Origin: Thioalkalivibrio sp. ALJ3
GTDB lineage: Bacteria > Pseudomonadota > Gammaproteobacteria > Ectothiorhodospirales > Ectothiorhodospiraceae
DNA length: 64,000 nt
NCBI RefSeq assembly: GCF_000377205.1
Contig: NZ_KB897905.1
Span: 1 to 64,000 of the forward strand
Direction: 5' to 3'
A model generated the notes under the pieces. That model did no database searches and was not told where the DNA came from. It saw nothing but the letters and a program-made list of their open reading frames with translations. The translations under genes were made by a program, and so were the position numbers. Below, in pieces: positions 1 to 64,000 of this stretch. How positions within the stretch are numbered: position 1 is the first letter of the stretch; each line of letters starts with the position of its first letter.

Positions 1-1
1 C

Positions 2-577
2 CACCCGCTGAGCCTCTACGCCGCGAGCAAGAAGGCCAACGAATTGATGGCGCACACCTACAGCCATCTCTACAACCTGCCGGTCACGGGCCTGCGCTTC
101 TTTACCGTCTATGGCCCCTGGGGTCGCCCGGACATGGCGCTGTTCCTGTTCACCCGGAAGATCCTGGCGGGCGAGCCGATCGACGTCTTCAACTACGGCC
201 ACCACCGGCGCGACTTCACCTACATCGACGACATCGTCGAGGGCGTGATCCGCACGCTGGACCGCCCGGCACAGCCCAATCCGGACTGGAGTGGCGAGGT
301 GCCGGACTCGGCCAGCAGCGCAGCCCCCTACCGCCTGTACAACATCGGCGCGCACCGCCCGGTGGAGTTGATGCACTACATCGAGGTGCTGGAAGACTGC
401 CTGGGCTGCAAGGCGGAGAAGAACCTTCTGCCGCTGCAGCCGGGGGATGTGCCGGACACCTATGCGGATGTCGAAGCCCTGCGCACCGATACCGGCTACG
501 AGCCGACCACCTCGGTCGAGGAGGGCATCGCACGCTTCGTCGAGTGGTACCTGGGGTATTACCGGGCGGCCGCCTGA
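2..577 (+). CDS. UDP-glucuronate 4-epimerase-like NAD-dependent epimerase, 3' part
   Basis: The gene is cut by the left window edge and the reading frame is open from base 2. The visible 191 residues contain the catalytic YAASK motif (Tyr-x3-Lys) of extended short-chain dehydrogenases near the start. The block [17 protein letters not shown] and the [13 protein letters not shown] segment that follow are hallmarks of the UDP-glucuronate 4-epimerase (CapI/LspL-like) family. These enzymes interconvert UDP-GlcA and UDP-GalA in the cytoplasm, supplying acidic sugars for capsule or O-antigen. The stop codon overlaps the start of the ABC transporter gene (ATGA), so the two are probably translationally coupled. 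The exact substrate cannot be fixed from the C-terminal part. Confidence 0.88.
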
Positions 578-2412
578 TGGGTGTCTACCGCAAGACGCTG
601 CAACTGCTCACTCCGGCGGAAAAACGCCGGGGTGCGCTGGTGTTGGGAATGGTGATGGTCATGGCGGTGCTGGAAACCGCCGGGGTCGCCTCGATCATGC
701 CGTTCTTGTCGGTCCTCGGAAACCCGGATCTGGTCAACACCAACCCCGTCCTGAACTATCTCTACACGGGACTGGGCTTCACCTCGGTGGACCAGTTCAT
801 CTTTGCCCTGGGTGCGGCGGCCTTTGCGCTGATTCTGTTCTCGGCGGTGTTTCGCACACTCACGCACTATGCGATGAACCGCTTCATCGAGATGCGCCGG
901 CACAGCCTCGGCAAGCGGCTGCTGGAGACCTACCTGCGCCAGCCGTATGCGTTCTTCCTGAATCGCCATAGCGGCGACATGGCGAAGAGCATCCTGTCGG
1001 AGGTCGACCAGCTGGTGCTGAACGTCTTCCGCCCCGGGATCACGATGATCGCCTACCTGGTAGTGACCATCGCCATCGTGGCCCTGCTGATCTTCGTCGA
1101 TCCATGGCTGGCGCTGGGGGTCGCGGTCGTCATTGGTGGCGTGTACGGCACGATCTTCGTGTTTGTGCGCGGCCTGCTCGGGCGCATCGGCCGCGATCGC
1201 TCGCGCGCCAACCAGGAACGCTTCACCGCTGCCGGCGAGGCCCTCGGCGGCATCAAGGACATCAAGCTGCTGGGTCGCGAACACGCGTACCTGTCGCGTT
1301 TCGATATGCCCTCCAAGCGCCAGGCCCGGCACCAGGCGACCAACCAGACCATCTCCCAGGTCCCCAAATTCCTGATCGAGGCGATCGGCTTCGGCGGGAT
1401 CATCGGGCTCACCCTGATCCTGCTGCATACCCAGGGGGGCACCGGCACAGACGCGCTGGGCGAGATTCTGCCGATCCTCGGGCTGTACGCCTTTGCCGGC
1501 TACCGCCTGCTTCCGGCCGCGCAACACATCTACGCGGGCCTGGCGAAGCTTCGCTTCGGCGCCGCCGCCGTGGAGAGCGTGACCGAAGACCTGCGCGAAC
1601 GCGAGGCCCTGGCGGAGCTGCATCGACAAGCCCCCCAGCCGCTGGTGCCGCAGCAAACCATCGAACTCAAGGGCATCGACTACACCTACCCGGGCGGCCA
1701 CCGTCCCGCGCTGCAGTCCATCAACCTGGAGATCCCGGTCGGCAGTTCCGTCGGAATCATCGGTACCACCGGCTCCGGCAAGACCACGCTGGTCGATGTC
1801 CTGCTGGGCCTGCTGCGGCCAACCCAGGGCGCCATTCTGGTGGATGGCCAGGCGGTAACGGAAGCCAATCTGCGCGCCTGGCAACAGTCCCTGGGCTACG
1901 TCCCCCAGGACATCTTCCTGACCGACTCCACCGTGGCCGAAAACATCGCGCTGGGTATCCCCGCCGGGCAGATCGACCACGAGCGTGTCGAACGCTGCGC
2001 GCGCATGGCACAGGTGCACGACTTCATCGTGCAGGACATGCCGGAACAGTACGCCACGATGGTGGGCGAACGCGGCGTGCGTCTGTCCGGAGGCCAGCGC
2101 CAGCGCATCGGGATCGCCCGCGCCCTCTACCACGACCCCGACGTCCTGGTGTTCGACGAGGCCACCAGCGCCCTGGACAACGCAACCGAGCGCGCCGTGA
2201 TGGAGGCGATCGAGTCCCTGTCGCGCAGCAAGACCATCATTCTGATCGCACACCGCCTGAGCACCGTGCGCGCCTGCGATCAGGTCGCCCATCTGGAGCG
2301 CGGCTCGTTCGCGTCGGTGGGCCACTTCGATGAACTGGTCGCCCAGCCCGAAGCGGATACGCCCCAGGTCCAGCCTGTTACCGAACCCCCAGCCTCCGGG
2401 ACCCATGGGTGA
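577..2412 (+). CDS. ABC transporter, fused permease/ATPase (PglK/MsbA-like flippase)
   Basis: This 611-residue half-transporter has an N-terminal membrane domain of about six helices and a C-terminal nucleotide-binding domain. Walker A (GTTGSGKTT) lies near residue 396, the signature LSGGQRQR near 503 and Walker B (VLVFDEATSALD) near 523. The fused layout and its place among glycosyltransferases fit a flippase of undecaprenyl- or lipid-linked oligosaccharide like Campylobacter PglK. No Wzx-type flippase is visible in the locus. The ATG at 577 is preferred because it overlaps the upstream stop in an ATGA. An in-frame start 33 bases earlier would lie inside the epimerase gene. The transported glycan is unknown. 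Confidence 0.85.
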   Translation: MGVYRKTLQLLTPAEKRRGALVLGMVMVMAVLETAGVASIMPFLSVLGNPDLVNTNPVLNYLYTGLGFTSVDQFIFALGAAAFALILFSAVFRTLTHYAMNRFIEMRRHSLGKRLLETYLRQPYAFFLNRHSGDMAKSILSEVDQLVLNVFRPGITMIAYLVVTIAIVALLIFVDPWLALGVAVVIGGVYGTIFVFVRGLLGRIGRDRSRANQERFTAAGEALGGIKDIKLLGREHAYLSRFDMPSKRQARHQATNQTISQVPKFLIEAIGFGGIIGLTLILLHTQGGTGTDALGEILPILGLYAFAGYRLLPAAQHIYAGLAKLRFGAAAVESVTEDLREREALAELHRQAPQPLVPQQTIELKGIDYTYPGGHRPALQSINLEIPVGSSVGIIGTTGSGKTTLVDVLLGLLRPTQGAILVDGQAVTEANLRAWQQSLGYVPQDIFLTDSTVAENIALGIPAGQIDHERVERCARMAQVHDFIVQDMPEQYATMVGERGVRLSGGQRQRIGIARALYHDPDVLVFDEATSALDNATERAVMEAIESLSRSKTIILIAHRLSTVRACDQVAHLERGSFASVGHFDELVAQPEADTPQVQPVTEPPASGTHG

Positions 2413-3532
2413 ACCCGCCGTGTCGACCCAACGCGAGGAAACTGCCGTGACGCACGTCCAATCCCAGCCGCTGCAGATCAAGAACAGCGGGCGCATCGCC
2501 CGCACCATCGCGCGCGCAGTCCACCTGCGCCATCTGCAGAAGTCGCGCAAGATTGCCATCCAGTGGCGCGAGAAACTCATCCGCGCGCATGGCGAGTCCG
2601 CCGTCACGCGCCCGGTTCTACAGCGGATCAAGCGTTACGCGGCCGACACCTACGGCAGCGACTCCTGGTGGCCATGGCTGGCCGCCTACACCGAGGTGCG
2701 TCGCGAGTTCGTCGAGGGCTGGATCGGCGACGACTACTACACCGAACACCTCAACCCGCTCTGGAACCGGCAGGACATCCGCCGCCTGAGCGGCCTCAAG
2801 ACCATGGATTCGCGCCTGTTCCCGGAGAGTGTGGTGCCACCGGTCTTCGTGCGCGTGGGTGGCCAGTACCTGGATGCCCAGGGGACACCGGAACCACTGG
2901 AAACCGCCCTCTCACGACTCAAGACGGGCCAGACCTACGTAATCAAGCCCGACGAGGGGCGCCAGGGCCTCGGCGTGACCTTTACCACCGCCGAACAGGT
3001 GTCCGAGGAACTCGGCAGGATCCCGGGAAACTGCATCGTGCAACCCCTGATCGAGCAACACCCGGACATCGCGCGGATCAATGCCAGTTCGGTCAACACC
3101 CTGAGGGTACTGACCTTCCTGGATGCGGAGTCCGGGGAATTGCGCATCCTGAACCATTTCCTCCGTCTGGGACGTGAAGGCCAGCGCACCGACAACGTCT
3201 CCACCGGGGGATATTTTGTCGGCGTCAATGGCGACGGCTGGCTGGACGGGCACCTGCGCGACCCGGTGTGCGTGAGCATCGGATCGATCCACCCCGATAG
3301 CGGGGTGGACGTCAAGGATTGCCGGATCCCCAACTTCGGCGCGGTACGCGAGCTGTGCCTGAACGCCCACCGACGCATCCCCTATCTGCGCTTCATTGGC
3401 TGGGACGTCTGCATTCAGGCCAGCGGCGATCCCGTGATCCTCGAATGGAACGCCGAGCAAGTGGCCTGGTCGCGCAACGAGTCCTGCTTTGGCCCGTTGC
3501 TGCCCTCGGTCCCGCGCGGCTACCCGCGCTGA
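2405..3532 (+). CDS. Sugar-transfer-associated ATP-grasp protein
   Basis: This protein of about 375 residues resembles the ATP-grasp family found in polysaccharide clusters (ATPgrasp_ST, related to alpha-L-glutamate ligase-like proteins). The nucleotide-binding strand YVIKPDEGRQGLGV begins near residue 178. An acidic metal-binding EWNAEQ segment near residue 347 corresponds to the ATP-grasp C-terminal metal site. ATP-grasp ligases couple a carboxylate to an amine through an acylphosphate, so amidation or aminoacylation of a uronic or other acidic sugar is a reasonable inference. The substrate is unknown. The start at 2405 overlaps the ABC transporter stop by 8 bases; GTG codons at 2420 and 2448 are alternatives. 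Confidence 0.75.
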   Translation: MGEPAVSTQREETAVTHVQSQPLQIKNSGRIARTIARAVHLRHLQKSRKIAIQWREKLIRAHGESAVTRPVLQRIKRYAADTYGSDSWWPWLAAYTEVRREFVEGWIGDDYYTEHLNPLWNRQDIRRLSGLKTMDSRLFPESVVPPVFVRVGGQYLDAQGTPEPLETALSRLKTGQTYVIKPDEGRQGLGVTFTTAEQVSEELGRIPGNCIVQPLIEQHPDIARINASSVNTLRVLTFLDAESGELRILNHFLRLGREGQRTDNVSTGGYFVGVNGDGWLDGHLRDPVCVSIGSIHPDSGVDVKDCRIPNFGAVRELCLNAHRRIPYLRFIGWDVCIQASGDPVILEWNAEQVAWSRNESCFGPLLPSVPRGYPR

Positions 3533-3559
3533 TCCCGCCACTGCCATCAGGAGAACGAC

Positions 3560-4279
3560 ATGCATCCGATCAAACTGCTGTGGACGGGTGGCTGGGATTC
3601 CAGCTACCGGCTGCTGGACCTGGCACTGTATCGCTGCCGCCGGGTACAGCCGATCTACGTGCTGGACCCGCGACGGAAATCCTATGTGTACGAGTTGCGG
3701 GCCATGGCCGACATTCGCGCGGGCATCGAGGCGCGCGAAGAGGCCCGTGGGCGTGTGGCACCGGTACGGGTCTATCTGCGCAGCGACATCCTCGAAGATC
3801 CGGATATCACCGAGCGCTACCACCGCCTGGCGAACGAGGTGCACGTGGGTACCCAGTACGACTGGCTCGCCCGGCTGTGCGAACAGGAAGGCCTGAGGGA
3901 CCTGGAGCTGTCGCTCACCGGGCACGAGGCCGGCACCGAGTTGCAGGAACGTCTGTTCCGCAATCCGCAGTACGGGGACTTCCGTTTCCGCGAGGACGAC
4001 TTTGCCTGGGAGCTGTTCCAATACTACCGCTTCCCGTTGCTGTCGGTGACCAAGGAGGCGATGAAGTTCGACGCCGAGGCCAAGGGATTCCTGCCGCTGC
4101 TCGAGCAATCCTGGTTCTGTCACTCGCCAATCCTGGGTCGGCCCTGTGGCCACTGCCAGCCCTGCCGTTTCTCGCGCGAATCGCGGCGCACCATCCAGTA
4201 TTCGCGCCTGGGACTGCTGCTGGAGCTCGCGCGCCGGGCACGTTCCAGCCTGCGCTCGATGCGCACCGCCGACGCCTGA
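3560..4279 (+). CDS. QueC-like PP-loop ATPase in the polysaccharide locus
   Basis: This 239-residue protein carries a PP-loop pyrophosphatase motif, TGGWDSS, at residues 9-15, matching SGGLDS of QueC. Four C-terminal cysteines (187, 196, 199, 202; C-x8-C-x2-C-x2-C) match the QueC zinc site. The bona fide QueC at 62345-63028 has the same design with C-x9-C-x2-C-x2-C. QueC activates a carboxylate with ATP and converts it through an amide to a nitrile. Because a true queC exists in a queuosine context, this copy is probably recruited to an ATP-dependent amidation or related modification of a glycan precursor. It sits between the ATP-grasp and CapK-like genes, and an AGGAGA-type ribosome site precedes the ATG. 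Confidence 0.72.
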   Translation: MHPIKLLWTGGWDSSYRLLDLALYRCRRVQPIYVLDPRRKSYVYELRAMADIRAGIEAREEARGRVAPVRVYLRSDILEDPDITERYHRLANEVHVGTQYDWLARLCEQEGLRDLELSLTGHEAGTELQERLFRNPQYGDFRFREDDFAWELFQYYRFPLLSVTKEAMKFDAEAKGFLPLLEQSWFCHSPILGRPCGHCQPCRFSRESRRTIQYSRLGLLLELARRARSSLRSMRTADA

Positions 4280-4290
4280 GGCGCGCCGCC

Positions 4291-5628
4291 ATGTCCCTGG
4301 CCTTTGGTGCCCTCCTTCCCTGGCTCTCCGGACCACGCGAATATGCCGCGTTGCGCCGTGCCGAATGGCTACCGCTCCCTGCCCTGCAACGCCTGCAGAT
4401 GGAGCGCCTGGCACACCTGCTGGTACAGGCGCGCACCGATGTGCCGTACTACCGAGAGTTGCTGCCAGAGGCCGACACCATCCACGCCGATCCGGTAGCG
4501 ACGCTGCTGTCACTCCCCATCCTCGACAAGGGAGCCATCCGCCGCGAGGGCGAACGCCTGTGCTCGCAGCGGCCCCGTCCCGGGCTGCGGCGTAACACTT
4601 CGGGGGGATCGACCGGCGAACCCGCCACGTTCTATCAGGACACGCACTACCGGCGCTGGGGCCGGGCCACCAAGGCCCTGTTCGACGGCTGGACCGGCTA
4701 CCGTCCTGGGCAACCCAAGGCCGTGTTGTGGGCGGCCTCGCGCGATCTGTCCGCACCCCGGGGCACCCGCCGCCTCGCCGAACGCCTGAAGAATCGCACC
4801 CTGCTGAACGCCTACCGCATGGACCCGGAGACGATGGATGCGCACCTCGAGCAGCTGCGCGCCGCGCCGCCCAGCCAGTTGCAGATCTACGCGGAGAGTG
4901 GCCACGAACTCGCCCGGCATGCCCTGCGCCGAGGGGTCCGAGTGCCGGGTATCGGCAGTGTGCTGAGCTCGGCCGGCACCCTCTTTCCCGACATGCGCGA
5001 GACCATCGAGAAGGCCTTCGATGCCCCCGTGTTCAACCGCTACGGCTCGCGCGAGGTGGGTGACATCGCCTGCGAATGCGAGCGCCACCGCGGGCTGCAC
5101 GTCAACCCGCTGACCCAGTACCTGGAGATCCTCGACGACGACGGCCGTCCGACGCCACCCGGCATCCCCGGACGGGTCGTGGTCACCTCGCTGACGAACT
5201 ACAGCATGCCCCTGCTGCGCTATGCGATCGGCGACCTGGCCAGTTGGTCCGGCGAGGCCTGCGACTGCGGGCGGGAATGGCCGCTGCTGGAGGGGGTATG
5301 GGGACGCGTGACCGACCATATCCGCGGCACCAGCGGTGCCGTGGTATTCGGCGGGTGGCTGCGCCAGTTGCTGTACCCGGAAGACTGGATCGGACAGTAC
5401 CAGTGGGTCCAGCACGCGGAAGATCATATCCGCCTGCGCCTGATCCCCGTCGATCGTGCCCCCCAGGGCGAGCGAGAACAGCGTCTGCAGGCGCGCCTGG
5501 AGCCCGAGATCCGCGAACAACTCGGCGCGGGCACACGCCTGGATATCGATCGCGTGGACGCGATCCCGCCGTCGCCCAGCGGCAAGCACCTGCATGTGAT
5601 CAGCGAGTTGCAGGAGAACCGACGGTGA
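4291..5628 (+). CDS. CapK/PaaK-like adenylate-forming enzyme
   Basis: This 445-residue protein resembles the phenylacetate-CoA ligase-like CapK family of capsule clusters. The AMP-binding loop NTSGGSTGEPATF lies near residue 102. FNRYGSREVGDIACEC, near residue 250, fits the second adenylate-binding region, and a GRVTDHIRG-type hinge follows. The family activates carboxylic acids as acyl-adenylates; in capsule loci its members are thought to feed acyl or amino-acid decorations onto sugars. The ATG at 4291 starts 11 bases after the PP-loop gene. The frame stays open upstream, but that stretch overlaps two other genes. The stop overlaps the next GTG start (GTGA). Substrate not known. Confidence 0.75.
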   Translation: MSLAFGALLPWLSGPREYAALRRAEWLPLPALQRLQMERLAHLLVQARTDVPYYRELLPEADTIHADPVATLLSLPILDKGAIRREGERLCSQRPRPGLRRNTSGGSTGEPATFYQDTHYRRWGRATKALFDGWTGYRPGQPKAVLWAASRDLSAPRGTRRLAERLKNRTLLNAYRMDPETMDAHLEQLRAAPPSQLQIYAESGHELARHALRRGVRVPGIGSVLSSAGTLFPDMRETIEKAFDAPVFNRYGSREVGDIACECERHRGLHVNPLTQYLEILDDDGRPTPPGIPGRVVVTSLTNYSMPLLRYAIGDLASWSGEACDCGREWPLLEGVWGRVTDHIRGTSGAVVFGGWLRQLLYPEDWIGQYQWVQHAEDHIRLRLIPVDRAPQGEREQRLQARLEPEIREQLGAGTRLDIDRVDAIPPSPSGKHLHVISELQENRR

Positions 5629-6761
5629 AGATCCTGCACGTGATCAACGGGCTCGGCCAGGGCGGCGCAGAACGCCAGCTGGGCAACCTGCTGCGCGCGG
5701 CACCGGACGCCGGCGCCGTGTTCGCGCTCAAGGAACCCGGGGTGATGGCCGGCGACATCCGGGCGCAGGGTATCCCGGTCTATACCGGGCGACTGCGCAA
5801 CCCGCTCTCCACGGGATGGATCGCCGCCCTGCGCCGCGCGCTGGCCGCCTATCAACCCGATGGCGTGATGGGCTGGATGTACCACGGCAACCTGGCGGCC
5901 TCGCTGACCCGGCGCCTTGGGTATCAGGGCCCGGTATTCTGGAACGTGCGCCACTCGGTGCATGACCTGGCGCACGAGAAACGCGGGACCCGCTGGGTGA
6001 TCCGTTCCGGGGCCTGGCTGTCGCGGCATCCGGCCCGGATCGTCTACAACAGCGCCACCGCGGCCGCGCAGCACGAGGCGCTGGGATTCTCCGCGGATCG
6101 CCGCGTGGTCCTGCCCAACGGCTTTGATCTCGAGCGCTTCCATCCCGCCCCGGAAGCCGCCCCTGAACTGCGCGCGCAGCTGGGCATCGGTCCGGACACC
6201 TGGCTGCTGGGCATGGTGGGGCGTGCCCATCCGATGAAGAACCATGCAGCTCTGGTGGCCGCGATGGCGCGGTTGGTCCAGGCGGGGGCAGACATGCACT
6301 GCGTCATGGTGGGTACCGGGGTGTCCGCGGAGGACAATCCGCTGGCCCGAGCCATTCGCGAACACGGGATGGACCGGTATGTGACACTGCTGCCGCCCAC
6401 CCCCGAACCCGAAGCCCTCTACCCGAGCCTGGATCTACTGGTACTGCCCTCGCGCTGGGGCGAGGGGTTCCCCAATGTAGTCGGCGAGGCCATGGCCTGC
6501 GGCATCCCGGCCGTGGTCACGGATATCGGCGATGCCGCCAGCGTGGTGGGGTCGACCGGTTTCGTCGCCGCAAGTCCCGAGCCTCTGGACCTGGCCGACG
6601 CCATTACTCGGGCCATCGGCCATGGCCGTGCGAACCTGCGCGGGCTGGGGGGCGAAGCACGCGCGCGCATGGAATCGCATTACGCCCTCGAGGCCGTGTC
6701 CGGGCGCTACCAGGCCCTGTTCCAGGATGCCGTGGCGGATGCCGCGCCCGTCTCGCCATGA
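5625..6761 (+). CDS. Glycosyltransferase family 4 (GT-B fold)
   Basis: This 378-residue protein starts with a GT-B Rossmann segment, MKILHVINGLGQGGAERQL, typical of GT4 enzymes. The C-terminal donor domain has GMVGRAHPMKNH, and EGFPNVVGEAMACGIP contains the EX7E motif that binds nucleotide sugar. It is expected to add one sugar to a lipid-linked oligosaccharide at the inner face of the cytoplasmic membrane. The start is GTG, overlapping the CapK-like stop by 4 bases, and its own stop overlaps the next ATG. Donor and linkage cannot be deduced. Confidence 0.85.
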   Translation: MKILHVINGLGQGGAERQLGNLLRAAPDAGAVFALKEPGVMAGDIRAQGIPVYTGRLRNPLSTGWIAALRRALAAYQPDGVMGWMYHGNLAASLTRRLGYQGPVFWNVRHSVHDLAHEKRGTRWVIRSGAWLSRHPARIVYNSATAAAQHEALGFSADRRVVLPNGFDLERFHPAPEAAPELRAQLGIGPDTWLLGMVGRAHPMKNHAALVAAMARLVQAGADMHCVMVGTGVSAEDNPLARAIREHGMDRYVTLLPPTPEPEALYPSLDLLVLPSRWGEGFPNVVGEAMACGIPAVVTDIGDAASVVGSTGFVAASPEPLDLADAITRAIGHGRANLRGLGGEARARMESHYALEAVSGRYQALFQDAVADAAPVSP

Positions 6762-8104
6762 GCTATACGTTGATCCCGTTCACCCTGATGGAGCTGCTGC
6801 TGACGGCCAGCTTCCTGATGGTAGTTCTGGTGGCGGTGCTGTGGACGGGAGTCATGCGCGAAGGCTACCTGTGGCCACTGCTGGCAGCTCTGGTGGCCCG
6901 TATCGTGGCGGCGCTGGTACAGCGTTTTCACTTTCCATTGCCCCAGGGTGGTGCGGATGCCATCAGCTTCGAGAACCGGGCCTGGTTCTGGGCCCAGAGC
7001 GGCTGCGGCAATCTCGGCGATTACTTCAGCATGGGCAGTTCGTACCTGCACAGCTGGCTGATCGCGAACCTCTACGCCTGTTCCGACCGCGCGCCCCTGG
7101 CCTTCCAAGCGGTGAACATCGCCCTGGGAATGCTGACGGTCTATCTGATTGCACGCATCGCCGAGCAGCTCTGGGACCGCCAGGCCGCCGTACGCGCGGC
7201 CTGGATCGGCGCCTTGTTCCCGATCCTTATCGTGAACGCGGCCGTGCCACTGCGCGAGGTCTGGTTCACCGCCTTCTTCCTGCTGGGCGTGCTATGGCTG
7301 GTGCGCTGGGTTCAGAGTCAACGCACGGGATTCCTGGTGGCTGCCGTCGGGGTGCTGCTGGGTGCGGCGGTCGTGCATGGCGCGGCGGTGTTTGCGATCG
7401 CGGGCATCGCGATTGTGCTGGTCAGCTGGTCGATCAAGGAGTTCCTGCGCGCCTCGGATCTGGGCCACATGCGCCCCGGTCTTCTGTTCGGGGGCATCCT
7501 GCTCGGCACGGCCGGGGTTCTGGGATTCCTGGTGATGGACGAAATGCGGTTTTCGTCCATCGGGCAGCTGGGCGAGGTCATGGAGCAAACGGAAACGCTC
7601 GACCAGCGAGCCGAGCGCAGTGCCCGCGGCGGTGCGGCCTATCCGTCTTTCCTGATCCCGTCCAACGATCTCGAGGCACTGATCCTGACACCGATCCGTA
7701 CGGGCTACCTGCTGTTCGGCCCCCCGTTGTGGGAGGTACGTTCCCCCGTCCATCTGATCGGCATGCTGGAGGGCCTGTTCTATCTGGCGCTGGTCCTGCT
7801 ACTGGCGGTGTATCGCCGCCACTGGTGGAAGCGCCAGGACTTCCGCCTGCTGGTGGTTGTGTTCATCGTTCTGGCCATCATCTTCGCCTGGGGTACCAGC
7901 AACTTCGGGACCGCCGCACGCCACCGCGCCAAGTTCCTCGGGATTCTGATCGCCCTGGCGGCGGGCCTGGCCGGGCGCCGCCTGTGGCGTTGGGAACGGC
8001 TGCGACACCTCGCCAATGGTCGCTCCTCGCCCACAGCCAGCACTACAGACCCACCGGAAACCTCCGGCGCCGGCCTGCCGCAAACGCGGCGCGCCTCGCC
8101 CTGA
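6758..8104 (+). CDS. Polytopic membrane protein, possible polymerase or GT-C enzyme
   Basis: This 448-residue protein has roughly nine to eleven hydrophobic segments, with a soluble insert around residues 270-310. A short tail (residues 425-448) is rich in Ser, Thr and Pro. The segment FGTAARHRAKF near the last helix resembles a motif seen in membrane proteins of capsule loci that act as polymerases or GT-C glycosyltransferases. No other Wzy candidate exists in the visible locus, so a repeat-unit polymerase is possible, but the family assignment is weak. The ATG overlaps the upstream stop (ATGA). The 72-base gap that follows contains two stem-loops, at 8111-8127 and 8132-8145 (UUCG loop), without a T tract. 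Confidence 0.6.
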   Translation: MSYTLIPFTLMELLLTASFLMVVLVAVLWTGVMREGYLWPLLAALVARIVAALVQRFHFPLPQGGADAISFENRAWFWAQSGCGNLGDYFSMGSSYLHSWLIANLYACSDRAPLAFQAVNIALGMLTVYLIARIAEQLWDRQAAVRAAWIGALFPILIVNAAVPLREVWFTAFFLLGVLWLVRWVQSQRTGFLVAAVGVLLGAAVVHGAAVFAIAGIAIVLVSWSIKEFLRASDLGHMRPGLLFGGILLGTAGVLGFLVMDEMRFSSIGQLGEVMEQTETLDQRAERSARGGAAYPSFLIPSNDLEALILTPIRTGYLLFGPPLWEVRSPVHLIGMLEGLFYLALVLLLAVYRRHWWKRQDFRLLVVVFIVLAIIFAWGTSNFGTAARHRAKFLGILIALAAGLAGRRLWRWERLRHLANGRSSPTASTTDPPETSGAGLPQTRRASP

Positions 8105-8176
8105 CTGGCCGCGCGCAACTCGCGCGCACCCGCCCCTTCGGGGGCTCTCACCCACAAGTACACAGGAGATTTCAAG

Positions 8177-9466
<1,290 letters not shown>

Positions 9467-9497
9467 ACGGGCTATCCCTCCTCGACCGACCCGCCTT

Positions 9498-9531
9498 TTC
9501 GGGGTGTCTCGCACACTTTGAGCACCCCGAA
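9498..9531 (+). repeat. 9-bp perfect stem-loop in the tviB-glycosyltransferase gap
   Basis: TTCGGGGTG at 9498-9506 is exactly complementary to CACCCCGAA at 9523-9531, leaving a 16-base loop. A run of four T lies before the stem and no T tract follows it. It could be a transcript-stabilising stem, a Rho-type pause or an internal attenuator within the polysaccharide operon. The rest of the 184-base gap shows no gene. Confidence 0.5.
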
Positions 9532-9650
9532 ACATAGCGATAAATCATTGTCCTGTTTACCTTTTGTACTCATGCACAAGGACTTCCAGGAGGCCCCTCC
9601 ATCACGCGAATGGAGACAACCCGGGCCTCCCGGGAACAGGAGTAACCGAC

Positions 9651-10865
9651 ATGCAGAACACCGGGCATCGCAGGGTCACGACAACCCTGCCAGGGGCTGT
9701 CCCCAGCGCGGCACGATCCACCACTGAGAGCAAAGCTCACAGCCGGGGCGGCATCGATCTTCTGATCGTTGCGGCCAACGCCCGCTCCCTGATCGCCAAC
9801 CGTGGGGACCTGATCCGCGAGATCCGCCGCCACGGTCAATCGGTGGCCGCCGCCGTCCCGCGCAAGGACTACCTGCCCGAGGTCGAGGAACTGGGGATTC
9901 CGATCTACCCCTTCGACCTGGGCCGCACCGGCGTCAACCCGATCGAAGATCTGCGGACCACCGTTGCGCTGAAGCAGTTGATGCGCCGCCTGCGGCCGGA
10001 GGCCGTGTTCAGCTATACCGTCAAGCCCGTGGTGTACGGTTCCCTGGCCGCACGCTGGGCCGGGGTCCCGCGGGTCTACGCCATGATCACGGGGCTCGGG
10101 CATGCCTTTACCACCGAGTCCTGGCGTACCCGCATCCTGCGCACCATCAGTTCGACCCTGTATCGCACAGCCCTGACCCGCTGTGATCGCGTGTTCTTCC
10201 AGAACCCCGATGACCTCCAGGATTTCCTTGATCGTGGCGTGCTGCCCAACACCGATCGGGTCGTTCGCATCAACGGGTCCGGGGTCGACGTGGATCGGTT
10301 CGCGGAACATCCACTGCCCGATGGCGACCCGCTGTTCCTGTTTGTCGGGCGCCTGCTCACCGAGAAAGGCATCCTCGAGTTCGTGGAGGCCGCGCGCCAG
10401 GTCCACGCTCAATATCCCCGCGCCCGCTTCGTAGTGGTCGGCCCCCACAATCCGGACCTGCCCCATACCATTTCGGCCGAACAGGTCGAGGCATGGAAAC
10501 GCGAAGGCATCGTCGAGTTCGTCGGTGGCGTGGCCGATGTTCGGCCCTGGCTCCAGCAGGCCTCTGCATTCGTCCTGCCCTCCTACCGTGAAGGCACGCC
10601 GCGCTCGGTGCTGGAGGCAATGAGCGTGGGCCGCCCGATCATCACCACCGATGCCCCGGGTTGTCGCGAAACCGTCGTCGACGGCGAGAACGGCTTCCTC
10701 GTTCCACCCCGGACCTCCGCGCCCCTGGCGGACGCCATGCAGCGGCTCCTCGACCATCCGGAACTGCTGCCCCGCATGGCCCGAGCCTCGCGCGAGCGGG
10801 TCGAGGCGAAGTACGAGGTGGGCCAGGTGAACCGCGTGATCCTGCGATCAATGGAGCTTGCATGA
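9651..10865 (+). CDS. Glycosyltransferase family 4 (PglA-like)
   Basis: This 404-residue GT-B protein has an N-terminal acceptor domain with FSYTVKPVVYGSLAARWAG, a signature shared with PglA- and CapM-like N-acetylhexosaminyltransferases. The C-terminal donor domain has FVGRLLTEKGILEF and an EX7E region around EGTPRSVLEAMSVGRP. The ATG at 9651 is chosen because AGGAG lies 8 bases upstream; longer in-frame versions lack such a site. The first 30 residues look disordered. Its stop overlaps the phosphoglycosyl transferase start, and a PglA-like enzyme next to a PglC-like one suggests that it adds the second sugar to the lipid carrier. Confidence 0.83.
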   Translation: MQNTGHRRVTTTLPGAVPSAARSTTESKAHSRGGIDLLIVAANARSLIANRGDLIREIRRHGQSVAAAVPRKDYLPEVEELGIPIYPFDLGRTGVNPIEDLRTTVALKQLMRRLRPEAVFSYTVKPVVYGSLAARWAGVPRVYAMITGLGHAFTTESWRTRILRTISSTLYRTALTRCDRVFFQNPDDLQDFLDRGVLPNTDRVVRINGSGVDVDRFAEHPLPDGDPLFLFVGRLLTEKGILEFVEAARQVHAQYPRARFVVVGPHNPDLPHTISAEQVEAWKREGIVEFVGGVADVRPWLQQASAFVLPSYREGTPRSVLEAMSVGRPIITTDAPGCRETVVDGENGFLVPPRTSAPLADAMQRLLDHPELLPRMARASRERVEAKYEVGQVNRVILRSMELA

Positions 10866-11512
10866 ACGCCACCCTCAAACGCCTGTTCGACATCCTGTCC
10901 AGCATGGCGGCGCTGCTTCTGCTGGCCCCGTTACTATTGCTGATCGCCATTGCGATCCGCCTCGACAGTCCAGGGCCAGTCCTCTTCCGCCAGCAACGCA
11001 TTGGCCTGGACGGACAGCCGTTCCGGGTCCTCAAGTTCCGCACCATGGTGGACCGCGACCCGGACTCGATCGACCAGCACCAGGAACAGGTGGTCAGCAC
11101 CGGCGTCGACCCGCGCATTACCCGGGTGGGCCGCTGGCTGCGGAGCACCAGCCTCGACGAACTGCCACAGCTGTGGAACATCCTGCGGGGCGACATGAGC
11201 GTGGTGGGCCCCCGACCGATCCTGCCGGAACAGGTGGAGGTTGTCCCTCCCTCCTTCGCCTCCCGGTTTTCCGTGCGTCCCGGCCTGACGGGTTTGGCCC
11301 AGGTCCGCGGTCGCCGCACCCTGGGCTGGGTTCAGCAACTCGAAGCCGACACCGAATATGCCGCGCAGCACAACCTGCTATATGACCTGGGGCTGATCCT
11401 GCGGACGGTGTACGTCGTACTGACCGGCCAGGGGATCTACGGGGAAGCCGGCATCAACTGGCGCACCTACCGCGATTCGTTGCGGAACCGACAGCAAGGG
11501 GATGCGGAATGA
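10862..11512 (+). CDS. Monotopic phosphoglycosyl transferase (PglC/WcaJ C-domain type)
   Basis: This 216-residue protein has one N-terminal re-entrant hydrophobic helix followed by the conserved bacterial sugar transferase core. Visible motifs are GPVLFRQQRIGLDG, FRVLKFRTM, TSLDELPQLWNIL and GPRP. It is expected to transfer a sugar phosphate from a UDP-sugar to undecaprenyl phosphate, starting lipid-linked glycan assembly on the cytoplasmic side of the inner membrane. The short length matches PglC rather than the longer polytopic WbaP/WcaJ forms. ATGA overlaps couple it to both neighbours. A second, unrelated initiating enzyme lies at 13435-14442. Confidence 0.88.
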   Translation: MNATLKRLFDILSSMAALLLLAPLLLLIAIAIRLDSPGPVLFRQQRIGLDGQPFRVLKFRTMVDRDPDSIDQHQEQVVSTGVDPRITRVGRWLRSTSLDELPQLWNILRGDMSVVGPRPILPEQVEVVPPSFASRFSVRPGLTGLAQVRGRRTLGWVQQLEADTEYAAQHNLLYDLGLILRTVYVVLTGQGIYGEAGINWRTYRDSLRNRQQGDAE

Positions 11513-12360
11513 CTTCGACCCTGAAACACATGTTCATCACGGCCTCCGCCGACGTCGCTCGGCAGGCCGAGGCAGCGGGAATCGCGCGTATCTTCGTCGA
11601 CATGGAGACCCGGGGAAAGGCCGAACGCCAGGGGCATCTGGATACCCACAAGGCGCGGCACACGCTTGATGATGTCCAACGCATCGCCAGTGCGCTCACG
11701 AACACGGAGCTGATGGTGCGCATCAATCCCCCGGCACCACAAACGCCCTCGGAGGTACGACAGGCGATCGAGGCCGGTGCCAACCGATTGATGCTGCCGA
11801 TGTTCACCCACATCGAGGAGGTGCAGCACTTTCTCGACGCCGTGGGCAGACAGGTGCCGGTCACCCTGCTGGTCGAAACACCACAGGCCCTGATCCGGCT
11901 GCCGTCCTACCTGCCCCTGCTCGGACCGCAGGACCAGATTCATATCGGCTTGAATGATCTGAGCCTGGCATCTGGGCTCGATTTCCTGTTCGAACCGCTG
12001 GCCGGCGGCCTGCTGGAAGCGCCGGCTGACCTGTGCCGCGAGGCGGGCGTCGCTTTCGGGTTTGGGGGCGTCGGCGCGGTGGGCAAGGGCGAGGTTCCCG
12101 CAGAGTCCATCCTGGGCGAGCATGTCCGCCTTGGGTCCGAATGGGTGATCCTTTCGCGCGCCTTCCGCGAGGTCGTCAGTCAGGAAGACCCGGCGACCGG
12201 GACAGCACGCCTGCGCCGCGAGCTGGAGCGACTGCAGGCCGCGGAACAGCAGTTTCGCACAGCTCCCCCGGAAGCCCTGCTGGAGAACCGCGACCAGGTC
12301 CGCAGCCGCATCTTCCGGCTGGCGGCCCGCATGCACAACCGGAGCCGTGCATGCGCCTGA
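11509..12360 (+). CDS. HpcH/HpaI or citrate lyase-like aldolase family protein
   Basis: This 283-residue protein looks like a TIM-barrel class II pyruvate-type aldolase. VETPQAL carries the expected metal-ligand Glu, and an Asp in GLNDLS is the second likely ligand. An early DMETRG stretch fits the acidic active-site region. Family members cleave or form C-C bonds using pyruvate, oxaloacetate or acyl-CoA. Their presence in an exopolysaccharide operon is unusual. With the D-2-hydroxyacid dehydrogenase encoded next, it may build or process a keto/hydroxy-acid substituent or a nonulosonate-like precursor; this is inference. Start and stop both overlap neighbours, by 4 and 10 bases. Confidence 0.7.
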   Translation: MTSTLKHMFITASADVARQAEAAGIARIFVDMETRGKAERQGHLDTHKARHTLDDVQRIASALTNTELMVRINPPAPQTPSEVRQAIEAGANRLMLPMFTHIEEVQHFLDAVGRQVPVTLLVETPQALIRLPSYLPLLGPQDQIHIGLNDLSLASGLDFLFEPLAGGLLEAPADLCREAGVAFGFGGVGAVGKGEVPAESILGEHVRLGSEWVILSRAFREVVSQEDPATGTARLRRELERLQAAEQQFRTAPPEALLENRDQVRSRIFRLAARMHNRSRACA

Positions 12361-13319
12361 ACCATACCCTGTTCCTGCAGAAACCGGAGGTTCTGGAGAA
12401 GCAGCAGGATACGATCGAAGCCCGCCTGCAGCAGGCGTTGCCCAACACCAAACTGACCTTCGCCGGTCAGCCCGAGGCGATCCCCGAAGGGCTCGCGGTC
12501 GACGCGGTGATTGCCCCCACCCTGCCCTGGCTTCCCGATGCCCTCCGTCGCCTGTCGCACTATGACTGGGTGCACTTCTTGTCCGCCGGGGTAGAAAAAA
12601 TCTGGGACATGCCATTCCCCAAGGATGGCGTATTGATGACCAAGAGCAGTGGCGTCCACGGCGCCCCGATGAGCGAGTATGCGATCGGCGCCATGCTCTA
12701 TTTCGCCAAGCACTTCGACCGCTTCAACGCGCAAAGCCGCGACAAGCGCTGGGAGCGCTGCTGGCTCGGGGAGCTGACCGGGCGCACCGCCATGGTGCTC
12801 GGCATGGGGCATATCGGCACCGAGGTGGCGCGCCGGGCCCGGGCGTTCGACATGCGCGTGATCGGGGTCCAGCGCAACCCGCGGCCGCATGACTGTGCCG
12901 ACGAGGTCATCGCCCTCGATGCCGTAGAGGACCGCCTGCCGGAGGTGGACGACCTGATCGTATGCCTGCCGCTCACGCCGGACACACGACACCGGGTCGG
13001 CGAAGCCCAGTTCCAGCTCCTTGAACCGGGTGCCGTGCTGGTGGACATCTCGCGCGGCGGGGTCGTGGATCAGCAGGCGCTGACTCGCGCACTGGATACC
13101 GGCCGGCTACGCGGCGCGGCGGTGGACGTCTTCGAAGAGCAACCCCTGCCCGTGGAATCGCCCCTGTGGAACCGGGAGAACGTACTCGTCACACCCCATG
13201 TCTCGGGCACCTCGCCGCACTACATGGAGCGGGCACTGGAGATCTTCATCCACAACGCCCGTGCGATGGAGCGGGGCCAGTCACCGATCACACCGGTCGA
13301 TCCGGTCGCCGGCTACTAG
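12351..13319 (+). CDS. D-isomer-specific 2-hydroxyacid dehydrogenase family protein
   Basis: This 322-residue protein has the NAD(P)-binding motif GMGHIGTEVA near the middle. LVDISRGGVVDQQAL and VDVFEEQPLPVESPLW follow, then TPHVSG, whose His fits the catalytic position of this family. It should reduce a 2-keto acid to a D-2-hydroxyacid or run the reverse reaction. The ATG at 12351 overlaps the aldolase stop by 10 bases, so the two are almost certainly co-expressed. A pathway from an aldol product to a hydroxy acid that decorates the glycan is plausible but unproven. Confidence 0.8.
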   Translation: MRLNHTLFLQKPEVLEKQQDTIEARLQQALPNTKLTFAGQPEAIPEGLAVDAVIAPTLPWLPDALRRLSHYDWVHFLSAGVEKIWDMPFPKDGVLMTKSSGVHGAPMSEYAIGAMLYFAKHFDRFNAQSRDKRWERCWLGELTGRTAMVLGMGHIGTEVARRARAFDMRVIGVQRNPRPHDCADEVIALDAVEDRLPEVDDLIVCLPLTPDTRHRVGEAQFQLLEPGAVLVDISRGGVVDQQALTRALDTGRLRGAAVDVFEEQPLPVESPLWNRENVLVTPHVSGTSPHYMERALEIFIHNARAMERGQSPITPVDPVAGY

Positions 13320-13434
13320 GGAGACGCTGGAGTCTTACCCCCCCTTCCCCCACAATGCGCGGCATCAAGGGGACCTTCCTTGATCCGCGTCACTGTGACG
13401 GGCCACCAAACGGGTGTGATGGGGAGTGCTTTAC

Positions 13435-14442
13435 GTGATCGAGACCATCGGATTGCTGGCCGCCTTCTCGCTGGTGGTGATGATCACGGGCTGGATTCGC
13501 GGCTACGCCGTTGGTCGGCAGTTGGTCGACATCCCGGGCGCGCGCAGTTCGCACCACACACCCACGCCACGCGGCGCCGGCCTGGCGCTGGTGCTGGTAT
13601 TCCTCGTCGGCACCCTGCTCTCCACCTGGCTCGAATGGGTCGACCCGTACACCGCTGTCGCACTCATTGGCGCGGCGGGTGCCGTGGCCCTGGTAGGCTG
13701 GCTGGATGATCACGGTCACCTGGCCGCCCGCTGGCGATTGCTGGTTCACTTTCTGGCGGCCGCCTGGGGCCTCGCCTGGATGGGTGGCCTGCCCCCGGTG
13801 GCCATCATGGGTTTCCAGATCGACGCCGGGTGGGTCGGCCATCTCCTCGCGCTGTTCTACGTGGTCTGGCTGCTGAACCTCTACAACTTCATGGACGGGA
13901 TCGACGGTCTGGCCGGCATTCAGGCGGTTACGACCTGCCTGGCCATGGCCGGTCTGCTCTTCTGGTGGGGTGATGCCCATGCGTGGTGGCTACCGGCCCT
14001 GCTCTCTGCGGCGAGCGCGGGATTCCTCGTCTGGAATTTTCCACGGGCGCGGATCTTCATGGGCGATGTCGGGAGCGGCACGCTCGGGCTTCTGCTGGGG
14101 TTGCTGTCTCTGCACGCGGCCGGACTGGACACCAATTTCCTGGCCGCCTGGCTGATCCTGCTGGGCGTCTTCATCATCGACGCCACCACAACACTGGCAG
14201 TGCGGCTGTTTCGGGGGATGCGGGTCTACGAGGCGCACCGCAGCCATGCCTACCAGCACGCCGCCCAACGGTTCGGGTCACACATCCCGGTGGCGGTGGG
14301 TGTCGCCGTGATCAACCTTCTGTGGTTACTCCCTATCGCAATTTTGGTCGTCGCTAACCAGTTGCCAGGTGCGGCCGGTATCCTGATCGGCTACCTGCCG
14401 CTACTTCTGCTGGCGATCACCCTCCGCGCAGGACGCGACTGA
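13435..14442 (+). CDS. Polytopic prenyl-phosphate N-acetylhexosamine-1-P transferase (WecA/WbpL-like)
   Basis: This protein of about 335 residues has about ten hydrophobic helices and the conserved motifs of the MraY/WecA family. These are GARSSHHTPTPRGAG, the magnesium motif GWLDDHGHL, NLYNFMDGIDG, and FMGDVGSG, with an HRSHAYQ-type cytoplasmic loop. It transfers an N-acetylhexosamine phosphate to undecaprenyl phosphate. A GTG at 13435 is preferred because GGGGAG lies 8 bases upstream; a GTG at 13426 would add three residues and overlap that site. It is the last plus-strand gene of the locus and is convergent with the wbpM-like gene. Confidence 0.87.
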   Translation: MIETIGLLAAFSLVVMITGWIRGYAVGRQLVDIPGARSSHHTPTPRGAGLALVLVFLVGTLLSTWLEWVDPYTAVALIGAAGAVALVGWLDDHGHLAARWRLLVHFLAAAWGLAWMGGLPPVAIMGFQIDAGWVGHLLALFYVVWLLNLYNFMDGIDGLAGIQAVTTCLAMAGLLFWWGDAHAWWLPALLSAASAGFLVWNFPRARIFMGDVGSGTLGLLLGLLSLHAAGLDTNFLAAWLILLGVFIIDATTTLAVRLFRGMRVYEAHRSHAYQHAAQRFGSHIPVAVGVAVINLLWLLPIAILVVANQLPGAAGILIGYLPLLLLAITLRAGRD

Positions 14443-14467
14443 TCCGGGTCTCGCCAGGACCCGGATC
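14441..14467. terminator. Inverted repeat between the convergent polysaccharide genes
   Basis: A perfect 10-bp stem, GATCCGGGTC at 14441-14450 with GACCCGGATC at 14458-14467, has a 7-base loop and begins inside the stop codon of the WecA-like gene. It lies between two convergent genes and probably ends transcription from one or both sides, although no clear T tract flanks it. Confidence 0.55.
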
Positions 14468-14478
14468 ACCAAGCACCC

Positions 14479-16482
14479 CTAGCGTGGTGAAACAGGATCG
14501 GCCACCCGGGCATAGGCCACTGCTGCGGGGCGTACCCTCGGGGCAGGCACCGGACGGGGAGAAGCAGTCGTCACCGGCCCGCTGTGCTCGGTCCCTTCCT
14601 TCCGGCCCGGTTCGTAGCCATCGACGAGCTTGCGCAACACCTCGAACGCTATCTGGGCATTGCGTTCCCGGTCGGCCTTTTCCAGCGTAAGCAGGGCCTG
14701 CGCGAGAAGCTCGGATGCAACACAGGACTCGCGGGCTCGCATGATCTTGGTATGGGGGGTTGCCTCCACGTTGTCCCCGATCAACAGCTCTTCGTAGAGC
14801 TTCTCGCCCGGGCGCAGTCCGGTACATGTAATGGCGATTCCTTCTCCGTCTGGGGAATCGTCCTCGCGGACCTGGTATCCGTGCAGGCGGATCATGCGTC
14901 GGGCCAGGTCGATGATGCGCACGGGCTCGCCCATGTCGAGCACGTAAACCTCGCCACCCTGCGCCATCGCCCCGGCCTGAATGACCAGCTCCGCGGCCTC
15001 CGGAATCGACATGAAGTAGCGAGTAATCTCGGGATGAGTCACCGTGACCGGCCCGCCTTCACGAATCTGGCGGTGGAACAGCGGCACGACGGACCCGGAC
15101 GACCCCAGGACATTGCCGAAACGCACCATGCTGAATACGGTTGCGTCCTGGCGGCGCGCCCGATCCTGCAGGACCATCTCGGCCAGACGCTTGCTCGCGC
15201 CCATCACATTGGTGGGCCGTACGGCCTTGTCCGTACTCACCAGGATAAAGCGCTCCACACCGGCTGCGATCGCCGCATCGGCGACCACGGCGGTACCCAG
15301 GGTATTGTTGCGCAGGCCTTCCAGCAGATTGCCTTCAACCAGCGGCACGTGCTTGTAGGCCGCCGCGTGATAAAGCGTCTGCACGCCATACTGGTGCAAC
15401 ACCTCTTCCACACGCGCCTGATTGGCGACCGAACCCAGTACGGCGTGTACCTCCACCCCTGCCTGCATGGACGACCGACGCTGTGTGATCTCCTGTTCGA
15501 TCCGGTAGAGCGCAAACTCGTTACGCTCGAACAGCACCAGGGCGGCTGGTTCGAGACTGAGGATGCGGCGGCACAGCTCCGAACCGATGGAGCCCCCGGC
15601 CCCTGTCACCATGACCACCCGCCCGCGAATGCTCCGCGCCAGCAGGGCCTCGTTGGGCGGCACGGGATCACGACCGAGCAGGTCGGCGACATCCAGATCC
15701 TCCAGCTGATCCAGTGGCGCCTGGCCCGAAACAACCGCTTCCAGTGAGGGCACCGACTGCACATGCAGCGGATACGGCTCCAGCCATTCGAGGATCCGCC
15801 GCCGGTCGGTCCGGCTCGCGGACGGAACCGCCAGCAGCACTCGGCGTACCCCACACTGTTCCACCAGGATGCCCAGGGCCTCGGTGCCGCAAACCGGGAT
15901 GTCGTCAATCGAGCGGCCCTGCACCGCCGGGTCTTCGTCGATGAACGCCATCACACGGAACCGGCCACTGGACTGCAGGCCGGAGGCCAGTTGAACCCCT
16001 GCCTCACCGGCGCCGAAGATGACCACGCGCTCGCTACCGGTACGTGCGTCGGACACGGCCTGGTACCAACTCCGCACCAGGAAGCGACCCGCCGCGACCA
16101 GGGCAAAGGCCAGCAGCGCAAAATTCACCGCGACCGCCCCGAAGAATCCAGGCGTCTGCGTCAGTTCGGCCGACGCCCAGATCATCAGCGCCAGAGCGGA
16201 GACACCGATGATCACCGCGCGAACGGCCCGGGCCCCCATGAAGCGCACAACCGTTCGGTAAAGACCGAGCCGCGCAAACACCAGAACGCCGACCGCCGGA
16301 ACCAGCGCAAACAGCCACCAGGCTTCGACCATCATGGGCGGCATCGGCTGCCCCGTACGAATCACGAAGGCGAGCCACAGTGCCAGCGGCAGCATTGCGA
16401 GATCCGCCAGCACCATCAATCCCTGCTTTTTGCCGCGCGGCAATCGCAGCAAGTTCTCCAGACTACGATCCAGTACCGCCAT
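14479..16482 (-). CDS. wbpM: Nucleoside-diphosphate-sugar 4,6-dehydratase, WbpM/FlaA1-like
   Basis: This 667-residue protein matches the long membrane form of the CapD/WbpM family. Four transmembrane helices occupy about residues 20-132. A first Rossmann domain has FGAGEAG (156-162), and the catalytic short-chain dehydratase domain has TGAGGSIG (293-300), STDKA (416-420), Met427 and Lys431. It is expected to dehydrate UDP-GlcNAc to a 4-keto-6-deoxy sugar, feeding QuiNAc, FucNAc or bacillosamine-type sugars to the locus. It is transcribed toward the other polysaccharide genes. The last 40 residues are Pro/Ala-rich and probably disordered. Confidence 0.88.
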   Translation of the reverse strand: MAVLDRSLENLLRLPRGKKQGLMVLADLAMLPLALWLAFVIRTGQPMPPMMVEAWWLFALVPAVGVLVFARLGLYRTVVRFMGARAVRAVIIGVSALALMIWASAELTQTPGFFGAVAVNFALLAFALVAAGRFLVRSWYQAVSDARTGSERVVIFGAGEAGVQLASGLQSSGRFRVMAFIDEDPAVQGRSIDDIPVCGTEALGILVEQCGVRRVLLAVPSASRTDRRRILEWLEPYPLHVQSVPSLEAVVSGQAPLDQLEDLDVADLLGRDPVPPNEALLARSIRGRVVMVTGAGGSIGSELCRRILSLEPAALVLFERNEFALYRIEQEITQRRSSMQAGVEVHAVLGSVANQARVEEVLHQYGVQTLYHAAAYKHVPLVEGNLLEGLRNNTLGTAVVADAAIAAGVERFILVSTDKAVRPTNVMGASKRLAEMVLQDRARRQDATVFSMVRFGNVLGSSGSVVPLFHRQIREGGPVTVTHPEITRYFMSIPEAAELVIQAGAMAQGGEVYVLDMGEPVRIIDLARRMIRLHGYQVREDDSPDGEGIAITCTGLRPGEKLYEELLIGDNVEATPHTKIMRARESCVASELLAQALLTLEKADRERNAQIAFEVLRKLVDGYEPGRKEGTEHSGPVTTASPRPVPAPRVRPAAVAYARVADPVSPR

Positions 16483-16813
16483 CGTTCATGCCTCCCACAG
16501 TGTCAGCAACCGGTCGCGGGGACACTCGCCGAGCCTGTCGGCTCCTCGTACGCCGCGAACGAGTGGGGAGGCTAGCACCTCAATGGCAGGCTAATTGGGG
16601 GGGAAATCACGCTGTCAGACGAACGACTGAGGGCACCATCACGCTGTCGCTGAATCACTGCGAAATCAACGAAAAAGGTTGACCGAATACCGCCCGAGAC
16701 ACCCGGCATTCGCGCGCAGGGCAGCCCCGCCAGAGGACGGCTGGGCCAAGCAGGCGAGGCCGCCACAGGCAAGCCCGGAATCCGGAGCAGATGCAGAAGA
16801 TCAGATCAGGAGA
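16483..16813. other. Intergenic region between the wbpM-like gene and the tRNA cluster
   Basis: No convincing gene is present in these 331 bases. The wbpM-like promoter and the 3' trailer of the tRNA transcript should lie here, but no consensus promoter or classical hairpin with a T tract was recognised. Short open frames here have no ribosome site or protein-like composition. Confidence 0.5.
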
Positions 16814-16889
16814 TGGTGGGCCGTGTAGGAATCGAACCTACAACCAATGGATTAAGAGTCCACTGCTCTACCAATTGAGCTAACGGCCC
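16814..16889 (-). tRNA. tRNA-Lys (CTT)
   Basis: Read on the minus strand, a 76-base cloverleaf begins GGGCCGT and ends ACGGCCC-A-CCA, with CCA encoded. The anticodon loop CTCTTAA gives anticodon CTT. It is the last member of a Pro-Arg-His-Lys tRNA cluster. Confidence 0.96.
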
Positions 16890-16904
16890 CCGGGAAATAG
16901 GGGA

Positions 16905-16981
16905 TGGGGTGACCGATGGGACTCGAACCCACGACAACCGGAGTCACAATCCGGGACTCTACCAACTGAGCTACGGTCACC
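16905..16981 (-). tRNA. tRNA-His (GTG)
   Basis: The minus-strand cloverleaf is 77 bases with encoded CCA. The anticodon loop TTGTGAC gives GTG. The extra 5' G (-1) that pairs with C73, unique to tRNA-His, is encoded. Confidence 0.96.
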
Positions 16982-17019
16982 ACCGTGTCACTGTCCAGAC
17001 AACTGCCACAGGGCGGCTC

Positions 17020-17096
17020 TGGCGCGCCCGGCAGGACTCGAACCTGCAACCGTCGGCTTAGAAGGCCGATGCTCTATCCGGTTGAGCTACGAGCGC
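17020..17096 (-). tRNA. tRNA-Arg (TCT)
   Basis: The minus-strand cloverleaf is 77 bases with encoded CCA. The acceptor stem is GCGCTCG with CGGGCGC, one G-T pair included. The anticodon loop CTTCTAA gives TCT, which reads AGA/AGG codons. Confidence 0.95.
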
Positions 17097-17164
17097 GTTA
17101 CCGCCGAACGTCGAGGCTCCACGCCTGATCTCGAGCCTGCCTGCTGGCCATTGACCGGGATAGG

Positions 17165-17241
17165 TGGTCGGGGTAGAGGGATTCGAACCCCCGACATCCT
17201 GCTCCCAAAGCAGGCGCGCTACCAGACTGCGCTATACCCCG
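17165..17241 (-). tRNA. tRNA-Pro (TGG)
   Basis: The minus-strand cloverleaf is 77 bases, with acceptor CGGGGTA/TACCCCG and encoded CCA. The anticodon loop TTTGGGA gives TGG. It is the first gene of the four-tRNA cluster, which resembles the Arg-His-Leu-Pro clusters of gammaproteobacteria. Confidence 0.96.
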
Positions 17242-17399
17242 TCGAGCCGTCCCCGCAAAAGGGCCTACACAGCGAGCGCAGGATGGTAGCGCTGCCACCG
17301 CCGGCGGTCAAGGCAGGAAACACTATTAACATTGTTCTTTCATGCACGTTTCCGTGCTACCGTGGCTTTGAGCGGGGATGCGCGCGGGGGGACAGGGAC

Positions 17400-18275
17400 A
17401 TGCTCAACTGGATCGCCAACGGGGCTATCGTGCTGGGCGCAGCGGGCCTGATCTATGCCCAGTGGAACCTCGCTCGACTGTTGCGCGAGCTGCCGGAAAG
17501 CCGCGTGCGCACCGGCTGGCTGCTGATGTCTCTGCTGATCCCGGTATTCACCCTCGGTTATTTCGGCTTCATCCCGCTGAACTGGGGCATGTACCAGACC
17601 ATCCCCGATCTGCTGGTGCCGATCATCTTCCTGCTGGGTGGCTGTTTCGTCTGCACTGTCGTGCGCCTTACCTATCACTCGGTGGAGAGCATTCGTCGGA
17701 TCACCCGACTGGAACACGAGTCGATCACCGATCCCCTGACCGGGCTATTCAACCGTCGCCACATGAACCGCCGCCTGGATGAAGAGACCGCCCGCGCGCG
17801 CCGCTATGGGCAGTCGCTGTCGGTCGTCATGCTGGACATCGACCAGTTCAAGGGGATCAACGATCGCCTGGGACACCTGGCGGGTGATTACATCCTTCAG
17901 TCGATCGCCCTGCGCCTGCGACAGAATCTGCGCCGAGTGGACCTGGCGGCACGCTTTGGCGGCGAGGAGTTCGTGATCATCACGCCGCATACCGACCTGG
18001 ACTCCGCGCTGCAACTGGCCGAAAAACTGCGCACCGAGATCGCCCAGACGCCCATCATACTCAAGGGTCACGAACATGTACCGCCCTGCGCACCCGACGA
18101 ACTGTACATTACCGTCTCAGTCGGAGTCGCCAGCCTCGATATCGAGCCCGACTCCCGCGACAACGCGGATTTCCTGATCCAGCGGGCGGACGATGCCCTC
18201 TATCGTGCCAAGGCCGGCGGCCGCAATCGCTGCGAAGGCGGACCCAGTCGCGCCAGCCTGGCCGCGGCGATCTGA
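17400..18275 (+). CDS. Membrane-anchored GGDEF diguanylate cyclase
   Basis: This 291-residue protein has two or three N-terminal transmembrane helices (about residues 3-20, 42-62 and 70-90), then a short linker and a GGDEF domain. The active site ARFGGEEF is intact. An RxxD inhibitory I-site (RRVD) sits exactly five residues before it, so feedback inhibition by c-di-GMP is likely. The protein should make c-di-GMP from two GTP at the inner membrane. No sensory domain other than the helices is seen. The ATG at 17400 is chosen; the frame stays open upstream only through the tRNA genes, which is an artefact. Confidence 0.88.
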   Translation: MLNWIANGAIVLGAAGLIYAQWNLARLLRELPESRVRTGWLLMSLLIPVFTLGYFGFIPLNWGMYQTIPDLLVPIIFLLGGCFVCTVVRLTYHSVESIRRITRLEHESITDPLTGLFNRRHMNRRLDEETARARRYGQSLSVVMLDIDQFKGINDRLGHLAGDYILQSIALRLRQNLRRVDLAARFGGEEFVIITPHTDLDSALQLAEKLRTEIAQTPIILKGHEHVPPCAPDELYITVSVGVASLDIEPDSRDNADFLIQRADDALYRAKAGGRNRCEGGPSRASLAAAI

Positions 18276-18354
18276 CACTCCCACCAACGGACTGGCTTGA
18301 GGCGCTCCCGCGCGCGTGGGATGATCGCGGCCAGTTTCCGAGACAGAGCCTCCC

Positions 18355-19218
18355 ATGACCGCCCAGCTCATCGACGGCCGCGCGATTGCCCAGACACATC
18401 GCGCCCGCATCGCCACCGAGATCGAATCCATGACCGCCCGCGACCTGCGTCCGCCGGGTCTGGCCGTGGTGCTGGTCGGGTCCGATCCGGCCTCCCAGGT
18501 CTATGTGCGCAACAAGCGCAAGGCCTGCGAGCAGGTGGGCGTGGTCTCGCACTCCTATGATCTGCCCTCGGGCACCCCGCAGACCGATCTGCTGGCCCTG
18601 ATCGACCAGCTCAATGCCGACCGCACCATCGACGGCATCCTGGTGCAGCTCCCCCTGCCCAGCCATATCGATCCGGAGACGGTGATCGAGCGCATCTCGC
18701 CCGCCAAGGACGTCGACGGGTTCCACCCCTACAACGTCGGCCGGCTCGTCGCCCGGATCCCGCGCCTGCGCCCCTGTACCCCCTGGGGCGTGATCCAGCT
18801 GCTGCGCCACCTGGACGAACCGTTCAAGGGCCGCACCGCCTGCGTGATCGGCGCCTCCAATATCGTGGGCCGCCCGATGGCGCTGGAACTCCTGCTGGCC
18901 GGCGCGACCCCGACCATCTGCCACCGCTTCACGCCGGATACCGCGGGTATCGCGCGCCAGTCCGACATCCTGATCGCGGCGGCCGGCAAGCCGGGCCTGG
19001 TCAAGGGCGACTGGGTCAAGCCCGGGGCCACGGTAATCGACATCGGCATCAACCGCCGCGAAGACGGCACCCTGTGCGGTGATGTGGAGTTCGATGCGGC
19101 TGCGGAGAAGGCCGACTGGATTACACCGGTCCCCGGCGGGGTCGGTCCGATGACCGTGGCGATGCTGCTGGACAACACCCTGCGCGCCCGCGCCTTCGGC
19201 ACCCACGAGGCGAGTTAA
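18355..19218 (+). CDS. folD: Bifunctional methylenetetrahydrofolate dehydrogenase/cyclohydrolase
   Basis: This 287-residue protein matches FolD in length and motifs. The [13 protein letters not shown] segment carries the active-site Tyr and Lys, VQLPLP and KDVDGFHP are conserved, GASNIVGRP is the NADP site and [10 protein letters not shown] lies near the C-terminus. It interconverts 5,10-methylene-THF and 10-formyl-THF in the cytosol for purine and formyl-Met supply. It is convergent with the peptide ABC transporter genes, 26 bases away. Confidence 0.97.
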
Positions 19219-19244
19219 GGCACCCTCCGACTCGGCGCAGATTA

Positions 19245-20861
19245 CTACACGTAGCGCGAGACTCGGGGCACCGCCTCCAGCAGGTGCCGGGTGTAGTCGG
19301 CGCGCGGATTGGCCAGCACCTCGGCGGTGGTGCCGATCTCCTCCATGCGGCCGTCGTGCATCACCAGCATGCGGTCGGAGAAATACTCGACCACGCCCAT
19401 GTCGTGGGTGATGAAGATCAGCGCCAGACGGCGGTCGACCCGTAGCCGTCCGAGGATCTGCAGGACCTCCGCCTGCACCGAGACATCCAGCGCACTGGTC
19501 ACCTCGTCGCAGATGATCACGTCCGGATCCAGCACCAGGGCCCGGGCGATGCCGATGCGCTGACGCTGGCCGCCCGAGAACTCGTGCGGATAGCGCCACA
19601 GCGTATCCGGCGGCAGAGCGACTTGGTCCAGGGTCGCCCGGGCACGTTCGATGCGATCTTCCTGGTCCTCCCCGATCCCGTGGACGGCCATCGGTTCGGT
19701 CAGCAGGGTCATCACGTTCAGGCGCGGGTTCAGTGATGAGGCCGGATCCTGGAATACCACCTGCAGGTGACGGCGCAGGCGCCGCAAAGGCTTGCGCGGC
19801 ATCCCGGTCAGCGGCTGGTCACGATAGCGGATCTCGCCGCCGGTGGGCTCGATCAGACGCAGGATCGCGCGGCCGAGCGTGGTCTTGCCGCAGCCGGACT
19901 CCCCCACAACCGCCAGCACCTCGCCGTTTTCGAGCTGAAACGACACGCCGTCCACTGCACGCACGACATCCACCTGACGGCGCATCAGGCCCTTCAGCAC
20001 CGGGAAGTGCACCTGCAGATCGCGCACGTCCAACAATGTCTCGCGCCCGGCCCCGGGCACTGAGGGCAATGCGGGCAGATTCTCCGGCAACGCCCCAATC
20101 AGCTTGCGCGTGTAGGCATCCTGTGGATCGCGTAACAAGGGATGACACTCGCCCTGCTCCACCAGCCGACCCTTGTGCATCACCGCCACGCGATCCGCCA
20201 CCGAGGCGACCACGCCGAAGTCATGAGTGATCAGCAGCACGGCCATCCCGTTCTTCTCGCGCAGCTGATCGATCAGCTTCAGGATCTCGGCCTGGATGGT
20301 CACGTCCAGCGCGGTGGTCGGCTCGTCGGCAATCAGCAGATCCGGCTCCGCCACCAGCGCCATCGCGATCATCACGCGCTGGCGCTGGCCTCCCGAGAGT
20401 TTGTGCGGGTACTCATCGCGGCGCTGTTCCGGATTCGGGAGCTGGACCTCTCGCAGCACTTCAAGTACCCGGGCCTCGCGTTCGGCCGGGGTCATCTGCG
20501 GGCGGTGCAGGCGCAGCACCTCGTCGATCTGGTCACCGACAGTCAGCACAGGATTCAGCGAGGTCATCGGCTCCTGGAAAATCATGCCCACCCGGTCCCC
20601 GCGGACTTGCTGCATCACGCGGTCCGGCAGCCCCAGCAGTTCCTGCCGCGTGCCACGTCCGGCCAGCCAGACCTCGCCCGTGGAGGGCTCGAAGCCCCCA
20701 TCCAGCAGCCGCATGATCGCCAGTGCGGTGATCGACTTGCCGGAGCCCGACTCGCCCACCAGCGCGAACAGCTCGCCTGCGCGGATTGAGAAGCTGATCT
20801 CCTCGACCAGTGGCGCCTCGCTGTCGCGATGTCGAATGCGGAGGTTGCGTACCTCGAGCAT
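19245..20861 (-). CDS. yejF: Peptide/microcin ABC transporter, dual ATPase (YejF-like)
   Basis: This 538-residue protein carries two complete ABC ATPase domains in tandem, as in YejF. The first has Walker A GESGSGKS and signature LSGGQRQR; the second has GESGCGKT and FSGGQRQR. Each ends with the oligopeptide-transporter C-terminal region. It energises peptide import through the YejB/YejE permeases. The gene follows yejE after 3 bases and is the last of the yejABEF-type operon, which runs on the minus strand. Confidence 0.92.
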
Positions 20862-20864
20862 GGC

Positions 20865-22118
20865 CTAGCGCACCCCCCCGCTGGTGGCACCCGAGGCGGC
20901 CGGCCGGGCCGGCGCGGCATGGCTGGCCGCCTTCGCGGCCGAGCGCGAGTGCGGGTCAACCGCATCGCGCAGGGCCTCGCCAATCAGGTTGTAGGCGAAC
21001 ACGGTCAGGAAGATCGCGCCCCCCGGGAAGGCCGCCATCCACCAATTGAAGGTCGAACTCTGCACCGCCTGGTTCAGCATCTGCCCCCAGGAGGGCTCGT
21101 CCACCAGCCCCAGGCCCAGGAACGACAGCGTGGCCTCGGCGAGGATCGCGGAGGCCACGCCAAAGCTGGCCGCCACCAGGATCGGCGCGATCCCGTTGGG
21201 CAGCATATGGCGGAACAGGATCGAGGGCAGCGACAGCCCGGAGGCGATCGCCCCCTGCACGAAGTCCTGCTGGCGCAGGCGCAGGAACTCGGCGCGCACA
21301 TAACGCGCATAGCCGGACCACGACGTCAGGCCGATGATCAGCATCATCAGGTACAGCGAGCGCCCGAAGAAGGCGACGAAGGTCAGTAGCAGGAACAGCG
21401 TCGGGATGGCCTCGAAGATCTCCACCAGGCGCATGCCGATGATGTCGATGATCCCCGAGAAATAGCCCATCAGCCCACCCAGGATCACGCCAATCCCGAG
21501 CGCGATCCCGGTGGCAATGAAACCGATGGACAGGGCGATGCGCGAGGCATGGATCATGCGCGAGAGCGCATCCGCGCCGTTGTCGTCGGTACCGAACCAG
21601 TGCACGCGGTCTGGGGCCTCGCGCGGGGCCTCGAGCCCGGTATCCGCATAGTCGCGCAGGTAGTCGCGCGGCGAATACGGGATCGGCGCGCGGATCACGG
21701 TCTGGTACTCGCCCTGCACCTCGGCCTCGCGGTACTGCTCGTAGATCACCAGCGAGGGGGGCGAGACCGTCTGCCAGGCCACCGCGCCCAGGATCGCACT
21801 CAACACCCCCCAGAGTACAAAGCGCCGCCAGGGCCGGCCGGGCAGCAGCCAGAACACGCCGGCCAGCACCAGCATCCCGAACAGCGTGACATCCGCCGCG
21901 GTCAGGTAGCGCAGAAACGGCATGGACCAGCCGTCCGCCGTCTGCACCAGCAGCGGATGCGAGCTGGCCAGCACGGGCGCCAGGATCGCCACCAGCGTCA
22001 GCAGCGCGATCCACCCAATCCCCAGCCGCGCCCCCCAGCGCAGCAGCACCTCGCCGACCACGCGGCGCGCCCAGGAGCGGCTGCGACGACCCTCGCCCTG
22101 CTGCGCCGACTCAGTCAT
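20865..22118 (-). CDS. yejE: Peptide ABC transporter permease (YejE-like), enlarged
   Basis: This 417-residue permease has the DppC/YejE-type C-terminal domain with an [15 protein letters not shown] coupling (EAA) loop. It is longer than E. coli YejE (about 341 residues). The N-terminal part holds a conventional first helix, then an extra hydrophobic pair at about residues 75-120, before the periplasmic YEQYREAE region and the FGTDDNGAD motif. It forms the import channel with YejB. It overlaps the end of yejB by 8 bases. The C-terminal 20 residues are Ala/Pro-rich. Confidence 0.88.
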
Positions 22119-23490
22119 AACTCACCCGCGGGTCGACAATGGCATAGGCCAGATCCGCCAGCAGATAGCCGATCAGGGTCAGCACGCCGGAGATCAGGGT
22201 GATCGACAGTACCAGCTCGCGGTCGCGGGTCTGCACCGCCTCCACCGCGAGCTTGCCCATCCCATCGATCGAGAAGATCGCCTCCACGATCACGGACCCG
22301 GCCAGCAGGGATGGCAACAAGGTCGCCGAGACGGTAATCAGCGGCAGCAGGCTGTTGCGGAACACATGCCGCCACAACACCTCGTGCTCGGGCACGCCCT
22401 TGGCACGCGCGGTGCGGGCATAGTCCGAGTTCAGGTTCTCCAGCACGGACGAACGCGAGAGTTTCGCCAGAAAGGCGAGCCCACCGTAAGACAGGCACAG
22501 AACCGGCAGCACCAGGTGCCAGGCGCGGTCGAGCAGAAAACCCGGGACCATGCTGCCAGGCGCCAGGCCCAGCGCCAGTGCGAGCCCCGCCCCCAGCCCC
22601 ACCGTGCCAAGGTAGAAACCGCGCAGCACGCCCCAGTCGCTGTGCGCCATCAGCCAGCCCAGCACCAGGCCGATCCCCATGGCGACCGTCGTGCTGATCC
22701 AGCCAGCCGGGGCCAGGTCAGAGAACATCAGCCAGCCGCAGAAGGCCCCGATCGCCGCACCCAGTCCACCCCGGATCAGCGCGGGCAGATAGCGCGCCAG
22801 GTAAAGGCCCAGCGCCGCCCCCAGAAACGGCAGCACCAGCAGCAGCGGTATGGCCCAGGCCACCTCCACCGTAGGCAGGAAGGTCATATCCAGCGCCGCG
22901 CGCTGGCTCAGTCCTCCAGTCGGGAACCATTGCCAGAACTGGTCGGAGGCAAAAAAGCCAATCAGCAGGACCCCGGCCAGCATCGTCGGGACCGACCACA
23001 GGGCCAGCAATACGACGCCAGACTGGGAATCGAAGGCCTGTCCCTGCTGGGTGGCCGCCCGCACCCCGACGGCGACCGCAACGATGTAGATCAGCGGTAT
23101 CGACAGCACATTCAACAGCAGGGTGATCGGCAGGCGTTCGGCAATCAGATCCGCCACCGGCCGACCAAAACGAAAACTGGTCCCGAGATTGGGGGCCTTC
23201 AGCTTTGGCCAGCCGGTGAGCGAGCCGTCTTCGTCCTGGGCAAAGCCCACTGGCGAGATATTGTTCAGCCAGCGCCCGTACTGCACCGGCGGCGGCTGGT
23301 CCAGACCATAGAGGCGGTTGTAGTACTCCTCCATCGCCTTTTGTGCCTGCGGCTCCAGCCCCTGCCCCTCGATCAGGGTCAGCGCACTGATGCCCCCGGG
23401 CGCCGCCGCCATCACGGCAAAGACCACGATCGTGATGCCGAACAGTGTCGGCACCATCAGCATCAGGCGGCGCAGGATGTAGGTCAGCAT
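22111..23490 (-). CDS. yejB: Peptide ABC transporter permease (YejB-like), enlarged
   Basis: This 459-residue permease starts MLTYILRRLMLMVPTLFGI, the typical DppB/YejB opening. It ends with an EAA loop (VLWRHVFRNSLLPLITV) and a C-terminal IVDPRVSYD like YejB. It is roughly 95 residues longer than E. coli YejB. The surplus is a hydrophobic insert of about four helices around residues 215-310, ahead of the canonical permease core. Channel function with YejE and YejF is expected; the role of the insert is unknown. Confidence 0.88.
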   Translation of the reverse strand: MLTYILRRLMLMVPTLFGITIVVFAVMAAAPGGISALTLIEGQGLEPQAQKAMEEYYNRLYGLDQPPPVQYGRWLNNISPVGFAQDEDGSLTGWPKLKAPNLGTSFRFGRPVADLIAERLPITLLLNVLSIPLIYIVAVAVGVRAATQQGQAFDSQSGVVLLALWSVPTMLAGVLLIGFFASDQFWQWFPTGGLSQRAALDMTFLPTVEVAWAIPLLLVLPFLGAALGLYLARYLPALIRGGLGAAIGAFCGWLMFSDLAPAGWISTTVAMGIGLVLGWLMAHSDWGVLRGFYLGTVGLGAGLALALGLAPGSMVPGFLLDRAWHLVLPVLCLSYGGLAFLAKLSRSSVLENLNSDYARTARAKGVPEHEVLWRHVFRNSLLPLITVSATLLPSLLAGSVIVEAIFSIDGMGKLAVEAVQTRDRELVLSITLISGVLTLIGYLLADLAYAIVDPRVSYD

Positions 23491-23523
23491 GGCGTGCGCG
23501 GGTTCTCTACGTTGGCCTCCCGG

Positions 23524-25383
23524 CTACTGCCCGTACCGCTGCTGGTCGAACGGGACGTAGATCTCCACCGGCACAAACCCGAGGTTCAGGCCAAGCGCCG
23601 TCTGCTCCAGGTTCTGGATGCGTCGGTCGATGAAGGCGAGGGTCTGGCGCCGCATCAGGAAGGTATACGGCTGATCCTCGACCAGGATCCGCTCGGCCTC
23701 GCGCCAGTGTTCCATGCGCTTGTCCTCGTCCACCTCGCCGCGCGCCGCCTCGATCACGGCATCCAGCTCGGGGTTTTCGTAGTTGATGAAGTTGTCACCG
23801 CCGGAAACCGTCTGGCTGGAGTGGAACATCTGGTAGATGTCCACCTCCACACCGCTGGTCCAACCCAGGGTAATGGCATCGAAGTCCTGGCGGCTGAGCT
23901 TCTCCAGCATCACGGACCACTCGGTCGGCTGAGGCCGCATATGAACCCCGGCGCGCGCGTACAGATCACGCAGGAACAGGGCGATGCGGCGGGTGTCCTC
24001 GTTGTCCTGGAAGTACACCAGGTCGAAGGAGAACGGCTCGCCGTCCTCGTTGATCAGCACTCCGTCGCGGTTCTTCTCGGAGTAGCCGGCCTCGGCCAGC
24101 AGCTCCAGCGCGCGTTCGACATCAAAGGGGATGTGCTCGAGCTCGGCATTGTGCTGGTCGCTGCGCGGGCTGAACGGGCTGATCGCGCGCTCGGCATAGC
24201 CCAGCATCACCTGTTCGATCAGGCGATCGACATCCGTCAGATAGCTCATCGCCCGGCGCACGCGCGGATCGGCAAAGCGCGTCGGCTCGCCATTGCGCTT
24301 CTGGTTCCAGCCGATGTACGAATAGCCCGCGGTCGGGCTCATGTATTCGTGGGTATCCGCGCGCTCGCGCAACGCCTCGTCATCGCGCAGCCGGGCATAT
24401 TCGCGCGGCCGGGCCCCGTAGACGTCGATGTCGCGGTTGCGGAAGGTCGTCAGGCGCGCGCTGTCATTCTGGATCACACGCCAGACGAGCCGGTCGAACG
24501 AGGGTTCCACCGGCCCCCAGTAGCGCGGATTGCGCTCCAGTTCGATCCGCCCGGCATCCGGCGTCCAGCCGGTCGGGTCCTCGAGCCGGTAGGGGCCGGA
24601 TCCCAGCAAGATCCCGCGCGACTCGTTGAAGGTCTCGGGTTCGTCGAGGTAGCGCTCGTAGAAATGCTTCGGCAGCACGTTCAGGCCACCGGCGACCCGC
24701 AGGGCGTCGAAGTACGGCTCCTCGAAGGTGAACACGACGGTGCGCTCGTCCACCGCCTCCACCTTCTCGACCTTCTCCAAGAACGCCCGCGCGCGCGGCA
24801 CCGCGATTTCGTCGGTCATCAGGAAATTGAAGGTGAACTCGACGTCCTCCGCGGTGAGCGGCTCGCCGTCGGAGAACTGCAGTCCCGTGCGCAACTGGAA
24901 GGTCAACTCCTGGCCGGAGTCGTCGAAGTCCCAGGACGCGGCCAGCAGACCCTGCCACTCCAGTGTCTCCGGATGGCGCTGCACCAGCGACTCCAGCACG
25001 TAGTTCTGGACCTCGGAGGCATAGGCGTCGCTGGAGACGTAGGGCGTGATCGTCGCCAGCCCCGTACCGAAGGCCTGCACCAGCCAGTCGCCCTCCGCGT
25101 AGTCCTCGCGCGCCGCCGCGTCCGCCGCCCGTTCGAACGCCGAGGGCACCTCCGCGACCCGAGGCGCGCGTTCGCCGTCCCCAGTGGTAAAACGCCCCGA
25201 GGCCAGGTCGGACTCGAGACTCTGCAGGCTGCGGCGCAGTGCACGCAGGTCGCGTGCCTGCTCGGTCATCATGTTCTGCATGGACGCCATGCGCTGCCAT
25301 TGACGATCCACCTGCACCATCACCAGCAACAGTAGAATGCCCAGCACGATCAGGGTGACGATCCAACCAAAATGACGACTCAC
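23524..25383 (-). CDS. yejA: Peptide-binding protein (YejA/SBP family 5), membrane-anchored with coiled coil
   Basis: This extracytoplasmic solute-binding protein of about 619 residues has the family-5 fold: AEDVEFTFNFLM, YRLEDPTGW and a C-terminal FDAITLGW segment. Instead of a cleavable signal, the N-terminus has an uncleaved-looking hydrophobic anchor (about residues 8-26). A heptad-rich segment follows (about 27-65) that probably forms a coiled coil, so the domain is tethered to the membrane. A GTG at 25383 is preferred because GGAGG lies just upstream; an ATG at 25413 would add ten residues but lacks a ribosome site. Peptides or peptide-like compounds are the likely cargo. Confidence 0.85.
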   Translation of the reverse strand: MSRHFGWIVTLIVLGILLLLVMVQVDRQWQRMASMQNMMTEQARDLRALRRSLQSLESDLASGRFTTGDGERAPRVAEVPSAFERAADAAAREDYAEGDWLVQAFGTGLATITPYVSSDAYASEVQNYVLESLVQRHPETLEWQGLLAASWDFDDSGQELTFQLRTGLQFSDGEPLTAEDVEFTFNFLMTDEIAVPRARAFLEKVEKVEAVDERTVVFTFEEPYFDALRVAGGLNVLPKHFYERYLDEPETFNESRGILLGSGPYRLEDPTGWTPDAGRIELERNPRYWGPVEPSFDRLVWRVIQNDSARLTTFRNRDIDVYGARPREYARLRDDEALRERADTHEYMSPTAGYSYIGWNQKRNGEPTRFADPRVRRAMSYLTDVDRLIEQVMLGYAERAISPFSPRSDQHNAELEHIPFDVERALELLAEAGYSEKNRDGVLINEDGEPFSFDLVYFQDNEDTRRIALFLRDLYARAGVHMRPQPTEWSVMLEKLSRQDFDAITLGWTSGVEVDIYQMFHSSQTVSGGDNFINYENPELDAVIEAARGEVDEDKRMEHWREAERILVEDQPYTFLMRRQTLAFIDRRIQNLEQTALGLNLGFVPVEIYVPFDQQRYGQ

Positions 25384-25413
25384 AAGGCCTCCGCTCTCGA
25401 GTGGCACTGGCAT

Positions 25414-25860
25414 CCGCGCTTCGACGGCTGGCCGACGCAGACCGCACTCTGCGCACTATAGCAATCCCTCCGGCCGCTCTCACCGGGTCGTTTCATTCCA
25501 GGGAAACACTGACCAGTGTAGGCACTCGCGTTGGTCCCCCAGGTTTGCCGAGACCAGGCGCGCCGTGTAGCCGGTAGTGTTCTCTACTCTACCCGCCCAT
25601 TGTTATCAAAAACGGGCGCGCAGCGTTGCAGGTCCCTTGTACAAAATGACTGTACGGCAGTCACCGCGCCTTGTTCGCACGCAAAAGCGACGAAGCGGCG
25701 AGCGTGTACATTGGTCAGTGTTCCCCTAGCTGGCCCGACCCGCGGCACATCGGTATGATCCCGAGACAGTCGCGTCGGCACTGGGTTCCCGCCTGGTCCG
25801 GCCGCCACGGGGCGGTCCTTTTCGAGGGCGCCGACACGAACCAGATTCAAGGAGATTCAC
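25414..25860. other. Divergent promoter region between yejA and fabI
   Basis: This 447-base stretch has no credible gene. It must hold the promoters of yejA (leftward) and fabI (rightward). AACACTGACCA at 25505-25515 recurs inverted as TGGTCAGTGTT at 25712-25722. The first copy is part of a local near-palindrome, ACACTGACCAGTGT. A GTAC...GTAC spaced repeat occurs near 25640. The sequence TATGAT near 25754 could be a -10 element. AAGGAG precedes the fabI start. Confidence 0.5.
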
Positions 25861-26667
25861 ATGGGTTTTCTGAAGGGCAAGCGCGCGCTGATTGTCGGCG
25901 TGGCCAGTAACCGCTCCATCGCCTACGGCATTGCCTCGGCCATGCATCGCGAAGGCGCCGAGCTCGCGTTCACCTATCAGAACGAACGGTTGCGCGACCG
26001 CGTGGAAAAGCTGGTCGCCGATTTCGACTCCGACATCCTCGTGCCCTGCAACGTCGAGGACGACCGCGAAATCGAACAGGTCTTCGAACGTCTGGACGAC
26101 TACTGGGATGGCGTCGACATCCTGGTGCACTCGGTCGCCTTCGCCCCGAAGGAGCAACTGGACGGCGACTTCCTCGACAACATGACCCGCGACGGCTTCC
26201 GCATCGCCCACGATGTCAGCTCCTACAGCCTGGCGGCCCTGGCCAAGGCCGGGCGCGGCATGATGAAGGACCGCGACGCCTCCATCCTGACCCTGAGCTA
26301 CCTCGGCGCCGAACGCTCCATGCCGAACTACAACGTGATGGGTCTGGCCAAGGCCAGCCTCGAGGCCAATGTCCGCTATCTCGCCTACACCCTGGGCCCG
26401 GAGACCACTCGCGTGAATGCGATCTCCGCCGGTCCGATCCGCACGCTGGCCGCCTCGGGCATCGGCGAGTTCAAGCGCATCCTCGACCACGTCGAGGCCA
26501 ACGCGCCGCTGCGCCGCAACGTGACGACCGAACAAGTCGGCAATGCCGGGGCCTTTCTCTGCTCCGACCTGGCCTCCGGCATCACCGGCGAGGTGATGTA
26601 CGTCGACTCGGGCTACAACACCGTCGGCCTGGGCGCCGCCGAAATCGGGCTCGACAAGGACAGTTAA
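25861..26667 (+). CDS. fabI: Enoyl-[acyl-carrier-protein] reductase (NADH)
   Basis: This 268-residue protein is a close match to FabI. It has the N-terminal [13 protein letters not shown] nucleotide loop, and catalytic Tyr147, Tyr157 and Lys164 align with E. coli Tyr146, Tyr156 and Lys163. It reduces enoyl-ACP with NADH in the last step of each fatty-acid elongation cycle and belongs to the triclosan-target family. AAGGAG lies 7 bases before the ATG. A strong bidirectional terminator follows. Confidence 0.97.
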
Positions 26668-26722
26668 GGATACGCTGACTTAACTTCCCGCCCCCGCCGA
26701 CTGGCAGGGCGCGAGCCCCACG

Positions 26723-26760
26723 AAAAAGGCCCGGCCCGCATTGGCGGTCCGGGCCTTTTT
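26723..26760. terminator. Bidirectional rho-independent terminator between fabI and ppiD
   Basis: A 12-bp inverted repeat, AAAAAGGCCCGG at 26723-26734 with CCGGGCCTTTTT at 26749-26760, has A and T runs on its outer sides. It can therefore act in both directions for the convergent fabI and ppiD genes. Confidence 0.92.
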
Positions 26761-26800
26761 TGCGCTCGGCGGTGCAAACGGAGCCGCCCGGTGCGTACGA

Positions 26801-28702
26801 CTAGTCCAGGTTCTCGGGATAACGCTTGATATCCGCCTCGGACTCCAGCCAGGCCAGATAGGCGCGGAACTCGGCAGATCCGTAGGCGTTACGCATCAGT
26901 TCGCGCGCCTGCTGACGCATGGCCGCATCCGCTTCCTGCTCGTCGAGTCGGACCTCGTGCAGGATCGCAACGGCAAAATCGCCATTACCCAGACGCGTAC
27001 CGCTGATTTCGAACGCGTCCTCGCCCGGTACCGGCAGGCGGAACAGGTGCTGCTGGAGCCCGCCCGGCACGCCGTTATCGCCATCCACCGGCGAATCCCG
27101 GCGCACCTCGCGTTCCATCTGCCAGGCATCGTCGTCCTCGATGGCGTCCGCCCAGTCGTCGGTATCGCGCAGACGGGCCATCAATTCCTCGCCCGCTTCG
27201 CGGGCGGCATCGGCGGCCGCCTCGCGCCGCAGACGGTCACGGATCTCGTCCTCGACCTCGGCCAGCGGGCGCACCTCCGAGGGCTCGTGCTCGTCGATCC
27301 GCAGGATCACGGTCGAACCGTCATCCAGGTCGATGGCCTCGCTGTTGTGGCCATCTTCCAGCACGCGGGGATCGAAGGCTGCGTTACGGATCGAGCGATG
27401 CTGGGCGATATCGTCGCCACTGCCACGGGTGAACCAGTCGCTGGTCTGGATTTCCAGTCGGGTCGCCTCGGCCGCCGGCTCCAGACTGTCCGGGTATTCG
27501 GCGGCCTGGCCCATCAGATCATCCAGTGCATCGATCTGCATCTGTTCGGCGCTGCGGTCGCGCAGATCGCGTTCGACGTCGTCCCGTACATCCTCGAACG
27601 GCTGCGGCCGGGCCTCCTGGATGGAGGTCACCTCGAGGATGAACCAGCCACGGTCGGTACGCACGGGGCGACTGATCAGGCCCTCCGGCAGCGTGAAGAT
27701 GATGGTTTCGAGCGTGCGATCCAGATCGCCCCGGGCAATCTCGCCCAGGCTGCCGCCCCGATCCGCACTGAGGCTGTCCTCGGAGTACTCTTCGGCCAGG
27801 TCGGCAAAGTCCTCGCCGTCTTCCAGACGATCGCGCAGTTCGTTGATCTTCGCCTCGCCTTCCTCACCGGTGTCCTGAATCCGGATCTGGCGCACCTCGC
27901 GCAGCTCCGGCTCTTCGTAGCGGCTGCGGTTGACCTCGTAGTGCTGGCGAATATCGTCCTCGGACACATCCACCGCGCCTTCCAGTGCCTCGGGGTCGAG
28001 TTGCAGATAGGCGATCCGCACCCGCTCCTCGGTGGTGAACTCGTCCTGATTGGCCTCGTAATAGGCCTCGATGGCCTCGTCGTCGACCACGTCCGGCTGG
28101 TCGAAATCATCGACCGGGAAAATGCGCCAGCTGGCCACGCGCGTCTGATTACGCAGCCGGCTGTAGTCATCCACCATCGCGTCCGACGGGAAACCGGTCG
28201 CCTGGATGCCACCCTGCAGTTGCGACAAAACGATTGATCGCCCGATGTCCCGTTCGAAGTCCGACGGACTCAGGCGCTGGGCGTTGAGCAGTTGAGCATA
28301 GCGTTCGCGGCTGAATTGGCCATCTTCGTGGAATACCTGCATCCCGCGAATCTCCCGCAGGATGCTGTCCCCACTGGCCTTGAAACCCGCCGAGTCGGCC
28401 GCCTGGCGGAGCAGTTCCTGACGGATCAGGGTCTCCAGCGCCTGCATGCGAATCCCTTCCTCGTCGAGCAGGTCATCCGGGATTTGCCCCCCGAACATGC
28501 GCGCCATCTGAGTACGCTGGGCGCGGGCCTCGTTGTGCACGTCGCGAACCTGGATCTCGGTTCCGTTGACCTCGGCCGCCACCCGCGGCGCGGCTCCGCC
28601 AAAATATTCCCCGAGACCCCAGACGGCGAAGGGGATGGTAATCAGGCCGATGATCACATAGGCGAGCCAGCCGCTCGCCCGGTCGCGAATTGCTTGCAGC
28701 AT
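26801..28702 (-). CDS. ppiD: Periplasmic chaperone/peptidyl-prolyl isomerase-like protein (PpiD)
   Basis: This 633-residue protein starts MLQAIRDRASGWLAYVIIG, the characteristic PpiD N-terminus with one inner-membrane anchor (about residues 10-32). A SurA-like N-terminal chaperone region follows. A parvulin domain around residues 250-350 contains EDFADLAEEYSED and the GGSLGEIARGDLD signature. It assists folding of proteins leaving the Sec translocon. The ATG at 28702 is preferred over one 12 codons upstream by comparison with the family start. The protein is strikingly Asp/Glu-rich, as expected for a halophile periplasm. Confidence 0.93.
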   Translation of the reverse strand: MLQAIRDRASGWLAYVIIGLITIPFAVWGLGEYFGGAAPRVAAEVNGTEIQVRDVHNEARAQRTQMARMFGGQIPDDLLDEEGIRMQALETLIRQELLRQAADSAGFKASGDSILREIRGMQVFHEDGQFSRERYAQLLNAQRLSPSDFERDIGRSIVLSQLQGGIQATGFPSDAMVDDYSRLRNQTRVASWRIFPVDDFDQPDVVDDEAIEAYYEANQDEFTTEERVRIAYLQLDPEALEGAVDVSEDDIRQHYEVNRSRYEEPELREVRQIRIQDTGEEGEAKINELRDRLEDGEDFADLAEEYSEDSLSADRGGSLGEIARGDLDRTLETIIFTLPEGLISRPVRTDRGWFILEVTSIQEARPQPFEDVRDDVERDLRDRSAEQMQIDALDDLMGQAAEYPDSLEPAAEATRLEIQTSDWFTRGSGDDIAQHRSIRNAAFDPRVLEDGHNSEAIDLDDGSTVILRIDEHEPSEVRPLAEVEDEIRDRLRREAAADAAREAGEELMARLRDTDDWADAIEDDDAWQMEREVRRDSPVDGDNGVPGGLQQHLFRLPVPGEDAFEISGTRLGNGDFAVAILHEVRLDEQEADAAMRQQARELMRNAYGSAEFRAYLAWLESEADIKRYPENLD

Positions 28703-28825
28703 GGTGGTCTCTGCGTGCTCCGGGGTCGCCCCCGGCACCGGGTGCCGGAGATTTCAGAATCAACATCCGATGTTAGCAGGAGCGGCGGCCCAAGTCTGCG
28801 CCAGCCCTCGGGAAAAACCGGGAAA

Positions 28826-29593
28826 TCAGGCGCGGCTCCGCCCGGCCAGCAACGCGTCCAGCCGGTCGAGATCCTCCGGGGTATCCACGCCCGGCGGGTG
28901 TGCCTCGCGACGGCGACCGACCTGGATCCAGGCGCCCATGGCCAGGGCCCGCAGCTGTTCCAGCTGTTCGAGCTGTTCCAGGGCGACGGGTGGTTCGGCA
29001 CTCATGCGGCGCAGGAAACCAGCGCGATAAGCATAAACGCCCAGATGACGGGTCGCCTGATCCAGCGCCGGGGCGCGGCCTGCCCGATGGGCCTCGCGAT
29101 CCCAGGGAATCGGGGCGCGCGAGAAATACAGGGCGCGCCCCGACGCATCGGTGACCAGTTTGACCTGGTTCGGGTCCGCCAGGTCCTCGGGGCGGCGGAT
29201 GGGGACGCCGAAGGTCGCCATGTCCGCCCCCCGGGTATCGGCGAGCAGCCTGGCCAGATCATCCAGAAGCACCCCCGGGGTCAGCGGTTCGTCGCCCTGC
29301 AGATTGACCACGATGGATTCGTCGCCCCAGCCCTCGGCGGCGGCCACCGCCGCGATGCGATCGGTACCGGAGGGCAGATCGGCATCGGTGGCGAATGCCT
29401 CGACCCCGCACTGGCGCGCGACATCGAGGATGCGCTCGTCGTCGGCGGCAACAATCACCCGCGAGGCACGGCTCTCCTTTGCCCGGGCGATCACATGTGC
29501 GATCAGGGGTCGACCGGCGACGGCCGCCAGGGGTTTGCCCGGCAGGCGACTGGAGGCCATCCGGGCCGGGATCACGACATGGAAGGCGACCAT
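28826..29593 (-). CDS. kdsB: 3-deoxy-manno-octulosonate cytidylyltransferase
   Basis: This 255-residue protein has the KdsB nucleotide-binding start VIPARMASSRLPGKPL and the magnesium-binding NLQGDEP motif. The C-terminal GVDTPEDLDR segment is conserved. It activates Kdo with CTP to CMP-Kdo for lipopolysaccharide core assembly. The ATG at 29593 begins 7 bases after the ycaR stop. An upstream in-frame start 13 codons earlier would overlap ycaR and is not needed. Confidence 0.96.
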   Translation of the reverse strand: MVAFHVVIPARMASSRLPGKPLAAVAGRPLIAHVIARAKESRASRVIVAADDERILDVARQCGVEAFATDADLPSGTDRIAAVAAAEGWGDESIVVNLQGDEPLTPGVLLDDLARLLADTRGADMATFGVPIRRPEDLADPNQVKLVTDASGRALYFSRAPIPWDREAHRAGRAPALDQATRHLGVYAYRAGFLRRMSAEPPVALEQLEQLEQLRALAMGAWIQVGRRREAHPPGVDTPEDLDRLDALLAGRSRA

Positions 29594-29600
29594 GAAACGC

Positions 29601-29795
29601 TCAGGCGTCGCGCCAGCGTTCCTTTTCCTCATCCGACAGCACGCGGGCCTCGTCCTCCAGCATCACCGGGATTTCGTCGCGAATCGGATAGGCAAGACCA
29701 GCGGAAACCGAGATCAGTTCCTGGTTCTCGCGGTCGTATTTGAGCGGGCCCTTGGTCACCGGGCAGACGAGAATATCGAGCAGACGCTTGTCCAT
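29601..29795 (-). CDS. ycaR: Trm112-family zinc-ribbon-like protein YcaR
   Basis: This 64-residue protein, [18 protein letters not shown]..., belongs to the Trm112/YcaR (UPF0434) family. Only one cysteine is present, so the full zinc ribbon is not conserved, as in many bacterial members. It sits between lpxK and kdsB as in E. coli. The ATG at 29795 is chosen because GGGGA precedes it; a TTG 12 bases upstream is possible. Its cellular role is unclear. Confidence 0.92.
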
Positions 29796-29825
29796 GTAAT
29801 TCCCCAATAAGTGGTTGCGACGCGG

Positions 29826-30851
29826 TCAGATCAGCGCCTTCTTGATTCGGGCGACCGTTTCCAGACGGGCCAGCAAAGCCGACTCGAAGGCAGACGGCAC
29901 GCGGGCCGCAATCGGCCAGTACCAGTGATTCTCCTGCGCGAACGTCCGGCATTTTACGGCATCCTTCTCGGTCATCAGAACCGGCAGACCGTCATCGAAG
30001 CGAATCTGGTGCGGACGAAAGCGGTGATGATCCGGAAACGGGTGCCGGATGATGTCGATGTCCGCCGCCTCGAGCATGCGGAAGAAACGCTCCGGGTCGG
30101 CAATGCCGGCCACCGCATGGGCATCGCGGCGAGCAAAGCGGTGCGGCTTGTAGCTCTCGCCCTGGCCGTCCACGCGCTGCAGGCGACTGGCTGGTACCAG
30201 ATCCATCGCGAACTCGCCAGTGCCAGGCTCGCCACCGGTCACCAGCACGAAGTCTGCCCGCTCGCGCGCTGACTTTGGCTCGCGCAACGGCCCGGACGGC
30301 AGACACAGGCCATTCCCCAGCCGGCGCTTGCCGTCGATCATCAGGATGGTGATGTCACGCGGCAGCCGGTGATGCTGCATCCCGTCGTCGGCGATCACCA
30401 CATCCACGCCCTGGTCCGTCAGCGCCCGAGCCCCGCGCACGCGATCGCGATCGACCTGTACCGGCACCCCGGTGCGCTGTGCGATCAGCAGGGGTTCGTC
30501 CCCGACCACCACCGGGTCGGACAGCGGTGTCACGCGAATCCCCGCGACGTCCCCGCGCCCGCCATAGCCCCGGCTGACGATCCCCGGCCGATACCCGGCA
30601 TCCGCCAGCCGTTTTGCCAGCCAGATCGTCATCGGGGTCTTGCCGCTGCCACCCACCGTCAGATTGCCGACCACGATCACTGCCTTGGCCGGGATCGTAA
30701 TGCCCCGCCGGGCCTGCTCCAGCCGATGGCGATTCCACTCCACCGCCCCGGCATAGGCCAGCGACAGCGGGTACATCGCCGCCGCGAACGGCCCGCGCTG
30801 ACACCACTGATCCCAGATTCGGGCGCCCAGCCACGCCTTGAACCGGCCCAT
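29826..30851 (-). CDS. lpxK: Tetraacyldisaccharide 4'-kinase
   Basis: This 341-residue protein has the extended P-loop GNLTVGGSGKTP at residues 62-73 and the conserved SRGYGG and DDGMQHHRL motifs of LpxK. It phosphorylates the lipid A precursor at the 4' position at the inner face of the cytoplasmic membrane, giving lipid IVA. It lies 2 bases downstream of the KdtA-like gene, within the exbB-exbD-lpxK-ycaR-kdsB cluster. Confidence 0.96.
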   Translation of the reverse strand: MGRFKAWLGARIWDQWCQRGPFAAAMYPLSLAYAGAVEWNRHRLEQARRGITIPAKAVIVVGNLTVGGSGKTPMTIWLAKRLADAGYRPGIVSRGYGGRGDVAGIRVTPLSDPVVVGDEPLLIAQRTGVPVQVDRDRVRGARALTDQGVDVVIADDGMQHHRLPRDITILMIDGKRRLGNGLCLPSGPLREPKSARERADFVLVTGGEPGTGEFAMDLVPASRLQRVDGQGESYKPHRFARRDAHAVAGIADPERFFRMLEAADIDIIRHPFPDHHRFRPHQIRFDDGLPVLMTEKDAVKCRTFAQENHWYWPIAARVPSAFESALLARLETVARIKKALI

Positions 30852-30853
30852 GA

Positions 30854-32011
30854 CTACCAGTCCCAGACCTGCCGCAGCACGGCATCAAAGTTGGCATCCA
30901 CCTGCCGACGTTCCTCCCAGAAACGCCGACGCGCCGCGTCACCCTGCTGGCGTCGGGAGGCGGGGTCGTCACGCAGGCGCTCCCAGGCCGCCAACACGGC
31001 GGAGGCCTCCCCCAGCACCGGGCATGGCACCTCGGCGGCCGGGATCTCTCCCAGACTTACGGCCGCGCCCCCGGCCAGTCCCTGCCAGAGGGCCTGACGG
31101 TCGGGCGCGGCCAGATGTACCGCATGCGCGGCGCTGGCCGCGGCCGCAAACCAGCGCCGGTCATCCAGATGGAGGATGGTCCCGGGCGCCAGCGCCGAGC
31201 GATCCCAGTCCGAGACCTGCAGCCCGGCCCCCGGGAGATCGCGCGCGGCCGCCGCCCCATCCCGACGGCTGGCCAGCAGAATATCGGTCGCCCCCATACC
31301 GGATGCTTCCCAGGCCCCACGCCATGCCGGCCACTGGTCGTCACGTCCATGCCACCACCACAGCCGCTGCACCTCCCCGCCCACCAGGGCGCGCAGGACC
31401 ACATCCGCCTGAGCCTCGACAAAACGCGCCTGGGGATCGGCGACCGGCAGGACGTCGGCCACCGCACCCTCGGCCCAGCTCGTGGATGTGTTCAGCGGCC
31501 AGCACTGGTCCGCTGGCCGCGCGGGTTCCCACGTGGGGGCACGGGTATTGACCGCAACCATCGGGCACTGGGCCTGTGCCAGCAGGCTGCGCGGGGCATC
31601 GCCCCCGGCCAGTAGGATGCCATGAGGCTGGAAGCGTTCCAGGACACGGCGCACCACGCGCGGGCGATCACAGGGGCCATAGCCCACTCCGACCTTCCTG
31701 AACGGCTGCATATGGCGCTCGAACAGTTCGGGGTAGTCCTGCTCGAAGGTCAGCACGATGCGCACGTCCTGACGCTTGTCGCGCACGGCGCCCAGCAGCT
31801 CAATGCCCAGGCGTACATCCTCGGGGGTGCCGCCAGCCTTAATCCAGACCAGACGCCCGCGCTCGGCGGGCGGGCTCAAAAAGCCGCGGCGCGCCCGCGC
31901 CCGTACCCCGTTGCCCTGGCGATAGTCGCGCCAGACGGCACGCCAGACCGGCAGCGGGCGATCACCGTAGCCCGCTGCCTCATCCCCCATGCGCAGCCCC
32001 GGAGGCGGCAT
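30854..32011 (-). CDS. Divergent KdtA/WaaA-like glycosyltransferase homologue
   Basis: This 385-residue protein shows a Kdo-transferase-like N-terminal half. GRLVWIKAGG replaces the usual WxHAVSVGE, so the catalytic Glu region reads AGGTPED. A YGPCDRPRVVRRVLERFQP segment corresponds to the YLPYDLP...RFRP region. The usual ETE-WPN motif is missing and GGDAPRS stands in that place. The C-terminal half also lacks the GGHNPLEP donor motif and is Trp-, Ala- and Arg-rich. It occupies the slot where msbA normally lies, between exbD and lpxK. It may be inactive, a partner, or a glycosyltransferase with altered chemistry. The start is uncertain, since no strong ribosome site is seen. Confidence 0.55.
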   Translation of the reverse strand: MPPPGLRMGDEAAGYGDRPLPVWRAVWRDYRQGNGVRARARRGFLSPPAERGRLVWIKAGGTPEDVRLGIELLGAVRDKRQDVRIVLTFEQDYPELFERHMQPFRKVGVGYGPCDRPRVVRRVLERFQPHGILLAGGDAPRSLLAQAQCPMVAVNTRAPTWEPARPADQCWPLNTSTSWAEGAVADVLPVADPQARFVEAQADVVLRALVGGEVQRLWWWHGRDDQWPAWRGAWEASGMGATDILLASRRDGAAAARDLPGAGLQVSDWDRSALAPGTILHLDDRRWFAAAASAAHAVHLAAPDRQALWQGLAGGAAVSLGEIPAAEVPCPVLGEASAVLAAWERLRDDPASRRQQGDAARRRFWEERRQVDANFDAVLRQVWDW

Positions 32012-32025
32012 GTTCGCGCGGGCCC

Positions 32026-32451
32026 TCAGTCATCGTCGCCGCGCTCGCCCAGGGTCGCGATCGAGACCGAGGTAATGCCCAGGCGGCCGACCACGTCCAG
32101 CGCGCGCACCACCGACTGATGCGACGCATTGGCGTCGGCGCGGATCAGCACGGGGTCATCCTCGCGGCCCTCACGCGCCTCGGACAACACGCGCTCCAGG
32201 GTCTCGGCGCGACGGTTGACCAACTCCTGGCCGTTGACGAAGTAGTTGCCGTCGGCATCCACCACGATATCCAGCCAGGCCCGCTCGACCGCTTCGGCCT
32301 CGCGGTCGGCCGAGGGCAGGGTCAGTTCGATGTCCGCATGCTGATCGAAGGTGGTCGAGACCATGAAGAAGATCAGCAGCAGAAACACCACATCAATCAG
32401 CGGCGTCAGGTTGACGCCCGGCTCGTCATGGTGCGGCCTGCGAAAGTTCAC
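32026..32451 (-). CDS. exbD: Biopolymer transport protein ExbD/TolR family
   Basis: This 141-residue protein has the single ExbD transmembrane helix (about residues 16-37), with the essential membrane Asp in NLTPLIDVVFLLLIFFM, and a periplasmic domain. With the ExbB-like protein it converts proton motive force into work on envelope proteins. Its position next to lpxK is common in gammaproteobacteria and suggests a role tied to lipopolysaccharide or outer-membrane function rather than TonB alone. Its ATG overlaps the exbB stop. The C-terminus ends with GDDD. Confidence 0.94.
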   Translation of the reverse strand: MNFRRPHHDEPGVNLTPLIDVVFLLLIFFMVSTTFDQHADIELTLPSADREAEAVERAWLDIVVDADGNYFVNGQELVNRRAETLERVLSEAREGREDDPVLIRADANASHQSVVRALDVVGRLGITSVSIATLGERGDDD

Positions 32452-33092
32452 GCGGTGACTCCGCCTTCCGGCGTGGCAGCGGTTGCGTCCCGCTCCCCGT
32501 GGATCACCTCGACCAGCTTGGTCGCCTCCTGCTCCATCTCCAGCACCAGTTCATCGATGCGGCCCCGGAAGTAGCGGTGGAAGGCCAGCGCCGGGATCGC
32601 CACACCGATGCCGGCGGCGGTGGTGATCAGGGCCTGGGAGATACCCCCGGCCAGATCGCGCGGACTGCCCACGCCGATCTCGGTGATCACGGTAAAAACC
32701 TCGATCATCCCGACCACGGTGCCGAGCAAACCCAGTAACGGGGTGATCATCGCGATGGTACCCAGCGTGTTCATGTAGCGCTCGAGTTCGTGAGCCACCC
32801 GACGGCCGGCCTCCTCGATGCTCTCCTGGGTAATCTGGCGCGCGCGGTCATGGGTGGCCAGGCCGGCGGCCAGCACAGCACCCAGCGGCGAACCGGCACG
32901 GATGCGCTGGATATCCTCCAGGGTCAGCCCCTGCATGCGCATCTGTTCCCAGATCGTGCCGAGCAGGCGTGGCGGGACCACGCGCGAACGCCGCAGCGTC
33001 CACAGGCGTTCCAGCACAATCGCCACCGCGAGTACGGAACACAGCAGGATCGGCAGCATCAGCCAGCCGCCTGCCTGTACGATCTCCAGCAT
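32448..33092 (-). CDS. exbB: MotA/TolQ/ExbB proton channel family protein
   Basis: This 214-residue protein has three transmembrane helices and the conserved LGTVVGMIEVF and ALITTAAGIGVAIPAL segments of ExbB/TolQ. It forms the channel pentamer around ExbD in the inner membrane. It is the first gene of the exbBD-x-lpxK-ycaR-kdsB run on the minus strand and overlaps exbD by 4 bases. Confidence 0.94.
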   Translation of the reverse strand: MLEIVQAGGWLMLPILLCSVLAVAIVLERLWTLRRSRVVPPRLLGTIWEQMRMQGLTLEDIQRIRAGSPLGAVLAAGLATHDRARQITQESIEEAGRRVAHELERYMNTLGTIAMITPLLGLLGTVVGMIEVFTVITEIGVGSPRDLAGGISQALITTAAGIGVAIPALAFHRYFRGRIDELVLEMEQEATKLVEVIHGERDATAATPEGGVTA

Positions 33093-33127
33093 TCGGTCTC
33101 TCCCTCTTGGCTCGTCGGGCCGGCGCG

Positions 33128-34468
33128 TCAGTCGCGCCGGAACACGGCCATGGATTCCACATGGGCGGTATGCGGGAACATGTCCATGATCCCGGCCCGC
33201 TCCAAGCGATAGCCATGATGATGCACCAGGCGCTCGGCGTCACGGGCGAGCGTGGCCGGGTTGCAGGAAACATAGACCATGCGCTCGATGCGCTGCGGCG
33301 CCAGGGCCTCGATCACCGCGGCCGCGCCGGTGCGCGGCGGGTCGAGCAGCACGCGGTCGTAGCGTTCGGCCAGCCAACTGGCGTTCTTCAAGGCTTCCAC
33401 GTCATCCAGGTCGGCGCGTTCGTAGCGGGTATTGGCAATGCCCTGGTCGCGGGCATTGGCGCGCGCCCGTGCCAGCATCACGTCGTCCACCTCAACGCCC
33501 ACCACTTCGCCGGCCTCCTCGTCGTCCGTTACGCTGCGCGCCAGCGGCAGGGTGAAATTGCCCAGCCCGCAGAACAGATCCAGCACCCGCTGGCCCGACT
33601 GCAGGTCCAGCGCGGCCAGCGCCTGCGGGACCATCTTGCGGTTGATGCCGGCATGCACCTGGATGAAGTCCGTCGGCATGAACGGGACCGACACGCCGTA
33701 ATCCGGGTGGCGATAGACCAATGGCTCGATCGGCCCGGCCAGCGGTTCCACCGTCTCCGGGCCGCCAGGCTGCAGGTACACCTGAATGCCCTCGGCCTGC
33801 GCCCAGGCGGACAGGCGCGCGCTGTCCGCCTCCGACAACGGATCGAGGTTGCGGAAGATCAGTGCCACACGCTCGTCATCATCCACCGCCACCTCGATCT
33901 GCGGCAGACGGTCGCGCGCCTCAAGGCCGCCGATCAGCTCGCGCAGGGTCCGGATGCGCTGCCCCACCGCCGGGTGCAGCACCTCGCAATGGGTCATCTC
34001 GGCCAGATACGGGCTGCCGCGCTCGCGAAAGCCGACCAGCACCCCGCCCTTCTTCGGCACGTACTTCGCCCCCAGCCGCGCGGTGCGTCGGTAGCCGAGG
34101 GTCGTGTCGGTCAGCGGCTCGAAACGGGCCTCGGCAGTCACGTGGCCAATGCGCTCCAGGGCATCAAACAGGGCCTGCTCCTTGATCGCACGCTGGGTCT
34201 CGATCGACGCATGCTGCAGCTTGCAGCCGCCGCACAGGCCGAAGAACTCGCAGGGCGGTTCGACCCGGCCTGCGGCCGGCTCCAGCACCTCGACCACCTC
34301 GGCGCTATCGAAGCGGCGCTTGCGCCCGGTCTGCACGGCCACCACCCGCTCGCCCTTCAGCGCCCCGTGGATGAAGCAGGCCTTGCCATCGCGCCGGATC
34401 ACGCCCTGGCCGTCCAGCGTGACCTCCTCGATCACAGCCTCGAATGGGGTCTTGTCGATGCGTGCCAT
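33128..34468 (-). CDS. rlmD: 23S rRNA (uracil-1939-C5)-methyltransferase
   Basis: This 446-residue protein has an N-terminal TRAM domain (residues 1-60) and an iron-sulfur cluster motif with Cys73, Cys79 and Cys82. The SAM-binding DLFCGLGNFTLPL and the catalytic Cys in YVSCNPATLARD complete the RlmD pattern. It makes m5U1939 in 23S rRNA. The start overlaps the stop of the exonuclease gene by one base pair step (ATGA). Confidence 0.95.
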   Translation of the reverse strand: MARIDKTPFEAVIEEVTLDGQGVIRRDGKACFIHGALKGERVVAVQTGRKRRFDSAEVVEVLEPAAGRVEPPCEFFGLCGGCKLQHASIETQRAIKEQALFDALERIGHVTAEARFEPLTDTTLGYRRTARLGAKYVPKKGGVLVGFRERGSPYLAEMTHCEVLHPAVGQRIRTLRELIGGLEARDRLPQIEVAVDDDERVALIFRNLDPLSEADSARLSAWAQAEGIQVYLQPGGPETVEPLAGPIEPLVYRHPDYGVSVPFMPTDFIQVHAGINRKMVPQALAALDLQSGQRVLDLFCGLGNFTLPLARSVTDDEEAGEVVGVEVDDVMLARARANARDQGIANTRYERADLDDVEALKNASWLAERYDRVLLDPPRTGAAAVIEALAPQRIERMVYVSCNPATLARDAERLVHHHGYRLERAGIMDMFPHTAHVESMAVFRRD

Positions 34469-35274
34469 CAGTCCGTGCGTCCGGCCGGCTGCCAGGCGCC
34501 GAGGAATTCCCGGTGGTGGGCCGCGCCGCTTACCTCCAGGTACTCGGCCAGCTGCTGCTGGCGGCTGGCCAGCGCGGCGTCGGTCAGGTTGCCGCGCATG
34601 AACTCGAAGCGCAGCCAGACCAGATAGGTGTTCAGCACGTCGTGCTCCACGTAGTCGTGGATCTCGCGGGCGCGGCCGTCGCGCCAGGCCGGCCAGACCT
34701 TGGAGCCATCCATGCCCAGCTTGCCGGGAAAGCCGAGCAGGCTCGCCATCATGTCGAGGCTGGTGACCGCACGGCCCTGGAACCCGGCCAGCACGTCCAT
34801 CAGGTCCACATGGCGCCAGTGGAAGCGCGACAGGTAGTTGTTGTAGCGAAACTCGCGGTCGTCATCGCCCTGCTCCCAGTAGCGCGGCGCCTGCACGCCA
34901 TTGACCAGCGCGCGGTAGTGCAGCACCGGCAGGTCGAAGCCGCCGCCGTTCCAGCTGACCAGCTGCGGCGTGCGCTTGTCGATCACGTCGAAGAACTGGC
35001 GCAGCAGCTCGGCCTCGGTCGGCGCCTGGCCGTCCTCGCCCTCACGCCCGAACGCGGAGAGCTTCAGCGCGTCGCCCCCCTGGTAGAGCACGCCGATGGA
35101 GACGATGCGGTGCAGCGGGTGTTTCAGGAACTCCGTGCCGGCCTGCGCGCGGCGCAGGGCGAACAGCGCCTCCGCCACCTCGTGATCGCTCAGGCCCTCG
35201 AAGTCGTGCAGGCGCCGGGCACCGTCGATGTCGGGGACGGTCTCGAGATCGAAGATCAGGATCGGGGCACTCAT
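34468..35274 (-). CDS. PolB-like DEDD 3'-5' exonuclease family protein
   Basis: This 268-residue protein belongs to the predicted DNA-polymerase-B-like exonuclease family. Three acidic motifs are visible: FDLETVPD near the N-terminus, SWNGGGFDLPVL in the middle, and a C-terminal EHDVLNTYL. They provide the metal-binding carboxylates of DEDD nucleases. Its substrate and partner are unknown. It overlaps cysM upstream and rlmD downstream by ATGA, so the three form one transcription unit. A role in DNA or RNA repair is inference from the fold. Confidence 0.82.
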   Translation of the reverse strand: MSAPILIFDLETVPDIDGARRLHDFEGLSDHEVAEALFALRRAQAGTEFLKHPLHRIVSIGVLYQGGDALKLSAFGREGEDGQAPTEAELLRQFFDVIDKRTPQLVSWNGGGFDLPVLHYRALVNGVQAPRYWEQGDDDREFRYNNYLSRFHWRHVDLMDVLAGFQGRAVTSLDMMASLLGFPGKLGMDGSKVWPAWRDGRAREIHDYVEHDVLNTYLVWLRFEFMRGNLTDAALASRQQQLAEYLEVSGAAHHREFLGAWQPAGRTD

Positions 35275-36182
35275 GCGGGAAACACGCCGGTGGAGATGTA
35301 GCGGTCGCCGCGGTCACAGATGATCGCGACGAAGGTGCCGCCCTCGGTCGCGGCCGCAAGCTTCAGGGCTGCGGCCACGGAACCACCGGACGAGACACCC
35401 GCGAAGATGCCCTCCTCGGCGGCCAGTCGGCGCATGGTGTCCTCGGCCTCCTCCTGCGTCACGTCCACGGTCTGGTCCACCCGCGAGGCCTCGAAGATGG
35501 TCGGCAGGTACGCCTCCGGCCAGCGCCGGATGCCGGGGATGGACGATCCTTCGGTGGGCTGCACGCCGACGATCTGCACGCTGGGGTCGCGCTCCTTCAG
35601 ATAGCGCGACACGCCCATGATGGTGCCGGTGGTCCCCATAGCGGAAACAAAATGGGTCACCGTGCCCTCGGTGTCGCGCCAGATCTCCGGGCCGGTGCCG
35701 ATGTAGTGGGCCTCGGGGTTGTCCGGATTGCCAAACTGGTTCAGCACCCGGCCCTTGCCCTCGGCCTCCATCCGGTCGGCCAGATCACGCGCGCCCTCCA
35801 TGCTCTCCTCGCGCGAGACCAGCACCAGCTCGGCGCCAAAGGCCTTCATCGAGGCGCGGCGCTCGGCGGACATGTTGTCCGGCATCACCAGGATCATGCG
35901 ATAGCCCTTCATCGCCGCGACCATCGCCAGCGCGATACCGGTATTGCCGCTGGTTGCCTCGATCAGCGTATCGCCGGGCTGGATGTCGCCGCGGCGCTCG
36001 GCCGCCTGGATCATGTTCAGCGCGGGCCGGTCCTTGACCGAACCGGCGGGATTGTTGCCCTCGAGCTTCACCAGCACGGTGGACGGCAGATCCGCCGCCA
36101 TGCGCTGCAGGCGCACCAGCGGCGTGTTGCCGACAAAGTGCTCGAGGGTCGGGAAGGATTCGGGATGCAGGCGTTTCTTCAT
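35271..36182 (-). CDS. cysM: Cysteine synthase B (O-acetylserine sulfhydrylase)
   Basis: This 303-residue PLP enzyme has the Lys-containing motif NPAGSVKDR (Lys50), the SGNTG substrate loop and the GTTGTIMG phosphate-binding loop. The length and the GEGIFAG-type segment (here AEEGIFAGVSSGG) fit CysM rather than CysK. It makes cysteine from O-acetylserine and sulfide or thiosulfate, sensible in a sulfur-metabolising host. The ATG at 36182 is preferred; upstream in-frame codons lack family similarity. Confidence 0.94.
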   Translation of the reverse strand: MKKRLHPESFPTLEHFVGNTPLVRLQRMAADLPSTVLVKLEGNNPAGSVKDRPALNMIQAAERRGDIQPGDTLIEATSGNTGIALAMVAAMKGYRMILVMPDNMSAERRASMKAFGAELVLVSREESMEGARDLADRMEAEGKGRVLNQFGNPDNPEAHYIGTGPEIWRDTEGTVTHFVSAMGTTGTIMGVSRYLKERDPSVQIVGVQPTEGSSIPGIRRWPEAYLPTIFEASRVDQTVDVTQEEAEDTMRRLAAEEGIFAGVSSGGSVAAALKLAAATEGGTFVAIICDRGDRYISTGVFPA

Positions 36183-36300
36183 GCGCGCAGAGTATAACGA
36201 CCGGGCCCCGTCCCTGCCCACGCATGCCGCTGCAGGCTCCGGAGCCGCCGCCACGCCTTTCCGTCTCGAAAGCTCCGCGATTCCGGCCTAAGCTCCAGTC

Positions 36301-37008
36301 ATGCTCGTACTGCTGGAATACCTGGTCGTTACCTTCCTGGCGGTGTTCGTGATTGTGAACCCGCTGACCACGGCGTTCATCTTCACGGCGATGCTGCCGC
36401 GCGCCTCGGAGGAGAAGCGCCGGGCGATCGCGCTGCGCTCGGTGAAGGTGGCCACTTCCCTGCTATTCGCCTTTGCCCTGCTGGGCGGGGTGATCTTCCA
36501 GCTGTTCGGGATCACCCTGGCGGCGTTTCGCATTGCCGGCGGCATCATCCTGTTCGGTATCGCGATCGGCATGATCCGGCAAAAGGGGGCAACCGAAAAG
36601 GAGACCGCCGAAGAGGTGAAGGCCGACAAGGGGCACGTGACCGAGGATATCTCGGTAATCCCGCTGGCGATCCCGTTCATGAGCGGCCCGGGTGCGATCG
36701 CCACGGTGATGATCCTGACCAGCGAGGCCCCGACCGTCTACCACACCGGGCTCGTGTTCCTCGGTGTACTGGCCTGCATGGTGGCCTGCTACTACGCGAT
36801 GATCTATTCGCGCTACATCGTCCAGTACCTGGGCGACACCGGGAAGGACATCCTCACCAAGGTCTTCGGCCTGATCCTGGCGGTGCTGGCCGTGCAGTTC
36901 GTAATTAACGGCATCAGCGACGCCGCGATCGGCTTCATGCTGGACACCGAGATGCTGGACGAAAACGAGGTGGACGACCCGCGCATACCGGCGCGTGACC
37001 ACGACTAG
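36301..37008 (+). CDS. MarC family integral membrane protein
   Basis: This 235-residue protein has about six transmembrane helices and the MarC start VFVIVNPLTTAFIFTAMLP with a second repeat-like IPLAIPFMSGPGAIATV. MarC proteins are inner-membrane proteins of unresolved function, and the old link to multiple antibiotic resistance is not supported for the E. coli protein. It has a soluble, charged loop around residues 98-118 and an acidic C-terminus. It is convergent with the MFS transporter gene, 4 bases apart. Confidence 0.88.
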   Translation: MLVLLEYLVVTFLAVFVIVNPLTTAFIFTAMLPRASEEKRRAIALRSVKVATSLLFAFALLGGVIFQLFGITLAAFRIAGGIILFGIAIGMIRQKGATEKETAEEVKADKGHVTEDISVIPLAIPFMSGPGAIATVMILTSEAPTVYHTGLVFLGVLACMVACYYAMIYSRYIVQYLGDTGKDILTKVFGLILAVLAVQFVINGISDAAIGFMLDTEMLDENEVDDPRIPARDHD

Positions 37009-37012
37009 CAGG

Positions 37013-38341
37013 TTATTCGTACCGCCGGGCCCGCTGCGGGAGGCGCACCGGAGTCGAGGCCAGCAGCGCGGCCACGAACAGGAACAGACAGAACAGGATC
37101 GCATTGGCCAGACCCAGCCAGGCCTGCAGCAGGCCGATCCCGGCCAGCCCGAAAATCGCGGCTGCGCGTGCCGACAGCGCCCAGAACCCGAACCAGCGCC
37201 CGGCCTCGCGTACCGGCACCATCATCCCGACCAGTGCACGCCCGGCCGACTGGGCGGATCCCAGACAAAGCCCGGCCAGGATCCCGACCCCGAGAAACAC
37301 CATCTGAGCCTCCACCGGCTGGCCGAGCAGTGCGCTCAGCCACTGCGCGATGGTCGTGGTGCCGAAGATGGCAAGCACCGCCAGCGCCCACAGCGCCAGG
37401 GTGATGCGGTAGATGCGCACCGGACCCACGCGGTCCATCAGGAAGCCAAAACCGATCGCTCCGATGATCGCCGTGATCTGGGTGATCACGAACATCGCGA
37501 TGCGCACCGGCTCGTCCCATTCGATTACCTGCGCGCCATAGATGAACGTGAAGGAGATGATGATAAAAATTCCGGCCATCATGAAGAAGATCGACACATA
37601 CAGCGCCCGCAGCTCGCGGCGCTGACCCAGGGTGACCAGCGCCTCGCGCACACGGCGCCAGCCCAGCCCCAGTTGCAGTCGCCGACGCATCCGCCGACGC
37701 GTGCCCCGTTCCTTCAGGAACAGGAAGGTCGGGATCGCCGAGATCAGGAAAAACGCCGCGGCGAAAGGCCCCACCCAGCGGATGCGCTCGAAATTCTCCT
37801 CGCTGACCTCGCCCAGAAGCCCCAGGGCGAAAGCGGTGGCGATCAGCCCACCTACATAGCCCATGCCCCAGCCAAGCCCCGAGATCCAGCCCAGCTTCTC
37901 CGGCGGCCCGAGACTGGGCAGGAAGCTGGCAATGAACGACTCGCCAATCGCGTAGCCGAAGTTGGAGGCAATGATCAGCGCCATGCCGAAGATCACCAGC
38001 CCCGGCTCGACGAAGTAGAGCATCGCCGTGGTCACCACAGTCAGCATCCAGGAGGCCATCAGGAAGCGCTTGCGCGAGGCCGTGGCATCCATGACCGCCC
38101 CGGCAAACGGTGCGGCGATGACCACCATCGCGTAGCTGGTCGCCAGTGCAAAACTCCACAGGAAATTGCCCAGGCGGTAGTCGGGCCCGTCACCGACGAT
38201 GATGCGGGTAAACAGGTCGCCAAAGATCACCGTGATGATCAGCAGCGTGTAGGCCTGGTTGGCGAAATCGAACATCGCCCAGCCGAAGATCTCGCGGCGC
38301 GGGGCGGGGGCATCGACGGGGTGACGCCGGATCAGCGGCAT
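37013..38341 (-). CDS. MFS transporter, UMF1/Atg22-like family
   Basis: This 442-residue protein has about twelve hydrophobic helices. It starts with FGWAMFDFANQAY, the hallmark of the UMF1 (vacuole effluxer Atg22-like) family. Positively charged loops such as TASRKRFL follow helix 2, as in other major facilitators. Substrates of bacterial UMF1 members are unknown; amino-acid export is known for the yeast relative. It appears to be a single-gene unit. Confidence 0.88.
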   Translation of the reverse strand: MPLIRRHPVDAPAPRREIFGWAMFDFANQAYTLLIITVIFGDLFTRIIVGDGPDYRLGNFLWSFALATSYAMVVIAAPFAGAVMDATASRKRFLMASWMLTVVTTAMLYFVEPGLVIFGMALIIASNFGYAIGESFIASFLPSLGPPEKLGWISGLGWGMGYVGGLIATAFALGLLGEVSEENFERIRWVGPFAAAFFLISAIPTFLFLKERGTRRRMRRRLQLGLGWRRVREALVTLGQRRELRALYVSIFFMMAGIFIIISFTFIYGAQVIEWDEPVRIAMFVITQITAIIGAIGFGFLMDRVGPVRIYRITLALWALAVLAIFGTTTIAQWLSALLGQPVEAQMVFLGVGILAGLCLGSAQSAGRALVGMMVPVREAGRWFGFWALSARAAAIFGLAGIGLLQAWLGLANAILFCLFLFVAALLASTPVRLPQRARRYE

Positions 38342-38398
38342 AGGGGATCAGGGGTGGTGGTTTGCCGCATCCTAACGCGAATCCACCCGGCAGTGAGC

Positions 38399-39037
38399 TT
38401 ACGGCCGGATGGTGTAGGCCCCGCCTTCGAGCTCGACTTCGAAGGCGTCCAGAAACGCCTGGCCCAACCGCGAGCGCGGCAAATCCCCGTCGGCCAGGAC
38501 GATCACCGGGACGTCATCGCGGGCCAGATGCCCCAGTTGCAGGCGGTCAACGCGTAAGGAACGCCCCTCCACCGTGCCGCGTGCACGCTCAACCCGGATT
38601 GATTCCCCACGATCCGGATCGAGCCCCGCGCGCCGGGCATCGCGTTCGCGCAGCAGCACCAGCTCAGCCTCGGGATCGATCACGAAGGTCACCGCGTGGC
38701 CGTTGACCCCTCCGGTAACCGCGTGCTCGCCCGCCGAATCCCGATTTACGGTAACGCCGGCGCCACGCCGGTCGGATCGAGGAGCGCCAGCGCCGCGAGG
38801 GCGTCGCTCCACCTGCAATTCGCGGCGCTCGCCGTCGCGCTCGACCACCGCGCCACTGCCGGAGATGCGCAGCACCCGCACCCCGCCCGGCCCCGTCTCG
38901 CCCTCGCCGACCAGGGCGCGCTCCCCGTCGACCGACAACACAATCTGGTTGCCGAACACGGCATGTAGCTGCCATTCCTCCGCCGCGACTGGCGCAGTGA
39001 GCAGACAAAGCAGGATGATGACGACGATGCGTGGCAT
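38399..39037 (-). CDS. Retropepsin-like aspartic protease fold protein, degenerate active site
   Basis: This 212-residue protein has a signal peptide (MPRIVVIILLCLLTAPVAAEE). The C-terminal domain resembles the clan AA retropepsin-like family (TIGR02281 type): VNGHAVTFVID... then ...DARRAGLDP and SRLGQAFLDAF. The usual active site DTGA reads DPEA here, so the Asp is kept but Thr and Gly are lost, and proteolysis is doubtful. The region between about residues 75 and 100 is Arg-rich. The ATG at 39037 is preferred because it places a signal peptide at the N-terminus. It is probably periplasmic. Confidence 0.72.
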   Translation of the reverse strand: MPRIVVIILLCLLTAPVAAEEWQLHAVFGNQIVLSVDGERALVGEGETGPGGVRVLRISGSGAVVERDGERRELQVERRPRGAGAPRSDRRGAGVTVNRDSAGEHAVTGGVNGHAVTFVIDPEAELVLLRERDARRAGLDPDRGESIRVERARGTVEGRSLRVDRLQLGHLARDDVPVIVLADGDLPRSRLGQAFLDAFEVELEGGAYTIRP

Positions 39038-39144
39038 GCCCCGGTTATACCCTGACCACCTGAACCGAACCAGAACGGCTTCTCCCTGCATCGCGCGACG
39101 CCGGCGCTTGCTACCATCGGGAGACACCCCTTGCGGAGCCACAC

Positions 39145-39975
39145 ATGTCTGCCAACGCCCCGTCCGCCGCGGCGCCCGCCCGGGCACCAGCCACCGCCGC
39201 CCGCCAGCTGTTCACGCTGGTGCTCCTGCTGATGGGGCTGTGGCTGCTCCACCTGAACCTGCGCGTGGCACCCGAAGCGGTGATCCTGGCCCTGTGGATC
39301 GGGGCGACCCTGCTGATCGGCTACGGCGGGTTTCGCCGCCACCGTCTGCGCCGGGCGGCATTCCTGCGCGGCTATCTGGATGCGGGAAGCCCATGGAGCG
39401 AGCGCCTGCGCGGCGGCCCGTTGATGGCGCTGCGCCATCTGCTTGCTGGCGCCCTGCTGGGCGGGCTTCTGGTGCTGGCACTGGCCCGCATCCAGACCCC
39501 AGCGGTTTGGGCGGTCCTGGTCGCGGGCGGGCTGACACTCGTCGTGCTGGAGGCCGTCTTTGCCCGGCTGATCGCCGGTCACGCACACCCGCGTCTGGCC
39601 CCGGAGCTGGCCCGGCGCGGCGCCTTGTGGATTACCGGCGGAGGGCTGACGCTGGCTTTGCTGGTGCTTGCTCTGCGCGGCTGGTATCCGGATCTGTCCG
39701 GCACCTCGCTGGAACAGGTGATCTGGTTCATGGTGGAGCACGAGGGGGCCCGCAGCGCCGTGCTGGAGATCGGGCTGCAACTGGCCGCGGCCCAGGACGG
39801 GCTGCGCCTGTGGCTCGGCCAGCAGTGGCTGCCGCCTGGCGCCCAGCCGCTGCCGGTGCTGGTGGCCTGGTCGCTGCTGCTGATCGAACAGGCATTCCTG
39901 GCCGCCGGCTTCCTGCTGCTGGCCAACGGGCTGTTCCCGCCCCGTGATCCCGGCGATGACCCCGCGCAACCGTAG
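39145..39975 (+). CDS. Unknown multi-pass membrane protein
   Basis: I do not recognise this 276-residue protein. It has an Ala/Pro-rich N-terminus, then about six hydrophobic helices at roughly residues 22-40, 46-60, 95-113, 118-135, 150-170 and 235-262. An amphipathic stretch with EQVIWFMVEHEGARSAVLE lies between the fifth and sixth. The final 20 bases overlap the next gene, so the two membrane proteins are probably made together. It is divergent from the retropepsin-like gene and its promoter lies in that 107-base gap. No catalytic motif is evident. Confidence 0.65.
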   Translation: MSANAPSAAAPARAPATAARQLFTLVLLLMGLWLLHLNLRVAPEAVILALWIGATLLIGYGGFRRHRLRRAAFLRGYLDAGSPWSERLRGGPLMALRHLLAGALLGGLLVLALARIQTPAVWAVLVAGGLTLVVLEAVFARLIAGHAHPRLAPELARRGALWITGGGLTLALLVLALRGWYPDLSGTSLEQVIWFMVEHEGARSAVLEIGLQLAAAQDGLRLWLGQQWLPPGAQPLPVLVAWSLLLIEQAFLAAGFLLLANGLFPPRDPGDDPAQP

Positions 39976-41050
39976 ACTCCTGCGGACCCTGGTCTGGTTC
40001 GCGCTGACCGCCCTCGCGGCGGCCGCGTTCCTGGCCCAGGTCGACCGCCACGAGCCACGCCAGTGGGATGATCAGGCACATGTCGAGCTGGAGTTCGAGG
40101 GCGAGCGCTATCGGCTCGACCGCGACCGGCTGAGCCGCCTGGAGCGCTTCTCGCTGGAGTGGCTGGAGGCCGGTGACGAGCAGGTCCGAGCCCAGTGGCA
40201 AACCCGGATTGATCAGGAGCTGGACCAGCATTTCCAGACCCTGCACGACCGCGTGCCCGAGGTCGCGGACTGGTACTTCTCGCTGGGTGCGGAGTATCAG
40301 CGCCTGTTGCTCCGTGGCGCCCAGTGGCTGGGTACGGCAGAAGACGACGCGGCCACACGGGCCCTGCGCGACAAACTGCTGCCGGAAGACCTCTGGGATG
40401 GCCCCCTTCAGGCACTGGCCGAACGGGCGCAATGGGGTCTGGACGAGGATCAGCGCAAGGTCCGGGATGCCTGGCGCATCGCCCTGACACGCGAGATGGC
40501 CGACGCACGCGTACCCGCCACGCCAGCGGCCCTGCAATCCCCGATCGAACAGCACGCGCGCATCGAGCGGGCCCAACAACTGGCCAGTGCGATGGATGCG
40601 GATCTCGCCCGGCTGGAACAGCGCGCGGGCCTGGCAGCCACGGCCGCTGCCGGGACGGGGCTGGCCACCCCGCTGATCGCCCGTGCGGTGCAGGCCCGGC
40701 TGGCCGCCCAGGCAGCGCGCAGTGGCGGTGCGGCACTGACCCGGGCCGGGCGCGCTGGGGCCCTGGGCGCGGGCATCTGCGCCTGGAGCGGCCCGGTCTC
40801 GCTGGGCTGCGGGATCGCGGCCGCCGGCGCGGCCTGGGTCGGGACCGACTGGGTGCTGCTGCGGATCGACGAGGCGCGCCACCGCGAGGACCTCGAAGCC
40901 GCCCTGCACGAGGCCCTGGACGCCCTGCACACCGAGACCCGCCTGACCTGGCAGCAGGCCATTGCCGAGCATGTCAAGACACGCCACACCGCCAGCCGCG
41001 AGGCCATCGACAAGACTTTCCAGCCGTGGAAGGCGGCCATGAATCCGTGA
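39956..41050 (+). CDS. Unknown membrane-anchored protein with central glycine/alanine helices
   Basis: This protein of about 364 residues is not assigned to a family. It has one N-terminal anchor (about residues 9-27) and a long charged helical region (about 30-225). A Gly/Ala-rich hydrophobic hairpin region around residues 230-300 contains WSGPVSLGCGIAAAGAAWVGTDW, and a charged helical tail follows. The layout of anchor, stalk and hydrophobic hairpin could suit an envelope or membrane-remodelling protein, but this is only a guess. The ATG at 39956 lies inside the preceding gene; a GTG at 39944 is an alternative. Confidence 0.65.
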   Translation: MTPRNRRLLRTLVWFALTALAAAAFLAQVDRHEPRQWDDQAHVELEFEGERYRLDRDRLSRLERFSLEWLEAGDEQVRAQWQTRIDQELDQHFQTLHDRVPEVADWYFSLGAEYQRLLLRGAQWLGTAEDDAATRALRDKLLPEDLWDGPLQALAERAQWGLDEDQRKVRDAWRIALTREMADARVPATPAALQSPIEQHARIERAQQLASAMDADLARLEQRAGLAATAAAGTGLATPLIARAVQARLAAQAARSGGAALTRAGRAGALGAGICAWSGPVSLGCGIAAAGAAWVGTDWVLLRIDEARHREDLEAALHEALDALHTETRLTWQQAIAEHVKTRHTASREAIDKTFQPWKAAMNP

Positions 41051-41145
41051 ACCGGGGCAACCCCGTCGCGCCTGCGGCGTCTCGGCAGCGGGCGGGGCCT
41101 GCGTTACACTCCGCGCACCGTTTTCCCGCCCCTGCGTAGCTCAAC

Positions 41146-42372
<1,227 letters not shown>

Positions 42373-42392
42373 CGCACCACTATCTCGAGGCG

Positions 42393-43874
42393 CTACAGGA
42401 ACGCCGTTTCGTTGAAGGAACGCAGCTTGCGGCTGTGGATCTCCTCGATGGGCATGTCGCGCAGCAACTCCATTGCGCGAATCCCGATCTGCAGGTGGCG
42501 GGACACCTGTGTTCGGTAGAAGCTCGACGCCATGCCTGGCAGTTTCAGTTCACCGTGAAGCGGCTTGTCGGATACGCACAGCAGCGTCCCGTAGGGGACG
42601 CGAAAACGAAATCCATTGGCCGCGATGGTTGCGCTTTCCATATCCAGGGCGATCGCCCGTGACTGGCTGAGGCGCTGCACCGGCCCGGACTGCTCCCGCA
42701 ACTCCCAGTTCCGATTGTCGATGGTGGCGACCGTTCCGGTGCGCATGATCTGCTTCAGGTCGTAGCCTTCGAGCTGCGTGATCTCCGCCACGGCATCCTG
42801 AAGCGCGATCTGAATCTCGGCCAAAGCCGGAATCGGCACCCATACGGGCAGATCGGCATCGAGCACGTGGTCTTCGCGCAGGTAGGCATGGGCGAGCACG
42901 AAATCGCCCAGCGCCTGAGAGCTTCGCAGCCCGGCGCAATGACCCACCATCAGCCAGGCACGCGGACGCAGGACGGCGATATGGTCGGTCGCGGTTTTCG
43001 CATTCGATGGCCCGACACCAATATTGACCAGCGTCACCCCTGCGTAGCCCGGTCGCTGCAGATGGTAGGCCGGCATCTGCGGCAGGCGGGCCTGTGCGGG
43101 GACCGGTGCGTCGGGATCGGTGATTACGATATCTCCCGGCGCCACCAGCGCGGTGTAGCCGCTGTCGGGATCGCTCAGCTGTGCGCGGGCGAAGGCCTCG
43201 AATTCGTCCATGTAGAACTGGTAATTGGTGAACAGGACGTGGTTCTGGAAATGCTCGGGCGCAGTGCCCGTGTAATGCGCAATCCGCGCCAGCGAATAAT
43301 CCACCCGTTGCGCACTGAACAGGGCCAGCGGCAGTGAGCCATCCTCGCGTGCCACGGCGTCACCATTGGCGGCCTCGTCATTCATGGTGGCCAGATCCGG
43401 CACATCGAAATAATCGCGCAGCGAGCGTTCCTGCCCGTCATGCTCCAGCGGCTTCACCTCACCCCTGCCGGCCATGGCAAATTGCAGGGGTATCGGCGTG
43501 GTGGATGGGCCGATACTGACCGGGACACCATGGTTCTGCATCAGCAACGTGATCTGCTGATGCAGGTAATCCCGGAACAGGTCCGGGCGGGTCACCGTGG
43601 TTGTATAGGTACCCGGTTCCGTCACGTGACCGAAGCTCAGGCGCGAATCGATCGGATCGAAGCGCGAGGTGGCAAAACGGATTTCCGGATAGCAAGCCCT
43701 GAAACGGGCAGCCGGCGGCTCACCGCTGGAAAGACCCTCAAATGCCTCGACAAGAAATTGTGTTGCGTTCGCGTAGAGCTCTTCCAGGCAGGCGACCGCC
43801 TGGTCGGCATCCGTAAAAGAACGAAACTCGGACGCCGCAGGTGTCAGGATGGCAGGCGGGCTGTTCGGCGTCAT
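42393..43874 (-). CDS. amn: AMP nucleosidase
   Basis: This 493-residue protein matches Amn (E. coli 484 residues). The N-terminal AMP-nucleosidase domain includes SRFDPIDSRLSFGHV and the C-terminal phosphorylase-like domain includes ALDMESATIAANGFRFRVPYG. It hydrolyses AMP to adenine and ribose 5-phosphate in the cytosol, helping to balance adenylate pools. The ATG at 43874 is chosen because AAGGAG sits 8 bases upstream; 22 more codons are open but start poorly. It lies downstream of a Na/Pi cotransporter gene, and in E. coli amn belongs to the phosphate-responsive genes, so a phosphate link is possible. Confidence 0.95.
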   Translation of the reverse strand: MTPNSPPAILTPAASEFRSFTDADQAVACLEELYANATQFLVEAFEGLSSGEPPAARFRACYPEIRFATSRFDPIDSRLSFGHVTEPGTYTTTVTRPDLFRDYLHQQITLLMQNHGVPVSIGPSTTPIPLQFAMAGRGEVKPLEHDGQERSLRDYFDVPDLATMNDEAANGDAVAREDGSLPLALFSAQRVDYSLARIAHYTGTAPEHFQNHVLFTNYQFYMDEFEAFARAQLSDPDSGYTALVAPGDIVITDPDAPVPAQARLPQMPAYHLQRPGYAGVTLVNIGVGPSNAKTATDHIAVLRPRAWLMVGHCAGLRSSQALGDFVLAHAYLREDHVLDADLPVWVPIPALAEIQIALQDAVAEITQLEGYDLKQIMRTGTVATIDNRNWELREQSGPVQRLSQSRAIALDMESATIAANGFRFRVPYGTLLCVSDKPLHGELKLPGMASSFYRTQVSRHLQIGIRAMELLRDMPIEEIHSRKLRSFNETAFL

Positions 43875-43942
43875 CCGGATTCTCCTTTCTGTTTGGCCAG
43901 TGCCTCGGTACCTGAATCGCATCAGCTCGGTAACAAGCATGC

Positions 43943-45535
43943 TTACGTATCCAGCGCCTCGACCTCCGGTTCGTTGCGGCAGTAGATGTACGCGACGCCG
44001 CTCAGACGGCGATTGAGTTGCTGGAAGTCATCGAGGATCTCCCAGACCGGGTACGGCAGGCCGATCTGCGTGCGCTTTGCCTGGATCAGCCAGCGGCTGT
44101 TCTCCTGTTTGCGTTCCAGGATCTTGCGCCCAAACTCGGGGCGCTCGCGCATCAGCATCCGCGCCACGGTGTTCATCTGCTGCGAGAGCCGCGTCGCGGC
44201 CTCGGCCAACACCGGGCGCGCGGCGTCCAGCGCGTTGGGATGTGTCCGCACGAGGCGCTCGACATCCTCGTAGAGGTTCGGACCCAGCGTGCGCACGATG
44301 ACCGGCAGTTCGCGCATGAAGTCATCCAGGGTCTCCTTCAGGACCTGGTCTTCTTCATCCAGTGCGTCGTCGGGGATTCCGTCCAGGAACTCCACCAGCT
44401 CGTCGCGAACCTCCAGGATCTGCCACCGCCGATGATCCATCTCCGTCTTGAGCCCGGGCGGAAGCGCACCCTCGGACAGCGCGAGCATCGCCCGTTCGCG
44501 GATCAGGTGCAGCTGGTCGAATACCTTCAGCGTTTCACGCAGCACGGCGTTGAGGGCCAGGGCCGGATTCTGCAAGAGCAACGGATCGAGACTCGTGGCG
44601 CCGGAGGGTTCGGCGGCCGGCTCGGGAACCAGGACACGGACCCAGCGGCCCAGCACGGTGGCGAACAGAATCGCCGCACAGGCGGCCAGGTTAAACAGCG
44701 TATGCCCCCAGGCCGCCTGCTGCGGGAGTGCACCGGGCAGCGTCTCCAGCGATGCCAGGGGAACGTTGAGCAGTGCGGCGGTGAGCGCGACGACCAGCGG
44801 CCCCTTGACCAGTAAACTGGCCAGGCCGAGTCTGCGCCCCTGGAGATCGCCCCAGCCAGCGACCAGTACCGTCAGCACCAGACCGATGTTCGCACCCAGC
44901 ACCCACAGCAGCAGCATCGTCAGGTCCACCTGGCCGCTGGCGACCAGCGCGAGCGCGAGCGCAATCGACGCCGTAGCGCTCTGCATCAGCAGCGTCAGCA
45001 GCGCGGCGCCGATCAGGAACAGCAGGGGGAGCTGTCCCAGGGCAGCGAAGAGATTGACCACGGCGGGATCGCTTCCGAGGGAGCGCGCAGCCTCGCTTAA
45101 CAGTCCCATCCCCAGCAGCATGAAACCGAACGCCAGCAGTGCCTGCCCAAGTCCACGCGGTCGGGGAGCCTCGACGTACAGGAACAGTATCGCACCCACA
45201 GCGACGAACAGGCCGGCGAACGCCTGCAGGTCGAAGGACAGCACCTGGATCAGCGCCGTCGTGCCCAGTTGCGCCCCCAGCAGAACCGCGAGCACATTTT
45301 CCCAGGCGACATTCCCGCGGCGGGTCATCTGCACCGAAAGCATGGCCGCAGCCGTCGACGAGGGCATCACGACGCCGCCGGTGACGCCGCCGACCCATGC
45401 GCGGGGGCGGGTGCGGGTAAAACCCTGCAACCAATCGATCAGGTCCCCACCCATCGCCCGTGCGAAGCCCTTGCGCAGGAAGCGCAGGCCGAACAGGATC
45501 AGCAGGACACCTGCTACGAGATTGATCGTTTCCAT
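43943..45535 (-). CDS. Na+/phosphate cotransporter family protein (NptA/YjbB-like)
   Basis: This 530-residue protein has two inverted Na/Pi-cotransporter repeats. The first carries GGVVMPSSTAAAMLSVQM and the second LLMQSATASIALALALVASG, both with the QSxxA-type pore segment (QSA in the second). About eight to ten helices are followed by a PhoU-like helical cytoplasmic domain (about residues 330-520). It probably moves phosphate coupled to sodium. A GTG three bases before the ATG is an alternative start. It is likely co-transcribed with amn. Confidence 0.9.
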   Translation of the reverse strand: METINLVAGVLLILFGLRFLRKGFARAMGGDLIDWLQGFTRTRPRAWVGGVTGGVVMPSSTAAAMLSVQMTRRGNVAWENVLAVLLGAQLGTTALIQVLSFDLQAFAGLFVAVGAILFLYVEAPRPRGLGQALLAFGFMLLGMGLLSEAARSLGSDPAVVNLFAALGQLPLLFLIGAALLTLLMQSATASIALALALVASGQVDLTMLLLWVLGANIGLVLTVLVAGWGDLQGRRLGLASLLVKGPLVVALTAALLNVPLASLETLPGALPQQAAWGHTLFNLAACAAILFATVLGRWVRVLVPEPAAEPSGATSLDPLLLQNPALALNAVLRETLKVFDQLHLIRERAMLALSEGALPPGLKTEMDHRRWQILEVRDELVEFLDGIPDDALDEEDQVLKETLDDFMRELPVIVRTLGPNLYEDVERLVRTHPNALDAARPVLAEAATRLSQQMNTVARMLMRERPEFGRKILERKQENSRWLIQAKRTQIGLPYPVWEILDDFQQLNRRLSGVAYIYCRNEPEVEALDT

Positions 45536-45739
45536 CACCGTACCTGTGCTGCAGTTCGCACTCGGATCACGACCTGCCAGAGACCGGGGACAACGGCGTT
45601 GAGGCCCCCTGCGAAGGTATTCCCGCCGCCGGCCCGGGACCCATCGGTCATTGAGCGACGCGGGAAAGGCGGCCCGCCCCGAAGGACCGGATCGGCGCTC
45701 CCTTGGTCGTCACCAAAGCCTTCTTCTTCTGCCACGGGG

Positions 45740-45790
45740 AGAAAAAGAAAACGGGCCGCTTCCCGGCTCTTAGGCTCGGAAGACGGCCCG
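45740..45790 (-). terminator. Rho-independent terminator of the porin-like gene
   Basis: On the minus strand, CGGGCCG-T-CTTCC pairs with GGAAG-CGGCCCG (45752-45790) across a 13-base loop and is followed by a T-rich run, TTTTCTTTTTCTC. It lies 26 bases after the porin-like stop codon. Confidence 0.88.
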
Positions 45791-45815
45791 CTGGTCAATG
45801 CCCTGCTCGGACGCG

Positions 45816-46466
45816 TCAGAAACTCAGAGTGTACCCGGCCACGAAGAGGTCCTGGGCACCGCTCTCGTCGCGCGAGGCGTAGGTCAGCGAGAAGGTGCCG
45901 AAGTCGGTCACGTGCGCCGCACCCAGTTCCCAGAACTTCGCGCCGTTGTCGTCGGCCGGATCGTCGTAGCCAAGCCCGCCGAAGAGTTCGGTGCGCGGGG
46001 CCACTTCGTGTCCGGCCCCGACGAACCAGACGCGGCTTCCCTCGGCATCGCGATCGTCGGCGTGCGCGACATACGCCACCTCGGCGAACAGTGGCCCCCA
46101 GTCCGCGCCCAGGAACAGCTCGCCCTCGTCTTCGTCGTCCAGGCTGGAGTAGTGGAAGTACTCGTAGCCGAACTCGATGCCGATCGGGCCAGCATCGAAG
46201 CCATAGCCGACGAACGGCACAACCTCGGTGCCTCGCCCACTACCGAGGGTGGATGCCTGTACACCGGTGAACACGCCGGTAGGGAAGCCCAGCTCGAAGC
46301 CGCCCTGCACCACCGGGTCGTTATCGGACTTGGAAGCGCCATCGTCGATGTAGTCGGTGAACACGCCGATGTTGAATTCGGTCTCGGTGGCCTGGGCCGC
46401 CGGGATGCCGAGGGCCAACACCCCGGCCACGGCCAGTGCGCCGCAATGGAAGTTACGATGGTTCAT
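45816..46466 (-). CDS. Outer-membrane porin-like protein (TorF family candidate)
   Basis: This 216-residue protein begins with a signal peptide ending near AAQA. Alternating amphipathic strands follow, and it ends in an aromatic residue (GYTLSF), the outer-membrane beta-barrel signature. It is very acidic, with runs such as DDEDEGE. It resembles the small putative porins of the TorF type, whose substrates are unknown. The ATG at 46466 has AAGGGG upstream. Downstream of mgtE on the same strand but with its own terminator, it could share the magnesium-related transcript; that is only inference. Confidence 0.75.
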   Translation of the reverse strand: MNHRNFHCGALAVAGVLALGIPAAQATETEFNIGVFTDYIDDGASKSDNDPVVQGGFELGFPTGVFTGVQASTLGSGRGTEVVPFVGYGFDAGPIGIEFGYEYFHYSSLDDEDEGELFLGADWGPLFAEVAYVAHADDRDAEGSRVWFVGAGHEVAPRTELFGGLGYDDPADDNGAKFWELGAAHVTDFGTFSLTYASRDESGAQDLFVAGYTLSF

Positions 46467-46544
46467 GTCGATTCCCCTTTCAAGAATGTTATCAGGCACG
46501 CTGCCGGAATCGGTCCCCGGCAGTACGGTTCGTACTTTCCGGGA

Positions 46545-47930
46545 TTACACCGGCATGTGTGCGCTCAGCAGCCAGGCGGCCATGCCAAAATACACGGCCA
46601 AGCCGGTGAAATCCTTGATGGTGGTGATGAACGGATCCGCGCCAGGTGCATGATCCACGCCGACCTTCAGCAGCACCCAGGGCAGCAGGAAGCCCAGGAT
46701 CGACGCGGTGAACACCGAGACGAACAGCGCCACGCCAACCACGATGCCCAGCTCCGGGATGCCGTTCGGCGCACCTTGCCAGAAGTGGGCGATGGTACCG
46801 GCGATGACGGCCATCACAACCCCCATGGCCAGGCCGACGCCCCCCTCGCGGACCAGATGCGCGCGGAAGAAGCGTCCGAGGTTGATATGCCCCAGGGCGA
46901 GCCCGCGGGCGAAGATCGTGGTCGACTGCGTGCCCACGTTGCCGCCCATGTCCATCACCAGCGGGATGAAGATGGCCAGCGCGACCACCGCCGCCAGGGT
47001 GTCCTCGAAGAAGTCGATCACCCCGCCCACGGCCAGACCGCCAGCCAGCGTCACCATCAGGAAGGCCATGCGCACCTTGACCGCATAGCCGATCCCGCCG
47101 GAGGTCAGCTTCTCCGAGCGCACCACATCCTTGTGGTGCAGCAGGTCTCCAATCCCCGCCTTCTTGTAGAAGTCCTCCGAGGTGTCTTCTTCAAGTACGT
47201 CCATCGCGTCATCGATGCGCAGCACACCCACCAGCACGCCATCGGCATCCACCACCGGCAGGTACGGCAGATCCGTGCGCTGCAGCAGGCGGGCGGCCTC
47301 GACCTTGTCACCATCGGGCGTGGTGCAGAAGTCCTCCAGCTCGATCAGCTCACCAACCGCCTGGCCGGGCTCCGCGCGGAACATGCGGCCCAGGCGCACC
47401 AGCCCCTGGTAGTGATGGTCGCGATCGGTGATCAGCAGCGCCGCCCCGACATCGTCCGGCATGTTGCGATCCCCACGCAGGCGGGTGGTGACCTCACCAA
47501 CGGTTTCTTCCGGGGTCACCCAGAACACCGGGCGGCGCATCACACGGGCCACGGTGTCCTCATCCTGCCGCCACAGGGCGCGCACCTTGTCGCGCTTGGC
47601 CCCCGGCAGGGCATTCAGCAGGTCGTCCGCCAGGGACTTGCCCACCAGGGTCAGGGACCGTGCCAGGGTGTAGGCCGGCAGGCTCTGGACCAGCTCGCGG
47701 GCCTCCGGCTCGGGCATGTGCTCGAACAGGATCGCCTGCTCTTCGTCATCCATCGCCAGGAAGATGGCGCGGCGCTCATTGGTGTCCACACCCTCCAGGA
47801 TCACCCAGCGCGAACGCGGGTCCAGTTCCGACAGGCGGTTGGCGGTGATGGCCGGGACTGGATGGATCATCTCGTCGCGGGCAGCCCCCACGTCGCCGGC
47901 ATGAATCATTTCCAGGATCTTGTCGTTCAT
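46545..47930 (-). CDS. mgtE: Magnesium transporter MgtE
   Basis: This 461-residue protein has the MgtE layout. An N-terminal helical superhelix domain covers about residues 5-125 and a CBS-domain pair about 130-250. About five transmembrane helices form the C-terminal pore, with PLVMDMGGNVGTQSTT as the conserved pore segment. MgtE is a magnesium-gated channel in the inner membrane; the CBS and N domains close the pore when cytosolic Mg2+ is high. AAGGAG lies 8 bases before the ATG. The gene is preceded by a short leader ORF and RNA hairpins described separately. Confidence 0.96.
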   Translation of the reverse strand: MNDKILEMIHAGDVGAARDEMIHPVPAITANRLSELDPRSRWVILEGVDTNERRAIFLAMDDEEQAILFEHMPEPEARELVQSLPAYTLARSLTLVGKSLADDLLNALPGAKRDKVRALWRQDEDTVARVMRRPVFWVTPEETVGEVTTRLRGDRNMPDDVGAALLITDRDHHYQGLVRLGRMFRAEPGQAVGELIELEDFCTTPDGDKVEAARLLQRTDLPYLPVVDADGVLVGVLRIDDAMDVLEEDTSEDFYKKAGIGDLLHHKDVVRSEKLTSGGIGYAVKVRMAFLMVTLAGGLAVGGVIDFFEDTLAAVVALAIFIPLVMDMGGNVGTQSTTIFARGLALGHINLGRFFRAHLVREGGVGLAMGVVMAVIAGTIAHFWQGAPNGIPELGIVVGVALFVSVFTASILGFLLPWVLLKVGVDHAPGADPFITTIKDFTGLAVYFGMAAWLLSAHMPV

Positions 47931-48123
47931 TGCAATGCTCCTTGTGCTTAGAAAATCAAAAACGCACGCGGGGCATTACAAAAGACAAAAGAATCCCGTG
48001 ACCGCTGGTGGCGGTCTTTTACAAAACCCCCATCAGCGAGACAAACAATCTTTTACTTTTCTCACTGCCCCGCAGTGATACGCCAGGTCTAGACCCGGGG
48101 TCGTCGTCATCAGGCGCTGGCAT
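47931..48123 (-). promoter_or_regulatory. mgtE leader RNA with alternative stem-loops
   Basis: On the minus strand the leader holds three local hairpins. One is the near-palindrome GGTCTAGACC inside the leader ORF (48086-48095). The second is TCACTGC/GCAGTGA at 48062-48078, with a 3-base loop. The third is GACCGC/GCGGTC at 48000-48016, followed by a T-rich stretch after 8 bases. In addition GCGGGGCA (48073-48066), overlapping the second hairpin, is perfectly complementary to TGCCCCGC (47975-47968) nearer mgtE. The two pairings exclude each other, as expected for an attenuator or translation switch. Confidence 0.55.
48019..48123 (-). CDS. Putative leader peptide of mgtE (MgtL-like, 34 residues)
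   Basis: An ATG at 48123 follows a perfect AGGAGG with a 5-base spacing and opens a 34-codon ORF. The peptide starts MPAPDDDDPGSRPG and continues with a basic segment (SEKSKRLF). Early runs of Asp mixed with Pro are known to destabilise the translating ribosome when Mg2+ is low; the E. coli MgtL leader of mgtA uses this property to sense magnesium. The ORF ends 88 bases before mgtE on the same strand. Sensing of magnesium during its translation is inference from position and composition. The frame is open further upstream to 48321, but the ideal ribosome site supports this start. Confidence 0.6.
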   Translation of the reverse strand: MPAPDDDDPGSRPGVSLRGSEKSKRLFVSLMGVL

Positions 48124-48534
48124 GGTGGCCTCCTGCTGGGTGTTTATGGGTGTAATCCACTCCGCTGCGCGCACAGCAACGCACGCACCGGCCCGAAATC
48201 CGGGCAGAGGCGGAACATCATCGAATGGCATGGGACCGCGCGCCACGCACACGGGCGGGCGCAGGACGGGCAGGGCTAGGGAGTCGCCCGCAAGGGGCGC
48301 AAGGGGGAAGCGATCTGTCACCCCCCGGAGTCACACATATCGCTGACACCGGGGGACACCACCGAACTACCGGGTGGCGGGACCCCGCTGGCAACGATAT
48401 GCACGCTCGTACCGGCCACCGGCCCGACGATCATGCATCCATCGACAACAGTCCATTGACAGACCTCTGCTACTCAAGATGGGCGCGATTGTAGTGACGC
48501 ACGTTCACTTTCGCAACCCCACACATAAACATTT
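48124..48534. other. Intergenic region upstream of the mgtE leader
   Basis: These 411 bases lie between the end of the chemoreceptor gene and the mgtE leader ORF. They should contain the mgtE promoter, which is leftward; TTGCTG near 48178 followed by a TTACAC-like element is a weak candidate. No convincing protein-coding frame is present. No clear terminator for the chemoreceptor gene was recognised. Confidence 0.45.
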
Positions 48535-50106
48535 TTACCCGGCCTTTTGTTCAAAACGCTGGATCAGCGCTTTTAGTTCGGCGGCCTCGGCCTGCATCCG
48601 CGCACTGGCGTCGCGCGCGTGCACCGAGACCGATCCGGTTTCACTGGCCACATCGCGTATGGAGGTCACGTTGCGGTTGATCTCCTCGGAGACCGCGCTT
48701 TGTTCCTCCACCGCCGTGGCGATCTGAGTGTTCATCTCGGTGATCTGGGCAACGGCCTGGCGGATGGTGGTCAGCGAATCACCGGCCGCCCGGGCCTTTT
48801 CCACCCCGTCGGCTGCCTGTTCCTGACTGGCGCGCATGGCAGACATCGCCCCGCGCGCGCCATCCTGCAGGCTCTCGATCATATTGCGGATGGTTACCGT
48901 GGACTCGTCGGTGCGCTGCGACAGGGAGCGCACCTCGTCGGCCACCACCGCGAAGCCACGCCCGTGCTCGCCCGCACGGGCGGCCTCGATCGCGGCATTC
49001 AGCGCCAACAGGTTGGTCTGTTCAGCAATCTCGCGGATCACGCTCAGGATCTTGTCGATCTCCTCGGTACTCGCCTCCAGCTTGCCCAACTTTTCCGCGG
49101 TGGATTCGACCTCGGCCGCCATGCGGTTGATCACGGCGACTGTGTCGTTCACGACCTCCTGACCGGCTCCGGTTTCTCTCTCGGCGTGGTTGGCCGCCTC
49201 GGCTGCACGGGCGGAGTTGCCCGCCATCTCCTGGATGGTCGAGCTCATCTCGTTCATCGCGGTGGCGACCTGGTCGATCTCGTTCTGCTGGCGCTCCACG
49301 CCCGAGGCTGTCTGCTCGACGCTGCTGGCCATCGCCTGCGCGTCACCGGCCACGGCATCGGCCTTGTCCTCGATGCGGCCCAGGACCGTGCGCAGCTTCG
49401 CCTCGTTGAAGTACTGGATCAGCTCCAGCGACGCACTGTCGTCACGACGTCCGGTGTAGATCGCCTCCATCACGGGATTGTCGAACTGCTCGCGCGCACG
49501 GCGCACAGCCTGACGCACGCCCGCGGTCAGCGCCCAGGTCACGCCCCCACCGGCGACGAAAACCAGGGCCACAATGGCAATCTGAGAAGTCACATCCGGC
49601 ACCAGAAGCAGTGTGGCCAACACCAGGGCAAGCCCCGCGAGCCATGTGCCGGCAAGGCGACAGGTGAGCCCGTGGTACCAGCGCCGCGTATAGCTCCGTC
49701 CACGGTTGAGCCCCGCGTATACCGCCTCCGCGCGCCCTACATGCTCGCGATCCGGGATCGCCCGCACGGATTCGTATCCAGTCTTGCGCCCGCCCTCGTA
49801 GGACGGCGTCACAAAGGCATCGACCCAGTAGTGATCGCCGTTCTTGCGCCGATTCTTGACGATCCCCATCCAGGGGCGATCGGCCTTCAGGGTCTCCCAC
49901 AGATTGGCATAGGCCGCCTCCGGCATGTCCGGATGGCGCACGATGTTGTGCGCAGCATGCTCCAGCTCCTCGCAATCGAAGCCGCTGACCGTCACGAAGT
50001 CATCGTTGGCGTAACGGATGCGGCCCTTCTCGTCGGTGGCCGAGATCAGGTCGCCATGGGAGTCCAGGGGATACTCGGTCTGGGTGACAGGAAGGTTCTG
50101 ACGCAT
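48535..50106 (-). CDS. Aer-like PAS-domain methyl-accepting chemotaxis protein
   Basis: This 523-residue protein has an N-terminal PAS domain (about residues 15-115) with the Aer-like segments [11 protein letters not shown] and [17 protein letters not shown]. Two close transmembrane helices (about 155-195) follow, then a cytoplasmic signalling domain with the conserved tip [18 protein letters not shown]. It should report redox or energy state to CheA/CheW. The long N-terminal open frame beyond the ATG at 50106 is not needed, since the PAS region begins right after it. A sigma-28-like promoter lies upstream. Confidence 0.92.
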
Positions 50107-50199
50107 AACGGACGATGTCCTTTTGTTCCGGTTCCGGGATGATTCTGGCGCAATAGGCCACCACGCCACGCTGCGCACGGTACATATGCGCCAACCGAT

Positions 50200-50226
50200 A
50201 TAACGGCCGCGACCAACGAGTCTTGA
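50200..50226 (-). promoter_or_regulatory. Sigma-28 (FliA)-like promoter of the Aer-like gene
   Basis: On the minus strand TCAAGACT (50226-50219) is followed after exactly 11 bases by GCCGTTAT (50207-50200). This is close to the flagellar consensus TAAAGTTT-N11-GCCGATAA, with the GCCG core intact. It sits about 90 bases before the chemoreceptor ATG, between that gene and the HDOD gene. Chemoreceptor genes are often transcribed by sigma-28. Confidence 0.5.
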
Positions 50227-50261
50227 GGCGGCTCGGGGCGCCGCCATATGCGGGACAATGG

Positions 50262-51635
50262 CTACTCAACGCTCGACGCAACCCGTACCACCCGAGAGAA
50301 GCCGCTGAATGCGCGGTCGTCGAGCGCATGCTGACGACTGCGACGGTCGGCGTACACGATACCGATCACCTGCCCCCGGTAACGCACCGGCGCAAAAAAG
50401 GCATCGACTCCACCGGTAAGCGCCTGGATGGCCTCCGGAAGCTCCACGCCCGGGTAATGGCGCCCCCACCATGTCGGCGCATCATCCTCCAGCACCGCTT
50501 CCAGCGGGCCCAGGGCGGAGCGCTGGATCACGAAGTGGCTGAACTCTGGCTCATGCAAAGTGCCCACCAGGTGCTCGGCCCGCAACGATTCACCATCACG
50601 TGAGAGGCCCGCGAACACAACGCGATTCAAGCCGAGACCAAACTGCATCACGCGCAGCATACGCCGCAGCCTCGACACGCGGTTCGCTTCGTGCTGCAGT
50701 CGGTTCAGGCCCCCCTCCAGCACGTCGGCACGCGGACAAAGTGCCAGGGGTGTACGGTGGCGTGGTTTCAGCCAGACCGATCCAGGTGTTTCGGGATCCA
50801 GAGGTTCGAGGCGGTACACGGCGATCTCTTCATTGAACCGCTCGATGATCTCGGACAGCCGGTCCGCGGCCACCTTTTCGTTGACCCCGGTCAAGCCGGC
50901 CAGCAGGCGCAGGTCACGATCACCACGCACCGTGTCCATGCCGCGCATGATCTGCCAGGCCAGGGCACTGGCCACCATGACCTCGAAGGCGCGTGGATGG
51001 ACGGCATTGACCGCGCGCTGCGTGCCCACCACCAACTCGGGCAGCGCCATCGCCTCGGTCATCGCGCGCGACAAGTCGTCGGTCGCATAGCCCAGCGCGG
51101 CATAGCTGGCTTCGTCCGGGAGGGCATTGAGTTCGAGCATGGCCAGCAACCGTCCCATGCGCGGCTCTCCCTCGATCAGCAATCCCAACAGGCCCAGCTG
51201 GTTCATCAAGGCGGCCAGTCCCACTTCCGCGGGCTCGGCATCGCGGCGGCGGTACGCCACATCGGCCGCGATCATCGCAGCCAGCCGCGACTGGCCCGCC
51301 ACCTGCCGATACCGTTGTGGTTCGCGCACGGCCTCGACCACCCGGGGGGCTATGCGGATCTCGTCACAGACGTTCTGCAGGCCCAGCATCGCGATGGCAT
51401 CCGGAACCGAATGAACCTCCTGGCGCAGCCCGCGACGCGACCGATTGGCGCGCAGGACCAGGCGCAGGGCCAGCCCGGGGTCCCGCTCGGCCCACTGGCC
51501 GAGTTCCCGCAACGAACGCTGCACCAGGTCGTCGGGGTTGGAGAACGCAGCGTCACTGGCTTCCAGGATCGGCCAGTCGAGTGCGGCCAGCCGGCGTGCC
51601 TGACCGCTGTAGGGCGTGCCCTCATCCTGGGACAT
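50262..51635 (-). CDS. HDOD-domain protein with C-terminal GAF-like domain
   Basis: This 457-residue protein has an HDOD output domain in its N-terminal half (about residues 20-230). It has the [10 protein letters not shown] helix and lacks the catalytic HD metal residues. A C-terminal domain of about 140 residues ends with [21 protein letters not shown], which is GAF-like. HDOD proteins act in signalling without known enzyme activity, often with c-di-GMP or chemotaxis systems. It lies between an Aer-like receptor and divergently transcribed motAB, which suggests a motility link. Confidence 0.85.
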
Positions 51636-51744
51636 GCTGTACCTCGCGCAGGGGAGTCGTTATCGTTATGGGCGTCACTATATCAATTGCGAAAGCGTGG
51701 CCGACGTCACTTTCGCCCTATCGACAAAATCGGGGTTCCCGTAC

Positions 51745-52596
51745 GTGAAGTATTTTCTTGGCATCGTCGTCGTATTCTCGTCGGTCTTCGGTGGATACTA
51801 TTTTCATGGCGGCGACCTTTGGGTCATGTGGCAGCCATACGAATACTGGATCATCGGGGGTGCGGCGCTGGGTGCATTCCTGATTGCCAACCCGCCCCGC
51901 GTCGTCATCACCGTCTTCAAGTCCATCCCCAGCCTGCTCAAGGGGAGCAAGTACAAGGCGGACGACTACCTCGACCTGCTCGCACTGATGTACAAGCTGT
52001 TCACCAAGGCCCGCAAGGAAGGGCTGATGGGGGTGGAGAACGACATTGAGGAGCCGGAAAACAGCGAGCTCTTCCAGGCCCATCCGCGGGTGATGGCCGA
52101 CCACCACGCCATGGAGTTCATCACGGACTACATGCGCCTGATCATCTCCGGCAGCATGAACCCGCATGAGCTCGATGCCCTGATGGACCTGGATCTGGAA
52201 ACCCACCACGAGGAATCCCACAAGCCAGCCCACGCCGTGCACCGCGTCGCGGATGCCCTGCCCGGCTTCGGGATCGTTGCCGCGGTGCTGGGGATCGTGA
52301 TGACCATGGGCAAGCTCGACGGCTCCATCGAGGAGATCGGCTCGAGCGTGGCGGCCGCCCTGGTCGGCTCATTCCTCGGAATCCTGCTGGCCTACGGCTT
52401 TGCCGGCCCGACTTCGACGGCCCTCGAAGCCCGCGCACAGGAAGAAGCCAAGTTCCTGCAGTGCATCAAGGCCTGCATCCTGGCCAACGTCCAGGGCTAC
52501 AGCCCGCAGGTTGCGGTCGAGTTCGGTCGCAAGACCATGGAAGGCGCCATGCGTCCGAGCTTTACCGAGCTCGAGGAGCACGTGAAGGGGGCCTGA
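51745..52596 (+). CDS. motA: Flagellar motor stator protein MotA
   Basis: This 283-residue protein has four transmembrane helices with a large cytoplasmic loop between helices 2 and 3. The conserved VADALPGFGIVAAVLGIV segment contains the proline important for torque coupling. With MotB it forms the ion-driven stator that turns the flagellum. A GTG at 51745 is taken as start because the preceding frame overlaps the HDOD gene start and lacks MotA similarity. motB follows after 19 bases. Confidence 0.93.
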   Translation: MKYFLGIVVVFSSVFGGYYFHGGDLWVMWQPYEYWIIGGAALGAFLIANPPRVVITVFKSIPSLLKGSKYKADDYLDLLALMYKLFTKARKEGLMGVENDIEEPENSELFQAHPRVMADHHAMEFITDYMRLIISGSMNPHELDALMDLDLETHHEESHKPAHAVHRVADALPGFGIVAAVLGIVMTMGKLDGSIEEIGSSVAAALVGSFLGILLAYGFAGPTSTALEARAQEEAKFLQCIKACILANVQGYSPQVAVEFGRKTMEGAMRPSFTELEEHVKGA

Positions 52597-52615
52597 CCGC
52601 CTCCGGATCACCCCA

Positions 52616-53599
52616 ATGGGCGTCGAGGACAAGACCCAGCCGATCATCGTCAAGAAGAAGGTGGTTCAGGCCGGCCACCATGGTGGCGCGTGGAAGATCG
52701 CGTTCGCCGACTTCACGCTCGCAATGATGGGCTTTTTCCTGGTGTTGTGGCTGCTCGTGGCCCTGGACGCCGAACAGCGCGCCGGCATCTCGGAATACTT
52801 CCAGAATCCTTCCGCGTTCAGGGGCGAGGCGCACTCGCCCGGTCAGGCCCCCGGAGACGGGACGGGCGTGGATCCGTCGCTGATCGACTTCGAGGGCATG
52901 CCCGAACTAATCCAGGACCCCGAGGCCATGGATGCACCGGCCGGGCTGGATGGAGAAACCCTGGACGAGCTGGCCGAGGCACGCGACCGGGAGGCCCTGG
53001 AAGCCCTGCAGGAGGCGCTGGAGGAGGCGCTGGAGCAGAGCCAGGCCCTGGAGCCCTACAAGGATCAACTGCTGCTCGATATCACCCCGGAGGGGCTGCG
53101 CATCCAGATCATCGATCGCGAAAATCGACCGATGTTCGACACGGCCAGCTCCACCCCCTTGGAGCACGCCGACGCGATCCTGCGCGAGCTGGCCAGCCTG
53201 ATCAACAAGGTTCCCAACCGCATCTCGATCACCGGTCATACCGATGCCCGTCCGTTGCTCAGGGCAGACTATTCCAACTGGGAACTCTCGGCCGATCGCG
53301 CGAACGCGGCTCGACGCGCGCTGATCGCGGGCGGCGCAGAGCCTGATCAGGTGGCACGGGTCGTGGGCCTGGCCGACAGCGTCCCGTTCAACCGCGACGA
53401 TCCGGAGGCGGCCATCAACCGGCGCATCTCGATCATCGTGCTCAACCAGGAGGCCGAGGAAGCCATGCGCCAGAGCCTCGAGAGTGAGGCCTATGCGCCT
53501 GAGGCCGATGCCTTCCCGAACGGCGAGAGCGACGACGAGCCCGACACAACGATCGACCCCCTGCCCCTGCCGCTGGATACCGATTCGGACGCTAGCTAA
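52616..53599 (+). CDS. motB: Flagellar motor stator protein MotB
   Basis: This 327-residue protein has a single transmembrane helix (about residues 30-50) with the ion-binding Asp at position 32, as in E. coli MotB, within AFADFTLAMM. The C-terminal OmpA-like peptidoglycan-binding domain includes ITGHTDARP and NWELSADRANAARR. An unusually Glu/Ala-rich linker (about residues 100-150) and an acidic 40-residue tail flank it. Whether protons or sodium drive the motor cannot be decided here; the helix has a Thr right after the Asp-Phe pair. Confidence 0.93.
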   Translation: MGVEDKTQPIIVKKKVVQAGHHGGAWKIAFADFTLAMMGFFLVLWLLVALDAEQRAGISEYFQNPSAFRGEAHSPGQAPGDGTGVDPSLIDFEGMPELIQDPEAMDAPAGLDGETLDELAEARDREALEALQEALEEALEQSQALEPYKDQLLLDITPEGLRIQIIDRENRPMFDTASSTPLEHADAILRELASLINKVPNRISITGHTDARPLLRADYSNWELSADRANAARRALIAGGAEPDQVARVVGLADSVPFNRDDPEAAINRRISIIVLNQEAEEAMRQSLESEAYAPEADAFPNGESDDEPDTTIDPLPLPLDTDSDAS

Positions 53600-53730
53600 A
53601 CACCCGAGGATCTGCCGCAGATGGCACGATGCCTCCGTCCGATCCCTCAGTCTGGACGCCAATCCCACCGCTTCTTACATGCGCCGGGGAGCCTCCGCGC
53701 TCGGATGGATTTCGACAACATACAGGCAAA

Positions 53731-53758
53731 GAAAAAGGCGCCCGAAGGCGCCTTTTTC
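53731..53758. terminator. Bidirectional rho-independent terminator (motB/tRNA-Asp)
   Basis: A perfect 12-bp inverted repeat, GAAAAAGGCGCC at 53731-53742 with GGCGCCTTTTTC at 53747-53758, has a CGAA loop and T/A runs on both outer flanks. It can end the motAB transcript from the left and the tRNA transcript from the right. Confidence 0.93.
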
Positions 53759-53763
53759 AAGTA

Positions 53764-53840
53764 TGGCGGAGCGGACGGGACTCGAACCCGCGACCCCCGG
53801 CGTGACAGGCCGGTATTCTAACCAACTGAACTACCGCTCC
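53764..53840 (-). tRNA. tRNA-Asp (GTC)
   Basis: The minus-strand cloverleaf is 77 bases, with acceptor GGAGCGG/CCGCTCC and encoded CCA. The anticodon loop CTGTCAC gives GTC. It lies downstream of tRNA-Val in the hupB-tRNA-Val-tRNA-Asp arrangement common in gammaproteobacteria. Confidence 0.97.
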
Positions 53841-53870
53841 AGATTTCGGCATGCCGCCAGATCAGCTGCA

Positions 53871-53946
53871 TGGTGGGTGCTGACGGGTTCGAACCGCCGA
53901 CATTCGCCTTGTAAGGGCGACGCTCTACCAACTGAGCTAAGCACCC
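53871..53946 (-). tRNA. tRNA-Val (TAC)
   Basis: The minus-strand cloverleaf is 76 bases, with acceptor GGGTGCT/AGCACCC and encoded CCA. The anticodon loop CTTACAA gives TAC. It begins 11 bases after the hupB stop and may be processed from the hupB transcript. Confidence 0.97.
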
Positions 53947-53957
53947 GATAAAGCGCG

Positions 53958-54230
53958 CTAGTTTACGCGATCCTTGAGCGCTTTACCAGCCTTGAACGAA
54001 GGCGTTTTGGAGGCGGCAATCTGGATGGACTGGCCGGTACGCGGGTTGCGACCGGTGCGGGCTTCGCGTTCGCGGACGAGGAAGGTGCCAAAGCCAACCA
54101 GGGAGACCTGGTCGCCCTTGGCCAGTGTATCGCCCACCACGGTCACCATGGCGTCCAGCATGCGGCCGGCCTGGGCCTTCGGGACATCGGCTTCTGCGGC
54201 GATCGCGTCGATCAGTTCGGATTTATTCAT
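53958..54230 (-). CDS. hupB: DNA-binding protein HU
   Basis: This 90-residue protein is a full-length HU. The helical start [19 protein letters not shown] is followed by the DNA-contacting beta arm with [21 protein letters not shown]. It compacts DNA as a dimer. Its place right after lon is conserved in gammaproteobacteria. The 250-base gap to lon should hold its promoter. Confidence 0.97.
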
Positions 54231-54432
54231 GAAGCGCTTCCTTATCTCAGTGGTGACTCAGGCTTGCGGCCCGATGAAGGCCAAGCTTACACCAGCGCGG
54301 GGAGGGTTCTCCATCCTGTCGCGGGCTTGCCCAGCCGGGAATCAAATAATGCGATTGGGGTTATAGCAAGGGCCTCGAAAAAGTGTCAAACGAGCGTTAC
54401 ACAGCCGTTAGCGGAACACCGTGCGCCAGGAC

Positions 54433-54462
54433 GCAAAAAACCGCGACCCTCGGGCCGCGGTT
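54433..54462 (-). terminator. Rho-independent terminator of lon
   Basis: On the minus strand AACCGCG (54462-54456) pairs with CGCGGTT (54445-54439) across a 10-base loop and is followed by a run of T (54440-54435 region). It begins 19 bases after the lon stop. Confidence 0.92.
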
Positions 54463-54481
54463 ATGATTGCAAATCCGCTAC

Positions 54482-56947
54482 TTAGTGATGTCGAACACGG
54501 CGCCGACCTGATTCCTTGGACGGCTTCACGGCTTCCTCGACCTTGGTCGGCGCATCGCCACTTTTGCCCTCGGGCAAGTGGGTGAGAGCAACCTCGAGCA
54601 CTTCGTCGATCCACCGCACCGGACGGATATCGAGCTTGTTCTTGATGTTCTTCGGAATGTCCACCAGGTCCTTTTCGTTCTCCTCGGGGATCAGAACCGT
54701 GCGGATGCCTCCACGATGGGCCGCCAGCAGCTTCTCTTTGAGGCCCCCAATCGGCAACACCTGGCCGCGCAGGGTAATCTCGCCGGTCATCGCCACATCT
54801 GCTCGTACCGGGATACCGGTCAGCGCCGAGACAATGGCCGTGCACATCGCGATACCGGCCGATGGGCCGTCCTTGGGAGTGGCACCCTCGGGCACATGGA
54901 TATGCAGATCCTTGTTCTCGTGGAAATTCTCCTCGAGCCCCAGGGATTCGGCACGCGAGCGGACGACGGTCAGCGCGGCATGGATCGACTCCTGCATCAC
55001 ATCGCCGAGCTTGCCGGTCTGCTGCGTCTTGCCCTTGCCGGGCACCACCGTTGATTCGATCGTCAGCAGTTCGCCGCCGACCTCGGTCCACGCCAGGCCG
55101 GTCACCTGGCCGATCTGGTCGTTTTCCTCGGCCAGACCAAAGCGGAATCGCCGCACACCCAGGTATTTTTCCAGCGTCTTGGGCGTGACGGCCGTGGTGC
55201 GGGATGCGTCCTTGCCCTTCGCCAGCAGGCGCTGCTTGACCACCTTGCGGCAGATCTTGGCGATCTCGCGCTCCAGGGCGCGCACGCCCGCCTCGCGAGT
55301 GTAGTAGCGAACGATGTCGCGCACCGCGGCGTCGGAGATATTGATCTCGTCGGCCTTCAGGCCGTTGGTCTTGATCTGCTTCGGCACCAGATAGGTGTGC
55401 GCGATGTTCACCTTCTCGTCCTCGGTGTAGCCGGACAGGCGGATGACCTCCATGCGGTCCAGCAGCGGCCCCGGGATATTCATGGAATTGGCCGTGGCCA
55501 CGAACATCACGTCAGACAGGTCGTAGTCGACTTCCAGATAGTGGTCGCTGAAGGTGTGGTTCTGCTCCGGGTCCAGGACCTCGAGCATCGCCGAGGCCGG
55601 ATCGCCGCGGAAATCCATCGCCATCTTGTCGATTTCGTCGAGCAGGAACAGCGGGTTGCGCACCCCGACCTTGGACAGGTTCTGGACAATTTTGCCCGGG
55701 AGCGAGCCGATGTAGGTCCGTCGGTGGCCGCGGATCTCCGCCTCGTCACGCACGCCGCCCAGCGCCATGCGCGAGAACTTGCGGTTGGTCGCCCGCGCGA
55801 TGGACTCTCCCAGTGAGGTCTTCCCAACCCCCGGAGGACCGACCAGGCACAGGATCGGGCCCTTGAGCTTGCGTACACGGGTCTGCACGGCGAGATACTC
55901 AAGGATGCGTTCCTTGACCTCTTCCAGGCCGTAGTGGTCCTCGTTGAGGATCTTCTCGGCACGCGAAAGGTCCTTACTGACCCGGGTCTTCTTCTTCCAC
56001 GGGACATTGACCAGCCAGTCGATGTAGCTACGCACGACGGTGGCCTCGGCCGACATCGGCGACATCATCTTCAGCTTGTTCAGCTCGGCGGTGGCCTTCT
56101 TCTTGGCCTCCGCCGGCATGCCGGCCTGCTCGATCTTTTCGGCCAGGTCTTCCTGCTCGTTCGGGGCATCCTCGAGATCACCCAGCTCCTTCTGAATGGC
56201 CTTCATCTGCTCATTCAGGTAGTACTCGCGCTGGGACTTCTCCATCTGCTGCTTCACGCGGCCGCGGATCTTCTTCTCGATCTGCAGCACGTCCATCTCG
56301 CCCTCGATCTTGGCGACCAAGTGCTCCAGGCGCGCGCGCACATTGGCGATCTCGAGGACCTGCTGCTTCTCCTCGAGCTTCAGCGACATGTGCGCGGCAA
56401 TCGTGTCGGCCAGACGCGAGGTATCGTCGATCCCGGCCAGCGAGGTCAGGATCTCCGGCGGGACCTTCTTGTTCAGCTTGATGTATTGCTCGAACTGATT
56501 GAGTGCGGAGCGACCGAGGACTTCCAGTTCCTTCTCCTCGGTGTCGTATTCCTCCTCGATCATGCGGATATCGGCGGTGAAGTAGTCTTCTTCCTTCTCG
56601 GAATCACCGGTGGTGGAGACGTCCATCACGCGCGCACGCTGGGCGCCCTCGACCAGCACCTTGATGGTACCGTCGGGCAGGCGCAGCAGCTGCAGGATAT
56701 TGCCGAGAGTGCCGATCTCGTGCAGGTCATCAGCCTCCGGCTCGTCCACCTCCGCGCTCTTCTGCGCGACCAGGAGGACCTGTTTGTTCTGCGCCATCGC
56801 GGAATCCAGCGCGCGGATCGACTTCTCGCGACCCACGAACAGCGGGATGACCATGTGCGGGTATACCACGACATCGCGCAGCGGCAGCACCGCGACACGC
56901 TTGACGGGGGAGTCCACCTCGTTCTGGGAGGAGTGTTGGTCGGTCAT
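54482..56947 (-). CDS. lon: ATP-dependent protease La
   Basis: This 821-residue protein is a standard Lon. The N-terminal substrate domain has [20 protein letters not shown], the AAA+ domain has Walker [10 protein letters not shown], and the C-terminal protease domain has the catalytic Ser in KDGPSAG (Ser696) with a downstream Lys. It degrades damaged and regulatory proteins in the cytosol. The C-terminus is extended by a short basic tail. A sigma-32 promoter directly precedes the gene. Confidence 0.98.
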
Positions 56948-56980
56948 GTGGCCCCCTCAGGGCTAAGCGAATGTACGGGA

Positions 56981-57010
56981 TAAATGGGGTCGCCCTGACC
57001 GTTTTTCAAG
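56981..57010 (-). promoter_or_regulatory. Sigma-32 heat-shock promoter of lon
   Basis: On the minus strand CTTGAAA (57010-57004) is followed after 14 bases by CCCCATTTA (56989-56981). Both elements match the sigma-32 consensus (CTTGAA and CCCCATtTa), and the spacing is within range. The -10 element ends 33 bases before the lon ATG. Confidence 0.9.
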
Positions 57011-57049
57011 CCGGGGCCATGCCAGCCCCCAGGACCCGACCGCGGAACC

Positions 57050-58327
<1,278 letters not shown>

Positions 58328-58370
58328 CCGTATGCCTCGGTTGCGCTGTCAGGGTTTCTCAAAACATGCC

Positions 58371-58395
58371 CCGTTTGCAGGCGCGTTGCAAACGG
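58371..58395. repeat. 9-bp perfect inverted repeat in the clpP-clpX gap
   Basis: CCGTTTGCA at 58371-58379 is perfectly complementary to TGCAAACGG at 58387-58395 with a 7-base spacer. In the transcript it forms a stable hairpin between clpP and clpX, 44 bases before clpX. It could be a partial terminator, an RNA-processing stem or a dimeric repressor site. Confidence 0.7.
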
Positions 58396-58444
58396 ACCGG
58401 GCGCGAGTCCGGTATATCCGGCTCGCGATCCGGACATGGCGCGA

Positions 58445-59122
58445 TCAGGCCTTTTCCTTCTTGCTGGCGTCCTTGTCGCCTCCGGATGCTGGCGCACCGC
58501 GGCTGGAGAGGACGTTATCGACCAGACCGTAATCCTTCGCCTCAGCCGCGGTCATGAAGCGGTCACGATCGGTATCCTGCTCCACCTGCTCCACGGTCTG
58601 GCCGGTGTGATGGGCCAGCACGCGGTTGAGCTCCTCGCGGATCTTCAGGATCTCGCGGGCGTGGATGTCGATATCCGACGCCTGCCCCTGGAAGCCCCCC
58701 AGCGGCTGGTGGATCATGACGCGCGAGTGCGGCAGGCAGTAGCGCTTGCCCTGCGCGCCACCGGCCAGCAGGACCGCGCCCATGCTCGCGGCCTGCCCGA
58801 CACACAGCGTACTCACCTCGGGCTTGATGAACTGCATGGTGTCGTAGATCGCCATGCCCGCCGTCACCGCCCCACCCGGGGAGTTGATGTACAGGCTGAT
58901 CTCCTTGTCCGGGTTTTCCGACTCGAGGAACAGCAGCTGGGCCACGATTACGTTGGCCATGTAGTCCTCAACCGGACCCACACAGAAGATGACCCGGTCC
59001 TTCAACAACCGGGAGTAGATGTCATAGGCACGCTCGCCGCGGGCGGTCTGTTCGACCACCATCGGGACCAGATTCAGCCCCTGGGCATGCTGCGCCCCCT
59101 GACCGGCCATGTCGTGGCTCAT
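58445..59122 (-). CDS. clpP: ATP-dependent Clp protease proteolytic subunit
   Basis: This 225-residue protein matches ClpP. The catalytic triad is visible as Ser113 in GQAASMGA, His138 in MIHQP and Asp187. The handle region and [16 protein letters not shown] are conserved. The C-terminal tail of about 20 residues is Lys/Ala-rich. It forms the tetradecameric proteolytic chamber used by ClpX. The ATG overlaps the tig stop by 4 bases. Confidence 0.98.
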
Positions 59123-60426
59123 TCGGTCGACTCCTTGTTCGGATTCATTACGTCCTGGAAGCTGGTCTTCTTCTCGGTGACCTTGGCCTGATCAACGATC
59201 CAGTCGACCACCTGGTCCTCGAGCACCAGTGATTCCAGGTTGCTCTTCGCCTGCGGGTTGGAGCGGTAGTACTGCTTGACCTCTTCCGGGTCCTCGTACG
59301 TGGCCGCCATGTCTTCCAGGTCGCGCTCGACCCGCTCCGCGTCCACCTCGAAGCCCTTCTGGTCGATGATGGCCCGCAGGGCCAGACCCAAGCGCACGCG
59401 GCGCTTGGCCTCTTCCTCGAACAGGCTGTCGGGGAGCGGCTGGGTCTGCTGGGCACCACCGAAGCGCTTCTCCGCCTCCTCGCGCAGGCGATTGACCTCG
59501 GACTTCACCAGGGCGTCCGGCAGGTCGAAGCCGTGGCGCTCGATAATCAGCTCCATGACCTGATTCTTGACCTTGCCCTTCAGCGCCTGGTTCAGCTCGC
59601 GCTCCATATTGGACCGCACGTCGGCACGAAGTTTCTCGACCGAACCGTCCTCGATGCCGAATTTCTTCGCGAACTCCTCGTCCACCTCGGGCAACTTGGG
59701 CCCCTCGACCTTCTTGATGGTCAGGGCGAACTGCGCGGTCTTGCCTTTCAGGTTCTCGGCCGGGTAGTCGTCCGGGAAGGTGACATCGATGGTCGGCTCC
59801 TCTCCGGTCTTCACGCCCTTGAGCTGCTTCTCGAAATCCTCGATCAGGCGGCCGGCACCCACTTCCACCTGGAAGTCTTCGGCCCTGCCACCCTCGAACT
59901 CTTCGCCATCAAGGCTGCCGACGAAGTCCAGCGTGATGCGATCACCCTTCTTCGCCTTGCGCTTGACCTCGGCCCATTCCTTGTTCTGCTCGCGCAGGGA
60001 ATCGATCACACGATCGACGTCCTCCTCGCCAATTTCGGCCACCGGACGCTCGATCTCGGCATCGGAGAAGTCGGCCACCTCGACCTCGGGGAAGACCTGA
60101 AAGCTCGCGGTGAACTCGATCGGCTGGCCGTTCTCCACACTCTGCGGCTCAATACTCGGGTTCCCGGCCGGCTCCAGGCCCTCCTGCTGCACGGCCTCGC
60201 GGTAACTCTCCTGCAGGACTTCGCTCAGCACCTCCTGATAGACCCCGGCGCCATAACGCTGGCGCACAACCTTCAACGGGACCTTGCCCGGGCGAAAGCC
60301 ATCAAGCCGAACGCGCTTGGCCAGCGATTTCAGGCGGTTGTCTACTTCGGTCTCGACACGTTCGGGGGGGACCTGGATGGTCATCTTGCGCTCCAGGTTG
60401 CCGGTGGCTTCAACGGAAACTTGCAT
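59119..60426 (-). CDS. tig: Trigger factor
   Basis: This 435-residue ribosome-associated chaperone has the ribosome-docking signature GFRPGKVP near residue 44. The central FKBP-type isomerase domain spans about residues 155-240 and a helical C-terminal domain follows. It binds nascent chains at the exit tunnel. It begins the tig-clpP-clpX-lon-hupB block on the minus strand. The protein is notably acidic. Confidence 0.98.
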
Positions 60427-60511
60427 GAAGGGCCTCGCAATGGTTCAAAAATCGGTCATCCCTGCCGACCGCAGCACTCGCCGGCTGCCTGCCTGGGCAT
60501 ACACGGGACAT

Positions 60512-60598
60512 TGGTGCGAAAGGAGAGACTCGAACTCTCACGGGTTTCACCCCACTGGGACCTAAACCCAGCGCGTCTACCAGTTCCGCCACTTTCGC
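60512..60598 (-). tRNA. tRNA-Leu (TAG)
   Basis: The minus-strand class II tRNA is 87 bases with a long variable arm, acceptor GCGAAAG/CTTTCGC and encoded CCA. The anticodon loop TTTAGGT gives TAG. It lies just upstream of tig. Confidence 0.96.
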
Positions 60599-60658
60599 GT
60601 GCATGTTCAATGGTTCAATAAAGGCGCGCATTCTAGCCTGTTCGCGCCCCATAAACAC

Positions 60659-60679
60659 AAAAAGCCCGCGAAGGCGGGC
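60659..60679 (-). terminator. Rho-independent terminator after tRNA-Lys
   Basis: On the minus strand GCCCGC pairs with GCGGGC (60664-60679) around a 4-base loop and is followed by TTTTT (60663-60659). It lies 36 bases past tRNA-Lys and separates it from tRNA-Leu. Confidence 0.88.
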
Positions 60680-60714
60680 CCTTGTGCCGGCCGCGCTGCC
60701 GCGGCCGGGAATAA

Positions 60715-60790
60715 TGGTGGGTCGTGTAGGATTCGAACCTACGACCAATTGGTTAAAAGCCAACTGCTCTACCAACTGAGCTAACGACCC
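60715..60790 (-). tRNA. tRNA-Lys (TTT)
   Basis: The minus-strand cloverleaf is 76 bases, with acceptor GGGTCGT/ACGACCC and encoded CCA. The anticodon loop CTTTTAA gives TTT. With the CTT species at 16814 it completes the lysine set in this window. Confidence 0.97.
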
Positions 60791-60934
60791 ATGTCTACGG
60801 CCCGCCTGGGAACCTTCACCGAAGGCGCCCGCCGGCCTGCTTGTCGCGCGGCGTACCCGGGACTGCCCGGGCCGCCGCGCCGCGTAGTTTACGGCCCACC
60901 GGGGAAAACGCAAGGCTCCCGCGGTGGTCGACAA

Positions 60935-62206
60935 TCAGATCGCCTCGAGCTTGCGCATGCCACCCGGCAGCAGCTTCATGTCCACCAGGGCGGTGACCAG
61001 GGACTTGCCAAAGGTGGCCTCCTCTTCATAGACCATCTTGTAGTACTGGATCTTCATGGTCAGGGCAGAGCCAAACACGATGAAGGCGAAGGTGAAGAAG
61101 CCACCCAGGGCCAGCGTGGATACCCCCGTCACCGCCTGACCGATGGTGCAGCCCAGGGCCAGAATGCCACCGACACCCATCAAGATGCCGCCAATAAAGT
61201 GGTTGACGAAGTCGCGGAAGGACGAGAACCACTCGATGCGGAAGCTGCGCGAGACCAGGGCCCAGAAGAACGACCCGAGGACCACGCCGGCCAGCGCCAT
61301 CACACCGAAGAACAGCAGGGTGCGATCAAAACCACCGAGGGTATACCCAAGGCTCTGGCCCATCGGATTCACGAACGTGAACGACTGGTTGGCCCACGGA
61401 CCGGCCAGTGCCGGGCGCTCGCCATCATCGGCATCAGCGACGAAATCCCATTCCTGGATGTATTCCTGGGCGGTGTACATGCCGCCCATGCCATCGTCGA
61501 TCTGGATGTTGCTGGTCAGCCACCAGGCACCGATCACCATCAGGCCCACCACGAGGCCGCCCAGGATGTTGTCGAAGCTCTTGCGGAAATCAGCGGCCTT
61601 GAAGATCAGGGCCAGCAGCAGCACACCGATCACCAGGCCCAACACCAGGCGAGCGCCCAGGGCGTTCTCGCCAGCGATGATGGAGCCGAGATCCTGGCCA
61701 CCTTCCAGCTGGAAGGACACGACGTCCATCCAGCCGAACAGCAGCTGGAACAGGGTCTGGCCAGTACCAAAAACGGTCTCTCGACTGGTCAGCAGGTAGG
61801 CCATGATTCCGATCATGATCATGACCAGCACGGACTTGATGTTGCCGCCACCGACCCGGACCAGAGTCTTGTTACCACAACCAGACGCATAGGTCATGCC
61901 GATACCGAAGAGGAAACCGCCCAGCACGTGCCCGAGCCAGTTGAAGTTTTCACCGCGATACGGAGGGAAGGAGCCCTCGGCGCTCAGCACCCCGAAGAAC
62001 TCGAGCAGCGCCACACCCAGCATGGCCGTAGCGATTGCCAGCAGCCAGGAGCGCATGCGCCCGGTGTCACCCATGTTTACCCAGTCGGAGACCGCGCCCA
62101 TGGTGCAGAAGTTGGTCTTGTTCGCGACCGCACCCAAGATGAAAGCGAGGACGAACGCCCCGCCCAGGTACATCATGGCCGCGGTTGAAAAGCTGGAGAA
62201 TTCCAT
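60935..62206 (-). CDS. YeeE/YedE (TsuA-like) sulfur-compound transporter
   Basis: This 423-residue membrane protein has about ten helices and the conserved Cys motifs of the YeeE/YedE family: KTNFCTMGA, SGCGNKTLVR and ALGCTIGQ. In TsuA these cysteines pass thiosulfate through the membrane. No TusA or rhodanese domain is attached or encoded next door. A hydrophilic acidic insert (about residues 240-285) is unusual. It probably imports thiosulfate or another reduced sulfur species. The ATG at 62206 has AGAGGA 8 bases upstream. Confidence 0.88.
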   Translation of the reverse strand: MEFSSFSTAAMMYLGGAFVLAFILGAVANKTNFCTMGAVSDWVNMGDTGRMRSWLLAIATAMLGVALLEFFGVLSAEGSFPPYRGENFNWLGHVLGGFLFGIGMTYASGCGNKTLVRVGGGNIKSVLVMIMIGIMAYLLTSRETVFGTGQTLFQLLFGWMDVVSFQLEGGQDLGSIIAGENALGARLVLGLVIGVLLLALIFKAADFRKSFDNILGGLVVGLMVIGAWWLTSNIQIDDGMGGMYTAQEYIQEWDFVADADDGERPALAGPWANQSFTFVNPMGQSLGYTLGGFDRTLLFFGVMALAGVVLGSFFWALVSRSFRIEWFSSFRDFVNHFIGGILMGVGGILALGCTIGQAVTGVSTLALGGFFTFAFIVFGSALTMKIQYYKMVYEEEATFGKSLVTALVDMKLLPGGMRKLEAI

Positions 62207-62344
62207 CAACGTATCCTCTCACTGATCGGTTTTCGGGCACGCCTGCACCCATGGGGTGCGCAGCATACATCGGACGCAAGACGAGATCGACCCCCTTTTC
62301 ATTCCCGGCGCGGAGCCGTCTCCCGGGATCAGAGCCTCTCGCCG

Positions 62345-63028
62345 TCAGCGGCTCTGGTAGGGGGTGGGGTCGGGGACACCAGCCGCTGAGAAACCCTCCC
62401 GCCGGATACGGCAGCTGTCGCAACACCCGCAGGCGCGGCCCTCGGTGTCCGCCTGGTAGCAACTCACGGTCTGGGCATAATCCACACCCAGCCCCGCACC
62501 GGCACGGATGATCTCGGCCTTGCTCATGTGCATCAACGGTGCACGTACCTCCCAGCGTACGCCTTCGACTCCGGCTCGGGTAGCGACCTGAGCGAGATTC
62601 CGGAAAGCATCGATGAAGGCTGGACGACAATCCGGGTAGCCGGAATAATCCACCGCATTGGCACCCACATAGAGCAAGCGCCCATCCAGGGTCTCGGCAA
62701 GCCCCAGCGCCAATGACAGGAATACCGTATTGCGAGCAGGCACATAGGTCACGGGGATGCCCTCGCTCGCCTCGGTAGGTACGGCAATCCCGTCATCCGT
62801 GAGCGCCGAGCCGCCGATCGCGGTCAGATCGACGCGGACCACGCGGTGGTCATGCACGCCCTGGGAGGCGGCCACTCGGCGGGCCGCGTCCAGCTCGGTG
62901 CGATGCCGCTGTCCATAGTCGATGGACAGGGCATGGCAGTCGAGCCCGTCGGCCCGCGCCATTGCCAGGCAGGTCGCCGAATCCAACCCGCCCGAGAGCA
63001 GCACCACCGCCTTTTCCGGTTGCGACAT
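62345..63028 (-). CDS. queC: 7-cyano-7-deazaguanine synthase
   Basis: This 227-residue protein has the PP-loop SGGLDS near the N-terminus and the zinc-binding C-terminal cysteines (C-x9-C-x2-C-x2-C). It makes preQ0 from 7-carboxy-7-deazaguanine with ATP and ammonia in queuosine synthesis. It follows queE after 3 bases. Compare the QueC-like protein at 3560-4279. Confidence 0.96.
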
Positions 63029-63031
63029 CGA

Positions 63032-63730
63032 CTAGCGCCCCGGCTGATCGCCCCACAGGAGCTTGTGGAGCTGAAGCTGAAACCGTACCGGCAGTCGTTC
63101 GGCCACGATCCAGTCGGCGAGCTCGCGCGGCGCAAGCTCGCCGTATACCGGCGAGAACAGGACCTCGACCCCGGGCGCGAGGTCCAGGCGCCCGAGTTCG
63201 GCGCGCGCCCAGTCGAAATCAGCCCGGTTGGCGAGCACGAACTTCAATTGATCGCCAGCCGCCAGGTGGGGAATATTGGCCTCCAAATTGCGTCCCTGCT
63301 CGCCTGAATCCGGCGCCTTCCAGTCCATGACGACCGAGACGCGCGCATCGAGCCCGCCGATGTCGAGTGCACCACTGGTCTCGAGGGACACCCGATAGCC
63401 CGCGGCGCACAGCTGCGCCAGGAGTATCCGGCAACCCGGCTGAGCCAGCGGCTCCCCGCCCGTGACACAGACATGCCGCACACCCGCCCGGGCGACCCAC
63501 GCCAGAATCGAGTCCAGCGTATGCACCTCGCCCCCCTCGAAGGCGTAGCCGCTGTCGCACCAGCGGCAACGCAGCGGGCACCCGGTCAGCCTCACAAATG
63601 CGGTTGGCCAGCCCGCATCCGCCGCCTCGCCCTGAAGCGAGACAAACATCTCGGTGATACGGACCCGGGGCGGGCTGCCCGACGTCTCCGCGGTTGGTGC
63701 GCGCACAGCGCGCACAGGGATCTCGGTCAT
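63032..63730 (-). CDS. queE: 7-carboxy-7-deazaguanine synthase
   Basis: This 232-residue radical-SAM protein has the cluster motif C-x3-C-x2-C in GCPLRCRWCDSG and a VTGGEPLAQPG segment. It converts 6-carboxytetrahydropterin to 7-carboxy-7-deazaguanine, the substrate of QueC. Its ATG overlaps the cpoB stop, as in the tol-pal-cpoB-queE order of many gammaproteobacteria. Confidence 0.95.
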   Translation of the reverse strand: MTEIPVRAVRAPTAETSGSPPRVRITEMFVSLQGEAADAGWPTAFVRLTGCPLRCRWCDSGYAFEGGEVHTLDSILAWVARAGVRHVCVTGGEPLAQPGCRILLAQLCAAGYRVSLETSGALDIGGLDARVSVVMDWKAPDSGEQGRNLEANIPHLAAGDQLKFVLANRADFDWARAELGRLDLAPGVEVLFSPVYGELAPRELADWIVAERLPVRFQLQLHKLLWGDQPGR

Positions 63731-64000
63731 TGCCCGTCGAGCCGACGCAAACGCTCGCGCGCCAGACGGTCGAGTGTCGTGCCGCCGAAATCGGCACGCA
63801 CCGCCTCGAGCGCCTCGCGGGCCTCATCTTCGTTGCCCAGCTCGTAATGCGAATAGCCGATCTTGAGCAGGGCATCCCCGGACTTGTCGCTCTCGGGATA
63901 CTGTTCCCGAAGGCGCTCGAAGTCCTCCAGGGCGGCCTCGAAGTCGCCACTGGCGTATCTGGCCTCGGCCAGCCAGTACCAGGCATTGGCCGAATAGTCA
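63727..64000 (-). CDS. cpoB: Cell division coordinator CpoB (YbgF), C-terminal part
   Basis: The last 90 codons are present and the 5' part lies beyond the right edge. The visible residues form TPR repeats typical of CpoB, such as AWYWLAEARYASGDFEAAL and LLKIGYSHYELGN. CpoB coordinates Tol-Pal driven outer-membrane constriction with peptidoglycan synthesis in the periplasm. The tol-pal genes should lie just outside the window. Confidence 0.9.
   Translation of the reverse strand, partial: DYSANAWYWLAEARYASGDFEAALEDFERLREQYPESDKSGDALLKIGYSHYELGNEDEAREALEAVRADFGGTTLDRLARERLRRLDGQ

Follow-up and report, generated by a model that had tools for sequence, protein, structure and literature searches.

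A short open reading frame (ORF) with an acidic and proline-rich start precedes the magnesium channel gene mgtE in Thioalkalivibrio and in more distant bacteria, the hosts being soda-lake and purple sulfur bacteria, and it is probably a Mg2+-responsive leader peptide gene of the MgtL type, whose product would destabilize the ribosome that makes it and thereby control mgtE in cis. As judged from the comparison of sequences, this ORF is conserved and coding, its start is under selection at the level of the peptide, and its link to mgtE is exclusive in everything scanned.

Results

In the window, by which we mean the whole stretch of 64,000 nt that was analysed, the leader ORF (MPAPDDDDPGSRPGVSLRGSEKSKRLFVSLMGVL, 34 codons) occupies positions 48019..48123 of the minus strand, with its ATG at 48123-48121 and the stop codon TAA at 48021-48019. 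An AGGAGG ribosome-binding site (48129..48134, minus), invariant in the clade A alignment, is followed by 5 nt (CCACC) and then by the ATG, and the stop codon lies 88 nt from the ATG of mgtE (47930) on the same strand. Codons 2-9 (48097..48120, minus) encode the segment PAPDDDDP, and the aligned start of 17 sequences reads MP..DDPG. The original prediction had described a 34-codon ORF that begins MPAPDDDDP, has AGGAGG at a spacing of five bases, and ends 88 bases upstream of mgtE, and every one of these details was borne out when the sequence was re-read. The further claim that such an arrangement is unlikely to arise by chance was also upheld, since dinucleotide-shuffling the upstream 400 nt 20000 times never yielded an ORF as strict as this one (GGAGG 3-10 nt before the start codon, 10-60 codons, and at least six D, E, or P, three of them acidic, among residues 2-10). 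By the same criterion the leader is the sole ORF in the window on both strands, and the 11 matches in 1.02 Mb of other loci around mgtE homologues, again on both strands, are all mgtE leaders. The same frame is open farther upstream, giving a 100-aa ORF from a GTG; we rejected it as the gene because its length is not conserved, there being 8-14 open upstream codons in the relatives L033, L035, L038, and L039, and the short extension in several relatives makes the ATG behind the AGGAGG the likely start. Close relatives also conserve the stretch before the leader (window positions ~48150-48420, minus), with sequences such as TCAGCGATATGYGTGACTCCGGGGGGTGACAGA and CCCATGCCATTCGATGATATTCCGCC. It is a possible location of the promoter; a search of it for sigma-70 sites gave no good candidate, and a scan of the mgtE strand for intrinsic terminators found none.

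The mgtE gene itself (46545..47930, minus) encodes a magnesium channel of 461 aa with MgtE_N, CBS, and MgtE domains. It is followed after 45 nt by a gene for a porin-like protein of the Gcw_chp family (Pfam PF09694; 45816..46499, minus), and a Gcw_chp-like protein also follows mgtE at L037, L040, L044, and L010. The two genes are probably one operon, combining an inner-membrane channel with an outer-membrane protein. Some peculiarities were observed around other copies: L041, L042, and L043 have a separate small gene, similar to the MgtE N domain and ending VILNHRRRG or VILNHRALMRH, 24-48 nt before the leader ORF; the Wenzhouxiangella-like L047 and L051 have an ORF of similar size before a shorter mgtE that has no N domain; and the mgtE of Halorhodospira abdelmalekii (L044, 3001-3393 and 3307-4354) is divided between two reading frames, through either an assembly frameshift or a broken gene.

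At all 18 distinct loci examined that have this mgtE subfamily, nine from Thioalkalivibrio (the window included) and nine more distant, the leader ORF is found in the same place, with a length of 29-41 codons and a distance of 75-105 nt from its stop codon to mgtE. The eight Thioalkalivibrio relatives, whose mgtE genes are 84-97% identical, have the same ORF, the same ribosome site, and the same MP..DDPG start, and the consensus start over the nine loci of the genus is MP(AP)xDDDPG, the acidic run being one residue shorter in L033 and L034. The mgtE genes of the distant set (Ectothiorhodospira, Halorhodospira, T. sulfidiphilus, T. denitrificans, and others) are 58-66% identical and of the same subfamily, and the nine leaders begin MPD[DE]P[EG]P, as in MPDDPEPEPPPSPHPLRRLRGF... 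of Ectothiorhodospira, MPDEPEPEPGPRLSRIRRERG... of Halorhodospira, MPDDPGPEQPRSLP... of T. sulfidiphilus, and MPDDPGPANAQ... of T. denitrificans. Fifteen genomes of the order carry this mgtE at full length, and every one of them (15/15) has the leader; G036 has in addition a second, partial copy, which lacks it. Both the leader and this mgtE are also present in a MAG that belongs to a different family of the class (L043 = L133). Conservation among relatives had been proposed as the check on the original prediction, and the outcome did not refute it: the ORF, its ribosome site, and its acidic/proline start are kept in all close and distant relatives whose copy of this mgtE is full-length. The original interpretation is partly supported and gains considerably in strength.

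The 47 genomes of the order that were searched with the pattern of the leader start gave seven short-ORF matches, each of them before mgtE, and the 369 genomes of the class gave two short ORFs, neither of them before mgtE, the other matches there being long coding ORFs. An extended leader pattern had no matches in 398 genomes of the phylum, and the scanned loci of Wenzhouxiangella, Halomonas/Billgrantia, Rhodobacteraceae, cyanobacteria, and Chloroflexota, where mgtE is more distant or split, showed no leader. Within everything scanned, and as far as sequence matches can tell, the leader occurs only before one mgtE subfamily.

The tandem mgtE pair has a conserved leader ORF of its own, which is strongly basic (MKRRSRSRSI(C/R)A.., MKRRTRCRSIVARP, MKRNRRSRSSQALR) and starts with TTG or ATG. 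It lies in G000:C5 upstream of 6108 (L032 ~1175-1220) and was also seen in L026, L030, L023, L138-L149, and L155-L157, with an in-frame insertion of 12 nt in L140. Having an acidic leader at one mgtE locus and a basic one at the tandem pair, a single genome thus possesses leaders of opposite charge.

The pattern of codon substitutions in the nine distant leaders indicates that translation of the ORF has persisted through evolution and that, as a peptide, only its acidic/proline start matters. For codons 2-7, pN was 0.077 and pS 0.478 (pN/pS 0.16), while for codons 10-30 the values were 0.626 and 0.632 (pN/pS ~1.0); likewise, the per-site differences at codon positions 1, 2, and 3 were 0.00, 0.09, and 0.43 in codons 2-7, and 0.65, 0.64, and 0.62 in codons 13-30. 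To judge by these substitutions, the start is under strong purifying selection and the remainder drifts freely. Aspartate and glutamate replace one another at codon 4, an exchange that keeps the charge and changes the tRNA, which favors charge over a starving tRNA as the property selected. In L033 and L036 a 1-nt deletion right after the acidic run alters the whole C-terminus and leaves the start intact, as predicted by a nascent-chain effect early in elongation and not by a peptide that functions after its release.

For the nine Thioalkalivibrio leaders two mutually exclusive RNA folds are predicted, one of which hides the mgtE ribosome site, and the energy difference between them is approximately -7 to +3 kcal/mol. 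The stem that would hold the mgtE Shine-Dalgarno sequence (AAGGAG, 47943-47938) ends at the mgtE AUG (47930..47981, minus; RNAalifold consensus, with 97.8% of cells paired). The alternative is a long-range helix with its 5' arm, GCGGGGCA, in the leader ORF (48066..48073, minus; 100% paired in nine sequences) and its 3' arm, TGCCCCGC (47968..47975, minus), overlapping the 5' arm of the mgtE-sequestering stem; this helix has one compensatory change, G-C to A-U, in L038/L039. Three local hairpins were also predicted on the same minus strand, two of them inside the leader ORF, namely CCGGGTCTAGACCTGG (48083..48098; 90% of cells paired, with one-sided changes only) and TCACTGC-GGG-GCAGTGA (48062..48078; 92% of cells paired), and one around the leader stop codon (48002..48039; 98.5% of cells paired, with double changes at two pairs). 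Pairing support for both folds is near 95-97% and covariation is thin, as the nine Thioalkalivibrio sequences differ little from one another.

For most Thioalkalivibrio leaders, the mgtE ribosome site did not clearly switch when equilibrium folding was combined with a ribosome mask. When opening energies were compared with those of shuffled leaders, the mgtE start was clearly hidden more than in the shuffles in only part of the set (L036, L042, L041, and L033), and no excess hiding was found in Ectothiorhodospira. Within the distant clade, the one RNA element shared is the hairpin GGGAGGC-GCCTCCC, downstream of the leader stop codon. An Rfam scan of the leader with E values up to 10 returned no match, including to the M-box and to the enterobacterial mgtA leader RNA.

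Discussion

We favor a ribosome-destabilizing Mg2+ leader on account of its match to MgtL and mgtQ in position, composition, selection pattern, and the function of the neighboring gene. In E. coli MgtL, the EPDP motif at residues 2-5 destabilizes the ribosome at low Mg2+, whereupon the leader RNA changes and mgtA is switched on (PMC11282234; PMC11552253), and in Salmonella the acidic residues of mgtQ free the ribosome site of mgtB (PMC8092293). By this comparison we infer that Mg2+ is the signal and ribosome drop-off the response: when free intracellular Mg2+ is low, ribosomes making MPxxDDPx would become unstable and drop off, by intrinsic ribosome destabilization, and when Mg2+ is ample they would reach the leader stop codon. 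Which of the two happens would decide the fold of the leader RNA. We propose a read-out and a direction for this switch in Thioalkalivibrio, where, after early drop-off, the 3' half of the leader ORF would pair with the strand that otherwise hides the mgtE ribosome site, so that mgtE would be translated, and where full translation would clear that half and let the mgtE-hiding stem form. Since the RNA downstream of the leader is different in the distant clade, the read-out there may be either translational or by termination of transcription.

That the RNA itself senses a small molecule or a metal, as a riboswitch to which the ORF is incidental, is a reading that we consider unlikely, even though it has a published counterpart. 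Narunsky et al. (2024) reported an 'mgtE motif' (SRC-65-1) with 32 representatives, all from Thioalkalivibrio, as a strong riboswitch candidate whose last stem, large and imperfect, has a Shine-Dalgarno sequence and AUG at its foot, and no leader ORF is mentioned in that description (PMC11109978). SRC-65-1 and the leader described here have in common the genus, the location upstream of mgtE, and, by prediction for the leader, a last stem with the ribosome site and AUG at its base, and SRC-65-1 may be this acidic leader or the leader of the tandem mgtE pair, as both could fit. The original prediction also stated that a leader of this kind was not known for an mgtE gene, and this holds in the open-access literature searched, where no paper on one was found, with the caveat that SRC-65-1 may be the same stretch of DNA. 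The high conservation of nucleotides would suit a riboswitch, as would the consensus fold with its resemblance to the published motif, and one arm of a helix predicted for Thioalkalivibrio consists of the Asp codons, so that their nucleotides could be kept for pairing. However, the nine distant loci share little RNA beyond one hairpin and yet keep the peptide start with synonymous changes, the leader matches no Rfam family, and the published motif has been reported from Thioalkalivibrio only.

Attenuation by the supply of charged tRNA for proline or aspartate, which would make the leader, for example, a proline or osmotic sensor, strikes us as quite improbable. The core proline is invariant, the hosts are halophiles, and the proline codons of the Salmonella mgtCBR leader are a reported precedent (PMC3641672). 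Nevertheless, Asp is replaced by Glu, which has another tRNA, and the Pro codons vary among CCC, CCA, and CCT and are never consecutive in the Thioalkalivibrio leaders. Very improbable in our judgment is an ORF without any sensing role, which would aid mgtE translation by coupling or re-initiation or keep the RNA free of Rho; its strong ribosome site and the limited distance to mgtE would agree with this, but selection acts only on an acidic/proline start of a kind known to destabilize ribosomes, and that distance exceeds what direct stop-start coupling would allow.

In the papers reached, ribosome-destabilizing leaders are described for enterobacterial mgtA and mgtB and perhaps for corA. With a conserved, peptide-selected leader of mgtE in haloalkaliphiles, one can test whether sensing of Mg2+ by translation itself is widespread, and the leader is also relevant to the question of whether an orphan riboswitch candidate is truly a riboswitch. 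We suggest only tentatively the wider proposition that a Mg2+ sensor based on ribosome destabilization has arisen or been kept far from the enterobacteria, on mgtE and with an unrelated RNA read-out, and that SRC-65-1 is in truth a leader peptide. If this were true, nascent-chain sensing of Mg2+ would be a general strategy and not an enterobacterial specialty.

Among the known systems, the Mg2+ riboswitch M-box (ykoK leader) is also a cis element before mgtE-type genes, and the leader described here has no M-box match in Rfam at the E values scanned. The mgtQ ORF before mgtB in Salmonella is closer, in that its acidic residues abort the ribosome, a stem hides the ribosome site of the transporter gene, and the read-out is translational, as we propose for mgtE in Thioalkalivibrio; unlike the mgtE leader, it is an internal ORF of an operon, with mgtC and mgtB on either side, it relies on Asp2 and Glu5, and it serves another transporter family. 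With the mgtL leader of mgtA in E. coli and Salmonella, the mgtE leader shares a short ORF in the leader of a Mg2+ uptake gene, early acidic and proline residues (EPDP in MgtL, DDDDP or DDPEPEP in the mgtE leaders), two competing RNA structures, which for mgtE are predicted, and, in the distant clade, an Arg-rich stretch that follows (e.g., HPLRRLRGF). It differs in that its target is the gene of the MgtE channel, whereas that of mgtL is the P-type ATPase gene mgtA, in the length of its ORF (29-41 codons), and in that its RNA is unrelated, with no Rfam match, and is found in a different order of bacteria. The mgtE leader is therefore like MgtL in its logic and is not a member of that group by descent of the RNA.
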